A DNA stretch of 64,000 nt from Clostridia bacterium (GTDB lineage: Bacteria > Bacillota > Clostridia > Oscillospirales > CAG-272). How positions within the stretch are numbered: position 1 is the stretch's first letter; every line of letters starts with the position of its first letter. A program made the translations under genes and the position numbers. Positions 1 through 64,000 of this stretch are shown in pieces. The notes under the pieces are model-generated. The model was not told the origin of the DNA and did no database searches. It was given only the letters and a program-made list of their open reading frames with translations. The stretch is taken from positions 1-64,000 of the forward strand of contig JAFVXH010000017.1 in NCBI GenBank assembly GCA_017501225.1, written 5' to 3'.

Positions 1-70
1 CTTTTCACTTTTCACTTTTCTCTTGCGAAACTTGTCGATTAGGTAATAGGTAAAAGTGAATAGTGAAAAG
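1..70. repeat. Short inverted-repeat element
   Basis: Positions 1-19 and 52-70 are inverted copies of a CTTTTCAC-rich 19-mer with one mismatch, separated by about 32 bases. The arrangement resembles a small non-autonomous hairpin element. The left end may be cut by the window edge. No gene is seen between 1 and 396. Confidence 0.4.
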
Positions 71-174
71 GTTCTGATGTAGCTTTTCTCCCACTGGTCG
101 AAAAGCATTAAATTATATTTGGGTTCAAATCCATCGATTAAAAAGGTAAAATATCTTTTTTATCGCCCCTTCGC

Positions 175-210
175 AAAGAAAAGGGACACCGTACGGTGTC
201 CCTTTTCTTT
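175..210. terminator. Perfect palindromic hairpin
   Basis: A 36-base perfect palindrome with A-rich and T-rich flanks, able to act as an intrinsic terminator on either strand. The GC-rich stretch 211-330 that follows contains small hairpins such as GCGTGCGAAGCACGC and no supported gene. It resembles the GC-rich stretches beside the tRNA-linked elements further along, but I could not align it to them. Confidence 0.5.
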
Positions 211-355
211 GGCCTACCCGACTTATGCGAGCCTTGCGTGCGAAGCACGCGAAGGTTCGCATTCGCCGCGAAGAGCGCGTCGAGCTTGCACCTTGGCGGC
301 AAGCGTGTCAGTCTTCACGCTTTGCGTGAATACCCTTTCAAAAGCCGGTACAAAT

Positions 356-385
356 GAAAAAGGGAACACCGTTCGGTGTTCCCTT
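356..385 (-). terminator. Intrinsic terminator of the five-gene SPFH operon
   Basis: A 12-bp stem (360-371 with 374-385) with a 2-base loop, followed on the minus strand by a T run (A run at 356-360). It lies 12 bases past the stop codon of the last gene of the operon. Confidence 0.8.
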
Positions 386-396
386 CAATTTTTATC

Positions 397-1092
397 TTAC
401 CCGTGCGAAGCGAGGGACAGGATGCGGTTGCGCTCCTGAACGCCGCGGGAGATCTGTGTAGCGACCTCCTTGACGCGCTCGTAATCCTTCTTATCCACAG
501 CGGTCTCAAGCTCGGTGAGCTGGGAGATCATCTGGATTTCCAGATGCTGAACCGCTTCGTTGGATTTGATGGGAGAGGATGCGAGGGTGGTATAGAGCAG
601 ATCAAGCTGCTGCATGGTGGAAGCATCCGTCACGCCGTCGCGAAGGAATTTGACCTTGGAGGCGGCATCCTGCAGGAATTTTGCCTCTCTGTTCTGGCGC
701 GCGACCTCCTGATTGGTGTGCTGATTTGCGGACAGGATCGGAAGGAATGCGATGATAAACAGCGCAAGCCAAATCACCTGCAGAATCCAACTTGCCTTGG
801 TGGCTCCGGAGGTTTCGGGCGCGGAGAAGATGTAAATCAAGCCCGTCACGAAGGAGAATGCAAAGTAGATACCCGTTACGCCAAAGGAAACGGTGCTCTG
901 TCTTGCAAAATCCTTGTTGCCCGAGGTAAAGAGCGGGATCACCAAAGAGAGGATCAGCGAGAAGTGGATAAACGCGTAGGAGATCCACACCGATGCGGGG
1001 TGGGGCATCTCGCCGAGAACGAAGAACAAAATGTTGAAAATCGCAAGGAATATCGCGCCTGAAATCAGGACGGTCATCGAAGTTCTTTTCAT
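397..1092 (-). CDS. Predicted multi-pass membrane protein
   Basis: I do not recognise this 231-residue protein. Four hydrophobic segments cover roughly residues 8-28, 35-55, 70-90 and 100-122, followed by a charged, probably helical cytoplasmic tail from about 125 to the end that may form a coiled coil. There is no signal peptide cleavage motif. It is the last gene of a five-gene minus-strand operon (4373 down to 397) that includes an SPFH protein and a YidD-like protein, so a role at the membrane is likely but not proven. An AAAGGGG sequence lies about 10 bases before the start codon. Confidence 0.75.
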   Translation of the reverse strand: MKRTSMTVLISGAIFLAIFNILFFVLGEMPHPASVWISYAFIHFSLILSLVIPLFTSGNKDFARQSTVSFGVTGIYFAFSFVTGLIYIFSAPETSGATKASWILQVIWLALFIIAFLPILSANQHTNQEVARQNREAKFLQDAASKVKFLRDGVTDASTMQQLDLLYTTLASSPIKSNEAVQHLEIQMISQLTELETAVDKKDYERVKEVATQISRGVQERNRILSLASHG

Positions 1093-1131
1093 GTTTTATA
1101 TTCCCCTTTCAAAAGGATCGATCCGAAGGGA

Positions 1132-2424
1132 TCAGAGTCTGCTCAGGATGTCAGCCTTCTTCGCGTCAAATTCTGCCTGACCGATCAGTCCTGCATCCAA
1201 CAGCTTCTTCAGCTTTGCAAGAGCCTCCATGGGATCCTCTGCGGCTGCCGCGGGAGCCTCCTGCTGAGGAGCCTGCTGGGGAGCCTGCTGAGGCTGACCG
1301 TAGGGCTGCTGGGGTTGGCCGTAGGGCTGCTGAGGCTGACCGTAAGGCTGCTGGGGCTGGCCGTAGGGCTGACCGTAAGGCTGTTGAGGCTGACCGTAGG
1401 GCTGCTGACCGTAAGGCTGCTGAGGCTGACCGTAGGGCTGCTGACCGTAAGGCATCTGACCGTAGGGCTGTTGTGCGGGAGCGAACGCCTGCTGTGCCAT
1501 GTTACCGAATGCCATACCGCTTGCCATGCCCATGCCAAGGCCCATGCCCATGCTTGCCATTCCGGCAGCGGCGCCGTCGCCGCCCTGGTTTTCTGCCATC
1601 TTATTCATCAGCTCAAAGGACTGCTGAGCCGCCCACTGATTGCCAAGGACGTCCATCTTGTTTCTCTGAGCCATGGTTTCGTCGTACTGTCTTCTGTACT
1701 CGTCGTCCAGAATGTCGATTGCGGCAACCGAGAAGGTTACGCAGAGCAAGCCGTAAGGACGGACTGCCTCGGAGATGACGGGCATCAGGTCCTGAGAGAT
1801 CTCGTCCATGTGCGCGTCAATACCCATGATTTCGCTGTCGATCTTCTGGATCGCGCCGGAAATGTTGGACTTGATCTTGGAGAGGAAGGTGCTCTTGACG
1901 TACTTCTTGATATCCTCTGCGGTGATGCTGCCTGCGGTTGCGCCGAGCAGGTTGCGCAGAAGCATTGCGGGATCGTTAACACGAACCTGGAATGCGCCGC
2001 GCGCGCCGATCTTGGTGGAAAGTCTGAGAACCTTATCTCTGACCAGAATGGGGGAATCGGTGCCCCACTTCATTTCCATGGTGTTGTTGGTTCTGACGAA
2101 ATAAACAACGCAATGGAATGCGCTGACGCCGCCCGAAAGAGAGTTGCGGAGTCTGCTGATGAACGGATAGTTTTGAGTGGAGAGCTTATATGTATTCGGC
2201 TCAAAAACCTGCTCAATGTTGCCGTTGTTTACAAAGATTGCGCTCTCACCCGGCATAACGACCAGGGTGGAGTTGGTGTTGAAGTCCTGCGCGGGATGAC
2301 GCCAGATCAGGGCGTCTGCAGGCATATTGCCTTGGTCATTGCCGTTGCTCTTGATGACCTCAACAAAATGCTTTTGTCCGCCGGGGTACTTGGTTTCGTT
2401 GCTGTTTTTACTGAATAATCCCAT
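1132..2424 (-). CDS. SPFH-domain (YdjI/virion-core type) protein with QPYG repeats and SHOCT tail
   Basis: The N-terminal 270 residues match the SPFH 'virion core protein' family, known from Bacillus subtilis YdjI. Family-like stretches include PGESAIFVNNG and MKWGTDSPI. Then comes a Met/Gly/Ala-rich linker, about 70 residues of tandem QPYGQP-type repeats (roughly 1270-1480 in DNA), and a C-terminal SHOCT-like helix pair (ALAKLKKLLDAGLIGQAEF). YdjI has a C-terminal zinc ribbon. Here the ribbon is absent, and the operon's first gene encodes a separate zinc-ribbon protein. SPFH proteins usually assemble into membrane-associated scaffolds. I chose the ATG at 2424 because GGAG lies 6 bases upstream. 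The longer frame begins with an unsupported TTG at 2436. Confidence 0.88.
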   Translation of the reverse strand: MGLFSKNSNETKYPGGQKHFVEVIKSNGNDQGNMPADALIWRHPAQDFNTNSTLVVMPGESAIFVNNGNIEQVFEPNTYKLSTQNYPFISRLRNSLSGGVSAFHCVVYFVRTNNTMEMKWGTDSPILVRDKVLRLSTKIGARGAFQVRVNDPAMLLRNLLGATAGSITAEDIKKYVKSTFLSKIKSNISGAIQKIDSEIMGIDAHMDEISQDLMPVISEAVRPYGLLCVTFSVAAIDILDDEYRRQYDETMAQRNKMDVLGNQWAAQQSFELMNKMAENQGGDGAAAGMASMGMGLGMGMASGMAFGNMAQQAFAPAQQPYGQMPYGQQPYGQPQQPYGQQPYGQPQQPYGQPYGQPQQPYGQPQQPYGQPQQPYGQPQQAPQQAPQQEAPAAAAEDPMEALAKLKKLLDAGLIGQAEFDAKKADILSRL

Positions 2425-2497
2425 CATAATCTCCAATCTGCCACTAAAATGGCATGTTTATTTTCAAAGGAAGTAAAATTGGGGTAAAATTGATTTC

Positions 2498-2986
2498 TTA
2501 CGGCCAGTCCACGATATAATCCATGGGGCCGCAGGTTTTGAACAAGCGCTTGTAGATCTTACAGAGCGCATGGAGGAAGCAATATTTCTGCAAGCAAAGG
2601 ATGCTGTATTCGGAGCAGGAGGGAACGCAGAGGCATCTCTCACGGACGTGCTCGGGGGCGTATCTCTGGTACAGTCGGATCGCGCCGATGCTTGCTTCCC
2701 GGATCACACACAGAAAGGATAAGGTGTACCACACAAGGGCGTAAAGCACCTTATGCCATATTGGGTGCTCGGTCATAAACGACCGGACACCTTCGGGAAG
2801 ATAAGCAAATGCACCGAGTAAGGAACACAGTGCGTAGAAGGCAGACGAAATCACAGCAACCGACAAGAGAAACAGTATCACATATTTCACTGCCCTGAAT
2901 ATGCTGGTCTTTGGTCGCACCAAGGGTCGTGACAGCACGAACTCCTTGACAGCTTCACTATTTTCCATACTCGGTACATATTTCAT
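2498..2986 (-). CDS. YidD-like protein with an N-terminal membrane region
   Basis: The C-terminal third (about residues 100-160) carries the YidD pattern: IRLYQRYAPEHVRERCLCVP, then CSEYSILCLQKY and a Lys/Arg-rich stretch before a final CG...D. YidD (membrane protein insertion efficiency factor) is normally about 70-90 residues and lies between rnpA and yidC. This protein is 162 residues, has two hydrophobic segments at about 33-58 and 75-95 in front of the YidD part, and sits in an SPFH operon. It may be a diverged paralogue tied to envelope maintenance. No strong ribosome binding site precedes the ATG. Confidence 0.75.
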   Translation of the reverse strand: MKYVPSMENSEAVKEFVLSRPLVRPKTSIFRAVKYVILFLLSVAVISSAFYALCSLLGAFAYLPEGVRSFMTEHPIWHKVLYALVWYTLSFLCVIREASIGAIRLYQRYAPEHVRERCLCVPSCSEYSILCLQKYCFLHALCKIYKRLFKTCGPMDYIVDWP

Positions 2987-3011
2987 GATTTGGTTTTGCT
3001 AGATGTAAGAA

Positions 3012-3695
3012 TTAGCCGTTGTTCTTCTTCTCACGAAGGAGGTTCTTCATGCCCTTGATAGAGGTCTCGAAGGAATCATCGGTAACGGTAGCTGCGCAGT
3101 ACATCTTGTCGCCGGGAACTACGATGGAGAGACGAACGTTCTCAACCTCGCGAGTTACGCGCTCAAGCGGGCCCTGCTTACCAAGGCAGCCCTTCTTGGA
3201 CTCCCAGGTAACCTTCTCAACGGTCTCTTCGGAAGAGGAGAAGTTAACGACATCCTTGTAGAAGTACTCCTCGGAGGACTCCTTCTTGCCGTTCTCGTCG
3301 AAGTTGAAGGTGTACTGATAGAGGTAAACCTGAGTCTCAGAGAAGAAGATCCAGGAAACCTGGAACATGGAAGAACGCCACAGGTGGTCATCCTTACCGC
3401 ATTTTGCGTATGCCTTCTTGTCATCAAAGAGGTAACCCTTGATGCAAACGGGAGCGATCAGAGAGATCTCGCTCTCGTCAAGACCGATCTTGGAGATTGC
3501 CTTGTCCTTGAAGGAGTTGTTCTTTGCCAAGAAATCGTTGACCATCTTGTCGTACTCTGCGTCGGACATTACTTTTCCGAAGCATCCCTTGGGCTGGTTG
3601 TAGAAGTAACGAATAACCTTCTCCTGCTCAGGGGTCTTGTTTTTCAGCAGCTGCTTGAATTCGTAAGCAGCCTGTGCAGCGTTGTTGGTTGCCAT
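3012..3695 (-). CDS. Hypothetical soluble protein
   Basis: A 227-residue protein I cannot assign to a family. It has no signal peptide or membrane span. The N-terminal 60 residues look helical (YEFKQLLKNKTPEQEKVIRY), and the middle and C-terminal part look beta-rich with many aromatic and charged residues. GGAGG lies 9 bases before the ATG. It is second in the five-gene operon, between the zinc-ribbon/TPR protein and the YidD-like protein, so it probably acts with them. Confidence 0.75.
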   Translation of the reverse strand: MATNNAAQAAYEFKQLLKNKTPEQEKVIRYFYNQPKGCFGKVMSDAEYDKMVNDFLAKNNSFKDKAISKIGLDESEISLIAPVCIKGYLFDDKKAYAKCGKDDHLWRSSMFQVSWIFFSETQVYLYQYTFNFDENGKKESSEEYFYKDVVNFSSSEETVEKVTWESKKGCLGKQGPLERVTREVENVRLSIVVPGDKMYCAATVTDDSFETSIKGMKNLLREKKNNG

Positions 3696-3782
3696 GGTAG
3701 AAATCCTCCATATATTTTTTAAAATTTCTTTTTATTTCTTAACTGCGGAACGCGCCGCAATTATGACAGGTTTGGATGCCGA

Positions 3783-4373
3783 TTATTTCAGCTCGGCGGG
3801 CATATCAACGCCAAGCAGCTCGAAGAGCATGCCTGCGTCTGCGGGAGAGTAGCCGAATCTCTTTGCCTTCTGCAGGCTGTCGAGATAGCTGGGCTGGATG
3901 TTGAGTGCCTTTCTCTTGTAGAAGTCAAATCTCAGATAAGCGTCGAAAAGATGGAAGATACCGCGGGGCTCGACGTCGTTCGCGATCTTGAGCATTGCGA
4001 TCGCCTTATCGACGTTCTGCTTTCCTGCGAGGAACGCCTTCTTGCCCTGCAGGCAGCAGACGGCAGTGTAGAAATAAACCTCGGGGTTTTCGGTGTAAGC
4101 GGAGATTGCCTTGTCAAACGCCTCGTATGCCTTATCGTAAAGCTTCAGCTTCATAAAGCACATACCGAGGGAGATTGCCAGCAGCTCGCTGTCGGGGTTT
4201 TCTGCCATCATTTCCTTGTATGCGTTTGCATACTTGTTGACCTTGGGCATGGACATGCCGCCCATGGACGCGAAGGAGGTAATGACAACAGGGCTATCGC
4301 ACCACTCGCAAACCGATACGTTGTTGGCGAGAGAGGCGTTGCAGTTCGGGCATCTTTGTACTGATACAGCCAT
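3783..4373 (-). CDS. Zinc-ribbon and TPR-like protein
   Basis: The 196-residue protein starts with a zinc-ribbon-like pattern of two CxxC knuckles (CPNCN, CEWCD) in its first 30 residues. Helical TPR-like repeats follow at about residues 45-130 (LLAISLGMCFMKLKLYDKAY, AFDKAISAYTENPEVYFYTA). I used the ATG at 4373, with AGGAG 8 bases upstream. The longer open frame to 4490 lacks a binding site. It is the first gene of the operon. A protein-protein adaptor role is inferred from the domains. Confidence 0.8.
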   Translation of the reverse strand: MAVSVQRCPNCNASLANNVSVCEWCDSPVVITSFASMGGMSMPKVNKYANAYKEMMAENPDSELLAISLGMCFMKLKLYDKAYEAFDKAISAYTENPEVYFYTAVCCLQGKKAFLAGKQNVDKAIAMLKIANDVEPRGIFHLFDAYLRFDFYKRKALNIQPSYLDSLQKAKRFGYSPADAGMLFELLGVDMPAELK

Positions 4374-4744
4374 AACGGTTACTCCTGTCAGATAAAATAA
4401 TGTTGTGGGAGAACAAAAAGTCAGGCAAAGCGGCAAGGATCTCCTTGCGGACAAGCGATACGCACGCCGACGGCAGATCTCCTCTTCCATTATTTATTCA
4501 TATGCATGATTTTTTATTCGAGCCCGCCCAAGCGCATACTCTGCGCATTATGGTTATGTTCATTGTACCACCGATTTCACAGTTTGTCAACAGATATTTT
4601 TCTTTTTTTACAAAAAAATTCGCTTTTTTGTAATTTTTAAGATCGGTTTTTCATCCCATTGTCAGCAAATGCCGGAGATGGAATTTTTTCCTTCCCATGG
4701 GGCAAAAAGGGTGGCCGGGTGCACGAAAAGCGGGGGTGTGACAG
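4374..4744. other. Intergenic region with the SPFH operon leader
   Basis: This 371-base gap holds the promoter (4562-4590) and an approximately 180-base untranslated leader for the minus-strand operon. The remaining 4600-4744 shows an A/T-rich stretch and no gene. I recognise no riboswitch in the leader. Confidence 0.5.
4562..4590 (-). promoter_or_regulatory. Sigma-A promoter of the five-gene SPFH operon
   Basis: On the minus strand, TTGACA (4585-4590) and TACAAT (4562-4567) are separated by 17 bases. Transcription should start near 4555. Confidence 0.85.
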
Positions 4745-5635
4745 TTAAGACGCAGGGTAGGACAGACGGATCTGCGAGATCAGGTGCTCGATAAAGGGGG
4801 AGATCCATTTATGCTTGGTGCAGAGCAGCTGGCTGTAATAGGTTTGAGGAGGACAGTCGACCTGCAGAACCGTCAGATTTCCGTCCCGCAGCTCCCTGTC
4901 AAGGGCGTATTTGGGGAGAAAGGCAACGCTTTGGCGGTCGCGCAGCAAGGCACAGATCGCGATGATGCTGTCCAGCTCTACACTGTGTGTCAGCGTGCAT
5001 TCCTGCTCGGATGCGATCTCGCTCAGCCTTCCGTAGCAGTAACCGCTCGGCTCGGTGACGATAAAAGGGAAGGAGAAAAGCTCGGAGGGTGCGATCCGTT
5101 CTTTTTTGGCGAGTGGGTGCGAGGTGTCCGCGACGAATACGAGCTCCTCCTTGCGTTTGTAAGGGCAGAGAAGGGAGGGATCGGTGTTGAGGGAGCTGGA
5201 TACGTAGATCACGTCCAGCTGATTTTTCCTCAGCAGGGAGCGGAGCTCCGCGGTTTGCCCCATTTTGAGATTGACCTCCAGATTGGGGAATTGCAGACGG
5301 AGGCTTGGGAGAATGGGAAGCATCTTGGCAAATAGGAGTGATTCGAGAACGCCGATGGAAATGCTTCCCTTCATATGTGTATGATCCTTGCCGACCGTAC
5401 GTGCACGCTCGGCAAGGCTTAAAAGCTGCTCAGCGTAGCGAAGGAATTCCTTACCGCCTCCCGTCAGCTGCGTCTTGCGCCCTACGCGCTCAAACAGGGG
5501 AAATCCCAGCTCCTTTTCCAGATGCTGGATCTGCACTGTGACGGTGGATTGCGCGTAATGAAGCTCATCCGCGGCACGCGTAAAGCTGCCGAGGCGCGCG
5601 ACGGTTACAAAGGTTTTGAGTGACTGTGTATCCAT
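4745..5635 (-). CDS. LysR-family transcriptional regulator
   Basis: The 296-residue length is typical of LysR proteins. Residues 1-60 form the winged helix-turn-helix (FVTVARLGSFTRAADELHYA, then QSTVTVQIQHLEKELGFPLF). The substrate-binding domain starts at about residue 90. I chose the ATG at 5635 because GGAG precedes it by 5 bases and it gives the standard N terminus. The open frame further upstream (to 5779) runs through the promoter region. It is divergent from an opine-dehydrogenase-family gene. By the usual LysR arrangement it probably controls that gene and itself through the palindrome at 5690-5710. The effector is unknown. Confidence 0.93.
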   Translation of the reverse strand: MDTQSLKTFVTVARLGSFTRAADELHYAQSTVTVQIQHLEKELGFPLFERVGRKTQLTGGGKEFLRYAEQLLSLAERARTVGKDHTHMKGSISIGVLESLLFAKMLPILPSLRLQFPNLEVNLKMGQTAELRSLLRKNQLDVIYVSSSLNTDPSLLCPYKRKEELVFVADTSHPLAKKERIAPSELFSFPFIVTEPSGYCYGRLSEIASEQECTLTHSVELDSIIAICALLRDRQSVAFLPKYALDRELRDGNLTVLQVDCPPQTYYSQLLCTKHKWISPFIEHLISQIRLSYPAS

Positions 5636-5689
5636 GATTTCTCCAATCCCGATTGAACTATCGAAAAAATCGAATGTATTCATAAAAAT

Positions 5690-5710
5690 AATCGATTTGA
5701 CAAATCGATT
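5690..5710. promoter_or_regulatory. Palindromic operator candidate for the LysR regulator
   Basis: A perfect 9-3-9 inverted repeat (AATCGATTT, then GAC, then AAATCGATT) containing the T-N11-A core typical of LysR sites. It overlaps the -35 box of the divergent gene, and a looser TCGAAAAAATCGA lies about 25 bases to the left. That the regulator binds here is inference. Confidence 0.65.
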
Positions 5711-5725
5711 ATAACATATTATACT
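5697..5725 (+). promoter_or_regulatory. Sigma-A promoter of the opine-dehydrogenase-family gene
   Basis: TTGACA (5697-5702) and TATACT (5720-5725) with a 17-base spacer. The -35 box sits inside the palindrome, which suggests repression by occlusion unless the regulator binds elsewhere when activated. Confidence 0.85.
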
Positions 5726-5778
5726 ACGCTTGTAAAGAGAAATTATAAAACTACCAAAAAGAGAAAGGATTTCCATCA

Positions 5779-7011
5779 ATGAGTAACATGCAATATCTTG
5801 AAAACATGCCGATCGCGGTTCTGGGCGGCGGTGCTGTCGGTAAGACCTGCGCGGCAGATATGAAGCTGGCAGGCAAGGAGGTTCGTCTGTTTGACCTTGA
5901 GCCTTTTGCCAAGACCTCTTTGCGTGACGTGGACAAAACCGGAATTCTTCTGGACGGTGTTCAAAGAAACAAATACTGCTTTGAGCGTTCAGGACGCGCG
6001 CACTTCGATATGGTCACCTCTAATATCGAGGAGGCTGTCAAGGGGGCGGGACTGATCGTGGTCGCCATGGGCTCCTGGGGACACGAGCCCCTGTTCCGTG
6101 CGCTGATCCCGCATCTGGAGGACGGTCAGGTCATTCACGTCTTTACCGATAACTTTGCCTGCCTTCTGTTCCGCCGTTTGATGAGAGAGCTGGGCTGTCA
6201 AAAGAAGGTCATCATCGGCGGTTGGTCCTCCGCACCCTACGGCACGAGAATCGAGAGCATCGGCAAGTTCCAATTCCCGCACGTGGGAGCCAAATACCGC
6301 GCGATCTCTCTGCGCGGCGCGGCGCTGCCCATGACCGACACCGACGATTTTCTGGAGTCCGTCAAATACCTCCCCTGCATGGACGCGGTAACCTACGGTG
6401 ACGGTCCCGTCAAGGCGAATCCGGTTCTGGACGTTGATTTTGCGAACGTCAATCCCGTCATTCACGTTCCCGCTACGGTTCTCGGGGTATCCACGATGGA
6501 AAACTGGGGTGTTATCTTCTGCGGAAACGATAAGACCACCTATTCGATGTATTCTCACGGACTTTGTCCCTCCATCTGCGAGGTGCAGTATCAGTTCTAC
6601 AACGAGGAGATCGCGCTGGCAAAAGCGATCGGCGTAGGCTGCCCGACCTACAAATACGAGATGTTCTTCTCCCGCAGAAGCGTCCTGACTCAGGAGTACA
6701 TGGGACTTGACGAGAACGGAAACGACAACGTCGTCTTCCCGCTGGATCAGCCCTCCAACGAAGGCAATACGGGACCTAACACCATTCACCACAGATACAT
6801 GACCGAGGACGTGCCGATCGGATGCAAGATCTATCACGATCTTGGCGTTCAGTACGGAGTGCCCACGCCGATCATCGACTCGATGATCACGCTGGCGGGC
6901 GCGATGCACAAGACCAGCTTCTTCGAAACCAGCCGCTATAATCTTGCCTACCTTGGTATTGAAGGAATGAGCCGCGAGGAGCTGCTCGCGTACCTCAACA
7001 CCGACGCGTAA
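5779..7011 (+). CDS. NAD(P)-dependent opine (octopine/nopaline) dehydrogenase-family protein
   Basis: The first 35 residues form a Rossmann nucleotide-binding motif (IAVLGGGAVGKTCAADMKLA). The rest, with conserved-looking stretches such as NPVIHVP (about residue 225) and NTIHHRYMTEDVPIG (about 335), matches the octopine/nopaline dehydrogenase C-terminal domain. The 410-residue length fits. Family members reductively condense an amino acid with a 2-oxo acid, or run the reverse reaction. The substrate cannot be read from the sequence. The gene stands alone between a LysR-linked promoter and a strong terminator, so it may be induced by its own substrate. Confidence 0.88.
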   Translation: MSNMQYLENMPIAVLGGGAVGKTCAADMKLAGKEVRLFDLEPFAKTSLRDVDKTGILLDGVQRNKYCFERSGRAHFDMVTSNIEEAVKGAGLIVVAMGSWGHEPLFRALIPHLEDGQVIHVFTDNFACLLFRRLMRELGCQKKVIIGGWSSAPYGTRIESIGKFQFPHVGAKYRAISLRGAALPMTDTDDFLESVKYLPCMDAVTYGDGPVKANPVLDVDFANVNPVIHVPATVLGVSTMENWGVIFCGNDKTTYSMYSHGLCPSICEVQYQFYNEEIALAKAIGVGCPTYKYEMFFSRRSVLTQEYMGLDENGNDNVVFPLDQPSNEGNTGPNTIHHRYMTEDVPIGCKIYHDLGVQYGVPTPIIDSMITLAGAMHKTSFFETSRYNLAYLGIEGMSREELLAYLNTDA

Positions 7012-7013
7012 AC

Positions 7014-7057
7014 AACAAACGTGGCAGAGCATTTCAAGATGCTCTGCCACGTTTGTT
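7014..7057 (+). terminator. Terminator after the opine-dehydrogenase-family gene
   Basis: A 19-bp perfect stem (7014-7032 with 7039-7057) and a 6-base loop start 2 bases past the stop codon. Confidence 0.8.
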
Positions 7058-7137
7058 ATATCGAAAACCCCGTTATACGGGGGGATTTTTATTGACTAAG
7101 CCGTTCTTTAGAGTATACCCCCACGAGCTGTTCCTTT

Positions 7138-8211
7138 TTACGGTGCTTTGACGGGGAGAATCAGGGAGGCGCGGTCTTTGATCTGCATTTCCGAAAAATA
7201 TAAATTTTCCATCGGGATCCATTCCTCAAAAAAGCGCTTGGCAAGCGAGGGTGAATTGCGGACCTCGATGCGATCTCTTTGCGTCTTTTGGTCGATCTCC
7301 AAAAACAGGGCAAGGTCGTAGTATTCTCCAAAGGCGGGATGCATGGAGTATACGCCCTCGATGACAGTCAATTGCTTTGGCGGAACGGTTACGGTGTCCC
7401 CAAGTGCCTGACGGAAGCAGTCGAAGGGGCGGTAGCGTACGACGTCACCGCTTTGAAGGGGGCGGAGCACCTCGTCCAAAAAGCGCTCGCGGTCCAGGTT
7501 GCCGCCGATCTCCGCAAGGCGTTCCTGCGTGCGCTGCTCGGGGCGCAGGAAAAAGTCGTCCATATGGAGAACGTTGCAGTCGTAAACCGTCTGCAAAAGT
7601 GCCGCAAGTGTGCTTTTGCCGCTCGCGCTTCCTCCCTCGATGGCGACGGTAGCATTCCCTTTGCAAAGGAGTCGGTCGATGGCACAAAAGACCTGCAAAA
7701 GCTCGACGTACCGATTGGAGATCACGCGGTAGGCGGGTCGGTAGCATGCACGGAACTGCTCGGAGTGTCGCACGGCGGGAAAGCCGAGCGCGCGCCATTC
7801 GGCAAGCTTTCGGGCAAAGTCCTCCTTGTCAAGGGGGAGCGCTCCGTTCCCGATCAGGTCTTGCGCGACGGCGAGCTTTTCCTCCAGCAGGGCTTTGCCG
7901 TCCGCCTCTTTTTTTGCGGAGAGGCAGAACAGCCTTGCAAGCGTTGTCGGTGACAGTCCTTTCTTTAAAAATGAGAGATATACGCGGCTGTATGCGCCGT
8001 CAAGGGGCTCAATCCGGACCTCGTCGGTCGCGGGAACCGTTTCGTATTCGCTTTTGATGTAGCGCAGCGCCCGCTCCTCGTCGGAAACCAGATGCTCGCA
8101 CCCCAGCGCGCTCTGGAACAAAAATTTGAACACGTCCTCGGCTTGAAGACACGGGTAGACTTCGTAATGCCGCAGCAGATGCGCGCGCGTGGCGTTGTTG
8201 GCTTTTGTCAT
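7138..8211 (-). CDS. Uridine kinase-like P-loop protein with an extra N-terminal domain
   Basis: A Walker A motif GGSASGKST at about residues 192-200 and the following VLHMDDFF, RPFDCFRQ and VIEGVYSMHP stretches place the C-terminal half in the uridine kinase/phosphoribulokinase group. Canonical uridine kinases are about 210 residues. Here roughly 180 residues precede the kinase, with no P-loop and no motif I recognise (YPCLQAEDVFKFLFQSALGC). The substrate is uncertain. It follows the ceramidase-family gene by 29 bases in the same direction, so the two are probably cotranscribed. Confidence 0.85.
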   Translation of the reverse strand: MTKANNATRAHLLRHYEVYPCLQAEDVFKFLFQSALGCEHLVSDEERALRYIKSEYETVPATDEVRIEPLDGAYSRVYLSFLKKGLSPTTLARLFCLSAKKEADGKALLEEKLAVAQDLIGNGALPLDKEDFARKLAEWRALGFPAVRHSEQFRACYRPAYRVISNRYVELLQVFCAIDRLLCKGNATVAIEGGSASGKSTLAALLQTVYDCNVLHMDDFFLRPEQRTQERLAEIGGNLDRERFLDEVLRPLQSGDVVRYRPFDCFRQALGDTVTVPPKQLTVIEGVYSMHPAFGEYYDLALFLEIDQKTQRDRIEVRNSPSLAKRFFEEWIPMENLYFSEMQIKDRASLILPVKAP

Positions 8212-8240
8212 GAGAGCTGTGCTCCTTTCTTTTAGAGCGA

Positions 8241-9572
8241 TTATCCGTAGATCTTTTTTAGGAGCTCTGCGCCTCCCGCAATGACGGCGTCCGCCGTGCC
8301 CGCGCCGGTTGTGCCCGAGGTGAATCTTCCCTCGTATGCGCCGCTGGCGCGAACCTCGTCGGGGATGACGTAGCCGTGCAGTCCGTTGGCAAGCTCCACG
8401 GGCACGGTGTGCGCAAACGGAGAATTCCTTTTGAGCTCCTTGCCGATCAGGGAGAACATCTCACCCGGCATCGCGAGCATGCCCCAAGGTCCTACGCGGT
8501 ATCCCGTCAGGACGAATGGCTCGGTAGCGGGAACGTTTTGTCCGTCCCGCAGGCACGCCGTAGCGGTTTCGATCTCCCAGATGGGAAGATATTCGGTTTT
8601 GGCGCGCTCGACGGTGTCTTTTGCCCACGCGAGCTCCTCATCGGTGAGCTGACGGCGGTTGACGGTCAGTGTTTTTTCTTCTACGGTAATCGTTTCGTCG
8701 CGTTCTGTTTCGGTCACGGCGTCCAGGGCGCGAGTGATCGTTTCCGCCATGCCGCGCCCCATACACTCGGGGGTGATGATGCCGGGGGCGGTATGAAGCG
8801 CGAGGTTGCTCTTGTGGAAAAAGTCAAAATGATTGACGTCGCCGCAGCAGCCGTTGAAAAAGAGAACGACGACGTCCTCACCGTACGCTTCCTTTAGCGC
8901 AAGCCGCATAAATCCCGGCCAGTCCGCGCAGAACTTGTTGCGCTCGCGCGTCATGCCGGCGGTGGCGTAGTTCGTGTCGGGATGGTTTGCGAAGTTGACG
9001 AGGATCGCGAGCGTCTTTTTGTCGCGTGTCACGCGCAGGATCTCGATGGTGTGATCGGGTTCATCATATGGACACACGACGTCGGCGCGATCGTAACCGG
9101 GATTGGTTGCGATGCTGCCGTCCTCCAGCCGTGCCAAGCGGCAGAAGGAGAAACGCGATTCCTCGGCGCTTGCGACGGAAAGCGCGGCGCCTCCCTGCAT
9201 GTTTTTGAATGCTTCGACGCCTGATTTCACGATGCGGTGCGCGACGACCTGCGCGATCTCGGGCTCTCCCGGTGTTTTCCAGAATTCGCGGTCAAGCGCG
9301 GGACCGGTATGCGTGTGCGTGGCGGCAAGCAGGACGTTTTGCATCGGGACGCCCGTGGCGTCCGCGATCTCCTTGCGGATCGCGGTTGCGTAATCGGTCG
9401 GGAAGAAGAGGTGATCGGCAGAGATCAGGATCACGACGGTTCCCTCATTCTCAAACGCCGCAGCGTTTGCCTGCAGAGGGGTATACGATCCCTTGGCAAG
9501 CGATGCGCTGAACTGACCGGGCATAAAGCCTTGAATGGGGGTATATTCAATTTCTGAAAATCCGGCTTTCAT
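8241..9572 (-). CDS. Neutral/alkaline ceramidase-family hydrolase
   Basis: The 443-residue protein has the pattern of the neutral/alkaline non-lysosomal ceramidase superfamily: VVILISADHLF, an ATHTHTGPAL histidine motif at about residue 83, NFANHPDT (about 204) and FFNGCCGDVNH (about 245). It has no signal peptide, so it is probably cytoplasmic. True ceramidases are usually longer and exported, so the amide or ester substrate here is unknown. The ATG at 9572 is preceded by AGGAG. A consensus promoter lies about 60 bases further upstream. A uridine-kinase-like gene follows. Confidence 0.8.
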   Translation of the reverse strand: MKAGFSEIEYTPIQGFMPGQFSASLAKGSYTPLQANAAAFENEGTVVILISADHLFFPTDYATAIRKEIADATGVPMQNVLLAATHTHTGPALDREFWKTPGEPEIAQVVAHRIVKSGVEAFKNMQGGAALSVASAEESRFSFCRLARLEDGSIATNPGYDRADVVCPYDEPDHTIEILRVTRDKKTLAILVNFANHPDTNYATAGMTRERNKFCADWPGFMRLALKEAYGEDVVVLFFNGCCGDVNHFDFFHKSNLALHTAPGIITPECMGRGMAETITRALDAVTETERDETITVEEKTLTVNRRQLTDEELAWAKDTVERAKTEYLPIWEIETATACLRDGQNVPATEPFVLTGYRVGPWGMLAMPGEMFSLIGKELKRNSPFAHTVPVELANGLHGYVIPDEVRASGAYEGRFTSGTTGAGTADAVIAGGAELLKKIYG

Positions 9573-9632
9573 AATTGGCTTCTCCTGTAGGGTGAAGACG
9601 AACGGTGTTTTTTGATTCGACACCTTTTCTAC

Positions 9633-9661
9633 ATTGTAACATGGATGGGTGTCGGTGTCAA
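9633..9661 (-). promoter_or_regulatory. Sigma-A promoter of the ceramidase-family gene
   Basis: On the minus strand, TTGACA (9656-9661) and TACAAT (9633-9638) with a 17-base spacer. Confidence 0.82.
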
Positions 9662-9770
9662 GTTTGAATTGGAGAATTCAGAGAGAAAGAGGGGAGGGGG
9701 CGCACGGTTTGCAAGCGGCAGGATAAGGGGTTCGAATCACCGAGTGCAGCGAAGAAGCATGGCAGTCGGA

Positions 9771-9884
9771 TTCAGAACCCAGCCTCGATTGCCTGCGGCA
9801 CTCTCGGCGCGAATTTGCTTCGCAAAGTTCGCCACGGTTCGCTACGCTCGCACGCGATCCCGAAGGGATCTCCTGCCCCTGCCA
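9771..9884 (+). repeat. tRNA-Trp-derived repeat, copy 1 (no tRNA attached)
   Basis: Nearly identical to 10724-10838, with the same first 63 bases and the same last 34 bases apart from small changes. The end, TCCTGCCCCTGCCA, equals the last 14 bases of the tRNA-Trp gene nearby, including CCA, on the opposite strand. The preceding GATCCCGAAGGGATC resembles a degenerate T arm. No tRNA follows this copy. The region 9573-10061 holds no other supported gene. Confidence 0.75.
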
Positions 9885-9924
9885 TAACAAAAGGCACGCC
9901 AATCGGCGTGCCTTTTGTTATGGC
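9881..9924. terminator. Long perfect hairpin at the end of repeat copy 1
   Basis: A 20-bp perfect stem with an AATC loop, starting inside the tRNA-like end of the repeat. It would terminate transcription in either direction. Confidence 0.65.
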
Positions 9925-10061
9925 TTGTCCTTTCAAAATCGATCCATGATTTTCGGTCGGTGGGTGGACTGATCCCTTGGCGATGATGGGAGTTGCTCTT
10001 GACCGCTGTCTTCCGGGGTGTCAGCATCATACTTGTAAACGGATCTATGTATTATATTATT

Positions 10062-10595
10062 TTATTGAGCGCCGTACAACCCAAGCACAACACTAATAAT
10101 CAAACAAAGGCTCCATAATAATATGAGTTTTTTAACTCGTTTATATCTCAACTTTGCATTTCTGCATCGCCGTATCAGAAAAAAGATCATCAATAATGAC
10201 GGATGCTCTATAGATATCAAGAGCTCGTTTCCTGAGTAACAGTCAAGACAACATGGTTCATTGCCACCGGTGCGGCTTATTAATCCGCTATCAATTTCTA
10301 TTTCAGTTATATCGTCGTATTTTACTTTGGTATCGCCGCGTGAAAAATGATCATCAAAGAGAAATACGGTATATTTGGTAAAAGGAAGAGTAAGAACATT
10401 AAGCAAACAGCAAAATACTACAATCAGAACAAGCATCAGCAAGAACGCCAGAAAAACGCAGAGAATATCGTTTGTTGTATAATTCTCTTTTCCGATTAAA
10501 AGTATCATAAGGGGTATTCCGACACTAAAAGGAGAAAGGATTTCGATCATCGCAAACATAAATGTAGTAATTTTGTTTGGCTTGAATTTTTTCAT
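10062..10595 (-). CDS. AT-rich membrane protein of unknown function
   Basis: A 177-residue protein with hydrophobic segments at about residues 10-35, 45-72 and near the C terminus (LILLWSLCLIISVVLGLY). A middle soluble region (about 75-130) looks like a small beta domain (TKYTVFLFDDHFSRGDTKVK). A clear AAAGGAG lies before the ATG. Its codon and base use is visibly more AT-rich than that of all neighbours. It sits between two direct copies of a tRNA-Trp-derived repeat, so recent acquisition is likely. I do not recognise a family. Confidence 0.7.
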   Translation of the reverse strand: MKKFKPNKITTFMFAMIEILSPFSVGIPLMILLIGKENYTTNDILCVFLAFLLMLVLIVVFCCLLNVLTLPFTKYTVFLFDDHFSRGDTKVKYDDITEIEIDSGLISRTGGNEPCCLDCYSGNELLISIEHPSLLMIFFLIRRCRNAKLRYKRVKKLILLWSLCLIISVVLGLYGAQ

Positions 10596-10723
10596 TTTGC
10601 ATTCTCCTTTGCTGTATTGATCTTCTTCATTATATCACGAGCCCGTCAATATTTCAAGTACTTCACCTGTTCGAGCCATTTTGGCAAAAATGTATTTAAG
10701 AAAAAAAGAAAACGGCACTCGAA

Positions 10724-10838
10724 TTCAGAACCCAGCCTCGATTGCCTGCGGCACTCTCGGCGCGAATTTGCTTCGCAAAGTTCGCCGCGGGCAAGCGGAG
10801 CTTGCACACGATCCCGAAGGGATCTCCTGCCCCTGCCA
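10724..10838 (+). repeat. tRNA-Trp-derived repeat, copy 2 (abuts tRNA-Trp)
   Basis: Second copy of the element at 9771-9884, in the same orientation. Its last bases repeat the 3' end of tRNA-Trp in inverted orientation and run straight into a hairpin shared with the tRNA gene. Confidence 0.78.
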
Positions 10839-10893
10839 AACAGAAAGCACCAAGCCAATCGGCTTGGTGCTTTCTGTTTGGCAGGGGCAGGAG
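10824..10893 (-). terminator. 33-bp stem joining repeat and tRNA-Trp 3' end; tRNA terminator
   Basis: Positions 10824-10856 and 10861-10893 are perfectly complementary, with an AATC loop. The inner 42 bases are the terminator-like hairpin downstream of tRNA-Trp. The outer part is the tRNA 3' end and its inverted copy. Confidence 0.8.
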
Positions 10894-10954
10894 GATTCGA
10901 ACCCGCGACCCACGGTTTTGGAGACCGGTACTCTACCAGCTGAGCTATACCCCT
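10879..10954 (-). tRNA. tRNA-Trp (anticodon CCA)
   Basis: The 76-base gene folds as a full cloverleaf. The acceptor stem is AGGGGTA with TGCCCCT. The discriminator is G73, as expected for bacterial tRNA-Trp, and the gene encodes CCA. The anticodon loop is CTCCAAA and the T loop is in GGTTCGAATCC. The outermost anticodon-stem pair is a C-T mismatch. The minus-strand promoter at 10982-11010 and the hairpin downstream make it a single-gene transcript. Confidence 0.95.
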
Positions 10955-10981
10955 GTGTGCAGATTCTCTGCAACAGGTGTT

Positions 10982-11010
10982 ATTATACCATACCTTTTTT
11001 CAAATTGCAA
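10982..11010 (-). promoter_or_regulatory. Promoter of tRNA-Trp
   Basis: TTGCAA (11005-11010) and TATAAT (10982-10987) on the minus strand, 17 bases apart, ending about 28 bases before the mature tRNA. Confidence 0.82.
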
Positions 11011-11059
11011 GGGGTTTTTGAAAAAAACTCCTGTGCTTTGCAAAAAGATATGCTATGCA

Positions 11060-11088
11060 TTGACTTTTTCTTTGCTCTGTGTTATACT
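11060..11088 (+). promoter_or_regulatory. Promoter of the gene at 11133
   Basis: TTGACT (11060-11065) and TATACT (11083-11088) with 17 bases between. Confidence 0.8.
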
Positions 11089-11132
11089 TTTTATATTATT
11101 TCATTTTTAACATCCGACGCGGAGGTCTTACT

Positions 11133-12110
11133 ATGTCCATGGAATCAAAACAGGATCGCGTGCAAATTTACGTTCCCGAGGAGGATTTCTGGGAACGCAA
11201 GCGCGTGCGCGGCTGTCGCATCTGCCTTGAGGATTGCGCTGTTCTGGATGCGCGTCGCGATTTTTCAACCGTTTCCTATCGCGGAAATCTGCCTGCCTTC
11301 GACGGGGATTTTCTCCACAGTGTCGGTCTTTCCTCCTCCGAGCGCAACTTCTTGTTTACCGCGATCTCCTCGCACCGCCGCTTGCTGCTCCGTTCCTCCC
11401 TTGGCGCCATTTTGGTCTTTGCCGATCACCTATCCGACACGGGACTCGTTCCGGTGATCCGTCCGCACGTGCCGCCTGAAACGACGGTCGATGCGCACGG
11501 TGCCTCGCTTCTTCGCGCGCTCTCACTTGGCGGACACACGGAATTCGGCATCTCTCCCTCGTTTGCATCGCTTTCCGACTGTGCCCGCGCGCAGGACGTG
11601 CAAGTGCTAAGGACCCTGGATGAGATCTTTTATTACGTCGACGGAGCAATGTCGGAGGACCGCGCCTCTATTCCGCTCTCCAGTGCCATTTTGCGTTTTG
11701 CCAACTTTGCGGGATGCGATCCGAAGCGGATCACTCTACCCGAAGCATTTCCCGCGCTTTCCCGACAGGACGAGCGGCGATTGCTCGATTTTCTCCTTTG
11801 TGCCTTCCTTACGCTGCGTCAAAAGTCGGGCGGAGCAAGCTTTTCCGAGTCAGACGAGCGTGTTACACTCTCGCTGTCAATCGACCTCTCGAGCCCAATC
11901 GGTCTTGGAGCAAACGCATCTGCGACCGATGCTACGCGTTCGTTCCCGTTTTTGCAATGCTCCTGCTTTGAAGGAGCGGAAGCTTCGCTTTCGGATGACG
12001 GAACGGTTCTGAAAACCGCGTTGGAGCTGCATCCGACACCGCTTACCATCGCGTCCGCGTCCCTACTTCACCCTCTGCTGCTGCGCGTTCTTTGCACGGT
12101 GCAGGCTTAA
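11133..12110 (+). CDS. Hypothetical protein with an N-terminal cysteine pair
   Basis: A 325-residue protein I cannot place. It starts with a charged segment and a short CRICLEDC motif at about residues 30-37. The rest is Ser/Leu-rich with no signal peptide or membrane span. The start at 11133 has GGAGG 7 bases upstream and a good promoter before it. It stands alone and ends at a bidirectional terminator shared with the convergent rplA. The even composition and good signals argue that it is a real gene. Confidence 0.7.
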   Translation: MSMESKQDRVQIYVPEEDFWERKRVRGCRICLEDCAVLDARRDFSTVSYRGNLPAFDGDFLHSVGLSSSERNFLFTAISSHRRLLLRSSLGAILVFADHLSDTGLVPVIRPHVPPETTVDAHGASLLRALSLGGHTEFGISPSFASLSDCARAQDVQVLRTLDEIFYYVDGAMSEDRASIPLSSAILRFANFAGCDPKRITLPEAFPALSRQDERRLLDFLLCAFLTLRQKSGGASFSESDERVTLSLSIDLSSPIGLGANASATDATRSFPFLQCSCFEGAEASLSDDGTVLKTALELHPTPLTIASASLLHPLLLRVLCTVQA

Positions 12111-12116
12111 TACGAC

Positions 12117-12158
12117 AAAAAGAAACGGAGTGCTTCGTGGAAGCACTCCGTTTCTTTT
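12117..12158. terminator. Bidirectional terminator
   Basis: A stem of 19-20 bp with a GTG loop, flanked by A and T runs, between the convergent genes ending at 12110 and 12167. Confidence 0.88.
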
Positions 12159-12166
12159 CGGCTTGA

Positions 12167-12862
12167 TTAGCCAAGCTTTGCCTGGTTGACCTTAATGCCG
12201 GGGCCCATCGTGGAAGCCACGACGCAGCTCTTGATATACTGACCCTTAGCAGCAGCGGGCTTTGCCTTGATGATTGCGCCAAGGAGAGTGTCGAAGTTCT
12301 CCTGGATCTTCTCAGCACCGAAGGAAGCCTTGCCGATGGGGCAGTGGATGATGTTGGTCTTATCCAGACGGTACTCGATCTTACCTGCCTTTGCCTCAGT
12401 AACGGCGCGGACAACGTCGGGAGTAACGGTACCTGCCTTGGGAGAAGGCATGAGTCCCTTAGGACCGAGAACCTTACCCAGACGACCGATGACTGCCATC
12501 ATATCGGGCGTTGCGATTACAACGTCGAAATCGAACCAGTTTTCCTTCTGGATCTTCTCTGCGTACTCTGCGCCGCCTGCGTAATCTGCGCCTGCGTCCA
12601 GAGCCTTCTGAATGTTGTCACCCTTTGCAAAAACGAGAGTCTTTACGGTCTTACCGGTTCCGTTGGGGAGAACGACGGCGCCGCGGACCTGCTGGTCAGC
12701 GTGGCGGGAGTCAACGCCCAGACGAACGTGAACCTCGATGGTCTCGTCGAACTTTGCCTTAGAGGTCTGGCAAACCAGAGCCATAGCCTCTGCGGGATCG
12801 TACAATTTGGATTTTTCGATCAGCTTTGTGCTGTCAACATACTTTTTACCGAACTTAGCCAT
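12167..12862 (-). CDS. rplA: Ribosomal protein L1
   Basis: The 231-residue length and the motifs [30 protein letters not shown] and [15 protein letters not shown] are typical of bacterial L1, which forms the L1 stalk of the large subunit and binds 23S rRNA. It is last in the rpmG-secE-nusG-rplK-rplA operon, 14 bases after rplK. L1 often represses its own mRNA in bacteria. No regulatory site is claimed here. Confidence 0.98.
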
Positions 12863-12876
12863 TTCTGTTACCCTCC

Positions 12877-13302
12877 TTATTCCTCAACGGTAACGCCCAT
12901 GGAGCGTGCGGTACCGGCAATCATGCTCATTGCGCTTTCCAGATTTGCAGCGTTGAGATCCTTCATCTTGGTCTCTGCGATCGTCTTTACCTGCTCCTTG
13001 GTCAGCTTTGCGACCTTGGTCTTGTTGGGCTTGTCGGAGCCGGACTCGATGCCTGCAGCCTTCTTGATCAGAACGGGAGCGGGGGGAGTCTTGGTGATAA
13101 AGGTGAAGGAACGGTCTGCGTAAACGGTAATTACAACGGGGATGATAAGACCGATGTCATTCTTAGTTCTTTCGTTGAACTCCTTGGTGAATACGGGGAT
13201 TGCGACACCGTACTGACCGAGTGCAGGACCTACGGGAGGCTGCGGAGTTGCTTTACCTGCGGGCAATTGCAGTTTGATATAACCCAAAATTTTCTTTGCC
13301 AT
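12877..13302 (-). CDS. rplK: Ribosomal protein L11
   Basis: The 141-residue protein has the classic [21 protein letters not shown] terminus and the [14 protein letters not shown] motif. L11 binds the GTPase-associated region of 23S rRNA. It is followed directly by rplA. Confidence 0.98.
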
Positions 13303-13392
13303 AGTAGTTTAATCCTCCAAATGTGGTTTTTTGCGGAAGAATGTAAATAAAATTTTCTTCCTCCCACGTGTCGGCTATCAGCCGGCGGAACG

Positions 13393-13935
13393 TTAATTTG
13401 CGAGCTTGACCTGAGATGCTTCGAGCTCGACCGGCATATCGCGCGTTCCTCTCTTGATCAGAACGGTTACGTTCTTCAGATCCTCGGAAATCGCCTGTAC
13501 CGTACCGGAGAAGCCCTCAAACAATCCTGCCGCCACCACAACGGTGTCGCCAACCGCAAAGGCAAGCTTGACCTGCTGTACCTGCTCAATGGAGAGAGCA
13601 GCTACCTCCTCCTCGCTCAAAGGAGTGGGGCGGGATCCGGGACCTACGAAGCCGGTAACACCCGTGATATTTCTGACGGCGTGCCAGCTTTCTTCATTCA
13701 TGATCATCTTGACGTACACGTAGCAGGGAAACAGCTTGGTTTCCACTTCCTTCTCGGTTTCTCCGTTCTTTTCGATGACGGTTTCAACCGGAATGCGGAT
13801 GTCAAAAATCAGATGGCCGAGGCCTCGGTTCTCGATGATTTTTTCGAGATTTGCTTTTACTTTGTTTTCGTAGCCGGAGTAAGTGTGCGCCACATACCAT
13901 CTCGGGCCAACGTTCATTTCATTGATATCACTCAT
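13393..13935 (-). CDS. nusG: Transcription elongation/antitermination factor NusG
   Basis: A 180-residue protein with the NGN domain (RWYVAHTYSGYENKVKANLE) followed by a KOW domain (VGDTVVVAAGLFEGFSGTVQ) from about residue 128. It is positioned between secE and rplK in the canonical order. It associates with RNA polymerase and modulates pausing. Confidence 0.98.
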   Translation of the reverse strand: MSDINEMNVGPRWYVAHTYSGYENKVKANLEKIIENRGLGHLIFDIRIPVETVIEKNGETEKEVETKLFPCYVYVKMIMNEESWHAVRNITGVTGFVGPGSRPTPLSEEEVAALSIEQVQQVKLAFAVGDTVVVAAGLFEGFSGTVQAISEDLKNVTVLIKRGTRDMPVELEASQVKLAN

Positions 13936-13953
13936 ATGCGTTTATCAATCGGC

Positions 13954-14517
13954 TCACTTCGTGAAAATACCGATGAAAGCCAAAATTCCCTTGGAAAGAC
14001 CGAAGTCGATCAGGCAGATTGCAAGTGCGCAAAGTGCCAGGACTACCAGAACCACCCAAGTGTTCTTCTTGGTCTGGTCCCAAGTCAGCCACACGACCTT
14101 CTTTGCCTCGCTCTTCATCACACGAAGGAACTTCTTGATCTTTTCCTGGAAACGGATGCCAAGCACAACTGCTACGATCAGCGCAACGCCTACCACGATC
14201 AAGGTCACAAGGGTCTTGGTGCTCATACCGTCCTTTTTATCGGTAGTGGTAGGAGCGGTGGTGGATGCTGCGGTCGTTCCTGCGGTCGTTGCCGCAGTGG
14301 TTGCCGCGGTCGTCGCCGCAGTTGTTTCTGCAGTGGTCTCCGCAGTCGTTCCTGCAGTCGTTTCCGCAGTGGTTTCTGCGGTGGTTGCTGCGGTCGTTGC
14401 TGCCGTTGTTCCCTGGCCCGTAGTCTCGGCAAAGGTGGGAATTGCAAAGAGGGAAATCATCAGAGCGACGGTCAGAAGAGCCGTGCCCCATACCTTCAAC
14501 AGGGTTCCTGTTCTCAT
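13954..14517 (-). CDS. secE: SecE translocase subunit with a signal peptide and a Thr/Ala/Glu repeat
   Basis: The C-terminal part (KKFLRVMKSEAKKVVWLTW, then a membrane helix) is a normal SecE. In front of it lies a predicted signal peptide (start MRTGTLLKVWG, cleavage near FAIPTFA), about 60 residues of ATTA/ETTA/GTTA repeats, and an extra hydrophobic helix. SecE in Bacillota is usually 60-90 residues and this is 187. The Thr-rich stretch would face outside. The start is ambiguous. ATG 14517 has a distant AAGGA, and the frame continues to ATG 14547 with no binding site. An internal ATG at 14226 is preceded by AAAAGGA four bases away and would yield a 90-residue conventional SecE. The position between rpmG and nusG confirms identity. 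Confidence 0.9.
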   Translation of the reverse strand: MRTGTLLKVWGTALLTVALMISLFAIPTFAETTGQGTTAATTAATTAETTAETTAGTTAETTAETTAATTAATTAATTAGTTAASTTAPTTTDKKDGMSTKTLVTLIVVGVALIVAVVLGIRFQEKIKKFLRVMKSEAKKVVWLTWDQTKKNTWVVLVVLALCALAICLIDFGLSKGILAFIGIFTK

Positions 14518-14557
14518 GTCTGAATGGATTCCTTTCTTCAAATTCATTTGCCGTGGA

Positions 14558-14722
14558 TTACTTTGTTTCCTTGTGGAGCGTATGCTTGTGACAAAACTTG
14601 CAGTGCTTCATCAGCTCCAATCTGTCAGGGTCATTTTTCTTGTTCTTCTTTGTGTCGTAGTTTCTCTGCTTGCACTCCGTGCATGCGAGAGTGATCTTGA
14701 CACGTGCGTCGTTCTTCGCCAT
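14558..14722 (-). CDS. rpmG: Ribosomal protein L33
   Basis: A 54-residue protein with two zinc-binding CxxC pairs (ACTECK and HCKFCHKH) and the [20 protein letters not shown] core of L33. GGAGG precedes the ATG. It is the first gene of the rpmG-secE-nusG-rplKA operon. Confidence 0.96.
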
Positions 14723-14860
14723 TAGCGGCACCTCCTATTTTAGATTTTTGTGTGTACCTCCCTCTCAAAAGCAGGATCTGACCGATAGGGTGGCGCGCAG
14801 ACCCCTTCCTTGCACCTAAAAATGGGCACAAAGAAAAAACCCTTTTGCAGAGGTAGAGAC

Positions 14861-14890
14861 ATTATAGCACACTTGTCCTCTCCGTGTCAA
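14861..14890 (-). promoter_or_regulatory. Promoter of the rpmG-secE-nusG-rplKA operon
   Basis: TTGACA (14885-14890) and TATAAT (14861-14866) on the minus strand, spaced by 18 bases. Confidence 0.85.
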
Positions 14891-14971
14891 GACTTTTTTT
14901 CACTTTTTTCAAAAAAATTGCAAAAAAGTGCAAATATATATAATGAAGGGAATTTTCTTGCGCAAAAGCTA

Positions 14972-15000
14972 TTGATTTTCCTTTGCGAATCCGTTATAAT
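14972..15000 (+). promoter_or_regulatory. Promoter of the DUF1836-to-fumC operon
   Basis: TTGATT (14972-14977) and TATAAT (14995-15000), spacer 17. Confidence 0.8.
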
Positions 15001-15093
15001 ATCGGTAACGGCTTGCGGTTTTGAAAAACGCATGACGCGGAGTGAAGCACTGCGCACCGCGGCAACCAAAGCCGAGAAAGGGGATCTTTACCC

Positions 15094-15750
15094 ATGGATA
15101 TGCAAAAAATGCAGAATCTGGTAGGCGAGGCGGTACGGGATGCGGACCTTCATCCCGAGGAAATCCCCGCCATCGATCTTTATTTGGATCAGATCACAAG
15201 TCTTACGCAAGGAAAGCTCAAGGAGAGCTCCGAGCACTACCACGACCGCATTCTGACCAAGACGATGATCAACAACTATTCCAAGGACGGCTTGATCGCG
15301 CCCACCAAGGGGAAGAAATATTCCAAGGAGCATATTTTACAGATGCTTCTGGTCTATTCCATGAAAAATACGCTTTCCATTGGAGAGATCAAGCGCATCC
15401 TGCAGCACGTCTACGGGCTTCCCGAATATTCCGACGCGCTCCTTGAGGACGTCTACCTCCGCTTTCTGGAGATCAAGGAGATGGAGCGCGACGAGATTTG
15501 GGACGGTGTGGACTGCTTTGTGGAGAGAAGCAAGCTGGACGTATCTGACGAGGCGGATTTTCTGACGCTGATCTTAGGGCTTGCCTCCCTGTCCTCCTAT
15601 TATAAGAGCATCGTGCAGGTGCTTCTGGAGGAGCATTATTCCGATCGAAGTGCCGAGCGTGAGCGCGAGGAGAATGAGGCAAAGCTGCAGCGCAAGCTGG
15701 AAAAGAAGGCGGCAAAGACAAAGCGTAAGGAATCGGAGGCGGCAGAATGA
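15094..15750 (+). CDS. DUF1836 domain protein
   Basis: A 218-residue protein. The central region (DRILTKTMINNYSKDGLIAP, then KKYSKEHILQMLLVYSMKN) matches DUF1836, which has a MerR-like winged helix-turn-helix look. The C terminus is a Lys/Glu-rich helix. The molecular function of the family is not established, and a DNA-binding role is inferred. Its stop overlaps the start of mrnC (ATGA). Confidence 0.85.
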   Translation: MDMQKMQNLVGEAVRDADLHPEEIPAIDLYLDQITSLTQGKLKESSEHYHDRILTKTMINNYSKDGLIAPTKGKKYSKEHILQMLLVYSMKNTLSIGEIKRILQHVYGLPEYSDALLEDVYLRFLEIKEMERDEIWDGVDCFVERSKLDVSDEADFLTLILGLASLSSYYKSIVQVLLEEHYSDRSAEREREENEAKLQRKLEKKAAKTKRKESEAAE

Positions 15751-16145
15751 ATTTGCAGGACGTCAGCACGCAAGCGCTTGCCTATCTTGGAGATTGCGTC
15801 ATCGAGCTTTGCGTCAGAGGGCACTTGGTGGAGTCGGGGCTTTCCACCTCGGCACACCTGAACGCCGAGGCACTCAACTACGTCCGCGCGGGCGCGCAGG
15901 CGCAGGCGATGAAGCGGCTTCTTCCGCACCTGAACGAGGAGGAGGACGCCTACTTCCGCCGCGGACGGAATATCGGGCATACCAACGTGCCGAAGCGGGC
16001 GACCGTCAGCGAGTATCGGAGCGCGACGGGCATGGAGGTGCTGTTCGGATATCTGCACGTCACGGGGCAGACGGCGCGCATCGACGAGCTGTTCGCGCTT
16101 GCTTATCTGCAGGAGGCGTCGGAGGATGGCACGGACGCATCATGA
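15747..16145 (+). CDS. mrnC: Mini-ribonuclease III
   Basis: A 132-residue RNase III catalytic domain without a double-stranded RNA-binding domain. Catalytic landmarks are LAYLGDCVIELCVR and, near residue 90, SEYRSATGMEVLFGYL. In Bacillus it matures 23S rRNA ends. The gene usually lies beside cysS. Here it overlaps a DUF1836 gene. Confidence 0.95.
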   Translation: MNLQDVSTQALAYLGDCVIELCVRGHLVESGLSTSAHLNAEALNYVRAGAQAQAMKRLLPHLNEEEDAYFRRGRNIGHTNVPKRATVSEYRSATGMEVLFGYLHVTGQTARIDELFALAYLQEASEDGTDAS

Positions 16146-16198
16146 TTTGTCAGTACGTAACAAAATAAATCCAACTTTTACCGAAAGGAATTCAGAAG

Positions 16199-16693
16199 AT
16201 GAACACGAAAATTAAGATTGTAGTACGCGATTACGGAGAAATGACCGCAGAGCTTTATCCCGATATGGCACCCAAGACGGTGGCGAACTTTGTCAAGCTG
16301 ATCGAGCAGGGCTTTTTCAGCGGTATGATCTTCCACCGCGTGATCAAGGGATTTATGCTGCAGGGCGGTGGATACGACGAGAGCTTTGAGGAGAAGGATG
16401 CGGACGCCATCGAGGGCGAATTCCGCGCGAACGGCTTTATGCAAAACACCTTAAAGCACACCCGCGGCGTGCTTTCCATGGCGCGCACGTCCGATCCCAA
16501 CTCCGCGTCCTCGCAGTTTTTCATCATGCACAAGGACGCGCCGCACCTGGATTCGCAGTATGCGGGCTTTGGCAAGGTGATCGAGGGGCTGGACGTCATC
16601 GATAAGATCGCAAGCGTTCCCACGGGACGCCTCGGCTACTTTGCGGACGTTCCCAGAACCCCCGTTGTCATTGAAAAAATCGAAATCGTCTGA
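16199..16693 (+). CDS. Cyclophilin-type peptidyl-prolyl isomerase
   Basis: A 164-residue cytoplasmic cyclophilin with the family signature (FHRVIKGFMLQGG, SMARTSDPNSASSQFFI) and no signal peptide. It catalyses cis-trans isomerisation of prolyl bonds. GAAAGGA lies upstream of the ATG, 53 bases after mrnC. Confidence 0.95.
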   Translation: MNTKIKIVVRDYGEMTAELYPDMAPKTVANFVKLIEQGFFSGMIFHRVIKGFMLQGGGYDESFEEKDADAIEGEFRANGFMQNTLKHTRGVLSMARTSDPNSASSQFFIMHKDAPHLDSQYAGFGKVIEGLDVIDKIASVPTGRLGYFADVPRTPVVIEKIEIV

Positions 16694-16707
16694 GAGAGGA
16701 TAGTACT

Positions 16708-17190
16708 ATGAACATCAAGCTTTTGAAGCTGCTCAATAAGGATTCCCGCACCGACGTCCGCGATCTTGCCGTCATGCTTTCGATGAGCGAGGAGCAGGTG
16801 CGTGCCGACATTGCCGAGCTGGAGCGCGAGGGCGTGATCCGCGGATACAAGGCTGTCATCGACTGGGACCGTCTGGACGGTGCGTACGTTTCCGCCATCA
16901 TCGAGATCAAGGTCACACCCAAGGCGGGCTTTGGCTTTGAGGACGTTGCCGCGAAGATCATGAAGTATCCCGCGGTGGAATCGGTCTATCTGATGTCGGG
17001 CGTATACGACCTGAACGTGGTGGTCAAGGGCAAGACCTTCCAGGAGGTCGCGCAGTTCGTCGCAAAGGAGCTGGCAACCCTGGAGTCCGTCACCTCCACC
17101 GCAACACATTTCGTGCTTCGCCGCTACAAGGAGCTTGACGTAGAGCTTCTGGGAAGCGGAAAGGATGAGAGAGGCAGCTATCTGTTATGA
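16708..17190 (+). CDS. Lrp/AsnC-family transcriptional regulator
   Basis: A 160-residue protein with an N-terminal helix-turn-helix (NKDSRTDVRDLAVMLSMSEE) and a C-terminal RAM ligand-binding domain (about 68-150). Its stop codon overlaps the start of the next gene, an aminotransferase (ATGATGG at 17187). The pairing suggests control of amino acid metabolism, although the ligand is unknown. Confidence 0.93.
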   Translation: MNIKLLKLLNKDSRTDVRDLAVMLSMSEEQVRADIAELEREGVIRGYKAVIDWDRLDGAYVSAIIEIKVTPKAGFGFEDVAAKIMKYPAVESVYLMSGVYDLNVVVKGKTFQEVAQFVAKELATLESVTSTATHFVLRRYKELDVELLGSGKDERGSYLL

Positions 17191-18356
17191 TGGATTACGG
17201 GCGACTCCTGTCTCCGACGGTATGCGAGATCAAGCCGTCGGGGATCCGAAAATTTTTTGACATTGCCGAAACCATGGAGGACGTGATCTCCTTGGGTGTC
17301 GGCGAGCCGGATTTTCTCACGCCGTGGGAGATCCGCAAGGCGGGAATTCTCTCTCTTGAGGGAGGAAAGACCCGCTATACCTCCAACCGCGGTCTTGCAG
17401 CCCTGCGCGAGGAGATCTGTAACTATATGAACCGCAAATACGGGATTTCCTACGACTCGCAGGGCGAGGTCCTTGTGACGGTGGGAGGCTCTGAGGGAAT
17501 CGATGCGGCACTGCGTGCCTGCCTTGAGGCAGGGGACGAGGTCATCATTCCGCAGCCGAGCTACGTGTGCTATGAGCCCATCGTAAGACTCTGCGGAGCA
17601 ACCCCCGTCATTATCAGAACGCGCGCAGAGCATGATTTCAAGCTGACCAAGGAGGAGCTGCAGGCGGCGATCACCCCACGCACCAAGGTGCTGATCCTGC
17701 CCTATCCCTGCAACCCCACCGGCGCCATTATGGAGCGCGGAGATCTCGAGGATCTTGCACAGGTGCTCAAAAATACCAATATTCTGGTGCTCTCGGATGA
17801 GATCTATGCCGAATTGACCTTTGGCGGCAAAAAGCACGTGTCGATCGCCTCGCTCGAGGGAATGAAGGAGCGGACGGTCGTGATCAACGGCTTTTCCAAG
17901 ACCTTCTCCATGACGGGCTGGCGCTTAGGGTTTGCCTGCGGTCCTGCTCCCGTCATGGCGCAGATGACCAAGATCCATCAGTACGCCATCATGTGCGCAC
18001 CTACCACCTCGCAGTACGCCGCGATCGAAGCACTCAAAAACGGCGACGAGGCAGTCGGCGCAATGCTGGAGGAATACGACATGCGCCGCCGTCTGATGGT
18101 GGAGGGATTTTGCCGCATCGGTCTTGCGTGCCGCGAGCCGAAGGGCGCGTTTTACACCTTCCCGAGCATTGCGTCCACGGGGCTTAGCAGCGAGGAATTC
18201 TGCGAGCAGCTGCTGTACGCCGAGCGTGTTGCCGTCGTTCCGGGCACTGCCTTCGGGCAGGGGGGCGAGGGCTTTATCCGCGCGTCCTACTGCTATTCGA
18301 CCGAGCATATTGCCGAGGCGCTTCGCCGCATCGAGCATTTTTTGAAGAACCGATAA
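17187..18356 (+). CDS. Class I/II pyridoxal-phosphate aminotransferase
   Basis: A 389-residue fold-type I aminotransferase with PYPCNPTGAIM and the PLP-lysine motif VINGFSKTFSMTGWRLGF at about residue 232. It resembles the aspartate/aromatic aminotransferase (PatA-like) group. Substrate specificity cannot be read. It is translationally coupled to the Lrp-type regulator. Confidence 0.93.
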   Translation: MMDYGRLLSPTVCEIKPSGIRKFFDIAETMEDVISLGVGEPDFLTPWEIRKAGILSLEGGKTRYTSNRGLAALREEICNYMNRKYGISYDSQGEVLVTVGGSEGIDAALRACLEAGDEVIIPQPSYVCYEPIVRLCGATPVIIRTRAEHDFKLTKEELQAAITPRTKVLILPYPCNPTGAIMERGDLEDLAQVLKNTNILVLSDEIYAELTFGGKKHVSIASLEGMKERTVVINGFSKTFSMTGWRLGFACGPAPVMAQMTKIHQYAIMCAPTTSQYAAIEALKNGDEAVGAMLEEYDMRRRLMVEGFCRIGLACREPKGAFYTFPSIASTGLSSEEFCEQLLYAERVAVVPGTAFGQGGEGFIRASYCYSTEHIAEALRRIEHFLKNR

Positions 18357-18386
18357 ATCAGGCCCTTAACGAAGAAAGGGGACAGC

Positions 18387-19769
18387 ATGAGTACAGAATA
18401 CAGAGTGGAGCACGACTCCATGGGAGAGGTGTCCGTTCGCGCGGACCGACTTTGGGGTGCTCAGACCGAGAGAAGCCGCAACCATTTTTGCATCGGTGTC
18501 GGAAACGAGCCGATGCCGACCGAGATCGTCCGCGCCTTCGCGCTTCTCAAAAAGGCAGCGGCAAGGGCGAATGCGGCGCTCTCTCCCGAACGGATCACAG
18601 CCGAAAAATGCGAGGCGATCTGCAAGGTGTGCGATGAGATTTCGGAGGGCAAGCTGGACGCGCATTTTCCGCTCGTGGTATGGCAGACGGGTTCGGGTAC
18701 GCAGAGCAACATGAACGCAAACGAGGTCATTGCCAACAGAGGCAATCAGATCTTGGGAAAGCAAGCGCTTCATCCCAACGACGACGTCAACTGCTCGCAG
18801 TCCTCAAACGATACCTTCCCCACGGCGATGCATATTTCAGCCGTTCTTGGGATCCGGAATTCTCTTTTGCCCGCGCTGGACGGGCTGATCGCCACGATGT
18901 GCCGATTGGAGGGAGAAAACGCTGACGTCATCAAATGCGGCAGAACGCATCTGCAGGATGCGACACCCATCCGCTTCTCTCAGGAGATCTCGGGCTGGCG
19001 CGCGTCCTTGCAGCGGGACCGAGCGCTGATCGAGTCTGCAACCGAGGCGCTTTCCGAGTTAGCCCTTGGCGGTACTGCCGTTGGGACGGGACTGAATGCG
19101 CCCGCGGGCTTTGACGCTTTGGTAGCAAAGGAGATCAGCACGCTGTGCGGTGTGGAATTCAAGACTGCCGAGAATAAATTTCACGCGCTGACCTCCAAGG
19201 ATGAGCTTGTGTTTGCGCACGGAGCCCTCAAGGCACTCGCGGCGGATCTGATGAAGATCGCGAACGACGTGCGCTGGCTTGCGTCCGGTCCTCGCGCAGG
19301 ACTTGGCGAGATCTTCATTCCCGAAAACGAGCCCGGCTCCTCCATTATGCCGGGAAAGGTCAATCCCACGCAGTGCGAGGCGGTCACGATGGTCGCTACG
19401 CAGGTGATGGGGAATGACGTCGCGGTGGGCATTGCCGCATCGCAGGGGAATTTCGAGCTCAACGTCTTTATGCCGGTCTGCGCCTATAATTTTTTGCAGT
19501 CGGTGCGCTTGCTTGCCGACGCGATGACGTCCTTTGATACGCATTGCGTGCGAGGGATCGTCGCAAATCGCGAGAAAATGAAGGAAAATCTTGACCGCTC
19601 GCTGATGCTGATCACGGCACTCAGCCCGCACATCGGGTACGAGAATGCCGCAAGGGTGGCAAAGCTTGCGCACAGGGAGGATCTGACGCTAAGAGAAGCG
19701 TGCGTCAAGCTGGGAGTTTTGACGCCCGAGCGCTTTGACGAGCTCTTTCATCCCGAGCAGATGGTGTAA
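18387..19769 (+). CDS. fumC: Class II fumarate hydratase
   Basis: A 460-residue homotetrameric fumarase-type enzyme. The signature GSSIMPGKVNPTQCE is at about residues 316-330, and QTGSGTQSNMNANEV and NCSQSSNDTFPTAMH are in the N-terminal third. It interconverts fumarate and malate. The PTQCE ending favours fumarase over aspartase. It is the last gene of the operon that starts at 15094. Confidence 0.95.
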   Translation: MSTEYRVEHDSMGEVSVRADRLWGAQTERSRNHFCIGVGNEPMPTEIVRAFALLKKAAARANAALSPERITAEKCEAICKVCDEISEGKLDAHFPLVVWQTGSGTQSNMNANEVIANRGNQILGKQALHPNDDVNCSQSSNDTFPTAMHISAVLGIRNSLLPALDGLIATMCRLEGENADVIKCGRTHLQDATPIRFSQEISGWRASLQRDRALIESATEALSELALGGTAVGTGLNAPAGFDALVAKEISTLCGVEFKTAENKFHALTSKDELVFAHGALKALAADLMKIANDVRWLASGPRAGLGEIFIPENEPGSSIMPGKVNPTQCEAVTMVATQVMGNDVAVGIAASQGNFELNVFMPVCAYNFLQSVRLLADAMTSFDTHCVRGIVANREKMKENLDRSLMLITALSPHIGYENAARVAKLAHREDLTLREACVKLGVLTPERFDELFHPEQMV

Positions 19770-19801
19770 GAGCGTTTTATTCACAAGCAGATCCATGTAA
19801 G

Positions 19802-19827
19802 CGGGCGACCATTGGTCGCCCGTTTTT
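19802..19827 (+). terminator. Terminator after fumC
   Basis: A 10-bp GC-rich stem (19802-19811 with 19813-19822) followed by five T. Confidence 0.88.
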
Positions 19828-19876
19828 CATTCCCGGGCGGCTTGCAAAAACTTTCTTTTCCATCTTTATAAATCTC

Positions 19877-19905
19877 TTGACAAAAAATGGGGAATGGTTT
19901 ATAAT
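19877..19905 (+). promoter_or_regulatory. Promoter of the transketolase-maf operon
   Basis: TTGACA (19877-19882) and TATAAT (19900-19905), spacer 17. A perfect consensus match. Confidence 0.9.
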
Positions 19906-19948
19906 AAAAGAGATATAAAACAAAAAAGCTTCAGACAGGAGAACAGAC

Positions 19949-20770
19949 ATGGAACAGGCAAAATTACAAAAGCTTTGCGACATGGCACGTCGCATTCGCA
20001 TTGGCATTATCGAGGGAACGCACGCAGCAAAGTCGGGACATCCCGGCGGCTCGCTGTCCATCGCCGACATAATGGCATATCTCTACACCGAGGAGCTCAA
20101 CATTGATCCTCAGAACCCGACGATGGCAGACCGTGACCGCTTTGTCCTTTCCAAGGGACACTGCGCGCCTGCACTCTATTCGACGCTGGCAAACCGCGGC
20201 TATTTCCCCGTTGAGGAGCTGACCACGCTTCGCAAGCACGGCTCCCGTCTGCAGGGACATCCCGATATGACCCTGACGCCCGGTGTGGATATGTCCGCAG
20301 GCTCTCTGGGTCTTGGCATCAGCTCTGCTGCAGGTATGGCGCTCGCAGGCAAGGTGGACGGCAAGTCCTATCGCGTTTACACCATCATCGGTGACGGCGA
20401 GAGCGAGGAGGGACAGGTCTGGGAGGCATGCATGTTTGCCGCTCACTACAAGCTGGACAATCTCTGCGTGATCGTGGACTGGAACGGTCTGCAGATCGAC
20501 GGCCCCATTGCCGAGGTCATGGATCCCACTCCTCACGACAAGAAGCTGGAGGCGTTCGGCTTCCACGTCATTTCGATCGACGGTCACGATTTTGATGCGA
20601 TCGAGGCGGCTCTGGCAGAAGCAAAGACCGTAAAGGGCAAGCCCACCGCAATCGTCGCAAGAACGGTCAAGGGCAAGGGCGTATCCTTTATGGAAAACAA
20701 GGTAAACTGGCACGGCGCGGCTCCCAACGACGAGCAGTACGAGGCAGCGCTTGCCGAGCTGAATGCGTAA
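19949..20770 (+). CDS. Transketolase N-terminal subunit
   Basis: A 273-residue thiamine-diphosphate-binding half. It has HPGGSLSIADIMAYLY, the GHCAPALY stretch, and the GDGESEEGQVWEAC motif (about residue 150) with downstream N for metal and ThDP binding. The C-terminal half is encoded by the next gene. Split transketolases are common in Clostridia. Together they act in the non-oxidative pentose phosphate pathway. Confidence 0.95.
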   Translation: MEQAKLQKLCDMARRIRIGIIEGTHAAKSGHPGGSLSIADIMAYLYTEELNIDPQNPTMADRDRFVLSKGHCAPALYSTLANRGYFPVEELTTLRKHGSRLQGHPDMTLTPGVDMSAGSLGLGISSAAGMALAGKVDGKSYRVYTIIGDGESEEGQVWEACMFAAHYKLDNLCVIVDWNGLQIDGPIAEVMDPTPHDKKLEAFGFHVISIDGHDFDAIEAALAEAKTVKGKPTAIVARTVKGKGVSFMENKVNWHGAAPNDEQYEAALAELNA

Positions 20771-20783
20771 GGAGGATAAGACA

Positions 20784-21725
20784 ATGGCAGATAAGATCGC
20801 AACACGTGAAAGCTACGGCGCAGCTCTTGTAGAGCTTGCTGACAAATACGATTTTCTGGTCATGGACGCTGACCTTGCGGAGGCAACCAAGACCGTCAAG
20901 TTCAAAAAGGCACATCCTGAAAGATTCTTCGACTGCGGAATCGCCGAGGGCAACATGATGAGCGTTGCCGCAGGTATCGCGACCACCGGCAAGACCGTAT
21001 TCGCATCCACCTTCGCAATGTTCGCAGCAGGCAGAGCCTTCGAGCAGGTCCGTAACTCCATCGGATACCCGCACCTCAACGTCAAGATCGGCGCAACGCA
21101 CGCAGGCATCACCGTCGGTGAGGACGGCGCGACCCACCAGTGCAACGAGGATTTCGGTCTGATGAGAACCATCCCCGGCATGACCATCGTCAACCCCTCC
21201 GACGCCGTTGAGGCAAAGGCTGCGGTTGAGGCGGCGATCAACACAAACGGCCCGTTCTATCTCCGCTTCGGAAGATACGCGGTTCCCGTGATCAACGACA
21301 ATCCCGAGTATCACTTTGAGCTCGGCAAGGGCGTACTGCTGGCAGACGGCACGGACGTCACGCTGGTTGCGACCGGCATCATGGTTGCAATGGCTCTGGA
21401 GGCAAAGGAGCTTCTGGCGCAGGAGGGGATCTCCGCACGCGTCATCAACATTCACACCATCAAGCCCATTGATGCAGAGATCATTGAGAAGGCTGCAAAG
21501 GAGACCGGTGCGATCGTCACCGCTGAGGAGCACAACATCATCGGCGGTCTTGGCTCGGCTGTTGCCGAGGTCGTGGGCGAGTGCGCTCCCGTTCCCGTCG
21601 TACGCGTAGGCGTTCGCGACAGCTACGGACATTCCGGCACGGTTCCCGCACTGCTTGAGGCATACGGCTTGACACCCGCAAGCATTGCCGAGGCTGCAAA
21701 GAAGGCTCTGGCACTCAAAAAGTAA
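20784..21725 (+). CDS. Transketolase C-terminal subunit
   Basis: A 313-residue protein with the pyrimidine-binding domain (RFFDCGIAEGNMMSVAAGIA, TVGEDGATHQCNEDFGLMRT) and the C-terminal transketolase domain from about residue 190. GGAGG precedes the ATG at 20784, which lies 13 bases after the N-terminal subunit gene. The frame extends to 20763 without a binding site. Confidence 0.95.
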   Translation: MADKIATRESYGAALVELADKYDFLVMDADLAEATKTVKFKKAHPERFFDCGIAEGNMMSVAAGIATTGKTVFASTFAMFAAGRAFEQVRNSIGYPHLNVKIGATHAGITVGEDGATHQCNEDFGLMRTIPGMTIVNPSDAVEAKAAVEAAINTNGPFYLRFGRYAVPVINDNPEYHFELGKGVLLADGTDVTLVATGIMVAMALEAKELLAQEGISARVINIHTIKPIDAEIIEKAAKETGAIVTAEEHNIIGGLGSAVAEVVGECAPVPVVRVGVRDSYGHSGTVPALLEAYGLTPASIAEAAKKALALKK

Positions 21726-21800
21726 ATAGGATGGGGGAGAGGGGTTGCAAGGACAATTCTTCTCCCCTTGCCTTTTGATCCGGAAAGGAAGCTTGACACT

Positions 21801-22388
21801 ATGAAATACATTCTGGCATCCAAATCTCCGCGCCGTCGGGAGATTTTAGAAAATCTGGGAATTGATTTTGAGATCGTGACCGCCGACACCGACGAGAGCA
21901 GCGAGGAAAGAGATCCTTGCCGTCTTGTTGAAACGCTGGCGCGCCGCAAGGGTGAGGCAGTTTTGCAGCTTTTGCGAGGGGAGGGACGGGATCTGACCGA
22001 CACGGTGATCCTCTCCTCGGATACGGTGGTAGAGATCGACGGTGAGATCCTCGGAAAGCCGAAGGATCACGACGACGCGTTCCGCATGCTTTCGGCACTT
22101 GCGGGCAGACGCCATCGCGTCATCAGCGGTCTGTGTCTGCTCTCAAACGAAACATCGGGCGTTTCTCACGAGGTGACCGAGGTCGAATTTGACAGCATGA
22201 CCGAGCAGGAGATCGAGGACTATATTGCCAACACCAATCCCTACGATAAGGCGGGGGCTTACGCCATTCAAGGGGAGGCATCTCTCTGGATCCGCGGCAT
22301 CCACGGCTGCTATTTCAACGTCGTAGGACTCCCCGTACACCGCCTTCAGGTGCTGCACCGCGAAATTTTTGGAGAAAATTTGCGATAA
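21801..22388 (+). CDS. maf: Maf-family nucleoside triphosphate pyrophosphatase
   Basis: A 195-residue protein with the N-terminal SKSPRRREIL loop, the SSDTVVEIDGEILGKPKD motif and the YDKAGAYAIQGEAS motif near residue 150, all diagnostic of Maf. These enzymes hydrolyse non-canonical nucleotides or dTTP/UTP. The ATG at 21801 follows an AGGA sequence. Confidence 0.94.
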   Translation: MKYILASKSPRRREILENLGIDFEIVTADTDESSEERDPCRLVETLARRKGEAVLQLLRGEGRDLTDTVILSSDTVVEIDGEILGKPKDHDDAFRMLSALAGRRHRVISGLCLLSNETSGVSHEVTEVEFDSMTEQEIEDYIANTNPYDKAGAYAIQGEASLWIRGIHGCYFNVVGLPVHRLQVLHREIFGENLR

Positions 22389-22487
22389 AGGGTAGCCAAG
22401 CCAAAATCTTTATGTTATAATAAAAATAGTATCTATGATTTTGTTCGCGCGAGAGGCACGGTTGCGGACAGAAGGGAGGAACGGAGC

Positions 22488-23498
22488 ATGGCAAAGCAAA
22501 TCGGAATTGATCTTGGAACGTCGAGCACCATGATCTGTTCCAAGGAGAAGGGCATCATTATGCGCTCGCCCTCTGTGGTCTGCATCGAGCGAGGCACGCA
22601 CGACGTCATCGCGTCGGGTGTGAGCGCCAAGCGCATGATTGGAAAAACGCCGAGCAATATTCGCGCGCTCCGTCCCTTGAAGGACGGTGTTATCACTGAC
22701 CTTGAGGTGACCTCCCTGATGCTGCGGGATTTCTTTACGCGCCTGGATATGACCTCCATGTTCAACCGCCCGTCGGCACTCGTGTGCATTCCGCACGGTG
22801 TGACCGAGGTCGAGCGGCGTGCCGTGGAGGACGCGACCTTTGAGGCAGGCGCGAAGAACGTAGGATTGATCGAGGAGCCCATCGCGGCGGCGGTCGGCGC
22901 GGGGATCAAGGTTTCCAAGGCAAGGGGCGCTATGATCATCGACCTTGGCGGCGGTGTTTCGGAAACCGCGGTGCTCAGCCTTGGCGGCGTGGTGCAGTCC
23001 AATTCGGTCCGCATTGCGGGAGATGAATTGGATATCGCCATTATCTCCTACCTCAAGCAGCATCGCAACGTCCTGATCGGTGAGATCACCGCGGAGCGTC
23101 TGAAAAAGGCACTTGGCACTGCCATCCCCGGCATTGACCGAGGCACGATGGAGGTCTGCGGACGCGATCTGCGCACGGGACTTGCCAAAACCGTGGAGGT
23201 TACGACCGAGGAGGTTTACAGAGCTCTGCGCGAGCCGCTTTCCGAGATCCTGACCATGGTCAAGAGCACGCTGGAGGAAACGCCTCCCGAGCTTGCGGCG
23301 GATATTTTTGATTTCGGTATCGTGATGGTTGGAGGAGGCTCTTTGCTTCCCGGCATCGACCGCGCGGTGCAGGAGCGTACCGGTATTCGCGTTACGGTTC
23401 CCAAGGCACCCGCCGATTGCGTATGTCTTGGACTTCACCAGATGCTCAAAAGCGCGAACGGAGATTTTTCGGAATTCGTCCGATACAAGGTCAAATAA
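22488..23498 (+). CDS. mreB: MreB/Mbl-type rod-shape protein
   Basis: A 336-residue actin-like ATPase with phosphate-1 (GIDLGTSSTMI), phosphate-2 (MIIDLGGGVSETAVLSLGG) and adenosine (MVGGGSLLPGID) motifs. It polymerises on the membrane to guide lateral wall synthesis. mreC and mreD do not follow. Instead a CPBP protease and a PBP2-like transpeptidase do. A TATAAT at 22416-22421 may be its promoter, but the -35 box is poor. Confidence 0.92.
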   Translation: MAKQIGIDLGTSSTMICSKEKGIIMRSPSVVCIERGTHDVIASGVSAKRMIGKTPSNIRALRPLKDGVITDLEVTSLMLRDFFTRLDMTSMFNRPSALVCIPHGVTEVERRAVEDATFEAGAKNVGLIEEPIAAAVGAGIKVSKARGAMIIDLGGGVSETAVLSLGGVVQSNSVRIAGDELDIAIISYLKQHRNVLIGEITAERLKKALGTAIPGIDRGTMEVCGRDLRTGLAKTVEVTTEEVYRALREPLSEILTMVKSTLEETPPELAADIFDFGIVMVGGGSLLPGIDRAVQERTGIRVTVPKAPADCVCLGLHQMLKSANGDFSEFVRYKVK

Positions 23499-23575
23499 TT
23501 TACAGTGTATTTACGTCAAAGGGAAAGGCAGTCGTCGGCTGTCTTTCTTTTTCCAAGGAAGAAGGAGGAGAAGCT

Positions 23576-24568
23576 ATGGATTATGATCCCATTCCGGAGC
23601 AAACCGTGCCCCAAAAGCCGCCGATCCGCAGGCGCATGCTGTGGCTTGCGGTCCCGATGCTTGCTATTGCGTTCGTATTTGTATGCTCTGCGCTTTTGCA
23701 GGTGGTCCTGCACGCGCTGATGCTGAAGATTTACCCTTCGGTGACGATTGCTGCGTGGTATCCGTGGGTGCTTTCGATGCTCCCGATGTACGGCATCGCG
23801 ATGCCGCTCTCGCTCCTGATCTACAAATTGGCACCTGCGGATGAACCGGTCAAACGGGAGATGGATCCCTGGCATTGGCTTTTGGTGCTCGGCCTGTGCT
23901 TTTCCCTGACCTATCTCGGGAATTTTCTCGGCACGTTCGTCAATTATCTGATCGGTGTGATCACGGGGACGCCGCAGACCAACGAGTTTGCCGATGCCGT
24001 GACGGGCATGCCCCTGTGGGTGACAGTGCTGTTCGTCGGCGTTCTGGCTCCCATCATGGAGGAGATCTTCTACCGCAAGCTGGTCATTGACCGCATCGCG
24101 CGTTTTGGCGATCTTCCCGCGATTCTGATCTCGGGCATTCTGTTCGGTCTGATCCACGGCAACTTCAGCCAGTTCTTTTATGCCGCCGCCATCGGCACGG
24201 TCCTCGGCTACATCTACGTAAAGACGGGGAATATCCGCTATACCGTCCTTTTGCATATGTGCGTCAATTTTGTGGGCGGCGTGTATTCCAACGAGATGCT
24301 CAAGCGGCTGGATCTTGAGGCTTTGGAAACGGGTAGCTTCGTAGGGATCATCCGGAGCTTTAGCGGCTTGAATATGTATTACGCTTATCTGTTTTTTATG
24401 GCGTTTACCACGATTTTCGGCATCGTCGCGTTTTTCCTGTTGCGCCGACGCATCCATTTCTACCGTCCGTCGCAGTCCACAAGCGCGAAGGAATGGGCGA
24501 TCTTACTGCTCGCCAATCCTGCAAGCTACGTTCTGCTGGCGGTGATCGCGTTTCTGTTTTTGGTTTGA
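23576..24568 (+). CDS. CPBP-family intramembrane glutamic endopeptidase
   Basis: A 330-residue protein with about eight membrane segments and the Abi/CPBP catalytic motifs: EEIFYR at about residue 161, FGLIHGN at about 196 and HMCVNF at about 228. It is related to CAAX prenyl proteases. The start at 23576 has GGAGGAG upstream. The frame extends further but overlaps mreB. It lies between mreB and the PBP gene, so a link to envelope proteins is possible. The substrate is unknown. Confidence 0.9.
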   Translation: MDYDPIPEQTVPQKPPIRRRMLWLAVPMLAIAFVFVCSALLQVVLHALMLKIYPSVTIAAWYPWVLSMLPMYGIAMPLSLLIYKLAPADEPVKREMDPWHWLLVLGLCFSLTYLGNFLGTFVNYLIGVITGTPQTNEFADAVTGMPLWVTVLFVGVLAPIMEEIFYRKLVIDRIARFGDLPAILISGILFGLIHGNFSQFFYAAAIGTVLGYIYVKTGNIRYTVLLHMCVNFVGGVYSNEMLKRLDLEALETGSFVGIIRSFSGLNMYYAYLFFMAFTTIFGIVAFFLLRRRIHFYRPSQSTSAKEWAILLLANPASYVLLAVIAFLFLV

Positions 24569-24616
24569 TTGACCGCGCTTGCGCGCAACCGATTATTTTG
24601 GAAAGGAGGTGGCACC

Positions 24617-26719
24617 TTGCAAAGAAAGCATGCCTGGCGATATCTTGCGATTGCCGTGCTGTTTTGTCTGATCTGTGTGATCTATCTTGGCAGACTGTTC
24701 TATATTCAGATCGCGGGCAAGGATGCGACCTACGGCGACGGCACCACCTCTCGCACGGTGACCGTGCAGGCGGTGCGCGGACAGATCCTTGACCGCAACG
24801 GCAAGGCCATCGTCACCAATTCCTATACGTATGATCTCAAGCTGGAGTATACGGCATTCTCCGCGATGAGCGCCGTGCGCGGCAACGACGTCTGCCTCTA
24901 TCTGCTTGAGCTCCTGGATGCAAACGGCGAGGGGGCAAAGCATACCGAAAGCTTCTTCCCGATGCAGGGTGCGTATCCGTATCTGAGCTGGAGCGAGGCG
25001 GTCGAGGCGAAGGACACCTTGGAGTATTACCGTCTGCAGCGCGTGCTGACCGATCTGAGCTTTGATGCTGACACCTCGGCAAAAACACTCGTGCAATATT
25101 ATGTGGACACCTACGATTTTCTGGCGACCGACTCCAAGGGGAACCGCCGTTTTACGGACGATGAGATTGACCGTCTGATCCGTCTGCGCTACGATATGGA
25201 CGCCTTGCGCTTTGGCGTAGCGGCTGATTACACCGTGGCAAAGGCAGTATCGCTCCCCGTGATGACAGCGGTCAAGGAGCAGGGCTTTGGCGGTGTGACC
25301 TTCCAGGGAAACGTCACACGTGTCTATCCTTACGACGGATACGCCTCGCACATCGTCGGTGCGGTCGGTCCGATCTATGCCGAGGAATGGGAATATTACA
25401 ACGAGCAGGGCTATCAGATGAACGCGCTTGTCGGTAAGAGCGGATGCGAGCTTGCATTTGAGGAATATCTGCACGGCAGTGACGGAAAGCTCCGCATCGT
25501 CGAGGACGCGGTCGGAAACGTCGTCAGCGTCGAGGTCGTCAAGGCGCCTGTGCCGGGCAACGACGTCTACCTGACCATTGATATTGATCTGCAGATCGCA
25601 GCCGAGCGAGGACTTGCCGAGAACGTGGCGTTTGTGGCGGATCGCTCGCAGGGGATCTTGACCATGGGCGGAGGATGCGACGCGGGCGCTGCCGTCGCGA
25701 TGGACCCGAACACCTTCGAGGTGCTTGCCATGGCGTCCTATCCGACCTACTCCATGTCGACCTACAATCTGCTCTATAACGAGCTTCTCGCGCGTACGGA
25801 CAATCCGCTTCAGAACCGCGCCATTCAGGAGATCTACGCGCCCGGCTCGACCTACAAGCTTGGCGTTGCCGTCGCGGGACTGCTTTCGGATTACGGAGAT
25901 GCCGCGAGCTTCGGGCTTGGCAGCACGGTCAAGTGTGACGGCGTTTACGATCGGCTTCATCACCCCAAGTGCTCTACCTTTGATCGGCACGGAAGCACCT
26001 ATCTTGACGTCGTGGAGGCGATCGCGGATTCCTGCAACTGCTTCTTCTACGAGCTTGGATACCGCATGGGCATTCACGAGATGAATTCCTATATGAGCGC
26101 GTTCGGTTTTGGTCAGAGTACGGGAATTGAGCTTCCCGGTGAGAGCAAGGGAATTCTGGCGGGGCCCGATTACCGTCAGCAGATCCACGGTGAGCTCTGG
26201 GCTGTCGGCGACGTGCTTTCTGCCGCCATCGGACAGTCCGACAACAAGGCAACGCCCCTGCAGCTTGCCTGCTATCTTGCCACGCTGACCAACGGAGGAA
26301 CCCGCTATCAGGCGCAGCTGCTCAAGGAGGTGCGCTCCCCGATGCAGGACGAGCCGATCTTTTCCTATTTGCAGGGAGAGGCGGACGTGCTTTCCCGCAT
26401 CGAGATCCCCGACGACGTGCTTGCCGCGATCCTTCGGGGAATGCGCGAGATGGTGACGACGCACGATCGCGCCAGCCGCAATTTCGCGACGCTTCCCGTC
26501 AAGGTGGGAGGCAAGACCGGAACGGCACAGACCAGTGCATCCATCAACGGTACCGGAAGTGAAAACGCGCTCTTTGTTTGCGCTGCTCCCTACGACAGTC
26601 CCGAGATCGTGCTTTCGGTGGTGCTGGAGGAGGGCTATATCGGCGAGTATGCGTCGCTGACTGCCGCGCGGATTCTGGAACGCTATTACGGAGTCGCGCA
26701 GGATGATTCCCAAGGATAA
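24617..26719 (+). CDS. mrdA: Class B penicillin-binding protein (PBP2/MrdA-like transpeptidase)
   Basis: About 700 residues: one N-terminal membrane anchor (LAIAVLFCLICVIYLGRLFY), a dimerisation domain, and a transpeptidase with the active-site motifs STYK (about 411), SCN (about 471) and KTGTA (about 632). It cross-links peptidoglycan outside the cell. It probably starts at the TTG at 24617, since AAAGGAGG lies 7 bases upstream. The frame reaches a TTG at 24569 with no such signal. The pairing with mreB supports an elongation role. Confidence 0.92.
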   Translation: MQRKHAWRYLAIAVLFCLICVIYLGRLFYIQIAGKDATYGDGTTSRTVTVQAVRGQILDRNGKAIVTNSYTYDLKLEYTAFSAMSAVRGNDVCLYLLELLDANGEGAKHTESFFPMQGAYPYLSWSEAVEAKDTLEYYRLQRVLTDLSFDADTSAKTLVQYYVDTYDFLATDSKGNRRFTDDEIDRLIRLRYDMDALRFGVAADYTVAKAVSLPVMTAVKEQGFGGVTFQGNVTRVYPYDGYASHIVGAVGPIYAEEWEYYNEQGYQMNALVGKSGCELAFEEYLHGSDGKLRIVEDAVGNVVSVEVVKAPVPGNDVYLTIDIDLQIAAERGLAENVAFVADRSQGILTMGGGCDAGAAVAMDPNTFEVLAMASYPTYSMSTYNLLYNELLARTDNPLQNRAIQEIYAPGSTYKLGVAVAGLLSDYGDAASFGLGSTVKCDGVYDRLHHPKCSTFDRHGSTYLDVVEAIADSCNCFFYELGYRMGIHEMNSYMSAFGFGQSTGIELPGESKGILAGPDYRQQIHGELWAVGDVLSAAIGQSDNKATPLQLACYLATLTNGGTRYQAQLLKEVRSPMQDEPIFSYLQGEADVLSRIEIPDDVLAAILRGMREMVTTHDRASRNFATLPVKVGGKTGTAQTSASINGTGSENALFVCAAPYDSPEIVLSVVLEEGYIGEYASLTAARILERYYGVAQDDSQG

Positions 26720-26739
26720 CGAATAAGGATGAGCTTTTT

Positions 26740-27294
26740 ATGAAGGACTGTTTGACACCGGATTATATGTTTGAGAGCTATCGCGCCATCACGCCGGAGT
26801 TTTTGCGCTCCATCGGCGTGCGCGCGCTTCTCATTGATATTGACAACACACTGGCGCCCTACGAGGTGGAGGACGCGGACGACGCAACTGCTGCGTGGTT
26901 TGAGGAGCTTCGGGCAAACGGCATCGTCGCGGCACTCGTTTCCAACAATCACGCCCCGCGTGTGGAGCGCTTTAACCAAAGGCTTGGCTTGCCTGCCTAT
27001 GCGGACAGTAAAAAGCCGGGGAAGAAAACGCTCCTGCTCGCCATGAAGGCCTTGGGTGCCTCCAAGGAAGAAAGTGCGATGCTGGGTGATCAGCTGCTGA
27101 CCGACGCGTATGCGGGGAAGCATCTGGGGTTGCGTGCGCTGATCGTGCCCCCCATCAAGGATAAGACCAATCTGTTTTTTAAGTTCAAGCGTTTTTGCGA
27201 GCGTCCGTTTATCCGCAGGTACGCAAGGAAGCACGGATACTCTGCATATATGCAATTTTGGCACATCAAGCCCATAAAGAAGGAGGAAAATTGA
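26740..27294 (+). CDS. yqeG: YqeG-family HAD-IIIA phosphatase
   Basis: A 184-residue protein with HAD motif I DIDNTLAPYE near residue 32, motif II in VSNNHAPR, and motif IV GDQLLTDAYAG near 113. The family is conserved in Bacillota, often near ribosome assembly genes. The physiological substrate is not settled. Confidence 0.93.
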   Translation: MKDCLTPDYMFESYRAITPEFLRSIGVRALLIDIDNTLAPYEVEDADDATAAWFEELRANGIVAALVSNNHAPRVERFNQRLGLPAYADSKKPGKKTLLLAMKALGASKEESAMLGDQLLTDAYAGKHLGLRALIVPPIKDKTNLFFKFKRFCERPFIRRYARKHGYSAYMQFWHIKPIKKEEN

Positions 27295-27295
27295 A

Positions 27296-28150
27296 ATGAC
27301 CGCAACCTTCGGCCCCGGCGGAAACGGGGATTGGTTTTACAGAGAGGGCAACAAGGGAACGCTTCAGGCTCCCGCGTGGCTTGCGCAAAAAGGGCTTGAC
27401 GCCTTTGAATACGAGGCAGGCAACGGCATCTCCGCCGGAGAGGCTACCTTACGCGCCATCGGTGAGAAGGCACGCGAGCACGGGATCCTGATGTCGCTCC
27501 ATACGCCGTATTTCATCTCGCTTTCGGGCATTGAACGGGAAAAAAGACTGAAAAGCCTGGATTATATTTCAAAATCTCTCTGGGCGGCAGAGCTCTTGGG
27601 AGCGGATACCGTCGTCATTCACAGCGGAAGCGCCGCAAAGCTTTCGCGAGAGGAGGCGATGGCTCTCTCTAAGGATACCTTGGAGCGCGTTGCCGAGCAG
27701 GTGGGGGACACCAAGATCCGACTTGGCATTGAAACCATGGGCAAGGTCAATCAGCTGGGGACGCTGGAGGAGGTTCTGGAGCAGTGCAAGGTTTCTCCCA
27801 TCTTTACTCCCGTGGTGGACTTCGGGCATCTGAATGCCAGAGCCATCGGCGGCGCGTTTGTAACGGTGGACGATTACCGTCGCGTCTTTGACCTGATCGC
27901 AAGGACACTTGGCGACGTCCACGCAAGGACGCTGCATTGCCATTTTTCCAAGATCGAATACACCAAGGCAGGCGAGAAGAAGCACCTGACCTTTGCGGAT
28001 ACCGAGTTTGGTCCTGTATTTGAGCCTCTGGCGGAGGCGATCGCTCTTGAGGGGGTTGCTCCCCGCATCATCTGCGAATCGGACGGCACGCAGGCGGAGG
28101 ACGCGCTGTATATGAAGCAAGCGTATCTGGATGCCCTCGGACGCGTCTGA
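27296..28150 (+). CDS. nfo: Endonuclease IV-type AP endonuclease
   Basis: A 284-residue TIM-barrel protein of the AP endonuclease 2 family, with HTPYFISLSG, VIHSGSAAK, LGIETMGK and VVDFGHLNAR placed where endonuclease IV has metal ligands. It would cut DNA at abasic sites. Variants of the family also act as sugar isomerases, but the histidine and glutamate pattern favours the nuclease. GGAGG lies 9 bases upstream of the ATG. Confidence 0.88.
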   Translation: MTATFGPGGNGDWFYREGNKGTLQAPAWLAQKGLDAFEYEAGNGISAGEATLRAIGEKAREHGILMSLHTPYFISLSGIEREKRLKSLDYISKSLWAAELLGADTVVIHSGSAAKLSREEAMALSKDTLERVAEQVGDTKIRLGIETMGKVNQLGTLEEVLEQCKVSPIFTPVVDFGHLNARAIGGAFVTVDDYRRVFDLIARTLGDVHARTLHCHFSKIEYTKAGEKKHLTFADTEFGPVFEPLAEAIALEGVAPRIICESDGTQAEDALYMKQAYLDALGRV

Positions 28151-28152
28151 GC

Positions 28153-28908
28153 ATGGCAGGCTCTGCTTATTTTGACTCGCTTTGCCGCGATGCACTCCGT
28201 TACGGACGCACGCAGGGCGAGGACGGCATCGGCACGATGCAGGAAAAGCGTCTGCACGCCGTCATCAAGCACTATCTCTGCTCCGACCCGAACTGTCACG
28301 AGGTGGGGCTCGAGGGCAGCCGATATATCGCGGACGTGCGGATGGGAAATGCGATCTTTGAGGTACAGACCGGCTCCTTTGCTCCCATGAGGGAGAAGAT
28401 CGCCTACTGTCTTTCGCATACCGACGCCGTCGTGACGGTGGTGCATCCCATCAGTGTGATCAAGTGGGTATCCTGGGTGGATCCCGAAACGGCGACGGTT
28501 TCTCCGCGCCGCAAGGCTCCCAAGGAGAGAATCGAGGACCTTCTGTGCGAGCTGTACTGTCTGCGGGAGCTTTTGGGGAATCCGCGGCTCCGTTTCCGTC
28601 TGCTTCTTTTGGAAACGCAGGATTTTCGGGTGCTGAGCAAGCAGAAAAACCGCAAACGGGGCGCGGAGCGATACGAACGCATGCCGCTTTCCCTGATCGA
28701 CGAGATCGAGTTTTCCTCGCGGGAGGATTTTCGTAGGTTTATCCCGAATGAGCTACCCACTCATTTTACAGTCAAGCAGTTTTCCGCTTTGACGGGCATT
28801 CGGGGCGTGGACGCTTATTCCGCCGTACGGGTGCTGACCTCTCTCGGCTTGTTTGATACGGGGGAGAAGATCGGACGGAGCATGGGCTTTGTGCGACGTG
28901 ATCTGTAA
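28153..28908 (+). CDS. CoiA-like putative nuclease-fold protein
   Basis: A 251-residue protein without a signal peptide. At about residues 57-75, YIADVRMGNAIFEVQTGSF gives a D-x(n)-E-x-Q pattern. This is like the restriction-endonuclease-type (PD-D/ExK) core of competence protein CoiA and relatives. The C terminus (about 200-245, VKQFSALTGIRGVDAYSAVR) looks like a winged helix. The assignment is by motif only. It begins 2 bases after the endonuclease IV gene and ends at a terminator, so a DNA repair or processing role is plausible. Confidence 0.65.
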   Translation: MAGSAYFDSLCRDALRYGRTQGEDGIGTMQEKRLHAVIKHYLCSDPNCHEVGLEGSRYIADVRMGNAIFEVQTGSFAPMREKIAYCLSHTDAVVTVVHPISVIKWVSWVDPETATVSPRRKAPKERIEDLLCELYCLRELLGNPRLRFRLLLLETQDFRVLSKQKNRKRGAERYERMPLSLIDEIEFSSREDFRRFIPNELPTHFTVKQFSALTGIRGVDAYSAVRVLTSLGLFDTGEKIGRSMGFVRRDL

Positions 28909-28922
28909 AGCGCGACAGAATA

Positions 28923-28958
28923 AAAAGCGTCCGCAGCTGGCAAGCTGCGGACGCTTTT
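28923..28958. terminator. Bidirectional terminator
   Basis: A 16-bp stem (28923-28938 with 28943-28958) with A and T runs on the flanks, between convergent genes. Confidence 0.88.
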
Positions 28959-28976
28959 CTATGTTGATATCAAATC

Positions 28977-29876
28977 TTATTCAGCAGGATCTTCGGGATC
29001 CGCGGGAGCATCGGGAACGGTGGGCTCGACGGGAGCTTCGGGAGCGATGGGACGCTCGGTCAAGGGCATCTCCTCGATGTAGGAAGCTGCGTAGGAGCCC
29101 TCGGGAGCGGTCAGAGAACCGATAAAGAGATTCTCGCTTCCGTCAAATGCGAACTTACCGATCGCGGTAACGCTTGCGGGAAGGTATACAGCCGCCAGCT
29201 TCTTGCAGTTGATGAAGGCACCGTCACCGATGGTCTGAACACCCTCAGCGATGACGACCTCGGCAAGCTCTGCGCACTCCTGGAACGCGCCACCGCCAAT
29301 GGTCTGTACGTTTGCGGGAACGTTGATCTCGGTCAAAGCCGTGCAAGCACCGAATGCGAAGTTGCCGACGGTCTTGACGCCCGATCCGAGGTTTACCTCG
29401 GTCAGAGCCGTGCAGCCGTAGAAGGCACCCTCGCCGATGGTGGTCACGCTTGCGGGAAGCGTCAGCTCAGTGACGAGCGCACAGCCTGCAAACGCATACT
29501 TCTCGATGGTGGTAACGGTATCGGGGAGATTGATCGCGTTGATCTTGGAGCAGTAGTAGAACGCTTCCTCCGCGATGGTGGTGACGGTTCTGATATCGGT
29601 CGTGGTTTCGTCCGCAGGGTCGGAAACGTCAAGCTCGCGGGGAATATTCAGTGTGTGAGCCATATCCTTGCCGTTGTATCCGATGATGGCAACACTCTCG
29701 GTGTCAAGCGTCTCAAAATAGAAGCGCTCACCGGTCTCGGGAAAGTCAACGTAGGTGACTACGACGTCCTCTTGCTTATATTGATCAAGGTCGTCGCCTA
29801 CCTCGCTATCGCCGTTGCACGCGCAAAGCGTAGCGATCATCAAAAGGGCGAGCACAGCGGTAATGATCTTCTTCAT
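28977..29876 (-). CDS. BspA-type leucine-rich-repeat lipoprotein
   Basis: A 299-residue protein with a lipoprotein signal peptide (MIATLCAC, lipobox Cys near residue 19). About seven BspA/TpLRR repeats of roughly 23 residues follow (GAFYGCTALTEVNLGSGVKT is one). The C-terminal tail is Pro/Glu-rich. It is anchored to the outer face of the membrane. Such repeats are common in gut bacterial surface proteins and often mediate adhesion. GGAGG precedes the ATG at 29876. Confidence 0.92.
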   Translation of the reverse strand: MKKIITAVLALLMIATLCACNGDSEVGDDLDQYKQEDVVVTYVDFPETGERFYFETLDTESVAIIGYNGKDMAHTLNIPRELDVSDPADETTTDIRTVTTIAEEAFYYCSKINAINLPDTVTTIEKYAFAGCALVTELTLPASVTTIGEGAFYGCTALTEVNLGSGVKTVGNFAFGACTALTEINVPANVQTIGGGAFQECAELAEVVIAEGVQTIGDGAFINCKKLAAVYLPASVTAIGKFAFDGSENLFIGSLTAPEGSYAASYIEEMPLTERPIAPEAPVEPTVPDAPADPEDPAE

Positions 29877-29914
29877 AATGATCCTCCATATCGAGAAAAA
29901 AGTGTACATAGAAA

Positions 29915-29943
29915 ATTATACACGAGAAAACCCAAAAAGTCAA
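29915..29943 (-). promoter_or_regulatory. Promoter of the LRR lipoprotein
   Basis: TTGACT (29938-29943) and TATAAT (29915-29920) on the minus strand, spacer 17. Confidence 0.85.
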
Positions 29944-30045
29944 TAGATTTTGAGATTGCTTTGTAAATATTTTTCGTTTTTTCGGTAAACTGCAAAAAAA
30001 CAGAGCAAAAACGGTAAAAATATCGGAGCGATGTGGAGCGCGTGA

Positions 30046-30074
30046 TTGACATTCTTCCAAAACTGTTGTATAAT
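30046..30074 (+). promoter_or_regulatory. Promoter of the yifB-CDF unit
   Basis: TTGACA (30046-30051) and TATAAT (30069-30074), spacer 17. Confidence 0.9.
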
Positions 30075-30123
30075 ATTGGCAGTATGTGCATCTATAATAT
30101 AAGATGGAGAGGAGGAATGCGCG

Positions 30124-31668
30124 ATGCTGTCCTTGGTACACAGTGCGGGCTTTTGCGGAATCGAGGGCTTTCCCGTCGTGGTGGAATGCAACCAGAAGAA
30201 CAATTTACAGGGCTTTGAGCTCGTAGGGCTTCCCGACCTTGCGGTCAAGGAGGCAAAGGAGCGCGTACGCACCGCCTGCCAGAACAGCGGCTATCCCTTT
30301 CCGTATTCCCGCATCACCGTCAATCTCGCTCCCGCTGACCGTAAAAAGGAGGGCTCGGTGTTCGACGCTGCCATTCTTTGCGCCATTCTGCACAGTGCGG
30401 GGACTATCCGCAGGGATATTTCTCTGGACGGCAAATGCATTGTCGGCGAGCTTTCTCTTTCGGGAAAGCTGCGTGGTGTGCGCGGCATTCTCTGTATGTG
30501 CGCATCCGCCAAGGAGCATGGCTTTCGTGAATTTTACGCCCCCGCGGAGAATGCCAAGGAGGCTGCCGCCGTCGGTGGAATTACCGTGTACGCCGTGGAA
30601 AATATGCGCCAGCTGGTGGAGCACCTCAACGGTGAGAAGCTCCTGACGCCCATGGAGCAGGACAGTGCCGCTTTTTCCGTCCGTGCGGACAAATACGAGG
30701 CAGACTTTTTCGACGTGCGCGGACAAAGCATGGCAAAAAGAGCCATGGAGATCGCAGCCGCGGGCGGACACAACATTCTGCTCATCGGTCCTCCCGGAAC
30801 GGGCAAGTCCATGCTTGCAAAGCGCTTGCCCACCATTCTGCCTCCCCTGACCTTTGCGGAGGCGATCGAAACCACCAAGATCCACTCGGTTGCGGGCACG
30901 CTTCCCGAGGACGTGTCACTCCTCTCGGTGCGTCCCTTCCGAGCGCCTCATCACACGATGAGCCCCGTCAGCCTTGTGGGCGGCGGCGTCAATCCCATGC
31001 CGGGCGAGGTGTCGCTTGCCAATAACGGCGTGCTGTTTCTTGATGAGCTTCCGGAATTTCCCAAGCAGGTCACCGACGCACTCCGTCAGCCCCTGGAGGA
31101 CCGACGCGTCACCATTACGCGCGCCAACGGACGCGTGACCTTTCCGTGCTCCTTTATGCTGGTAGGCGCGATGAACCCCTGCCGGTGCGGGTATTTCGGT
31201 CATCCGACACGTCGGTGCACCTGCAAGCCCGAGGAGGTCAAGAGATACATCTCGCGCATCAGCGGTCCGATGCTGGACCGTATGGATATTCAGATCGAGC
31301 TTCCCTCGCTTTCCTACGACGAGATCTCAGCCCCCGATGAGAGGGCGGAGAGATCCGAGGTCATCCGCGAGCGCGTCACCGCGGCGCGTGCCTTTGCGCA
31401 AAAGCGGATGGAGGGCAGAGGCAGTGCCGTCTTCTGCAACGCGCAATTGGATGCCGCGGGCATTCACGAGTTCTGCGTCATGGACGCACAGGCAAGCGCG
31501 CTGCTCAAAACGGCATATGAGAGAATGGGACTGAGCGCACGCGGATACGACCGCATTTTGCGCGTCGCGCGCACCATTGCCGATCTTGCCGGCAGTGAGA
31601 ATATTTGCGCCCCGCACATTGCCGAGGCGATCCAGCTTCGCAGTCTGGACCGCAAATATTGGTCCTGA
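30124..31668 (+). CDS. YifB/ComM-family magnesium-chelatase-like AAA+ ATPase
   Basis: A 514-residue protein: N-terminal ChlI-like domain (FELVGLPDLAVKEAKERVRT), Walker A GPPGTGKSM at about residue 222, and a C-terminal Mg-chelatase domain ending LAGSENICAPHIAEAIQLRS. In naturally transformable bacteria ComM is a branch-migration helicase. A pilus locus and a CoiA-like gene lie in the same window, so a transformation role is possible, but the family is widespread in non-competent species. Confidence 0.94.
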   Translation: MLSLVHSAGFCGIEGFPVVVECNQKNNLQGFELVGLPDLAVKEAKERVRTACQNSGYPFPYSRITVNLAPADRKKEGSVFDAAILCAILHSAGTIRRDISLDGKCIVGELSLSGKLRGVRGILCMCASAKEHGFREFYAPAENAKEAAAVGGITVYAVENMRQLVEHLNGEKLLTPMEQDSAAFSVRADKYEADFFDVRGQSMAKRAMEIAAAGGHNILLIGPPGTGKSMLAKRLPTILPPLTFAEAIETTKIHSVAGTLPEDVSLLSVRPFRAPHHTMSPVSLVGGGVNPMPGEVSLANNGVLFLDELPEFPKQVTDALRQPLEDRRVTITRANGRVTFPCSFMLVGAMNPCRCGYFGHPTRRCTCKPEEVKRYISRISGPMLDRMDIQIELPSLSYDEISAPDERAERSEVIRERVTAARAFAQKRMEGRGSAVFCNAQLDAAGIHEFCVMDAQASALLKTAYERMGLSARGYDRILRVARTIADLAGSENICAPHIAEAIQLRSLDRKYWS

Positions 31669-31712
31669 CAAAACGGTCACAGAACGATTGATTTTGGGAA
31701 GGAGGAGTTTTT

Positions 31713-32882
31713 GTGAGCGAGCTTCTTTGTAAACTGTTTGTCAAAAATTATCAGGACACCCGCAATACGCAGGTGCGCGCGGCGTACGGAACGATGGCAA
31801 GCATCGTCGGCATCGTCGTCAACCTGATTTTGTTTTCCGCGAAATTCGTCATCGGAACGGTCGTGGGCTCGGTCGCGATCACGGCTGACGCAATGAACAA
31901 TCTTTCGGATGCGGCGTCGCAGATCGTTTCTCTGATCTCCTTCCGCATCAGCGCACAGCCCGCCGACCGCGAGCATCCCTTCGGTCACGCCCGTATCGAG
32001 TACGTGGCATCCATGATCGTGTCCTTCCTGATTCTTCTGATCGGTGTAGAGCTTCTCAAGGAGTCGGTCACAAAGATCTTTTCTCCCGACATGCCCGAAC
32101 GAAGCTGGGTTGCCGCAGGAATTCTTGCGGGCTCCGTGCTTTTCAAGCTCTGGCTTTGCATCTTTAACCGAAAGATCGCAAAGAGGATCGATTCGAGCGT
32201 GATGCGCGCGACCGCAGCGGACTGTTTGTCCGATGCGTTTTCCACGGGTGCTGTGCTGATCTGCACGCTTCTGCTTCTCATCTTCAAAAATTGGACCTTC
32301 AATCTGGACGCCTACATGGGCGTGGCAGTCGCGATCTTTATTTTCGTCGCGGGCATCAAAATTCTGTTGGAAAGCAAAAACGCCATCCTAGGAGAAGCCC
32401 CCTCGGAGGAGATCGTTGCGGCGATCCTTGCGGTGGTGGAGCAATATCCCGAGGCGATCGGCGTGCACGATATGGTGGTACACAATTACGGACCGGGGCA
32501 CGTCATTGCCACCTTCCACGTCGAGGTGGACGGTGAATCGGATATCTTCCATTCCCATGACGTGATCGATACCATTGAGCAGCGCCTGCGCCGCGAATGC
32601 GGGATCGAGGCGACGATCCATCTGGACCCCATCGTTACCAACGACGAGGAGGTCAACCGCCTTCGCGAGGAGGCTGCCGCCTGCGTCAAGCGCGTACATG
32701 AGTCCCTGTGCATCCACGATTTCCGCTTTGTCAAGGGGGAAACGCACAGCAACCTGATCTTTGACGTCACGGTTCCGTTTGAAATCAAAATGAGCGACAG
32801 CGAGGTCTGTGATCGGATCGCGGAGGAGATCGGCAGATTGGATCCCAAGTTCTTTGTGGTGCTTACGGTCGATCGCGTTTGA
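31713..32882 (+). CDS. Cation diffusion facilitator (CDF) metal efflux protein
   Basis: A 389-residue protein with about six membrane spans. It has conserved acidic sites (ADAMNNLSDAASQIV, DCLSDAFSTG), the HPFGHARIEY motif at about residue 87, and a cytoplasmic C-terminal domain rich in His/Asp. It exports Zn, Mn or similar divalent cations. GGAGG precedes a GTG start. It is about 90 residues longer than the shortest family members at its C terminus. Confidence 0.93.
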   Translation: MSELLCKLFVKNYQDTRNTQVRAAYGTMASIVGIVVNLILFSAKFVIGTVVGSVAITADAMNNLSDAASQIVSLISFRISAQPADREHPFGHARIEYVASMIVSFLILLIGVELLKESVTKIFSPDMPERSWVAAGILAGSVLFKLWLCIFNRKIAKRIDSSVMRATAADCLSDAFSTGAVLICTLLLLIFKNWTFNLDAYMGVAVAIFIFVAGIKILLESKNAILGEAPSEEIVAAILAVVEQYPEAIGVHDMVVHNYGPGHVIATFHVEVDGESDIFHSHDVIDTIEQRLRRECGIEATIHLDPIVTNDEEVNRLREEAAACVKRVHESLCIHDFRFVKGETHSNLIFDVTVPFEIKMSDSEVCDRIAEEIGRLDPKFFVVLTVDRV

Positions 32883-32924
32883 AGTCCTAAATGTTAAAAT
32901 TTTTGAAGTTTTTTATAAATTCCA

Positions 32925-32953
32925 TTGCAATTTGCGGGTGGATATGGTATACT
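32925..32953 (+). promoter_or_regulatory. Promoter of the acyl-CoA ligase
   Basis: TTGCAA (32925-32930) and TATACT (32948-32953), spacer 17. Confidence 0.78.
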
Positions 32954-32996
32954 ACTCTTGCAAATGAGGTTTTGAAAACCGGAAAGGTGTAATTTT

Positions 32997-34703
32997 ATGG
33001 CGAAATATGAAAATTATTCGACAGTCGTGTATGAAAATCTGAAAAAGATGTATCACGTCAGTGCGGACAAATACGGTGATAAAGCAGTTTTTATGCAAAA
33101 GGAGAACGGCACTTACCGCAGTATTTCCTACCGTCAGTACTGCTCGGACGTTGACGCGCTCGGCACGGCTCTGCTCGCTCGCGGCTTTGGCGGCAAACGG
33201 ATCATCGTCAGCGGAGAGAACTGCTACGCGTGGGTGACTGCGTACATGGCAGTTATTTGCGGCGTCGGCGTGGTCGTTCCCACGGATAAGGAGCTTCCCG
33301 CAGAGGAGATCGCGAACATTGCCAACATTTCCGAGGCATCCGCCGTGATCTACTCCTCCAAGATCGCAGATAAGATCGCGAGCATTGACGAAAAGGTTAC
33401 GCGCATCACCTTTGAGTCGCTTCCCGCGCTCATCAAGGAGGGAAGGAATCTGATCAAGAAGGGCAATCGCGCGTTCCTGGATGCTAAGATCGATTCGCAC
33501 GCCATGTCCGCGCTGATCTTTACGTCGGGCACGACGGGTGTTTCCAAGGGCGTTATGCTCTCGCACCGCAATATCTGCTTCAATCTTTCCGAGATGTGTC
33601 AGATGTTCTATATCGGCGAGAACGACGTCTTCCTCTCGGTGCTTCCTTTGCACCACGTCTATGAATGCACCTGCGGATTTTTGTGCCTGGTATACCGCGG
33701 CTGTACCGTTGCCTTCTCCGAGGGCTTGCGCTATATCACGCGCAATATGCAGGAGGTCCATCCGACCATGATGCTCTGCGTACCGCTGCTGCTGGAAACG
33801 CTGTATAACAAGGTCTGGGCAAGCATCCGCAAGCAGGGGCTTGAGAAAAAGGTCAAGGCGGCAATCATCGCGACCAATGCGATCCCGGGTGCAAAAGCGA
33901 GAATGGCGGCAAAGAAGCGTATCTTCTCGGACATTCACAAGAACTTCGGCGGTCAGCTGCGCGCGCTCATCTCGGGCGGTGCTGCAGTGGATCCCATGGT
34001 GCTCAAGGGCTTGCGCGACCTCGGTCTGTGCGGCTATCAGGGCTACGGCCTTACCGAGTGCGCGCCTCTGGCGGCGCTCAACCGCGATACCTTCTACAAC
34101 GACAAATCCGCCGGCATGGCAACTCCCAACGGCGTTCTGGATATTTACGATATGCAGGATGACGGAACGGGTGAGATCCGCTATAAGGGCGATAACATTA
34201 TGATCGGCTACTACAAGGCCCCGGAGCTGACTGCGGAGGTCATTCGCGACGGATGGTTCTACACAGGGGACCTCGGATATATGGATTCCAACGGATTTTT
34301 GTATATCACGGGACGTAAGAAGAACGTGATCGTGACCTCCAACGGCAAGAACATCTTCCCCGAGGAGCTGGAAACCTACCTCAACCGCACCAATTTTGTT
34401 GCGGAATCCGTGGTGGTCGGTTATATCAATCCCAAGAAGAAGGATTACGATATCGTTGCGATCTTAGTCCCCGATCGCGAGAGATTGGAGGAGGTCTACG
34501 GCAAGAGATACACGCAAAAGCAGGTAGATCTGGAAATGAAGAAGGCGATCAGCGAGGTCAACTGCATCGTGCAGTCCTACAAGCGGATCGAAACCTACGT
34601 GCTTCGCGAGGAGGAATTCCCCAAGAACACCTCGCGCAAGATCAAGCGCGCAGGGCTGGCGGACGCGGCTTACGACGCTTACCGCAAAAAGATCGGCGAA
34701 TAA
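32997..34703 (+). CDS. AMP-forming (long-chain) acyl-CoA ligase
   Basis: A 568-residue ANL-superfamily enzyme with the AMP-binding motif FTSGTTGVSKGVML at about residues 175-188, GYGLTECAP (about 345) and the GRKKNVIVTSNGKNIFPEEL hinge near 437. It activates a carboxylic acid, probably a fatty acid, to the CoA ester. It is a single-gene transcript with its own promoter and terminator. Confidence 0.92.
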   Translation: MAKYENYSTVVYENLKKMYHVSADKYGDKAVFMQKENGTYRSISYRQYCSDVDALGTALLARGFGGKRIIVSGENCYAWVTAYMAVICGVGVVVPTDKELPAEEIANIANISEASAVIYSSKIADKIASIDEKVTRITFESLPALIKEGRNLIKKGNRAFLDAKIDSHAMSALIFTSGTTGVSKGVMLSHRNICFNLSEMCQMFYIGENDVFLSVLPLHHVYECTCGFLCLVYRGCTVAFSEGLRYITRNMQEVHPTMMLCVPLLLETLYNKVWASIRKQGLEKKVKAAIIATNAIPGAKARMAAKKRIFSDIHKNFGGQLRALISGGAAVDPMVLKGLRDLGLCGYQGYGLTECAPLAALNRDTFYNDKSAGMATPNGVLDIYDMQDDGTGEIRYKGDNIMIGYYKAPELTAEVIRDGWFYTGDLGYMDSNGFLYITGRKKNVIVTSNGKNIFPEELETYLNRTNFVAESVVVGYINPKKKDYDIVAILVPDRERLEEVYGKRYTQKQVDLEMKKAISEVNCIVQSYKRIETYVLREEEFPKNTSRKIKRAGLADAAYDAYRKKIGE

Positions 34704-34705
34704 CA

Positions 34706-34746
34706 AACAGCGGCGCAACGCTCCGAGTGAGCGTTGCGCCGCTGTT
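34706..34746. terminator. Terminator between convergent genes
   Basis: An 18-bp stem (34706-34723 with about 34729-34746) with a CGAGT loop, just after the ligase stop codon. Confidence 0.85.
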
Positions 34747-34758
34747 ATGATTCAGGCG

Positions 34759-35874
34759 TTATTTTTCCAAAAAATAGTGTGCGGTCAGAGGTAACAGATC
34801 AAAATTATCTTCCCAGATGGGGGCGAATTTTTCATAGTCCAGGGGGCAAAGACCGATCCCCGTTTCGACGGTGATGGCGATCAAGCCCTCCTCCAAGGCG
34901 CACCAATCGCTATAGGACGCGTCGTTGTTCTTCTCGCTCTTGATCTCATATCCCGTACGGCGGCTGACGGCAGCCGTAAAATCCAGCGTGGCTTGCGCGA
35001 GCGCGCCCGTCTGTCCGCAGTTCCAGTAAAGCACCTCGCCTTGCGAATGGATGCAAAGCACGGCTTGGACGTTGTCAAGCCTTTGCGTCAGGTCTACCAG
35101 AGCCCTCGTTTCGGGCTCGGACGCCGCGCGCGGCCCCTTGTATTGCACACAGCAGGGGCGCCCCGCGCCGCCGTACTGCTCCCACAGCGCGTCAAAGTTG
35201 CGGTTGAGGTCGGTGCCGCCTGCGTTTGCCTTCCAATATTGCAGATAGCTGTCGATCCTGGTCTGGCTCGTGTATCCGTCCGCAAGATCCTTTTCGTAGA
35301 TCTTTTGTATCTGCTCGCGAAGTGTCGGGTCGGAAATGGCGTCAAGACCCGCTTGCGAGAGCATGATACCGTCGGGATTGCACATGGGAAGGATGTAGAA
35401 GGCACACTCGGAGAACAGGGTGGAGTAGGGGATCCCCTCATAGCTGCCCGTGTTGTAATAGGTCAGGTAGAATTCGATTTGCGCCATGGCAAGCAGCGGC
35501 GTCAGATATTCGCGTCCGTGGATGCCCGCGCTGACGATGACTTGCTTTTTTGCCTGACGGTTTCCCAGGATCGCGAGCGGAATGCTCCGTCCGTCAAGAG
35601 AGTGACCCGCCGTTTCCACAAGGAGCAGATCGGGATACGCCGCTTGCAGTGCGGCAAGATCCGCGATACATTCGGCATGCGCATATTCGCGCTTTGAGAG
35701 ATCCACGATCCCGTCGCGTGTCAGAAATTCCGCGGCGACAGCTGCGCCCGCAAAGGAGTCGCTGTCGCCCGGTGTGCCCGTCTGTGTTCCCGAGCCGTCA
35801 AGAGGGGGAAGCGCGCAGGAGACAAGCAAGAGCGTCAGCGCCGCGGTCAAAAGAAGGCATAGAAGCCGTTTCAT
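34759..35874 (-). CDS. M14-family zinc carboxypeptidase lipoprotein
   Basis: A 371-residue protein with a lipoprotein signal (TLLLVSCALPP). The M14 zinc site begins at HGREY (about residue 121). GTDLNRNFD (about 213) and the catalytic-type ETG near residue 343 follow. It would trim C-terminal residues or peptidoglycan peptides outside the cell. AAAGG precedes the ATG at 35874. The longer frame upstream to 36414 overlaps the cinA gene and is not used. Confidence 0.9.
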   Translation of the reverse strand: MKRLLCLLLTAALTLLLVSCALPPLDGSGTQTGTPGDSDSFAGAAVAAEFLTRDGIVDLSKREYAHAECIADLAALQAAYPDLLLVETAGHSLDGRSIPLAILGNRQAKKQVIVSAGIHGREYLTPLLAMAQIEFYLTYYNTGSYEGIPYSTLFSECAFYILPMCNPDGIMLSQAGLDAISDPTLREQIQKIYEKDLADGYTSQTRIDSYLQYWKANAGGTDLNRNFDALWEQYGGAGRPCCVQYKGPRAASEPETRALVDLTQRLDNVQAVLCIHSQGEVLYWNCGQTGALAQATLDFTAAVSRRTGYEIKSEKNNDASYSDWCALEEGLIAITVETGIGLCPLDYEKFAPIWEDNFDLLPLTAHYFLEK

Positions 35875-36186
35875 AAAAGCCTTTCTGCAAAAAAGGAGCT
35901 TTTTTGCTTGTTTGATATTTTTCTCATTATAGCATAGGTTGCTTAAAAAATCCACCCCCGCGCGGCAGTATTCACAAAATATTTGCCTTTTTTGCTTTTT
36001 CAATCCTTTCTTGACAACAAAGGGGGATTGTGCTATAATGAGAAAAACGGAAATACGGCACATCCGTCTTTCGGACAAGAAGGGCACGGAGCCAGATCGC
36101 GCAAGGGTTTTCCCTGCGTGACAGGGGGACGGGCGTCCCCCTTTGCTTGTTTTCGGAGGATGTTTGGTGAGCCGCGAGGAGGAAGC
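35875..36186. other. Intergenic region with the cinA-met operon leader
   Basis: This 312-base gap contains the rightward promoter at 36011-36039 and an approximately 145-base leader. The leader contains an 8-bp GC stem (36123-36130 with 36135-36142) followed by a T-rich stretch, which could be an attenuator. I recognise no known riboswitch. A TATAAT facing left at about 35930 may serve the M14 gene. Confidence 0.5.
36011..36039 (+). promoter_or_regulatory. Promoter of the cinA-metF-metH operon
   Basis: TTGACA (36011-36016) and TATAAT (36034-36039), spacer 17. Confidence 0.9.
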
Positions 36187-36699
36187 ATGGAGCAAGAGAA
36201 GCTGTTCGATCGGAGCGCGGGCGCGCTGATAGAATACTGTCGCACACACGGCTTGACCGTCGCGACCGCGGAATCCTGCACGGGTGGGTTGATCGCCTCG
36301 CTTCTGACCGACGTGCCGGGTAGCTCGGCAGTGGTTATGGGCGGCTGTGTTGCCTATACCAACGAGGTCAAGCAAGCAGTTCTCGGCGTGCCTGCAAGCG
36401 TGATTTCGGAGCATACCGAGGTCAGCGCTCCGTGTGCCGCCGCCATGGCGGAGGGAGCAAGACGCCTGATGGGCGCATCGCTTGCCGTATCGACAACGGG
36501 ATATGCGGGCCCCGGCGGAGGAAATGAGAAGAATCCCGTCGGCACGGTCTATCTTGCGATCGCGAGCAGGACGGGAACCGTTACAAAACGGTTCGAGGCT
36601 CCCGTGGGATCAAGCCGTACCGAGGTCAAGCGGCTTGCTGCTCTGTTTGCGATCTCGCTCCTTCTGGAGAGCGCGAGAGAGAATGAGAACAGACCGTAA
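36187..36699 (+). CDS. CinA C-terminal (PncC-type) amidase-family protein
   Basis: A 170-residue single-domain protein with ATAESCTGGLIASLLTDVPG, GGCVAYTNEVKQAVLGVP and STTGYAGPGGG, the core of the CinA C-terminal domain. Members deamidate nicotinamide mononucleotide. The N-terminal CinA domain is absent, as in PncC/YgaD. GAGGAGG precedes the ATG. The frame runs further upstream but has no signal. It is the first gene of a one-carbon operon. Confidence 0.9.
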   Translation: MEQEKLFDRSAGALIEYCRTHGLTVATAESCTGGLIASLLTDVPGSSAVVMGGCVAYTNEVKQAVLGVPASVISEHTEVSAPCAAAMAEGARRLMGASLAVSTTGYAGPGGGNEKNPVGTVYLAIASRTGTVTKRFEAPVGSSRTEVKRLAALFAISLLLESARENENRP

Positions 36700-36750
36700 G
36701 CGCTTGCTCCGAGTGCCGAATCAAAAGAAAATCCAACCGTGGAGGTTTAT

Positions 36751-37629
36751 ATGAAGATCAGCCAACTGTTAAAAGAGGAGAAGCTTTCGCTCTCCTTTGA
36801 GGTGTTTCCGCCCAAGAGCGATGCCGGCTTCTCTGCCGTCGAGGCGGCGGTGCGCGAGATTGCCGCGCTGCACCCCTCGTTCATGAGCGTGACCTACGGT
36901 GCCGGCGGCGGCACCAGTCAATATACGCTGGACATCGCCAAGGAGATCAAGGAGCAGTTTGACGTTCCCAGCCTTGCGCACCTGACCTGCATTTCTTCCG
37001 ATAAAAGCACCGTGCACGCGCGTATCGAGGATCTCAAGCGCGCGGGAATCGAGAACGTGCTGGCGCTCCGCGGCGATATTCCAAGCGGACAGACGCAGAA
37101 GGATTACAGCAATCTGGATTACCGTCACGCGGTGGATCTGATTCGGGAGCTGAAGGCGTCGGGTGCGGATTTCTGCATCGGAGGCGCGTGCTATCCCGAG
37201 GTACATCCCGAAAGCTCCAACCAAAAGGAGGATCTTTTGCACCTGAAGGAAAAGGTGGACGCGGGCTGTGAATTTTTGACCACGCAGATGTTTTTTGACA
37301 ACAATCTGCTTTATAATTTCCTCTACAAGCTGCGTGAGAGCGGTGTGACCGTCCCGGTCATTCCGGGTATTATGCCCATCACGAACGCAAGGCAGATCGA
37401 GCGCGCGCTCCATTTGTCGGGCTCCTTTATGCCGCGTCGCTTCTGGGCACTCGTGGACAGGTTTGGCACCGATCCTGCGGCGATGCAGCAGGCGGGAATT
37501 GCCTACGCGACCGATCAGATCATTGATCTGTACGCGAACAACGTCACCAACGTACACGTATATTCGATGAACAATCCGCAGGTGGCAAAGAAGATCATGG
37601 AAAATCTTTCCTGCATTCTGGGCAAATGA
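36751..37629 (+). CDS. metF: Methylenetetrahydrofolate reductase
   Basis: A 292-residue TIM-barrel flavoprotein with FEVFPPKSDAG (about residue 15), SVTYGAGGG and ALRGDIP motifs. It makes 5-methyl-THF for methionine synthase. The gene starts at 36751 with GGAGG 5 bases upstream and overlaps the next gene by 4 bases. Confidence 0.93.
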   Translation: MKISQLLKEEKLSLSFEVFPPKSDAGFSAVEAAVREIAALHPSFMSVTYGAGGGTSQYTLDIAKEIKEQFDVPSLAHLTCISSDKSTVHARIEDLKRAGIENVLALRGDIPSGQTQKDYSNLDYRHAVDLIRELKASGADFCIGGACYPEVHPESSNQKEDLLHLKEKVDAGCEFLTTQMFFDNNLLYNFLYKLRESGVTVPVIPGIMPITNARQIERALHLSGSFMPRRFWALVDRFGTDPAAMQQAGIAYATDQIIDLYANNVTNVHVYSMNNPQVAKKIMENLSCILGK

Positions 37630-38219
37630 CACAGCACGCTATTGAACTGTTTGACGCATCTCTCCCACCCGTGGATCGAGGAGAGGTTCTGCGCTATCTG
37701 CGCGCCCGGGAGAGCGGCGAGGTCGACGCTCTGATCGAGGACTGCCTTGCCGAGTGCGAGGGAGCGCTTACGGGTGCCGGGGTGTGCTATTGCAGAGCCG
37801 AATTGCGCTTTGAGAATGGCTTTGCGGTGATTTTCGGACAAACGATCGAAAGTCACGACCTTGCGCGCGCACTTGCGGGGTGCCGCGAGGTGCTTCTGCT
37901 TGGGGCGACCGTAGGTGTCGGGATGGATCGTCTGATCGCAAAATACAGCCGCCTCTGCCCGTCCCGCGCGCTTTGTCTGGACGCGATCGGTGACGAGCGC
38001 ATCGAGGCCCTTTGCGACGCGTTTTGTGCGCAGATGCAACAAAAGACGGGCAGCACGCTCGGTATGCGCTTCAGCCCGGGGTATGGGGATCTGCCTCTGT
38101 CCTATCAAAGGGAGCTGTTCGCGATTCTGGATTGCCCGCGTAAGATCGGTCTTACCCTTGGCGAAAGCCTTTTGATGTCCCCGTCCAAGTCGGTGACGGC
38201 GCTGGTCGGGATCTCGTAA
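37626..38219 (+). CDS. Methionine synthase activation-domain protein
   Basis: A 197-residue stand-alone protein resembling the SAM-binding reactivation domain of cobalamin-dependent MetH. It contains LLLGATVGVGMDRLIAKYS, MRFSPGYGDLPLSYQRELF and a C-terminal LLMSPSKSVTALVGIS. In Escherichia coli this domain is the C terminus of MetH. Here the following MetH lacks it, so the two genes together make a complete enzyme. The start overlaps metF. Confidence 0.9.
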   Translation: MTQHAIELFDASLPPVDRGEVLRYLRARESGEVDALIEDCLAECEGALTGAGVCYCRAELRFENGFAVIFGQTIESHDLARALAGCREVLLLGATVGVGMDRLIAKYSRLCPSRALCLDAIGDERIEALCDAFCAQMQQKTGSTLGMRFSPGYGDLPLSYQRELFAILDCPRKIGLTLGESLLMSPSKSVTALVGIS

Positions 38220-38236
38220 GAAATGGAGATGACACC

Positions 38237-40663
38237 GTGCATATTTTGGAATTTATGAAGGAGCATCTCGTTCTGCTGGACGGCGGAATGGGAACGCTTC
38301 TGCAAGCAAAGGGGCTTGCGGCAGGGGAATTGCCCGAGCGTTGGAATCTGGCGTATCCCGAGAGGATCACCGAGGTCCATCGCGCGTATTTTGACGCGGG
38401 AAGCCATATCGTCAGCACCAACACCTTCGGCGCCAACACCCTGCATTACACGTCGGCGGAATTGGAGGAGATCATCCCCGCCGCCGTGGAGAACGCAAGA
38501 CGTGCGCAAAGAGAAACGGTGGGAACGCAGCCCACCTTCGTAGCTCTTGACATCGGTCCTACGGGGCGACTGCTAAGCCCTTTTGGTGATCTGGATTTTG
38601 AGGACGCGGTGTCGATTTTTGCGACCACGGTCGAGATCGGCGTCCGCGCGGGCGTGGATCTGATTCTGATTGAAACGATGAACGACAGCTACGAAACAAA
38701 GGCGGCATTACTTGCCGCCAAGGAGCACAGCACGCTCCCCGTATTCGTTTCCAATGCGTACGGTGAGGACGGAAAGCTGATGACGGGCGCAACACCCTCT
38801 GTGATGGCGGCGATGCTGGAGGGGCTTGGTGCCGATGCCATCGGTGTCAACTGCTCCCGAGGTCCTGCGGCTTTGCTTCCCATCGCAACGGAATTGGTCG
38901 CAAGGACGTCCCGCCCCATATTCCTCAAGCCCAACGCGGGGCTTCCGCATATAGAAAACGGGAGGACGGTCTACGACGTTTCTCCCGAGGCGTTTGCGGA
39001 ATGCGTCAAGCTCGCGGTCGGGAACGGTGTGCGTGCCGTTGGCGGCTGCTGCGGAACGACGCCCGAATATATCCGCGCGCTCTCGCAGGCGGTCGGTGCA
39101 ATGACGCCTTTGCCAATCGAAAAAAAGAGCGAAAGCGTCGTGACCTCGTACGCTTCGTCGGTTTCGTTCGGGAAAACGCCCGTGCTGATCGGCGAGCGCA
39201 TCAACCCGACGGGCAAAAAGCGATTCCGTCAGGCACTCATCGAGCACGATATCGACTACGTTTTGCGTGAAGCCTTTCGTCAGGAGACAAATGGTGCTCA
39301 CGTGCTGGACGTCAACGTAGGAACTCCCGAGGTGGACGAGGCGTCCTTGCTTTGCGAGATCACGCGCGAGCTGCAGGCGGTCTGCGCACTCCCCTTACAG
39401 CTGGATACGGCAGACCCTGTCGCCATGGAGCGCGCGCTGCGCGTCTACAACGGAAAAGCCCTGATCAACTCTGTCAACGGCAAAAAAGAGAGCATGGAAC
39501 AGATTTTTCCGTTGGCGAAAAAATACGGCGGCGTGGTAGTTGCCCTGACGCTGGACGAAAACGGCATCCCCGAAACGGCGCAGGGCAGAGTCGAAATCGC
39601 GCGGCGCATCCTTGAGGCGGCGGCGGAATACGGGATCGACAAGAAGGATCTTCTGTTTGACCCGCTGACCCTGACCGTCAGTGCCGACGCAAATGCCGCG
39701 CGTGTGACGCTGGAGGCAGTGGAGCGTATCCGAAATGAACTTGGATGCAATACCTCGCTCGGCGTTTCTAACGTATCCTTCGGACTTCCGCGCCGCGAGA
39801 TGCTCAACAGCACGTTCTTCTCCATGGCGTTGGAGCGCGGACTGTCTGCCGCGATTCTCAATCCCGATTCACAGGATATGATGCGCGCGTATTACGCTTT
39901 TTGCGCGCTGTCGGGATCGGACGCACAGTGCGCGTCCTATATTGCGTTTGCCGAGAAATGCCCGATGCCCTCGAATACCACCGCAGTCGCGACGGAATCG
40001 AAGGAAGCCGTGCCGACGGACGGTGGCTCCGAGCTGCAAAACGCCATCCGCAAGGGTAGGTGTGAATCGGCAAAAAAAGAGGCGAAGCGGCTTTTGGAAA
40101 GCGTATCGCCGACGGACCTGATCGCGCATTGGATCGTGCCCGCCTTGGACGCGGTGGGGAAGGGCTTTGAGGAAAAGCGCGTGTACCTGCCGCAGCTCCT
40201 GATGAGCGCGGAGGCGGCAAAGGCGGCGTTCGAGGAGGTCAAGTGCGCGCTTCTTAAGGATGGCTCCCATGCAAAAGCAAGAGGGCTTTCGGTTGTGATC
40301 GCAACCGTTAAGGGGGATATTCACGACATCGGCAAGAACATCGTAAGACTTCTTTTGGAGAACTACGGCTTTGAGGTTCTGGATCTTGGAAAGGACGTAG
40401 AACCTGCGCGCATCCTGGATGCGGCACGGGAGCGGAGCGCGTCGCTGGTCTGCCTGAGTGCCCTGATGACCACAACGCTTCCCGCCATGGAGGAAACGGT
40501 GCGCCTGCTTCACGATGCCCTCCCGCAATGCAAGGTCGCGGTCGGGGGTGCGGTTCTGAACGGGGAGTACGCCCACCGTATGGGTGCGGATTTTTATTCC
40601 GCGGATGCCATGGGTGCCGTCCGCTATGCGGAGAGTCTTTCGGGCACGGAGCGCGGAAAATAG
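38237..40663 (+). CDS. metH: Cobalamin-dependent methionine synthase, without activation domain
   Basis: 808 residues. The homocysteine-binding domain spans about 1-290 (zinc ligands in NCSRG near 204 and GGCCGT near 270). The pterin-binding domain starts at about 316 (GERINPTGKKRF). The B12 cap helices lie near 590-670. The B12-binding domain has the DIHDIGKN cobalt-ligand motif near 693. It transfers methyl from methyl-THF to homocysteine. It uses a GTG start with GGAG 8 bases upstream. Full-length MetH is about 1200 residues, and the missing reactivation domain is the preceding gene. Confidence 0.95.
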   Translation: MHILEFMKEHLVLLDGGMGTLLQAKGLAAGELPERWNLAYPERITEVHRAYFDAGSHIVSTNTFGANTLHYTSAELEEIIPAAVENARRAQRETVGTQPTFVALDIGPTGRLLSPFGDLDFEDAVSIFATTVEIGVRAGVDLILIETMNDSYETKAALLAAKEHSTLPVFVSNAYGEDGKLMTGATPSVMAAMLEGLGADAIGVNCSRGPAALLPIATELVARTSRPIFLKPNAGLPHIENGRTVYDVSPEAFAECVKLAVGNGVRAVGGCCGTTPEYIRALSQAVGAMTPLPIEKKSESVVTSYASSVSFGKTPVLIGERINPTGKKRFRQALIEHDIDYVLREAFRQETNGAHVLDVNVGTPEVDEASLLCEITRELQAVCALPLQLDTADPVAMERALRVYNGKALINSVNGKKESMEQIFPLAKKYGGVVVALTLDENGIPETAQGRVEIARRILEAAAEYGIDKKDLLFDPLTLTVSADANAARVTLEAVERIRNELGCNTSLGVSNVSFGLPRREMLNSTFFSMALERGLSAAILNPDSQDMMRAYYAFCALSGSDAQCASYIAFAEKCPMPSNTTAVATESKEAVPTDGGSELQNAIRKGRCESAKKEAKRLLESVSPTDLIAHWIVPALDAVGKGFEEKRVYLPQLLMSAEAAKAAFEEVKCALLKDGSHAKARGLSVVIATVKGDIHDIGKNIVRLLLENYGFEVLDLGKDVEPARILDAARERSASLVCLSALMTTTLPAMEETVRLLHDALPQCKVAVGGAVLNGEYAHRMGADFYSADAMGAVRYAESLSGTERGK

Positions 40664-40685
40664 GAGCTTCATACAGCATATTTGT

Positions 40686-40725
40686 CGGTCGGAAAGGTGT
40701 AATGCTTTTCCGACCGGCTTTTTTT
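40686..40725 (+). terminator. Terminator after metH
   Basis: A 10-bp stem (40686-40695 with 40707-40716) followed by a run of seven T. Confidence 0.87.
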
Positions 40726-40791
40726 GTGCAGAGAAACCGACAAAACGGTACAAAAACCAAAGAAATCCAACGTCGCGCGCGCAAAAAGTAT

Positions 40792-40820
40792 TTGACATTC
40801 CGATTCTTTGGGTGTATAAT
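40792..40820 (+). promoter_or_regulatory. Promoter of the aromatic amino acid fermentation operon
   Basis: TTGACA (40792-40797) and TATAAT (40815-40820), spacer 17. Confidence 0.9.
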
Positions 40821-40893
40821 TGATTTATTATAACAAAGTAAAGTAAAAGATGACTCTGCGCGCCCCTGCGCGCGTAGGAGAGGAGGCGCCGGA

Positions 40894-42432
40894 ATGGTAT
40901 TGGACTATATCGTGCTTTTGCTCTATGCGGTCGGCATGATCGCCATTGCGATCTATACGCGCAACCGCTCGGGCTCGGTGGACGATTTTCTGTTGGCGGG
41001 CAAAAAAGGATTGAACGGACTGATGAGTGCCTTTGCATACGGAACGACCTATTTTTCCGCGGTGATCTTTATCGGGTATGCGGGCAGCTTCGGCACCCGC
41101 TTCGGTCTTGCATCGGTCTGGATCGGCATCGGGAATGCCATTTTCGGTTCTCTGATCGCGTGGATGGTTCTGGCAAAGCGGACCAAAAACATGACGCAGC
41201 GCCTTTCCTCCAAGACCATGCCCGATTTTTTCTCCAAACGATACGACAGCCACGCACTCAAGCTGGTCAGTGCCGTTGTGATCTTTATTTTCCTTATTCC
41301 GTATTCCGCCTCGGTCTATTCGGGTCTTAGCGCTCTGTTTGAGATCGTGTTTGGCATTGAGGGCTGGATCATCATGCTGGCGCTTGCGGCTCTGACGGCA
41401 GTCTATCTGTTTTTTGGCGGCTACTTTGCCACGGCGCTTTCGGATTTCATCCAGGGGATCATCATGCTGGTCGGCGTTGTTCTGATGGTGGTGCTGTTTA
41501 TGAACAGCCCTGAGGTCAAGTGGGATCTCTCCTCTTTGGTGACCGATGCAGAGAAAACGTGGTTCACCTTCTCAAGCTCGCAAACGGGCTTTTACGGTTC
41601 CACCGTTTCGCTGCTTTCTCTGATCTGCCTGACCTCCTTCGGTGTGTGGGCGTTGCCGCAAACGATACATAAGTATTACGCCATCCGCGACCGCAAGGCG
41701 ATTCGCCTCGGCACAGCCGTCAGCACGGGCTTTGCGCTTGTGATCGGCTTCTGCGCATACTTCGTGGGTGCTTTGAGCAAATTTTTCCCGCAGACCGAGG
41801 GGATCCCCTCGGACAGGATCGTTCCCACCATGCTTTCTATCGTGATCCCTACGGGTCTTATGGGGTTGATCGCGGTGCTGATCCTTTCTGCCAGCATGTC
41901 CACGCTCTCCTCGGTTTCCTTGGCGAGTGCGTCGGTCGTGGCAATGGACCTTTACAAGGGCAGTATTCGAAAGAACGCCGACGAGAAGAACGTCAACCTT
42001 GTCATGCGCGTGCTGTGTCTGGTATTTATTGTGATCTCGGTGGTGCTGGCGGTACTGAACGAGGAATTCGGCATTTCCGCGATCGCGTATATGATGGGAA
42101 TCAGCTGGGGAACGCTCGCGGGCTGCTTTATGGGACCGTTCGTTCTGGGACTTCTTTGGAAGCGCGTTACGAAGCCTGCGGTCTGGTGCTCGATCATAGG
42201 ATCGTTGATCCTGACCGCGGTCCTGATCGTGGTATTGGGATATGACAGTCAGGGCTGGAGCTGTACGTTTGGGGTAGCGCTCAAGAGCGGCATCTCGCTC
42301 TCTCCCACCATCGGCGTGATCTGCATGATCTTCTCGCTTGCCATCACGGCGGTCGTCAGCCTGTTCACCAAGGCGCCCGAGCAGAGGGTTTTGGACGAGG
42401 CTTTTTCCAAGCCCATTGAAAATGAAGTGTAA
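40894..42432 (+). CDS. Sodium:solute symporter (SSS family)
   Basis: A 512-residue protein with about 13 membrane spans and an N terminus in the PutP/SSF style (VDDFLLAGKKGLNGLMSAFA). A conserved-looking sodium site region follows at SMSTLSSVSLASASVVAMDL (about residue 333). It probably imports an amino acid or organic acid with Na+. First gene of the operon with paaK and iorAB, which suggests an aromatic amino acid or arylacetate as the substrate (inference). Confidence 0.92.
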   Translation: MVLDYIVLLLYAVGMIAIAIYTRNRSGSVDDFLLAGKKGLNGLMSAFAYGTTYFSAVIFIGYAGSFGTRFGLASVWIGIGNAIFGSLIAWMVLAKRTKNMTQRLSSKTMPDFFSKRYDSHALKLVSAVVIFIFLIPYSASVYSGLSALFEIVFGIEGWIIMLALAALTAVYLFFGGYFATALSDFIQGIIMLVGVVLMVVLFMNSPEVKWDLSSLVTDAEKTWFTFSSSQTGFYGSTVSLLSLICLTSFGVWALPQTIHKYYAIRDRKAIRLGTAVSTGFALVIGFCAYFVGALSKFFPQTEGIPSDRIVPTMLSIVIPTGLMGLIAVLILSASMSTLSSVSLASASVVAMDLYKGSIRKNADEKNVNLVMRVLCLVFIVISVVLAVLNEEFGISAIAYMMGISWGTLAGCFMGPFVLGLLWKRVTKPAVWCSIIGSLILTAVLIVVLGYDSQGWSCTFGVALKSGISLSPTIGVICMIFSLAITAVVSLFTKAPEQRVLDEAFSKPIENEV

Positions 42433-42450
42433 TTTGTGACGGAGGAATAT

Positions 42451-43749
42451 ATGATCTGGTCAAAACAAGAGATTCTTCCCAGAGAAGAAATTGAAGCCAT
42501 TCAGCTCTCCCGCTTGCAGGAAACCGTTGCGCGGGTGTATGAAAAGGTTGCCCCTTACCGCAAAAAAATGGACGAGGCAGGCATTCGCCCTTCGGATATT
42601 CAAAGCCTTTCCGATCTTGCAAGACTCCCCTTTGTGACCAAGCGGGATCTGCGTGACAACTATCCCTTCGGAATGTTTGCGGTACCCAAGGAGGAATTGG
42701 TCCGCATCCACGCATCGAGCGGAACGACGGGAAAGCCCACCGTGGTGGGATATACGCAAAACGATCTGGACGTCTGGACCGAGTGCGTGTCGCGCGTTGC
42801 CTGCATGGGAGGTGCTACGGAAAAGGACGTCGCGCAGATCTGCTTCGGATACGGTATGTTTACGGGAGCGCTCGGGCTTCACTACGGACTGGAGCGCATC
42901 GGTGCCGCGATCGTGCCCTCGTCCACGGGCAACTCCGAAAAGCAAATCATGTATATGCAGGATTTTGAGACCTCACTTCTGGTCGCAACCCCCTCCTACG
43001 CCTTGCGCCTTGCCGAGGTGGCAAGATCCATGGGAATTGATCCCGCAAAGGATCTGAAGGTCAAGATCGGCCTTGTGGGCAGTGAGCTTCTGACCGACGC
43101 GATGCGCGAGGAAATGCGAAAATATTGGGGCAAGGATATGCTCATCACCTCCAACTACGGCATGAGCGAGCTCAACGGACCGGGTGTGTCGGGCGAGTGC
43201 GAGTATCTTTGCGGCATGCACATCAACGAGGACTTCTACATCCCCGAGATCATCGACTCCGAAACGGGCGAGGTGCTGCCTGCGGGAGAGAAGGGTGAGC
43301 TCGTCATTACCTGCATCAAAAAAGAGGGCTTGCCCCTGATCCGCTACCGCACCAAGGATATTACGCGCCTGTTCTATGAAAAATGCAAGTGCGGACGAAC
43401 CTTCTGCCGCATGGAGAACCTCTCGGGCAGAAGCGACGATATGCTCAAGGTCCGCGGCGTCAACGTATTCCCGGGACAGATCGAGGAGGTCATCTTCGGC
43501 TTTGAAGAGCTCGGACCTCACTACGAGATCATCGTTGAGCGCGAGGGGTATCTGGACAAGATGACCATTCGCGTCGAGCTGGTGCACTCCACCGACTCCT
43601 TTGCGGAGCTGGAGCGACTGAGAAACGCCATCCGCGCAAAGCTGCGCACGGTGCTTGGGTTGGATGCCAAGATCATGCTGGAATCCCCCAACACCCTGCA
43701 GCGCTTTGAGGGCAAGGCAAAACGAATCAAGGATTTGAGGAGCAAATAA
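42451..43749 (+). CDS. paaK: Phenylacetate-CoA ligase family protein
   Basis: A 432-residue ANL-family adenylating enzyme with ASSGTTGKPTVVGYT at about residue 87, SNYGMSELNGPG (about 232) and GRSDDMLKVRGVNVFPGQIE (about 328), typical of PaaK. It interconverts arylacetate and arylacetyl-CoA with ATP. Beside iorAB in anaerobes, the pair converts aromatic 2-oxo acids to arylacetates or the reverse. GGAGG precedes the ATG at 42451. Confidence 0.94.
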   Translation: MIWSKQEILPREEIEAIQLSRLQETVARVYEKVAPYRKKMDEAGIRPSDIQSLSDLARLPFVTKRDLRDNYPFGMFAVPKEELVRIHASSGTTGKPTVVGYTQNDLDVWTECVSRVACMGGATEKDVAQICFGYGMFTGALGLHYGLERIGAAIVPSSTGNSEKQIMYMQDFETSLLVATPSYALRLAEVARSMGIDPAKDLKVKIGLVGSELLTDAMREEMRKYWGKDMLITSNYGMSELNGPGVSGECEYLCGMHINEDFYIPEIIDSETGEVLPAGEKGELVITCIKKEGLPLIRYRTKDITRLFYEKCKCGRTFCRMENLSGRSDDMLKVRGVNVFPGQIEEVIFGFEELGPHYEIIVEREGYLDKMTIRVELVHSTDSFAELERLRNAIRAKLRTVLGLDAKIMLESPNTLQRFEGKAKRIKDLRSK

Positions 43750-43751
43750 AC

Positions 43752-45491
43752 ATGGCAGAACAGAAAATTATGCTGGGGAACGAGGCGATCGCACGCGGTG
43801 CCTTTGAGGCAGGCGTCAAGGTCTGCAGCTCTTATCCCGGAACTCCCAGCACCGAGATCAGTGAATATCTTTCGACCTATCCCGAGGTCTATACCGAATG
43901 GGCACCCAACGAAAAGGTTGCTACGGAGGTCGCCATCGGCGCATCCATCTCCGGCGTGCGCAGCCTTGCGTGCATGAAGCACGTAGGTCTGAACGTTGCG
44001 TCCGATCCGCTTTATACCTTTTCCTACACCGGTGTTGGTGGAGGATCGGTTCTTGTGGTTGCGGACGACCCCGGTCTTGCCAGCTCGCAAAACGAGCAGG
44101 ACACCCGCATGGTCGCACGCAGTGCGCACATCCCCGTGCTTGAGCCCTCGGACAGCGGTGAAGCAAAGGAATTTATCAAGCTCGCATATCAGATCAGCGA
44201 GGAATACGACACCCCCGTGATCCTGCGCACGACTACCAAGCTCTCGCACTCCCAGAGTGTCGTCACGCTTGACGAGCGTGTTGTGCCGAAGGATCGGGAA
44301 TATACGCGCGACGCATCCAAATACGTGATGATGCCCGCGTCCACCATTGGCAGACACGTCTTTGTCGAGGCGCGCGAGAATCGCCTTGCAGAGGACGCAA
44401 ACACACTCTCCATCAACAGAATGGAGCTGCGCGATACCAAGATCGGCTTTGTCACCGCGGGCATTCCGTATCAGTACGTCAGAGAGGCTTGCCCCGAGGC
44501 GAGCGTCTTAAAGCTTGGTATGACCAACCCCATTCCGAAGGCCCTGATTGCGGAGTTTGCAAGCAAGGTGGAGAAGCTTTACGTATTCGAGGAGCTGGAG
44601 CCCGTTATCGAGGAGCAGATCCGCGCGATGGGGATTTCCGTCCTTGGCAAGGAGCTCTTTACGCGCCAAGGCGAATACAGCGCAAATCTGTTGCGCCGTG
44701 TGCTGTTCGGAACGACCGATGCGGTCTTTACGGCGGCAGAGGCACCCAACCGTCCTCCCATTCTTTGCCCCGGATGCCCTCACAGAAGCGTATTCTCGGT
44801 GCTCGCAAGGCTCAAGATCCACGCGGCGGGCGATATCGGATGCTATACGCTCGGAGCCGTCGCACCTTTGAACGTCATTGACACCACCGTCTGCATGGGA
44901 GCCAGCATTTCCTCGCTTCACGGTATTGAGAAGGCAAGAGGCAAGGAGTTTATCAAGAATTGGGTTGCCGTGATCGGCGACTCCACCTTCTTACATACCG
45001 GAATCAATTCGCTTGTGAATATGGTATACAACAAATCGAGCGCGACGGTCATCATTCTGGACAACCGCACCACGGGTATGACGGGACATCAGGAGCACGC
45101 CGCAACGGGTAAGACTCTGATGGGTGAGAGCACGTACGCGATCGATCTTGCATCTCTTTGCCGCGCGATCGGCGTACCCAACGTCATTGAAGTAGATGCG
45201 TTTGACATTAAGGCACTGGAAGCGAATATCAAGCAGAGCGTGAAGGGGGACGTGCTGACGGTTCTGATCGCAAAGGCGCCCTGCGCGCTGCTCAAAGGAC
45301 AGAAATTCCCGTACGTTTGTGTGGCAGACCCCGACGCCTGCAAGAAGTGCGGCGCGTGCCTCAAGATTGGATGCCCCGCGCTGACCAAGAACGCAGACGG
45401 AACCGTCACGATCAACGCGACCATGTGCAACGGCTGTGGGCTTTGCCAAAGCTACTGCAAATTCGGAGCGATTGCAAAGGTGGAACGATAA
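43752..45491 (+). CDS. iorA: Indolepyruvate:ferredoxin oxidoreductase, alpha subunit
   Basis: A 579-residue enzyme with an N-terminal pyrimidine domain (SSYPGTPSTEISEYL), a ThDP-binding domain with GDSTFLHTGINSL at about residue 409, and a C-terminal ferredoxin region with two 4Fe-4S sets: CKKCGACLKIGCP near 529 and CNGCGLCQSYC near 558. It oxidatively decarboxylates aryl pyruvates to arylacetyl-CoA, reducing ferredoxin. It is oxygen-sensitive and typical of strict anaerobes. Confidence 0.96.
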   Translation: MAEQKIMLGNEAIARGAFEAGVKVCSSYPGTPSTEISEYLSTYPEVYTEWAPNEKVATEVAIGASISGVRSLACMKHVGLNVASDPLYTFSYTGVGGGSVLVVADDPGLASSQNEQDTRMVARSAHIPVLEPSDSGEAKEFIKLAYQISEEYDTPVILRTTTKLSHSQSVVTLDERVVPKDREYTRDASKYVMMPASTIGRHVFVEARENRLAEDANTLSINRMELRDTKIGFVTAGIPYQYVREACPEASVLKLGMTNPIPKALIAEFASKVEKLYVFEELEPVIEEQIRAMGISVLGKELFTRQGEYSANLLRRVLFGTTDAVFTAAEAPNRPPILCPGCPHRSVFSVLARLKIHAAGDIGCYTLGAVAPLNVIDTTVCMGASISSLHGIEKARGKEFIKNWVAVIGDSTFLHTGINSLVNMVYNKSSATVIILDNRTTGMTGHQEHAATGKTLMGESTYAIDLASLCRAIGVPNVIEVDAFDIKALEANIKQSVKGDVLTVLIAKAPCALLKGQKFPYVCVADPDACKKCGACLKIGCPALTKNADGTVTINATMCNGCGLCQSYCKFGAIAKVER

Positions 45492-45492
45492 G

Positions 45493-46068
45493 ATGAAAAG
45501 CATGAATATTATGGTGGTTGGCGTCGGAGGCCAGGGAACGCTTCTGACCAGCCGTATTATCGGACAGACTGCCCTGAAGGCAGGGTATGACGTCAAGCTC
45601 TCCGAGGTGCACGGAATGGCACAGAGGGGTGGCAGCGTGGTGACCTTTATCCGCTACGGCGAGCAAGTTTTCGAGCCCGTGGTTGAGGTCGGCGACGTAG
45701 ACGTTCTCATTTCCTTTGAGCGCTTGGAGGCGCTCAGATATGCGCATTATCTGAAGCAGGACGGCGTTCTGATCGTCAACGATTGCAGGATCGATCCCAT
45801 GACGGTCGTCATCGGTGCCAAGGAATATCCCGAACAGATCCTTGCGCGTCTGCAGACGGAGCACCGCGTTCTTTCTCTGGATGCCGGCAAGATCGCGCAG
45901 GAGCTGGGCAACAGCCGCGTGGTCAACTCGGTCATTCTCGGACTTGCCGCAACGCAATTGGAGTTTTCCAAGGATGCGTGGCTGGAGATGATCGCAAAAA
46001 CCGTTCCGCCCAAGACGGTGGAGGTCAATCAGGCGGCGTTCTGCCGCGGCTACGGGCAAAACGCGTAA
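45493..46068 (+). CDS. iorB: Indolepyruvate:ferredoxin oxidoreductase, beta subunit
   Basis: A 191-residue gamma-type subunit with the nucleotide-binding-like VVGVGGQGTLLTSRIIG start and the EVHGMAQRGGSVVTFIRYG motif (about residue 38). It pairs with IorA, whose stop is one base before this start codon. The frame open to 45436 overlaps iorA and lacks a start signal. Confidence 0.95.
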   Translation: MKSMNIMVVGVGGQGTLLTSRIIGQTALKAGYDVKLSEVHGMAQRGGSVVTFIRYGEQVFEPVVEVGDVDVLISFERLEALRYAHYLKQDGVLIVNDCRIDPMTVVIGAKEYPEQILARLQTEHRVLSLDAGKIAQELGNSRVVNSVILGLAATQLEFSKDAWLEMIAKTVPPKTVEVNQAAFCRGYGQNA

Positions 46069-46104
46069 CCGGTATTTCAATCCAAAACACAGGAGGAATC
46101 AATC

Positions 46105-46533
46105 ATGGCAGCAAAGCAGTTGTCCGTGTTTATCGAAAATCGAAAGGGTCGCCTTGGCGAGGTGCTGGAGGTTTTGAAGAAGAATGGCATCAGCATTCTT
46201 TCTCTCAGCCTTGCGGACACCACCGAGTACGGTCTGTTGCGCCTGATCGTCAACGATCCCGAGCTTTGCAAAAAGGCCTTGAGCCGGGAGGGCTTTTCCA
46301 CGATGCTGAGTGAGGTCCTCGTGGTCAGGATCACGCACATCTCGGGAAGCCTTCAGGAGCTTCTGACGCTTCTGTCCGAGCAAGACATTGGCGTGGAATA
46401 TATGTACGGGCTTTCGGTAGAGGGAAGTGACGCGTCGGTCGTCATCAAGACCTCCGATCTTGCACGGTCCGAAGCACTCTTCGCGCAGAACGGCGTTACC
46501 TTTTTGTCGGCGCAGGATCTTGCGAGGATGTAG
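46105..46533 (+). CDS. Tandem ACT-domain protein
   Basis: A 142-residue protein of two ACT domains (KQLSVFIENRKGRLGEVLEV and a second from about residue 71). ACT domains bind amino acids and regulate enzymes. Proteins of this type often lie next to iorAB and phenylacetate-CoA ligase genes. It probably senses an aromatic amino acid or acts as a regulatory partner. Confidence 0.9.
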   Translation: MAAKQLSVFIENRKGRLGEVLEVLKKNGISILSLSLADTTEYGLLRLIVNDPELCKKALSREGFSTMLSEVLVVRITHISGSLQELLTLLSEQDIGVEYMYGLSVEGSDASVVIKTSDLARSEALFAQNGVTFLSAQDLARM

Positions 46534-46545
46534 GGGGTAGGATCG

Positions 46546-47742
46546 ATGCAATACAATGAAAAAATGTTTGCTCTCGGAAGCCGCCGCTCGGTCATCCGTG
46601 AGATCTTTGAATACAGCAAGCGCAGAAGCGCGGAGATCGGTGCTCAGAACGTGTTTGATTTCAGCCTCGGAAACCCGAGCGTAGAGCCTCCGAAGGAGAT
46701 CTCGCAGGCGATCTGCGATCTGCTCTCCGAGGGAGATCAGACGCTTCTGCACGGATACACCTCCGCGCAGGGAGATGCCAAGGTCAGAGGTGTCATCGCG
46801 CAGGAGATCACCAAGCGGCACGGGATCGATATGCCTGCCGACCTGATCTATATGACCTGCGGTGCCGCCGCATCTCTGACGATCACCTTACGCGCGATCT
46901 GCAACGAGGGGGACGAGTGCGTGGTGTTCGCGCCCTTCTTTACCGAGTATCGGGTATTCGTGGAGAACGCGGGCGGTACGCTTGTGATCTCCAAGCCGCA
47001 GGACAAGACCTTTCAGGCGGACGTTGCGGATTTTGAGAGCCGTATCACGGAAAGGACCAAGGCGATCATTCTCAACTCTCCCAACAATCCCAGCGGTGTG
47101 GTATATTCCGAGGAAACGGTCCGTCAGATCTGCCGCGTGCTGAAGGAAAAATCCGCGCAGTACGGACACCCCATTTACCTGATCGCGGACGAGCCGTATC
47201 GGGAATTGGTATACGACGGCATTGACGTGCCCTACCTGATGAACCATTATGAGAACACCTTCGTGTGCTACTCCTATTCCAAGTCGCTCTCGCTCCCGGG
47301 TGAGCGAATCGGATACATTGCGGTAAGTCCCAAAATGGAGGATGCAAAGTCCCTGTATCTTGCCATCTGCGGCGCGGGTCGCTCCTTGGGATACGTCTGC
47401 GCGCCCAGCCTATTCCAGCAGGTCATTGCCAGAGTACAGGGGGCTAAGGTGGACGTAAACGTTTATCGAAAAAACCGAGATCTTTTGCTGTCTGCCCTGA
47501 CTGCGTACGGATATGAGTGTGTCAAGCCCGACGGCGCGTTCTATCTCTTTGTCAAGGCTCTGGAGGAGGACGCGACCGCATTTTGCGAGCGTGCCAAGCA
47601 GCATGAGCTGTTGGTGGTGCCCTGCGACGATTTCGGCGTTACGGGCTACGTTCGCATCGCTTACTGCGTCGATTACGGACGCATCGAGCGTGCCTTGCCC
47701 GCCTTCTCGGCACTTGCCAAGGAATACGGCAAGCAGAATTGA
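46546..47742 (+). CDS. Class I aminotransferase of the aromatic amino acid operon
   Basis: A 398-residue fold-type I PLP enzyme. It has NSPNNPSGVVYSEETVR, DEPYRELVYDG and the lysine motif CYSYSKSLSLPGERIGY at about residue 243. By context it should convert aromatic amino acids to the aryl pyruvates used by IorAB. It is the last gene of the operon, 13 bases after the ACT gene and before a strong terminator. Confidence 0.92.
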   Translation: MQYNEKMFALGSRRSVIREIFEYSKRRSAEIGAQNVFDFSLGNPSVEPPKEISQAICDLLSEGDQTLLHGYTSAQGDAKVRGVIAQEITKRHGIDMPADLIYMTCGAAASLTITLRAICNEGDECVVFAPFFTEYRVFVENAGGTLVISKPQDKTFQADVADFESRITERTKAIILNSPNNPSGVVYSEETVRQICRVLKEKSAQYGHPIYLIADEPYRELVYDGIDVPYLMNHYENTFVCYSYSKSLSLPGERIGYIAVSPKMEDAKSLYLAICGAGRSLGYVCAPSLFQQVIARVQGAKVDVNVYRKNRDLLLSALTAYGYECVKPDGAFYLFVKALEEDATAFCERAKQHELLVVPCDDFGVTGYVRIAYCVDYGRIERALPAFSALAKEYGKQN

Positions 47743-47750
47743 ACGTGCAT

Positions 47751-47797
47751 AAAAAAGAACACGCGCACAGCGAAATGCTGTGCGCGTGTTCTTTTTT
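47751..47797. terminator. Bidirectional terminator
   Basis: An 11-bp GC-rich stem extended by A/T pairs to about 21 bp, with a GAAAT loop, between the aminotransferase and the convergent pilB. Confidence 0.9.
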
Positions 47798-47813
47798 TGT
47801 ATCCACGAGCGGA

Positions 47814-49481
47814 TCAGGACACTACGATGTCCACAAGTCCCTCGTATTCCTCAAGGCTGGTTTCACCCGAGAGGACGCGCTCCTTGGTGTGACTGAGCAC
47901 CGTGGTCATATCGCGCTCGACGATCTCGCCGACCTTCTCACTCGTAAAGTCGTCCGACATCAGAATGTTTCGGATCTCATCGTTCAGAACCATGATCTCA
48001 AATACACCGATACGGCCAAGATATCCGGTCTGATTGCAGTAAGGGCATCCGACAGCGTCGAAGATCTCTGCCTTTTTGTGAATGCCAAGCATCTCCATCT
48101 CTGCCTTGGTGGTCATGCGCGCGCTCTTGCATTTGGGGCAGAGCTTACGCACCAGACGCTGGGAGATGGCACCCAGGAGGGAGTCGGCAACCAGATATTT
48201 CGGAATTCCCATATTGACCAGACGCGTGATAACGCCCGCCGCGTCGTTGGTATGGATGGAGGAAAGCACCAGGTGTCCCGTAATTGCGGCTCTCGTTGCG
48301 ATCTGCGCGGTCTCCTCGTCACGGATCTCACCGATCATAATGACGTTGGGGTCCTGACGGAGGAAACTTCGCAGGGCTGCGGCAAAGGTCAGTTGCGCCT
48401 TGGGGTTGACCTGTACCTGATTGATGCCCTCGATCTCGTTCTCCACGGGATCCTCGACCGTCATGATGTTGGTATCCTCTTTATTCAGGTGACGCAGGAA
48501 GGTATAGAGCGTGGTACTCTTACCGCTTCCCGTAGGACCTGTCAGGAGGATGATGCCGTGAGGACGGGAGATCATGCTCATGACAAGCTCGGTCTGCTTC
48601 TCGGAAAAGCCGAGAGAGGACATGTCTCCCGAATGGAACTGTCGGTTGTAGATACGGATTACGATCTTTTCTCCGTGAATGGTCGGAATGGTGGAAACAC
48701 GGAAATCGTAAGGAATTCCGTTCACCTCCATGCTGATCTTTCCGTCCTGCGGAACGCGGCGCTCCGCGATGTTCAGATCCGCCATGATCTTGTAGCGCGC
48801 AAGCAGGGCGGGGAACATATGAGGCGCCAACTCCTCGATCTTGTTCAGCTTTCCGTCGATGCGGAAGCGCAGATAGATCGTTTTATCAAAGGGCTCGACG
48901 TGGATATCACTCGCTCCACGGTTGATCGCGTCCCTAAGAATCGAGTCACAAAGCTTGATGATGGGCGCGTCAATGGGCGTGCTTGTGTTGCTCGCCTCGG
49001 TGATATCGGTGTTGGACTTGGAATAGTCGGTCAGCACGATATCCTGCTGGATCTTGTTGTTGGCATAGTCCAGGATGCGTGCCATCTGCGTGGGAGGGCT
49101 GATGATGAACTTCAGCTTCTTTCCGCCATGAGTTAAAAACTCACGGAATTCCTCCACGCGGAAGGGATTGCATCCGATGACGGTCAGAACGTCGCCCTGC
49201 AAGGAAAACGGAACACCCTGGTATTGGATCAGAAGATCTCTGGGATATTGCTTGACGAACTCCAGATTGATCTCGGAGAGCTGACAGAAGCGGTATTCAT
49301 ATCCCAGAAAATCGGCAAGCATCCGATACAGCGGCTCCTCCTCCAGGATCTCGCCGCGAAACAGCTCCAGGTAGATGGGAGAGCCTGCGGCGTCGGATCT
49401 CTCCAGCCACTCAGTGGCGAGCTCCGGGCTCAACGCCTGCTGTTCTACTAAATAATTGGTAAAAAGTCGGTTAAAAATCAT
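47814..49481 (-). CDS. pilB: Type IV pilus assembly ATPase (PilB/GspE family)
   Basis: A 555-residue ATPase with an N-terminal GspE-N domain, Walker A GPTGSGKSTT at about residue 314, Asp/His boxes, and a four-cysteine zinc site (CPKCK near 449, CPYC near 480). This is typical of extension ATPases. It powers pilin polymerisation from the cytoplasm. It is the last gene of the T4P cluster. No PilT-type retraction ATPase is in the window. Confidence 0.96.
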   Translation of the reverse strand: MIFNRLFTNYLVEQQALSPELATEWLERSDAAGSPIYLELFRGEILEEEPLYRMLADFLGYEYRFCQLSEINLEFVKQYPRDLLIQYQGVPFSLQGDVLTVIGCNPFRVEEFREFLTHGGKKLKFIISPPTQMARILDYANNKIQQDIVLTDYSKSNTDITEASNTSTPIDAPIIKLCDSILRDAINRGASDIHVEPFDKTIYLRFRIDGKLNKIEELAPHMFPALLARYKIMADLNIAERRVPQDGKISMEVNGIPYDFRVSTIPTIHGEKIVIRIYNRQFHSGDMSSLGFSEKQTELVMSMISRPHGIILLTGPTGSGKSTTLYTFLRHLNKEDTNIMTVEDPVENEIEGINQVQVNPKAQLTFAAALRSFLRQDPNVIMIGEIRDEETAQIATRAAITGHLVLSSIHTNDAAGVITRLVNMGIPKYLVADSLLGAISQRLVRKLCPKCKSARMTTKAEMEMLGIHKKAEIFDAVGCPYCNQTGYLGRIGVFEIMVLNDEIRNILMSDDFTSEKVGEIVERDMTTVLSHTKERVLSGETSLEEYEGLVDIVVS

Positions 49482-49493
49482 GTGACGTTCTCC

Positions 49494-50699
49494 TTAAATG
49501 GTGTTCATCAGCGACATCATGGGCAAAAGCACCGAGAGAATAACCACGGCAACGATGGCACCGAGGATCAGGATCATCATAGGCTCCAGCGCGGCGATCG
49601 CCTTGGCGATGCTGGATTCGACGCACTCGTCGAAGTAGGAGCTTGTGGAGGTAAGCACCTCCTCGATGTTTCCGCTTTTTTCTCCGACGTCGATCATTTC
49701 GGTCAACATGGTGGGGAAGAGCCCGGTCGCTGCCAGGGAGGGCGCGATCCTTCTTCCGCGCTTGACCTCCTCAATGGTATAGCTGAATTTTTGGCTGAAC
49801 ACGGCGTTTCCGAGCATACGCTTGAGGTTTTCCAGACAGTCCACCATGTTCATTCCGCTGCCGAGCAGGATGACGAATGCCTTGGAAAAGCGGGAGGTGA
49901 TGAGGTTTTGCTGCACCTTACCGATCAAGGGCATATGGAACAGCAGAAAATCCTTGACGTACTCTCCCTTTTTGGTTTTGAAGAACAGGAAGACCGCAAG
50001 CAGAAGGACAGCCAGTATGGGAAGGATGATGAAGATATAATCCTGCATGAATTGGGAAATGTCCATCAGGATCCTCGTGATCTTCGGCACGTCACCGCCC
50101 AGCTCGTTGATGGTCGATTCAAACTGCGGCAGGACAAAGAGCGTGACGAACAGAAGGACCGCAAACACCATGACAAGAAGGAGGACGGGGTAGACCATCG
50201 AGGACTTTGCCTTTTTCTTGATCTTTCGGTCGTTCTCGTAGTAATCCGCCATGCTGGCAAGCACTCTGTCAAGTGATCCGCTGGCCTCACCGATGGCGAC
50301 CATGCTGATAAAGAAGCGTGGGAAGACCTTGGGATGCTTTGCAAACGCTTCGGAGAGCAAAACGCCCGACTCAATGTCAAAGTAGACGGCCTGCAGGACG
50401 TTTTTGAAGGGCGTGGTGTATTTTTGCTGGCGGAGGCTGTTGATGCTGTCGCCGATCGGAATTCCCGCCTTTACCATAACGGAGAATTGGCGCAAAAATC
50501 CGATGACCTCGTCCGGCTTGACCTTACTGCTGACTGCAAAAAATTCACTTTTCTTTTTTTCCTTGATGAGCGTCACCTTCATCGGATAAAACTTATCCTT
50601 TTTCAGCTCCGCGCGCAGGCTGACCTCGTCGCCTGCCTGACGCGTCAGGTGCTGCTTTTCACCAAGCGCATTTAAGACGGTACAACGGTACAGAGGCAT
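49494..50699 (-). CDS. pilC: Type IV pilus platform protein (PilC/GspF family)
   Basis: A 401-residue protein with two GspF domains and three membrane spans (about 165-195, 218-238 and 372-398). It carries GFLRQFSVMVKAGIPIGDSI and FVILLGSGMNMVDCLENLKR, the paired F-domain motifs. It anchors the PilB ATPase at the membrane. Its start abuts the stop of the prepilin peptidase gene. I used ATG 50699 because a purine-rich site (AAGGTGG) precedes it. Confidence 0.95.
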   Translation of the reverse strand: MPLYRCTVLNALGEKQHLTRQAGDEVSLRAELKKDKFYPMKVTLIKEKKKSEFFAVSSKVKPDEVIGFLRQFSVMVKAGIPIGDSINSLRQQKYTTPFKNVLQAVYFDIESGVLLSEAFAKHPKVFPRFFISMVAIGEASGSLDRVLASMADYYENDRKIKKKAKSSMVYPVLLLVMVFAVLLFVTLFVLPQFESTINELGGDVPKITRILMDISQFMQDYIFIILPILAVLLLAVFLFFKTKKGEYVKDFLLFHMPLIGKVQQNLITSRFSKAFVILLGSGMNMVDCLENLKRMLGNAVFSQKFSYTIEEVKRGRRIAPSLAATGLFPTMLTEMIDVGEKSGNIEEVLTSTSSYFDECVESSIAKAIAALEPMMILILGAIVAVVILSVLLPMMSLMNTI

Positions 50700-51499
50700 T
50701 AAAGCACCACCTTCCAATAAAAATCAAGTATCGCGTTCCCGTAGATCGCCATCACACCCATGCCGAGCAAAAGGTAGGGACCGAACGCGATTTCGCTTTC
50801 CTTGTCTTGCTTTGAGAGCTTTATTTTTGCAAGCTCGATCACGCTGCCCGTCAGTGTGGCGATCAGGATCGCAAGAAGCAGGGGGAACGCGCCGAGCGCA
50901 AGGCCCCCGATGCCGACGAGCCAGATATCCCCCGAGCCGAGGGCGTCGCGCTTGAGGAGCATTTTGGAAACCAGCGCGACAAGACCGAAAAAGCCAAAGC
51001 CGAGCGCGGCACCTCCGACGAAGCTCCAGGGAGATTCTCCAAAAGCGAAAATGCGCCAGAGCGCTACAAAGAGCGCGATGACGCCGAACAAGATCAGCGT
51101 AATATTATAAATATCGTGTGTTTCGAAATCAATGGCTGCCATGACGAGGAACAAAAAGACCGTCAAAAGCAGGGCGATCAGGATCGGAAGCTCCTCCACG
51201 GTGTTTCCGTACATCCAATAAGCGGAGAAGAAGCCAAGACCGCCAAAAATCTCGCACAGCAGCGAGAAAACACCGATCTTTGCGTGGCAGTTGCGGCATT
51301 TTCCGCCTAAAATCAGCCAGGAAAGGATCGGGATATTATCGTAAGCCTTGATCGGCGTTCGGCAAGCGGGGCAAAAGGAGTCGGGCTTGACGATCGACTG
51401 CCCCTTTGGCACGCGGTAGGCGACCACGCCTGCAAAGCTTGCAAAGACCGCGCCGAACACGAATGCAAAAATCGAGATCAGAATTTTGGGATCAGGCAT
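50699..51499 (-). CDS. pilD: Prepilin peptidase (PilD/TadV type)
   Basis: A 266-residue aspartic protease with about eight membrane spans. It has the N-terminal methylase zinc Cys pairs (CPACRTPI, CRNC) and the catalytic aspartates in AAIDFETHDIYN and GSGDIWLVGIGG. It cleaves and N-methylates the pilins encoded upstream in this locus. Confidence 0.95.
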   Translation of the reverse strand: MPDPKILISIFAFVFGAVFASFAGVVAYRVPKGQSIVKPDSFCPACRTPIKAYDNIPILSWLILGGKCRNCHAKIGVFSLLCEIFGGLGFFSAYWMYGNTVEELPILIALLLTVFLFLVMAAIDFETHDIYNITLILFGVIALFVALWRIFAFGESPWSFVGGAALGFGFFGLVALVSKMLLKRDALGSGDIWLVGIGGLALGAFPLLLAILIATLTGSVIELAKIKLSKQDKESEIAFGPYLLLGMGVMAIYGNAILDFYWKVVL

Positions 51500-51692
51500 T
51501 TTCGTCCACCTCCGCGGTCACGGCAGCTGTAACGGCAGGGCGATAGACCTCGTCCCGCAGATCCTCCAAGCCGCGCTCAGTCAGCTTTGTGTAGCGGTAA
51601 ACCACCGAGAAGGTCGACACGATGCTCAGGCTCATCACGAAGGTCAGGATCAGAACGATGGCGAGCACGTAGCCCTTTTGAGATTGCTTCAT
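51492..51692 (-). CDS. Small PilX-like pilus-associated membrane protein
   Basis: A 66-residue protein: a short basic N terminus (MKQSQKGYVLAIVLILTF), one hydrophobic helix and a charged tail. It resembles the first 60 residues of PilX/minor pilin proteins but has no further domain. It overlaps its neighbours on both sides (8 and 4 bases), consistent with tight coupling in the T4P operon. Confidence 0.7.
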   Translation of the reverse strand: MKQSQKGYVLAIVLILTFVMSLSIVSTFSVVYRYTKLTERGLEDLRDEVYRPAVTAAVTAEVDENA

Positions 51693-52117
51693 TGGTATCT
51701 CCCTCCTCCGTAATTCAGTTGATCAATAATCACACGCTCACTCTCGACGTGGCGGACGCTGATGATCAGCTCCGCATGTCCATCGCCGTTGGTGTCGGCA
51801 TAGGAATAGGACAGGCAGTAGACCTGCTCGGTCGTCGAGGGGTGAAAATTGTAGCCGTAGTAGATATTGCCCTCGTCTTGTCTGTTTTCGAGGGAGAAAT
51901 AGTGCTCATCCCAGTCGCGCCCGTACTCGTCACCGAAGAACGCGATGTCGGAGCAGATCATCTCAAAGCGCAGGTATTCCTCCTGGCGCGCCACGGTCTT
52001 TCGCATGACCAGGAGCGAGGAGAACATTGCCACCGAGATGATGGAAAACACGGCGATGGCAACCAGCACCTCGACCAGTGTCGTTCCTTTTTTTACGTTT
52101 GCGGTGCGTCTGATCAT
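51689..52117 (-). CDS. Minor pilin (prepilin N-terminal motif)
   Basis: A 142-residue protein with a type III prepilin signal (KKGTTLVEVLVAIAVFSII, Glu5 conserved after the cleavage Gly). The C-terminal globular region is beta-rich and Tyr-rich. It is a likely minor pilin or pseudopilin, cleaved by the prepilin peptidase encoded two genes downstream. Confidence 0.85.
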   Translation of the reverse strand: MIRRTANVKKGTTLVEVLVAIAVFSIISVAMFSSLLVMRKTVARQEEYLRFEMICSDIAFFGDEYGRDWDEHYFSLENRQDEGNIYYGYNFHPSTTEQVYCLSYSYADTNGDGHAELIISVRHVESERVIIDQLNYGGGRYQ

Positions 52118-53328
52118 ACCGGTCTTGGGAAGAGCTGGGGCACTAGCCCGTGCTGCTGAGAGAGGGCATCGATCAGAACGTAGGCACCGTCCTGACGGAA
52201 TCTTGTGGAGATGCGATAGAGGCAGGGTGTGCTTTCAAAGCCCTTTCGCTTACTCAGGGCGCACTGATAGCGCGTGTTCCGATACTGATTTGCGTCGATG
52301 GCGAGATACAGACAGACGCGAGGGCCCTTGATGTCAAGACGGGCGTAGACGCGGTTATTGACGTGAAAGACTGCCGCCTGCTCGGTGATCTGGCAGCGCA
52401 TGCCGTCATAGGAGAGCAGCTTTTCGGCAAGCTTTGCGTATCTGCGCTTGAGAGAATCGGGAGAAGCGGAATGTCGCTCGGAGAAGGTCGTGCCGTAGAT
52501 CTCGTCGTTCTCGATCTCCAGATCGATCTCCTCGTCCTCCAGCACCTTTTTGTCCACCTTTTCCTCGGGCGTGCCGTCGGGAGCGATCAGCTTCTCCTCG
52601 GTATCGGCGAGGCCGAGATCGAGGGTGATCTCCTCGTCGGATTCGACGTGGAAGCGTTGGATCTTCTTATGCGAGAGCTCAAACTCGTGCTTGGAAATGA
52701 CCAGCAGGAATTGGCTGACGAGATCGCGCTCGTTCTCAAAGGGGAAATCGTAGACGGTGACCAAGGATTTGTTGATGACGAGCAACAGCGTGCAGACCTT
52801 TTTGCAGATATAGAAATAAGCATAGGCACCGCCGTAGTTCAGCGATTTTTTCAGGTGGAAGCCGAGGGGCTCGACCACGCGGATCTTGGTGCCAAGCAGC
52901 TTTGCGAGGTTTCCAAAGGCGTCGATGACGTGCTTGGGCATAAAGTAGGTGTTGTAGATATAGCCCAGGGAGTGGTGGAAGCAGTTGGACGTGATGACGT
53001 AGTTGGGATTGACCTTTGCCGCTTTTTTCTCCTTGGAGAACAGAGCATCCGCCGAAAAGCGTCCCATGGCGGGGAGGGTAAAGATGCTCTTATAGGTTTC
53101 CTCACAGCGCAAAAGCAGCGTGATGGGCGGGATTTTTTTATCTCCCACCTCGTATTTGATGCGGTCGGCGATTGCCTGAAGGTTTTTGGGGACGCCGTCC
53201 TCCATCAGGTAGTCGTCCAGCTCGATCATCAGGTTGCGCGTGGTGGATTTTTTATCGGCGGGGATATAGAGCTTCAGATATCCCGATTGGTAGTTGCAAA
53301 ATTCTAAGATACAGGTGTTTTGACTCAT
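52114..53328 (-). CDS. PilM-position protein with a shared C-terminal domain
   Basis: A 404-residue soluble protein in the place where PilM usually lies. The N-terminal 240 residues have actin-like/PilM features in outline (TCILEFCNYQSGYLKLY start, LLLVINKSLVTVYDFPFENE), but I cannot confirm PilM motifs. Residues 240-290 are an acidic linker. Residues 295-390 align with the cytoplasmic tail of the surface protein at 60199-63015. Compare RVCLYLAIDANQYRNTRYQC with KTLYLYLALDPSELEGTKYG. No PilN or PilO is found. It overlaps the next gene by 4 bases. Confidence 0.7.
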   Translation of the reverse strand: MSQNTCILEFCNYQSGYLKLYIPADKKSTTRNLMIELDDYLMEDGVPKNLQAIADRIKYEVGDKKIPPITLLLRCEETYKSIFTLPAMGRFSADALFSKEKKAAKVNPNYVITSNCFHHSLGYIYNTYFMPKHVIDAFGNLAKLLGTKIRVVEPLGFHLKKSLNYGGAYAYFYICKKVCTLLLVINKSLVTVYDFPFENERDLVSQFLLVISKHEFELSHKKIQRFHVESDEEITLDLGLADTEEKLIAPDGTPEEKVDKKVLEDEEIDLEIENDEIYGTTFSERHSASPDSLKRRYAKLAEKLLSYDGMRCQITEQAAVFHVNNRVYARLDIKGPRVCLYLAIDANQYRNTRYQCALSKRKGFESTPCLYRISTRFRQDGAYVLIDALSQQHGLVPQLFPRPV

Positions 53329-53343
53329 ATTCAGCCGCCTTTC

Positions 53344-53727
53344 TTACTTCCTTCCCGCCACAAAGCGGTAGGATTTGTTGGGAAGAACTAAAATACAATA
53401 TATAAGATTAGAATTCTCGTCGTCCGAGAACTGAATGTCCAAAATTTCGGTGTCCGACACGATCACGGTATCGTGATGGGAAAGGGTTTTGTCTTCGGGG
53501 TTTATTTTATAATCGCTTGATGGGTTGGATGTGTGCTCCTGTTGCAGGATATATCTTTTGACGGTTTTGATGCGATAACCCTCGGAGCCCTGCCGTATGA
53601 GCTCGTCTGTGGAGAAGGTGATAAAGAACAGGGTACTGATGATCATCGAGATCGCCAGCGTGGCGCAAACCATGGCAACGAGAAGCTCTACGAGTGTAAA
53701 GCCGGATTGTTTTGACTTTTTTCGCAT
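53344..53727 (-). CDS. Minor pilin (prepilin N-terminal motif)
   Basis: A 127-residue protein with the prepilin signal SGFTLVELLVAMVCATLAIS and a short beta-rich C terminus. I used the ATG at 53727, which has GGAGGT upstream. The frame to 53832 runs into repeated DNA. It is first in the machinery part of the T4P cluster. Confidence 0.85.
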   Translation of the reverse strand: MRKKSKQSGFTLVELLVAMVCATLAISMIISTLFFITFSTDELIRQGSEGYRIKTVKRYILQQEHTSNPSSDYKINPEDKTLSHHDTVIVSDTEILDIQFSDDENSNLIYCILVLPNKSYRFVAGRK

Positions 53728-54089
53728 CGCGCGCGACCTCCTTTTCGGTTTGGTGTTGTTGGTATGGAGCGTGGGGTGGCGTACGCCGTTTGCGCGAAGC
53801 GCAACATCATTTGCCCGCAAGGGCAACATCATTGGGCAAAGCCCACATCATTTGCCCGCAAGGGAACATCTCTGCCTCTGCCCGTGTCATCCTGAGCGGA
53901 GCAAATCGCGCGGCGATTGCGGAGCCGAACTTTTTCCACCGAGATCCCGAATGTCGCTATGCTCCATTCGATCCTCGCAGGCTCGGATTTCGGCTGCGCT
54001 CAGGATGACACGGTGGAAAAAGTGCGAGGCTTGCCGAGCAGGATCTCGGGCGAATAGAACGCAGGGGAGGGCTGATGTTTTTGCCCCAT
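53728..54089. repeat. Repeat-rich intergenic region with MITE-like inverted repeats
   Basis: Positions 53804-53823 and 53845-53864 are 20-base direct repeats with a related unit between them. Perfect 17-base inverted repeats lie at 53882-53898 and 53997-54013, starting CCGTGTCATCCTGAGCG. A nested 13-base pair lies at 53929-53941 and 54011-54023. The pattern fits a short non-autonomous mobile element. No gene is supported here. Confidence 0.6.
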
Positions 54090-54131
54090 AAAAACCACAA
54101 GCGAGGAAATGACGGCTGTCATCTCCTCGCT
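54090..54131 (-). terminator. Terminator of the major pilin gene
   Basis: An interrupted 14-bp stem (54100-54113 with 54118-54131), followed on the minus strand by a T run. Confidence 0.8.
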
Positions 54132-54172
54132 CTCGGGTTCAAGATGTTTCCATCTTTATGCTTTGTTATTGA

Positions 54173-54688
54173 TTAGTTGAACTTGATGGTTGCGGTAGAG
54201 CCGTCGGTGTAGGTGTAGGTGATGACACCGTTTGCATCAACTGCGAAGGTGCCCTTTAAGCCTGCAAAATCAGCGTTTGCAGCAAAAGCAGCGGTGAGGC
54301 TAGTATTTGCGGGGCATACAGTTACAACAGCCTCGGACCAAGCTTCCTCGTTGACGTCAGCGGTTTCTGCATTATCAACTGCGGTGCAGGTGATTACGCT
54401 GGTGTAAACCTTGTTGTCAGAAGCCTTTACAAAGTAGGTGGTCTTGGTGACGTCAATTGCAACTGCGTCAGCGGACTGAACAGTACCGATGACGAAATCG
54501 TTGCCTGCCATCAGCTCGGCGTTGATTGCCTGCTCGACCTGCTTTGCTTCGGTGGTAGCATTGGACTGATTTGCCTTATTGATGAAAGCAGTGTATCCGA
54601 CAACGGATACGGTTGCGAGAATTGCGATGATTGCGATAACAACCAGCAACTCAACAAGGGTAAAACCCTTTTTCTTCATGGTTTTCAT
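54173..54688 (-). CDS. Major pilin candidate
   Basis: A 171-residue prepilin. The leader is MKTMKKKG. The mature N terminus begins FTLVELLVVIAIIAILATVS, and the remainder is an Ala/Thr/Val-rich, low-lysine globular domain. It has its own consensus promoter and terminator, which suggests high expression. The first 43 residues are almost identical to those of the larger gene upstream. The ATG at 54688 has AAGGAG upstream. Confidence 0.92.
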   Translation of the reverse strand: MKTMKKKGFTLVELLVVIAIIAILATVSVVGYTAFINKANQSNATTEAKQVEQAINAELMAGNDFVIGTVQSADAVAIDVTKTTYFVKASDNKVYTSVITCTAVDNAETADVNEEAWSEAVVTVCPANTSLTAAFAANADFAGLKGTFAVDANGVITYTYTDGSTATIKFN

Positions 54689-54762
54689 TGGTTTGTTCTC
54701 CTTAATAAAATTTATAGGAACGCTTACTGTTTTCATTGAAGCGACTCCATATCATTGTTTTT

Positions 54763-54791
54763 ATTATACTACATTATACATTAAATGTCAA
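54763..54791 (-). promoter_or_regulatory. Promoter of the major pilin gene
   Basis: TTGACA (54786-54791) and TATAAT (54763-54768) on the minus strand, spacer 17. A full consensus match. Confidence 0.9.
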
Positions 54792-54850
54792 TAGATGAGG
54801 CGAAAAATGTTCACTCAAATGTCTGGTAATTTTGTGTCAACATACACGAC

Positions 54851-54883
54851 AAAAACATCCCCGCGAGCAAAGCCCGCGGGGAT
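54851..54883 (-). terminator. Terminator of the beta-helix pilin gene
   Basis: A 9-bp GC-rich stem (54857-54865 with 54875-54883), then a T run on the minus strand (A run at 54851-54855). Confidence 0.87.
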
Positions 54884-54918
54884 AAAGTTGGATTGCTCCT
54901 AAGTGAAACTGCTTTTAA

Positions 54919-56187
54919 TTACTTTGTGATCGTAACTACGCCGTTTGCAATGACAACTGTGCAGCCTTCATTGCACAATGCTTTCCACTCATCAACTGTG
55001 TCAAGCTCTTCAAAAGCAACACCATTGAACGTACCGCCGGTAACAATAATGGTTTCATATTCGCTGGCGTCTCTCAAAGTGAAGATACCGCCGCCATTTA
55101 CATTAGTAAATGTGCCGCCCTTAACCTCAATCTTACCGCCGCAAGCTACGATGGGATTATATGTGTTATTACCACCGGTATACGTACCACTCTCAATGAT
55201 CAGATTGTTTTGACCAACATGGCCTACTTCTCCGGTTTCTTCGTTGGTGTACTCAAGATTGCAGCTCCAAACACAACGTCCCTTGCTGTTAATGGTTGTG
55301 TTTTTGAGAACGACCGTTGCACTACCGCTTGCATAGACAGCGAGGTCTTCAGCATTAAACGTAGCGTTATCAACCGTGGTGTTACCTGCAAAGACAGCGA
55401 AGCCGTCCTTATTGGTATTGAAAACTGTATCATTGATGAATACGGTGGTTCCTACTTCGGTCTGAATAGGCGTGTTCACAACGTCGCCGTCAGCATCAAC
55501 GAAAGAGCCAGCGGCACCGATGACACCACCGTTGATGGTAACAGTACCCTTGAGGACATTAATGGGGATCTCGTCATCCAAAACGCCGTTGGTGCTCAGA
55601 GAAGCATTGCCCAGGTTAAGGGTAACGTTTGCGCCGTCGGTGTTGAAGGTCAGGAGATTCTCCTTGTCCAAAACAAGGCTCGTATCGATATGGAACTCAC
55701 CACCCGCAGCAAGTGCGGCTGCAATATCAGCAACATCGGTGATCATCTTTTCAACGGTATAACCTGCTGCTTCAATTGCAGCTACCTTGGACAAATCACT
55801 AACTGCGAAGTGCCAGTCTGCCTTATTAGCGCTGGGCTCGGTTTTGCTGAAGAGAACCTTGAAATCGCCATCAACAAGGAGAATCTGATTGTTTGCCTTA
55901 TCCCATACGAAGTAGCATCCATTAGTCTTGGTGTTAAGGTTAGCAAGATAGAAGCCGTTCGCGTAAAGCGCATCCTTAACGTCATCAAAGCTCTTGATAG
56001 GATCCGTTACGTTTGTTGCTTCGAGAAGAGTGTTCAACTCGCCTGCGATTGCCGTGTCGTTAGAAATGTTAGCCTTGTTGATGAAGGTGGTGTATCCTAC
56101 GATGGATACGGTTGCGAGAATTGCGATGATTGCGATAACAACCAGCAACTCAACGAGGGTAAAGCCCTTTTTCTTCATGGTTTTCAT
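54919..56187 (-). CDS. Pilin with a predicted beta-helix body
   Basis: A 422-residue protein. Residues 1-43 are a prepilin leader and helix nearly identical to the major pilin (FTLVELLVVIAIIAILATVS). Residues 45-150 form a mixed linker. From about 150 to 405 the sequence is a chain of short Asn/Gly/Thr/Val-rich turns (NTTVDNATFNAEDLAVYASG, KIEVKGGTFTNVNGGGIFTL), typical of right-handed parallel beta-helices. Such an exposed body is unusual for a pilin and could give an adhesive or enzymatic tip. It has no catalytic motif I can identify. Confidence 0.88.
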   Translation of the reverse strand: MKTMKKKGFTLVELLVVIAIIAILATVSIVGYTTFINKANISNDTAIAGELNTLLEATNVTDPIKSFDDVKDALYANGFYLANLNTKTNGCYFVWDKANNQILLVDGDFKVLFSKTEPSANKADWHFAVSDLSKVAAIEAAGYTVEKMITDVADIAAALAAGGEFHIDTSLVLDKENLLTFNTDGANVTLNLGNASLSTNGVLDDEIPINVLKGTVTINGGVIGAAGSFVDADGDVVNTPIQTEVGTTVFINDTVFNTNKDGFAVFAGNTTVDNATFNAEDLAVYASGSATVVLKNTTINSKGRCVWSCNLEYTNEETGEVGHVGQNNLIIESGTYTGGNNTYNPIVACGGKIEVKGGTFTNVNGGGIFTLRDASEYETIIVTGGTFNGVAFEELDTVDEWKALCNEGCTVVIANGVVTITK

Positions 56188-56230
56188 AAGTAGTTTGTTT
56201 CCTTTCTTTGTTTGTTTGTTGGGTTTGAAT

Positions 56231-56371
56231 TTAAGCCTTGGAGATCAAAACGAGCTGGACGATCAGTACGACCGCGGACAGTCCGCCAACAGTCAGCCAG
56301 GCATACAATGCCGGAACCTTTGCAAGCAGCTTTTCCTTAGCCGTGCCAGTGGTCTTCTTCTTTTGTGCCAT
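56231..56371 (-). CDS. 46-residue membrane protein of the pilus locus
   Basis: Translated from the minus strand: a basic Lys/Thr-rich N terminus (MAQKKKTTGTAKEKLLAKVP), one hydrophobic helix and a short C-terminal SKA. GGAGG lies upstream of the ATG at 56371, which follows the promoter at 56487-56515. It is the first gene of the transcript that continues into the beta-helix pilin, 43 bases further. I do not recognise a family. Confidence 0.75.
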   Translation of the reverse strand: MAQKKKTTGTAKEKLLAKVPALYAWLTVGGLSAVVLIVQLVLISKA

Positions 56372-57117
56372 AGAAAAATCCTCCATTAAAGTATTTCAGT
56401 CCGGCATTCTGTCGGATAACTGATGATGGTGTGCTCGGGTCGCAAGCGTCACGTCGGCACGTCTGCCTCCCGCAGAATGTAAGTAATTCTACCACACGAA
56501 TGGCATTTTGTCAATAGTTTTCCTGAAATTTCGTCAAAATTGGCAGAAAAAATCCCTCGTATTTTGGCGTAAAAGGAAGGTTTTGGGTATTTTCAACAAA
56601 CACTTCCTATTATTTATTATTTAGGGGATATCACGCCAAAACGCGCCTCCGCGTGCCCTCTTTGAGCATATGCGCAAAGCGGGAAAGGGGTGCGGCGAAT
56701 ATGGGCTCTTCACCTTGGAGCGAGTCACTTAGCCTCCCCCGGGGAGAGCCTTTCAGATGCTTCATGCCCCAATCCTTGTGTAGGGGCGCTCCTATAATTA
56801 AAAAAGAGAGCGCTTTTGCAAAAAAATGCCGATATCCCTTGTAGGGGTCGACGTCCTCGGCGACCCGTCGGAAAGGATTTTGTACGCCCCTCCGAGCCGC
56901 CAACGCAAAAAAAGAGATTTGAACGATACTCCCGGCGCTGCGCTGGCTTGTGCCGACTCGTTGCAATCTAGCCGCTTCGCGGCGTCGCACCTCGCAAATA
57001 TAGTCGCCCTGCTCGCATGCGGGGCACGCTCACGATGCTCCTTATTTGCTCACTCGCTCGGCTTCGCTGCATCCGCCACAGGCGGCGCTTGCCTCGCTCC
57101 CTCTCGCGGGCGCTCGC
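56372..57117. repeat. Repeat-rich intergenic region before tRNA-Ser
   Basis: After the pilus promoter, 56640-56890 holds short GC-rich palindromic pieces such as GTCGACGTCCTCGGCGACCC (about 56847). From 56889 to 57117 lies a GC-rich stretch full of Arg-codon-like repeats, bracketed by direct repeats at 56889-56912 and 57129-57151 (CCTCCGAGCCGCCAACGC core). At 56913-56924 AGAGATTTGAAC matches the tRNA-Ser T-arm strand. No gene is supported. Confidence 0.55.
56487..56515 (-). promoter_or_regulatory. Promoter of the small protein/beta-helix pilin unit
   Basis: TTGACA (56510-56515) and TAGAAT (56487-56492) on the minus strand, spacer 17. Confidence 0.82.
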
Positions 57118-57140
57118 GTTCAAATCTCCTCCGAGCCGCC
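57118..57140 (+). repeat. Inverted copy of the tRNA-Ser 3' end
   Basis: GTTCAAATCTCC followed by TCCGAGCCGCC resembles, on the opposite strand, the T-arm and acceptor end of the adjacent tRNA-Ser (GTTCAAATCTCTCC and TTCTCCGCC). Confidence 0.65.
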
Positions 57141-57182
57141 AACGCAAAAAAGCACACCTTTCGGTGTGCTTTGCGTTGGCGG
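57136..57182 (-). terminator. Terminator after tRNA-Ser, continuous with the tRNA 3' end
   Basis: A stem of about 20 bp (57136-57158 with 57163-57182, three bulged A) includes the tRNA CCA region. The inner hairpin is followed by six T on the minus strand. Confidence 0.8.
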
Positions 57183-57268
57183 AGAAGGAGAGATTTGAAC
57201 TCTCGCGCCGGTATAACCGGCCTACACCCTTAGCAGGGGCGCCTCTTCGGCCTCTTGAGTACTTCTCC
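57177..57268 (-). tRNA. tRNA-Ser (anticodon GCU)
   Basis: A 92-base gene with acceptor GGAGAAG/CTTCTCC, discriminator G, encoded CCA, anticodon loop CTGCTAA and the long variable arm (GTGTAGGCCGGTTATACCGGC region) typical of tRNA-Ser. Its own promoter lies at 57315-57343. Confidence 0.96.
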
Positions 57269-57314
57269 GTATACTCATCGCCAGCCGGCCTTTGCAGATG
57301 CTCGCGACACGCCT

Positions 57315-57343
57315 ATTATATACGATTTTTGTGCTCTTGTCAA
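57315..57343 (-). promoter_or_regulatory. Promoter of tRNA-Ser
   Basis: TTGACA (57338-57343) and TATAAT (57315-57320) on the minus strand, spacer 17. Confidence 0.88.
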
Positions 57344-57384
57344 GCCCTTTTTTGCTTTTTTAACGACTTTTTTGCGCTTCCCGT

Positions 57385-57419
57385 CAAAAAGCATCCAACG
57401 GATGCCCGTCGGATGCTTT
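57385..57419 (-). terminator. Terminator of the MazF-type gene
   Basis: A 9-bp stem (57388-57396 with 57411-57419) followed by T on the minus strand, 7 bases past the stop codon. Confidence 0.75.
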
Positions 57420-57425
57420 CGATCC

Positions 57426-57899
57426 TTACGATGTGCTGATCTGCTCGGTTTTGCTCTCTGCCACGCTACCCGTACCGGCCGTGCTTGCCGCAGCGCTTGG
57501 CGTGTGCGTGCTAAGTCCCTGCATCATGGCTCTTGCCGCCGCGTCCTGCTGTGGGCTGCCGAGCCCGAAGCTGATGGCAATGGCGGTGTTGACGTGATCC
57601 ATCACGCTGTCGTCCAGATGTCCCATCTTTTCCTTGAGCCGCCGCTTATCAAGTGTACGTATCTGCTCCATCAGTATCACCGAGTCCTTGGCAAGTCCTA
57701 CCTTGTCGGCATAAATATCGATGTGCGTGGGGAGCCTTGCCTTGCTCATGCGTGAGGTAATTGCCGCCGCGATCACGGTAGGGCTGTATCGGTTCCCGAT
57801 GTCGTTTTGAATGATCAGAACGGGGCGTAGCCCGCCCTGCTCGGATCCCACGACGGGGCTTAAGTCTGCGTAGTAAATATCTCCTCGTTTGACGCTCAT
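57426..57899 (-). CDS. MazF/PemK-family toxin, no antitoxin seen
   Basis: A 157-residue protein. Residues 1-115 match the MazF/NdoA endoribonuclease fold ([40 protein letters not shown]). The last 40 residues are a Ser/Ala/Thr-rich tail absent from typical MazF (about 116 residues). No antitoxin gene precedes it in the 217-base gap to pepF. MazF enzymes cut mRNA at short motifs. The ATG at 57899 has AAAGGA upstream, and the longer frame to 57941 has no signal. Confidence 0.9.
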
Positions 57900-58116
57900 G
57901 CTTCTTCGATCCTTTCCTTTCCTTTTTCGGTATGCGCCCAATTTTTGAGTGCGTTTCCAACACTCCTATTCTTTCCCTCGCAATAGCAGTATATGCGAAA
58001 AAACGCATTTTGAAAAAAGTTTTTTCGTCCTATTTTCATTTGCTCAAAAGTGTGATAAACTGAATACGTGATTACATTTTCGAAAGAAAAACAGCAGAAA
58101 GGGAGGTTTTTGACAG

Positions 58117-59898
58117 ATGTCACAAAAAACAAGAAACGAGCTCCGTGTGTCCGACACGTGGGATTTTTCAAGCATTTTCGCGTCCGACGCGGCGTGGGAG
58201 GAGGCGTACGCCAAAGCGGAAGCCGCCATCGGCGAGCTTGGCGCTATCAAGGGCACGCTCAGCTCCGTTGCCAACATCAAGGCAGGGCTTGACAAGATCT
58301 TTTCTGTCGGTCAGCAGGTGGAGATCATCTATATTTATTCTATGCTCCGTCTGAACGTCGACAACGGCGATCCGACCTACCAGAGCATGAACGGAAGGGC
58401 GGAGTATCTGTCGGTCAAGTTCTCGATCGCGATCTCGTTCCTTGAGTCCGAGATCCTTTCGATCCCGCAGGACGTGCTTGCGTCTTATCTTGCCGATCCC
58501 GCGCTTGCGACCTACCGCCACACCTTGGAGGACATCGACCGCACGCGCGCCCACACCCTTGACGAGCAGCGCGAGCAGATGCTTGCGATGCTTTCCGACG
58601 CCTCGGGCACGGCACGCTCGGCGTTTGGCGCGCTGGAAAGCGTGGACATGACCTTCCCGGACGTCAAGGACGAGCAGGGAAATCCCGCTCCTCTGACGCA
58701 CGGAAGCTTCGGCGTCTACCGCGAGAGCAAAAATCAGGCGGTTCGCAAGGAGGCGTTCGAGGTCTATTTCGGAGAATTCAAGAAGTACATCAACACGCTG
58801 GCGGCGCTCTATTCCGGAAACGTGAAGATGAACAACTATTACACCCGTGTCAGAGGATATTCCTCCGCCTGCGAGAAGGCTTTGTTTGGAAACAACGTGC
58901 CGGTGTCGGTCTACGATCAGCTGACCGAGGCGGTGCACGGAGGACTCCCCATCATGAAGCGCTACTTAGCGCTTCGTCGCCGCGTGCTGGGGCTTGACGA
59001 GCTGAATATGTACGATCTGTACTGCCCGATGGTGGAGAGCGTGGATATGAAGGTGACCTACGAGGAGGCGCAGGAGCTGGTCCGTAAGGCAACCAAGCCT
59101 CTGGGCGAGGAGTATCAGAAGCTGCTGGACCGTGCGTTCTCCGAGCGTTGGATCGACGTCTACGAAACCAAGGGCAAGACCACGGGCGCGTACTCCTGCG
59201 GTGTGTTCGGCGTGCACCCCTACGTGCTGCTCAACTACACCGATACACTGGATGACGCATACACGCTGGCACACGAGCTCGGACACGCCATGCACTCCTA
59301 TTTCTCGGATACTACGCAGGATTTTGTCAACCATGACTACCGCATTCTGGTTGCCGAGGTGGCGTCCACGGTCAACGAGGTGCTCCTGACGCGCTATCTG
59401 CTCTCGGTCGAAACCGACAAGGACAAGCGCGCGTACATTCTCAATCACTTCCTGGAGGGCTTCCGCACCACGGTCTTCCGTCAGACGCTGTTCGCGGAAT
59501 TCGAAAGACGCGCACACGATCTGGATATGAACGGAACTCCTCTGACGGCGGAGGTGCTCAACGGCATCTACCGCGAGCTCAACGAGCTCTACTACGAGGG
59601 CGCTGTGGTAAACGAGCTTCAGGATATCGAGTGGGCGAGAATTCCGCACTTCTACAACGCGTTCTACGTATATCAGTACGCCACGGGCTTCTGCTCTGCC
59701 GTTTCCATCGCAAAGCGGATCCTGGAGGAGAACGGAACTGCCGATTATCTGCGTTTCCTCTCCACGGGCGGCTCGGATTATCCGCTTGAGGAGCTCAAGA
59801 TCGCGGGCGTGGATCTGACAAAGCCCGACACCGTTGCCAATGCAATGCAGGAGTTTGATTCGGCTCTTTCCGAGCTGGAGGCTCTGCTGCTGAAGTAA
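58117..59898 (+). CDS. pepF: Oligoendopeptidase F
   Basis: A 593-residue M3-family zinc metallopeptidase with the HELGH motif at about residues 386-390 and a third ligand in EVAST about 28 residues on. The N-terminal helical region is typical of PepF. It hydrolyses oligopeptides in the cytoplasm. Length matches the family (about 600). GGGAGG lies upstream of the ATG. Confidence 0.95.
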   Translation: MSQKTRNELRVSDTWDFSSIFASDAAWEEAYAKAEAAIGELGAIKGTLSSVANIKAGLDKIFSVGQQVEIIYIYSMLRLNVDNGDPTYQSMNGRAEYLSVKFSIAISFLESEILSIPQDVLASYLADPALATYRHTLEDIDRTRAHTLDEQREQMLAMLSDASGTARSAFGALESVDMTFPDVKDEQGNPAPLTHGSFGVYRESKNQAVRKEAFEVYFGEFKKYINTLAALYSGNVKMNNYYTRVRGYSSACEKALFGNNVPVSVYDQLTEAVHGGLPIMKRYLALRRRVLGLDELNMYDLYCPMVESVDMKVTYEEAQELVRKATKPLGEEYQKLLDRAFSERWIDVYETKGKTTGAYSCGVFGVHPYVLLNYTDTLDDAYTLAHELGHAMHSYFSDTTQDFVNHDYRILVAEVASTVNEVLLTRYLLSVETDKDKRAYILNHFLEGFRTTVFRQTLFAEFERRAHDLDMNGTPLTAEVLNGIYRELNELYYEGAVVNELQDIEWARIPHFYNAFYVYQYATGFCSAVSIAKRILEENGTADYLRFLSTGGSDYPLEELKIAGVDLTKPDTVANAMQEFDSALSELEALLLK

Positions 59899-59920
59899 AA
59901 AAGACGGTCACAGAACCGAA

Positions 59921-59967
59921 AAATCCACCCACGGGTGCAATTTCGCGCCGGCGGGTGGATCTTTTTT
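59921..59967 (+). terminator. Terminator after pepF
   Basis: An 8-bp core stem (59923-59930 with 59953-59960) followed by a T run at 59962-59967. Confidence 0.82.
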
Positions 59968-60081
59968 GCACGAAAACGCGCATACGGGCAGCAATTGGCA
60001 GAGAAAGCGACTTTTTTAACACGCGCTTCAAAAAAAGGAGAAAAAGAGGGAAAATCCTTTTGCAAAATCCGAAAGAACGTA

Positions 60082-60110
60082 TTGACATCGGCGTATTTAC
60101 ATGGTATAAT
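60082..60110 (+). promoter_or_regulatory. Promoter of the YDG/MBG surface protein
   Basis: TTGACA (60082-60087) and TATAAT (60105-60110), spacer 17. Confidence 0.9.
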
Positions 60111-60198
60111 AAAGCAGATTATATTTATTTAACGGGCGCGTGCTCGCAGGCGTGCCCTCTCATGATCTGCGAAATCTTTACGGAGGTGTTGATAGCAA

Positions 60199-63015
60199 AT
60201 GAAAAATCAACGCATGAAACAAACGCAAGGTGCTCGATTCGCTGCGGTTGCCGTCACTTGCATGATGGTTGCTCTGCTCATCGCATGCTTTGCAATTCCT
60301 ACGTTTGCCGCAAACGGCGACGTTCAGGTCGACATTGGAAAGAATCTCGATTTCTCGGGTTCTTCTCTGACACTGGACAGCGGTGTTTACGCCAAGGAGT
60401 ATGACGGCACGGCCGCAGTCACGGGGATCGTGGCAACGGCGGAGGCACTCACGGGTGTTGCCGCGGGTGACGAGGTCGCTCTGAAGGTAGAGAAGGCCGA
60501 GTTCAACAGCGCAACCGTTGCGGACGCAAGCGAGCTTCGCGTTTATCTGAGCCTTACGGGCAAGGATGCCGCCAAGTATACGGTTGCCGAGTATATCAGC
60601 GTTTCGGCAAAAATTCTGCCCAAGCAGCTTTCCTTTAGCGGAAATGCTACGGCACAGGCTACATACCAGCCCACCAATCCGACGTATGCGTCGCTCGCAG
60701 TTGAGGATCTGCCCCTTCTGGTGGATGCGAACGGTGCTACCGTAGCGGGTGTTCAGTACACGATAGGCACACTGAATCTGCAGGCAACCGCGGCGGGTGA
60801 TTACACCGTAAACCTTGCGGTCACCCTGAGTGACCCCAACTACACTGCAGCTCCTCTGCCCGTGGTCGTTACGGTAAAGCCCCTGGCTCTGACCTCCGTT
60901 CAGTGGAAGGCGCAGGACAGCTATGAGTACGGCGATACCGCTGCGAACGCGCTTGCAGCGTTCGGCTATGACGCAGAGGGTAACGAGTATGCCCTGGCTG
61001 TCATTTATCCCACTAACTACGGTCACGCCACCACCTATACCGTAACCGCGCAGGTCAGCGATCCCAGCCTGATTCTGGAGACCGACGGCGCGACCAAGAC
61101 GGTTGTCATCACCAAGAAGACCTACACCGTTTCCTTTGAGGATGCAAGCTACCTTGCAACGGCTCCCGGCTCTGCGAACGTGCAAACGTACGCGCTGAGT
61201 GTGAAGGGAAAGGTTCCCGCCGACGTTTTGGCGAAGGTCACCTATACCGTCAACGGCGCTCCCTTTGCGGGCACCGCGACCGTCGGAACCTATACTGTAA
61301 CTGCAACGCTTCCCAAGTCCATCAACTATAGCTTCGTGGATGCAGAGGGCAACGCTGTCACCGCCATGACTGCAACCCTTTCCGTCAATCACGGATATCT
61401 TGCCGCAGGCACTGACGGCAGCACGCATGAGGTTATCGTAACCGCGCAGGGCGGTGTTCCCGTAACGGGCAGTGTTACGGTAAGTGTTCCCACGGATCTT
61501 GCCCGCAAGGCAATCAACGGTCTGCGCCGTTACGACGCTTACACCGTACAGGTCAGCGGCATTGACGGTGCTTATAGCATTACGTTCCCCATCGCTGATT
61601 TTCTGTACGCAAAGGGCTTTAAGAATCTGGATGCAAGCTGCATCTATCTGTACGATGCCGCAACCGGAACCCGCGTCCGTCTGACCGAGGCAACCGGCTA
61701 CACGGTAACGGTAGAGGGTGGACGCGTGCAGATCGACGGCGTTGCCGGCAGTGAGGCGCGCACCTTTATCATCGCTCCCATCTACGCAACGCCCTTCTTC
61801 CTCAGCGCACCCGGCATCGCTCTGATCCTGCTTGTCGTGCTTGCGATCCTTGCATGGATGTACCTGACCGGAAAGAAGCTGCGCGAGGATCTGAGAAAGC
61901 GCAATCCCGTGATCGTCATCGACACCGAGGGTAGCGTTCCCGAGGTGACACCCGAGGAGCAGCCCGAGCTGGTTGACGTAGAGGAAGCTTTGGACGAAAC
62001 CATGGATGAGATCGCCGAGGTCGTGGAGGAGGAGCTTGCTCAAAAGACCGAGGAGAACACCGAGGATGTCAGCGAGCTGGTTGCGGAAACCATGCAGGAG
62101 CTGATCGAGGAGGCGGAAGCCGAGGCGGCTGCAGAGGAAATGGCTGCAGAGGAAGAAGCTGTGGAAGCAGAAGAAGTCGTAGAGGATACTGCGGAGGCAG
62201 CCATCGTACAGGAGGCTCCCGAGGCAGTTCAGACGCTTGCAAATGCCGAGGAGGAATCCGAGGACGAGGACGAATCCGACGGCGAAGGCGATTCCGATGA
62301 GGAAGACGGCTTTGACGGATTTGGCCCGATGCCCGACAGCTTCACCGATGCGATGGAGGATCCCGAGGCATACGCCGCACTCCTGGCAAAGGAGAGCGCA
62401 GGTGAGGTCCGTCTGGTTACCCGCTACAAGAGAAGCTTCCGGTCCCGTCTTGCACAGTCGCAGGGCAACGTTCAGGAATATTACAGCGCGATCAAGAACG
62501 CACTGCTTGCAAACAAGGGCGTTAAGGCACGCACCAGCTGGAACTATGAGGCGTTCAACAAGGGAAGAGCGCACGTCGCAAAGATCAATGCAAAGTCCAA
62601 GACCTTGTATCTCTATCTGGCGCTGGATCCCTCTGAGCTTGAGGGCACCAAGTACGGCTTTGTGGACGTTTCCTCCAAAAAGAAGTACGCAAGCGTTCCC
62701 GTCCTGATGAAGATCAAGGGCGATCGCAAGTTCAAGCACGCTCTGGAGCTGATCGAGAAGCTTTGCCGTGAGAAGATGGAGCTTCCCGCTCTCGAATTGC
62801 AAAACAACGATTATACGATCCCGTTCCAGACCACCGAGGAGCTGGTTCAGGCAGGCCTTGTCAAGAAGATGGTCGGAGCCGTTCCTGCGTTCCTTTACGG
62901 TCAGACGGAGGCTCCCACGCAGGAGAGCACCGCTTCTGCTGCGGTTGAGCAGGCAGAGGTGAGCTTTGTCGCCCCCGACAACGCACCCGCCGTTGATGCC
63001 GCTGCCGAGGAATAA
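60199..63015 (+). CDS. Exported YDG/MBG-repeat protein with one membrane span and a conserved cytoplasmic domain
   Basis: A 938-residue protein. A signal peptide ends near FAIPTFA (about residue 38). Residues 40-310 hold YDG/MBG-like beta repeats (YAKEYDGTAAVTGI, FSGNATAQATYQPTNPTY), then further beta-rich extracellular regions. One membrane helix lies near 531-555 (IALILLVVLAILAWMYL). An acidic Glu-rich linker covers about 575-735. A C-terminal domain of about 110 residues starts near 741 (RYKRSFRSRL). That domain aligns with the protein at 52114-53328. Topology: outside repeats, cytoplasmic C terminus. Function unknown. It is expressed alone. Confidence 0.88.
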   Translation: MKNQRMKQTQGARFAAVAVTCMMVALLIACFAIPTFAANGDVQVDIGKNLDFSGSSLTLDSGVYAKEYDGTAAVTGIVATAEALTGVAAGDEVALKVEKAEFNSATVADASELRVYLSLTGKDAAKYTVAEYISVSAKILPKQLSFSGNATAQATYQPTNPTYASLAVEDLPLLVDANGATVAGVQYTIGTLNLQATAAGDYTVNLAVTLSDPNYTAAPLPVVVTVKPLALTSVQWKAQDSYEYGDTAANALAAFGYDAEGNEYALAVIYPTNYGHATTYTVTAQVSDPSLILETDGATKTVVITKKTYTVSFEDASYLATAPGSANVQTYALSVKGKVPADVLAKVTYTVNGAPFAGTATVGTYTVTATLPKSINYSFVDAEGNAVTAMTATLSVNHGYLAAGTDGSTHEVIVTAQGGVPVTGSVTVSVPTDLARKAINGLRRYDAYTVQVSGIDGAYSITFPIADFLYAKGFKNLDASCIYLYDAATGTRVRLTEATGYTVTVEGGRVQIDGVAGSEARTFIIAPIYATPFFLSAPGIALILLVVLAILAWMYLTGKKLREDLRKRNPVIVIDTEGSVPEVTPEEQPELVDVEEALDETMDEIAEVVEEELAQKTEENTEDVSELVAETMQELIEEAEAEAAAEEMAAEEEAVEAEEVVEDTAEAAIVQEAPEAVQTLANAEEESEDEDESDGEGDSDEEDGFDGFGPMPDSFTDAMEDPEAYAALLAKESAGEVRLVTRYKRSFRSRLAQSQGNVQEYYSAIKNALLANKGVKARTSWNYEAFNKGRAHVAKINAKSKTLYLYLALDPSELEGTKYGFVDVSSKKKYASVPVLMKIKGDRKFKHALELIEKLCREKMELPALELQNNDYTIPFQTTEELVQAGLVKKMVGAVPAFLYGQTEAPTQESTASAAVEQAEVSFVAPDNAPAVDAAAEE

Positions 63016-63045
63016 TCGTTTGATCGAACCAAATCAAGAAAAACG

Positions 63046-63088
63046 CCGTGCGGCAACCGAAATCGGTTGCCGCACGGTGATCTTTTTT
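63046..63088 (+). terminator. Terminator after the surface protein gene
   Basis: A 14-bp GC-rich stem (63046-63059 with 63064-63077), then TCTTTTTTG. Confidence 0.88.
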
Positions 63089-63131
63089 GTGACTCCGCGG
63101 CGATTTTGCGGATTTAGTTTTGCAAAACCTA

Positions 63132-63160
63132 TTTACAAAAACGGAAAGTCCGTGTATAAT
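63132..63160 (+). promoter_or_regulatory. Promoter of cysE
   Basis: TTTACA (63132-63137) and TATAAT (63155-63160), spacer 17. Confidence 0.85.
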
Positions 63161-63192
63161 ATCAATAACGACTGTTTTATGCGGGAGGTAGG

Positions 63193-63930
63193 ATGATGGA
63201 AAAGAAAAAACGAAATAATGCCGCAATCCGGAATACGCATAACGGGCTTGACGCAATGGAGGAGAAGATTGCCGTTGCCATCGTCAAGGCAGAACAGGAA
63301 GTGAAGGAGGCTGTGCAGGCGGTCAAGGACCGTGACCCTGCCGCGCGCAGCAGTGCGGAGATCCTTTTGCTGTACTCGGGCGTGCACGCGATCCTGGCAC
63401 ACCGCGTCGCGCACCGTCTGTATCGGGGCGGACATCATTTTTCGGCACGCGCGCTCAGCCAGCTTTCCAGACATTTTACGGGAATTGAGATCCATCCTGC
63501 CGCAAAGATCGGCAAGGGATTCTTTATCGACCACGGTATGGGCGTCGTCATCGGAGAGACCACCGAGATCGGCGACAACTGCACGGTGTATCAGGGAGTC
63601 ACACTCGGAGGAACCGGTAAGGACGTCGGAAAACGGCATCCCACGCTTCGCGACAACGTGATGGTAGGAGCGGGCGCGAAGGTGTTGGGTCCCGTGGAGC
63701 TTTCCTCCAACACCAAGATCGCGGCAAACGCCGTGGTGCTTCACTCCGTGCCCGAAAACAGCACCGCCGTCGGTATTCCCGCCAAGGTCGTAAGACGCGG
63801 CGGCGTGCGGGTCAAGAACGATCTGGATCAGGTGCACATCCCCGACCCCGTGGCGCAGGAGCTTGCTGTCTTGCGTCGGGAGCTTGACGCCTTGCGCGAG
63901 CAGGTTATGAAAACCAAAACGGAAGAATAA
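63193..63930 (+). CDS. cysE: Serine O-acetyltransferase
   Basis: A 245-residue hexapeptide-repeat acyltransferase with GIEIHPAAKIGKGFFIDHGM, VVIGETTEIGDNCTVYQGVT and the active-site His/Asp region (DHGMGV), typical of CysE. It makes O-acetylserine for cysteine synthesis. The first 60 residues are a charged, Lys/Glu-rich extension. A Gly-Gly and Glu-rich tail follows the beta-helix. GGGAGG precedes two consecutive ATG codons at 63193 and 63196. Confidence 0.93.
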   Translation: MMEKKKRNNAAIRNTHNGLDAMEEKIAVAIVKAEQEVKEAVQAVKDRDPAARSSAEILLLYSGVHAILAHRVAHRLYRGGHHFSARALSQLSRHFTGIEIHPAAKIGKGFFIDHGMGVVIGETTEIGDNCTVYQGVTLGGTGKDVGKRHPTLRDNVMVGAGAKVLGPVELSSNTKIAANAVVLHSVPENSTAVGIPAKVVRRGGVRVKNDLDQVHIPDPVAQELAVLRRELDALREQVMKTKTEE

Positions 63931-63949
63931 GAAACGGTAGGAAAAGGAT

Positions 63950-64000
63950 ATGACGGAACAAATTCAGCGTGGAAGACTGATCGTGTTCGAGGGCATCGAC
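63950..64000 (+). CDS. tmk: Thymidylate kinase, N terminus only
   Basis: The first 17 residues (MTEQIQRGRLIVFEGID) fit the start of dTMP kinase, where FEGIDGSGKST forms the P-loop. The window ends before the P-loop, so the assignment rests on RGRLIVFEGID and position. AAAAGG precedes the ATG. Confidence 0.7.
   Translation, partial: MTEQIQRGRLIVFEGID

Follow-up and report, generated by a model that had tools for sequence, protein, structure and literature searches.

A predicted PilM/GspL-like pilus protein with a family-restricted basic domain in a PilN-less operon of an uncultured Clostridia bacterium

We analysed a window of 64,000 nt from the genome of an uncultured gut-type Clostridia bacterium (G000, 95.5% complete), and focused on P0002, a 404 aa protein encoded within a type IV pilus operon (52114..53328 on the minus strand, stop codon included). 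We propose, with a probability of roughly 0.7, that P0002 is a reduced cytoplasmic adaptor of the PilM/GspL type for the PilB ATPase, working in an operon that lacks PilN and extended by a lineage-specific basic accessory domain. This reading rests on the gene order in five genomes, the predicted fold of the N-terminal core, the absence of a transmembrane (TM) segment and the lack of a detectable PilN.

The pilus operon lies on the minus strand, and begins with a large modular prepilin of 422 aa (54919..56187), a major-type prepilin (54173..54736) and a minor prepilin (53344..53832), all with an N_methyl motif. In the last of these, the true start is probably internal, given that the motif spans residues 40-64 of the ORF as listed. 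P0002 follows, and its stop codon is overlapped by the ATG of another minor prepilin (51689..52117; N_methyl, with weak GspI/ComGF similarity). The operon is completed by the PilD prepilin peptidase (50699..51499), the PilC/GspF platform protein (49494..50717) and the PilB/GspE-type extension ATPase (47814..49481; T2SSE and MshEN). The 422 aa prepilin has a C-terminal part with weak similarity to beta-helices of the pectate-lyase type (PF12708, 8e-4). Like the Com (ComG) pseudopili of Firmicutes, the operon is a small set of motor, platform, prepilins and peptidase without PilN and PilO, but it differs in encoding a PilM-like protein, in its prepilin set and gene order, and in falling short of the NCBIfam ComGA and ComGB cut-offs.

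Searching genome contigs with P0002 alone recovered no loci, whereas a two-sequence alignment query recovered two. Full-length orthologues (43% identity) are encoded in genomes G203 (CANBDB010000088.1) and G391 (JAFULR010000013.1), and in these genomes as well as in G429 and G470 the P0002 orthologue occupies the same slot between the same flanking prepilins. PilB, PilC, PilD and prepilins are encoded together with the P0002 family throughout; the operon is whole in the window, G391, G429 and G470, and is spread over two contigs in G203. Outside the operon, the relatives have flanks unlike those of the window. These comprise a choloylglycine-hydrolase-family gene (L062:8311-9366, plus strand; CBAH 6.5e-92) and, at L062:15656-17079 (plus strand), dipicolinate synthase subunit A with a flavoprotein-family gene after it.

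The C-terminal part of P0002 is shared with a second protein of the window, P0001 (938 aa; 60199..63015 on the plus strand), which is not a pilus gene product and consists of a signal peptide, a YDG-repeat ectodomain, a TM segment (~533-551), an acidic linker and the domain. By BLASTP, residues 278-399 of P0002 pair with residues 743-865 of P0001 at 24% identity and 49% positives with one gap (E=2e-8), which places the domain at residues 278-400 of P0002 (52129..52497, minus strand; pI 9.7) and at residues ~743-865 of P0001 (62425..62793, plus strand). A preliminary description of this locus had aligned residues 295-390 with about 750-850, and those ranges prove accurate to within a few residues. 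The same description proposed an HMM-HMM comparison; comparing two pilus copies with five of the P0001-like type, hhalign returned a probability of 97.7 (E=1.5e-12, 103 columns). A profile was also seeded with 11 other copies of the domain, leaving out P0001 and every pilus copy. Amongst 1147 six-frame ORFs of the window, this profile matched only P0001 (8.8e-49) and P0002 (6.5e-18, 61.1 bits), and the top score from 1000 shuffled versions of the P0002 domain was 6.3 bits. The homology between the two regions is real and lies well above chance.

No known family accounts for the domain. Pfam searches with 14 domain copies at E<=5 yielded one chance match (DUF6252) and nothing else, NCBIfam gave no credible match for the domain in P0001 or P0002, and PDB sequence searches with the domain returned nothing significant. 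The suggestion of an uncharacterised domain common to two envelope-related proteins is upheld. Its proposed intracellular location is also very probably correct, because P0002 has neither signal peptide nor TM segment and the P0001 copy follows a TM segment and basic residues.

The source genome holds exactly four copies of the domain by whole-genome search, each in a different architecture. Besides P0002 and P0001, the hosts are a protein of 836 aa with two TM segments, an acidic linker, the domain and a uL15/L18e-like C-terminal domain (PF00828, 2.8e-7), and a protein of 750 aa with DUF5305, a TM segment, an acidic linker and the domain. Within the family, the domain is carried by 33 of 35 genus genomes and extends to several further genera; samples of 285 genomes of the order and 299 of the phylum yielded no copy beyond the family, and no relatives occurred amongst viral contigs or plasmids. 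The only recognisable pilus proteins amongst the domain-bearing ORFs examined were P0002 and its orthologues. Judging from these searches, the domain is an undescribed, family-restricted module that is also attached to several unrelated membrane proteins of the family. A dedicated link between the domain and type IV pili, as first envisaged, is rejected on this distribution, as window-type PilC is present in just 2 of the 35 genus genomes.

Two features of the host proteins deserve mention. One ORF of genome G244 contains three tandem domain copies joined by long linkers of the EEVVEE type (L086:649-3300, minus strand). This host, together with L037:2625-5132 (minus strand), L088:55-2520 (plus strand) and L003:775-2541 (plus strand), ends in a uL15/L18e-like ribosomal-protein domain, with Pfam PF00828 E values from 2.8e-7 to 6e-14 and TIGR01071 matches below the cut-off. 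All four are membrane or acidic-linker proteins that carry the accessory domain.

The domain was basic in 14/14 copies checked (pI 9.3-9.9), and an acidic linker precedes it in the host sequences read. In structure comparison, the domain model (pLDDT 69.7) came nearest to YdhG/DUF1801 (Z 7.9 and 7.7), the MotA C-terminal domain (6.8 and 6.5), an uncharacterised NMR structure (6.7) and YjbR (DUF419; 6.4). These neighbours are suggestive of a frataxin-like or double-wing-like fold, a resemblance within the range of chance, as Z values of 6-8 can be reached by unrelated folds and the best Foldseek E value for the model was 0.014. YdhG/DUF1801, YjbR and MotA are stand-alone proteins or DNA-binding factors, whereas the accessory domain is a linker-tethered module, and no Pfam sequence match at E<=5 connects it to YdhG/DUF1801 or YjbR.

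The same properties raise the possibility of a tether: by binding nucleic acid or partners associated with the ribosome, the domain might anchor both the base of the pilus and the remaining membrane hosts to them, while the acidic linker competes intramolecularly. The uniformly basic copies behind acidic linkers, the presence of the DNA-binding MotA domain and of YjbR amongst the top neighbours, and the uL15/L18e-like C-terminal domain of several hosts (PF00828 down to 6e-14) are all consistent with such a role. Yet the binding is putative, the model is of limited confidence with Z values that unrelated folds also attain, YdhG is described as frataxin-like rather than as a DNA binder, and several basic positions seen in other copies (RKxKxALEL) are lost from those of the pilus proteins. 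We therefore regard nucleic-acid or ribosome binding as a tentative and somewhat unlikely explanation, and favour the accessory domain of the proposed adaptor being, most likely, a contact or localization module.

The evolutionary history of the pilus protein bears on whether this module matters to the pilus. The orthologues of G429 and G470 are only ~245 aa long and end before the acidic linker (residues 231-277 of P0002, 43% D+E; 52498..52638, minus strand) and the domain, in an operon that is otherwise identical and leaves no remnant space. Both genomes belong to the genus of G203 and G391. In a tree of PilB, PilC and PilD, the two genomes with short orthologues group together (1.00) as sister to the two with long ones (0.98), and the window genome branches outside them (0.99); a single loss of the domain is consequently the simplest account. 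Judged by these two syntenic orthologues without it, the accessory domain is dispensable for the pilus machine.

The domain could also be regarded as a neutral passenger: recombination would have fused a mobile module, specific to the family, to P0002 without giving it a role in the pilus. Its loss in one lineage and its abundance in unrelated proteins of the family would fit this idea. Between genera, however, the domain of the pilus orthologues is 52-54% identical and the core 42%, which points to constraint on the domain where it is present. Moreover, genome G203 (99% complete) has kept the pilus copy as its sole copy of the domain, with no partner copy elsewhere. The better conservation of the domain and its retention in G203 suggest that, where present, it is probably useful by itself, and a mere passenger is distinctly unlikely.

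The N-terminal core of P0002 (residues 1-230; 52639..53328, minus strand) is conserved in 5/5 orthologues (alignment A7). None of the sequence profiles used (Pfam, NCBIfam TIGR01175 and PDB sequences) detects PilM in P0002, and the curated PilM model TIGR01175 has no match to P0002 or at its locus. This blindness of sequence methods agrees with the report that PilM, the cytoplasmic domain of GspL (GspL-cyto) and BfpC are homologous in structure, with little if any homology at the sequence level, and that GspL binds GspE (PMC4471445). An AF2 model of P0002, built from a 3-sequence alignment, had a mean pLDDT of 46.8, with about residues 1-160 mostly at 50-86. Its predicted order of secondary structure is that of actin-like lobe I, a 1C/SHS2 insertion and the start of lobe II.

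Foldseek comparison of this model with the PDB placed GspL-cyto, PilM or FtsA in all 18 rows at E<1e-3 and in the next ten (5.3e-6 to 9e-3), and the rows beyond these 28 were unrelated (E>0.04). The best match was GspL bound to GspE (4pht_X, 5.3e-6), followed by PilM (1.3e-5) and FtsA (2.7e-4). VIA-align ranked PilM first (5eou_B, Z 10.3 over 161 residues), with GspL and FtsA both at 8.9 and generic actin/Hsp70 rows at ~6.5. Over residues 1-~170 of this model, of low confidence overall, PilM, GspL-cyto and FtsA rank first, in keeping with an actin-like fold with the 1C/SHS2 insertion. As no other family was significant, the predicted fold identifies P0002 as a relative of PilM, in agreement with the earlier assignment of the gene to the PilM position.

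A complete second lobe is apparently missing from P0002. The short orthologues are complete proteins that end at ~residue 245 and could accommodate no more than the start of lobe II, which suggests that most of this lobe, including the portion of the nucleotide site that it contributes, is probably missing; this absence is judged from length and from a region of the model with low pLDDT. A hydropathy scan revealed no hydrophobic or TM segment in P0002, and so no counterpart of the TM and periplasmic parts of GspL. Residues 1-~165 are like PilM of type IVa pili in predicted fold (Pseudomonas aeruginosa 5eou/5eoy; Thermus thermophilus 2ych), and both proteins are cytoplasmic and encoded next to pilD, pilC and pilB. 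P0002 differs from type IVa PilM in having no significant sequence match to it, in the apparent lack of the nucleotide-binding second lobe, in having no detectable PilN partner and in its extra C-terminal domain. The cytoplasmic domain of GspL/EpsL from type II secretion (4pht, 1yf5, 5tkw), the top Foldseek match, has the PilM-like fold at a similarly reduced size (entries of 224-238 residues) and binds the secretion ATPase GspE. GspL runs on into a TM segment and a periplasmic domain, whereas P0002 is soluble and runs on into the linker and basic domain.

The significance of the FtsA structures in both comparisons (Foldseek 2.7e-4; VIA-align Z 8.9) could indicate an FtsA-like core through which P0002 couples the pilus to the cell-division apparatus. 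We consider this very unlikely. Both structure comparisons place PilM and GspL ahead of FtsA, all five genomes have the gene within a pilus operon, and the nucleotide lobe of FtsA is apparently absent.

In seven other small pilus operons, the slot of P0002 is taken by a second PilM-like family, A6 (~400-490 aa, with an acidic insert and no accessory domain): L035:9835-11301 (-), L040:6376-7683 (-), L042:7806-9068 (+), L043:10551-11774 (-), L044:10940-12145 (-), L045:10352-11560 (-) and L046:11460-12695 (-). The A6 hosts are genomes of the order that have small pilus operons and in which PilN was undetected. The A6 member at L043 matched TIGR01175 at only 0.004, below the cut-off, and PDB sequence searches with both PilM-like families gave nothing significant. 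By hhalign, the P0002 core and A6 were collinear, but not significantly related (probability 0.2). We considered whether the accessory domain might be a leftover of PilM lobe II that A6 retains, and rejected this because hhalign found no relation between the domain and A6. Next to some A6 genes lies a small protein (L045:11564-11938 (-), L043:11778-12131 (-), L042:7414-7839 (+) and L035:11305-11772 (-)) with a prepilin-like N-terminus (KG, a hydrophobic stretch and an early Glu). No N_methyl match was seen in the single member scanned; the protein is possibly an atypical minor prepilin.

The preliminary description had noted that the locus lacks recognizable PilN and PilO, and a scan of nine window proteins, those of the operon included, gave no match to a model of either. 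For PilN (PF05137), the absence extends genome-wide to G000, G203, G391, G429 and G470 and to seven further genomes with small operons, giving 0/12 in all, while the same search found matches in G258, a genome of the order, and in 2/14 control genomes. In G258, which belongs to a different family of the order, the match lies in a 509 aa reading frame (G258:C18:27055-28533, minus strand) whose first part fits the PilM model and whose later part fits PilN (PF05137, 1.2e-12), a PilM-PilN fusion. TIGR01175 matches other than the G139 slot-mate and the G258 and G278 proteins of PilM type lay outside the pilus loci examined and covered model columns ~145-325, and were taken for generic actin-like ATPases.

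The accompanying idea that P0002, through its extra domain, replaces PilM, PilN and PilO together fits the genome-wide absence of PilN and the position of P0002 in the PilM slot, but is extremely improbable: the domain cannot stand in for PilN and PilO, since the domain-less ~245 aa orthologues occupy the same operon in genomes (G429 and G470) that also lack PilN, so that domain presence does not track PilN absence, since PilN and PilO are membrane proteins that work at the outer face while P0002 lacks any TM segment, and since seven other small operons have neither the domain nor, by genome-wide search, PilN.

We therefore return to P0002 as a reduced adaptor. By analogy with GspL-cyto, whose docking of GspE is established for type II secretion (PMC4471445), the P0002 core would dock the N-terminal region of the PilB ATPase at the PilC/prepilin complex. 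Because lobe II is probably missing, docking would proceed without ATP, and no PilN/PilO ring would take part in it. The separate, lineage-specific basic domain on its acidic linker makes up the C-terminal ~120 residues. The PilM-PilN-PilO trio is described as specific to type IVa pili and as essential in the monoderms studied (PMC6916266), so that a PilM-like protein without PilN represents a departure.

At the speculative end, and at long odds, a type IV pilus may run with a one-lobed, nucleotide-free relative of PilM and without PilN and PilO, to which the adaptor of some species adds a nucleic-acid- or ribosome-binding domain serving as the family's general tether between membrane and cytoplasm. 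The roles of PilM, PilN and PilO were named as an open question in a 2019 review, which cites monoderm pili that need all three (PMC6916266), and whether these proteins drive pilus assembly or merely align it is unsettled. The combination of PilB, PilC and a putative half-PilM without PilN, kept in two genera, represents a small natural test of PilM acting alone.
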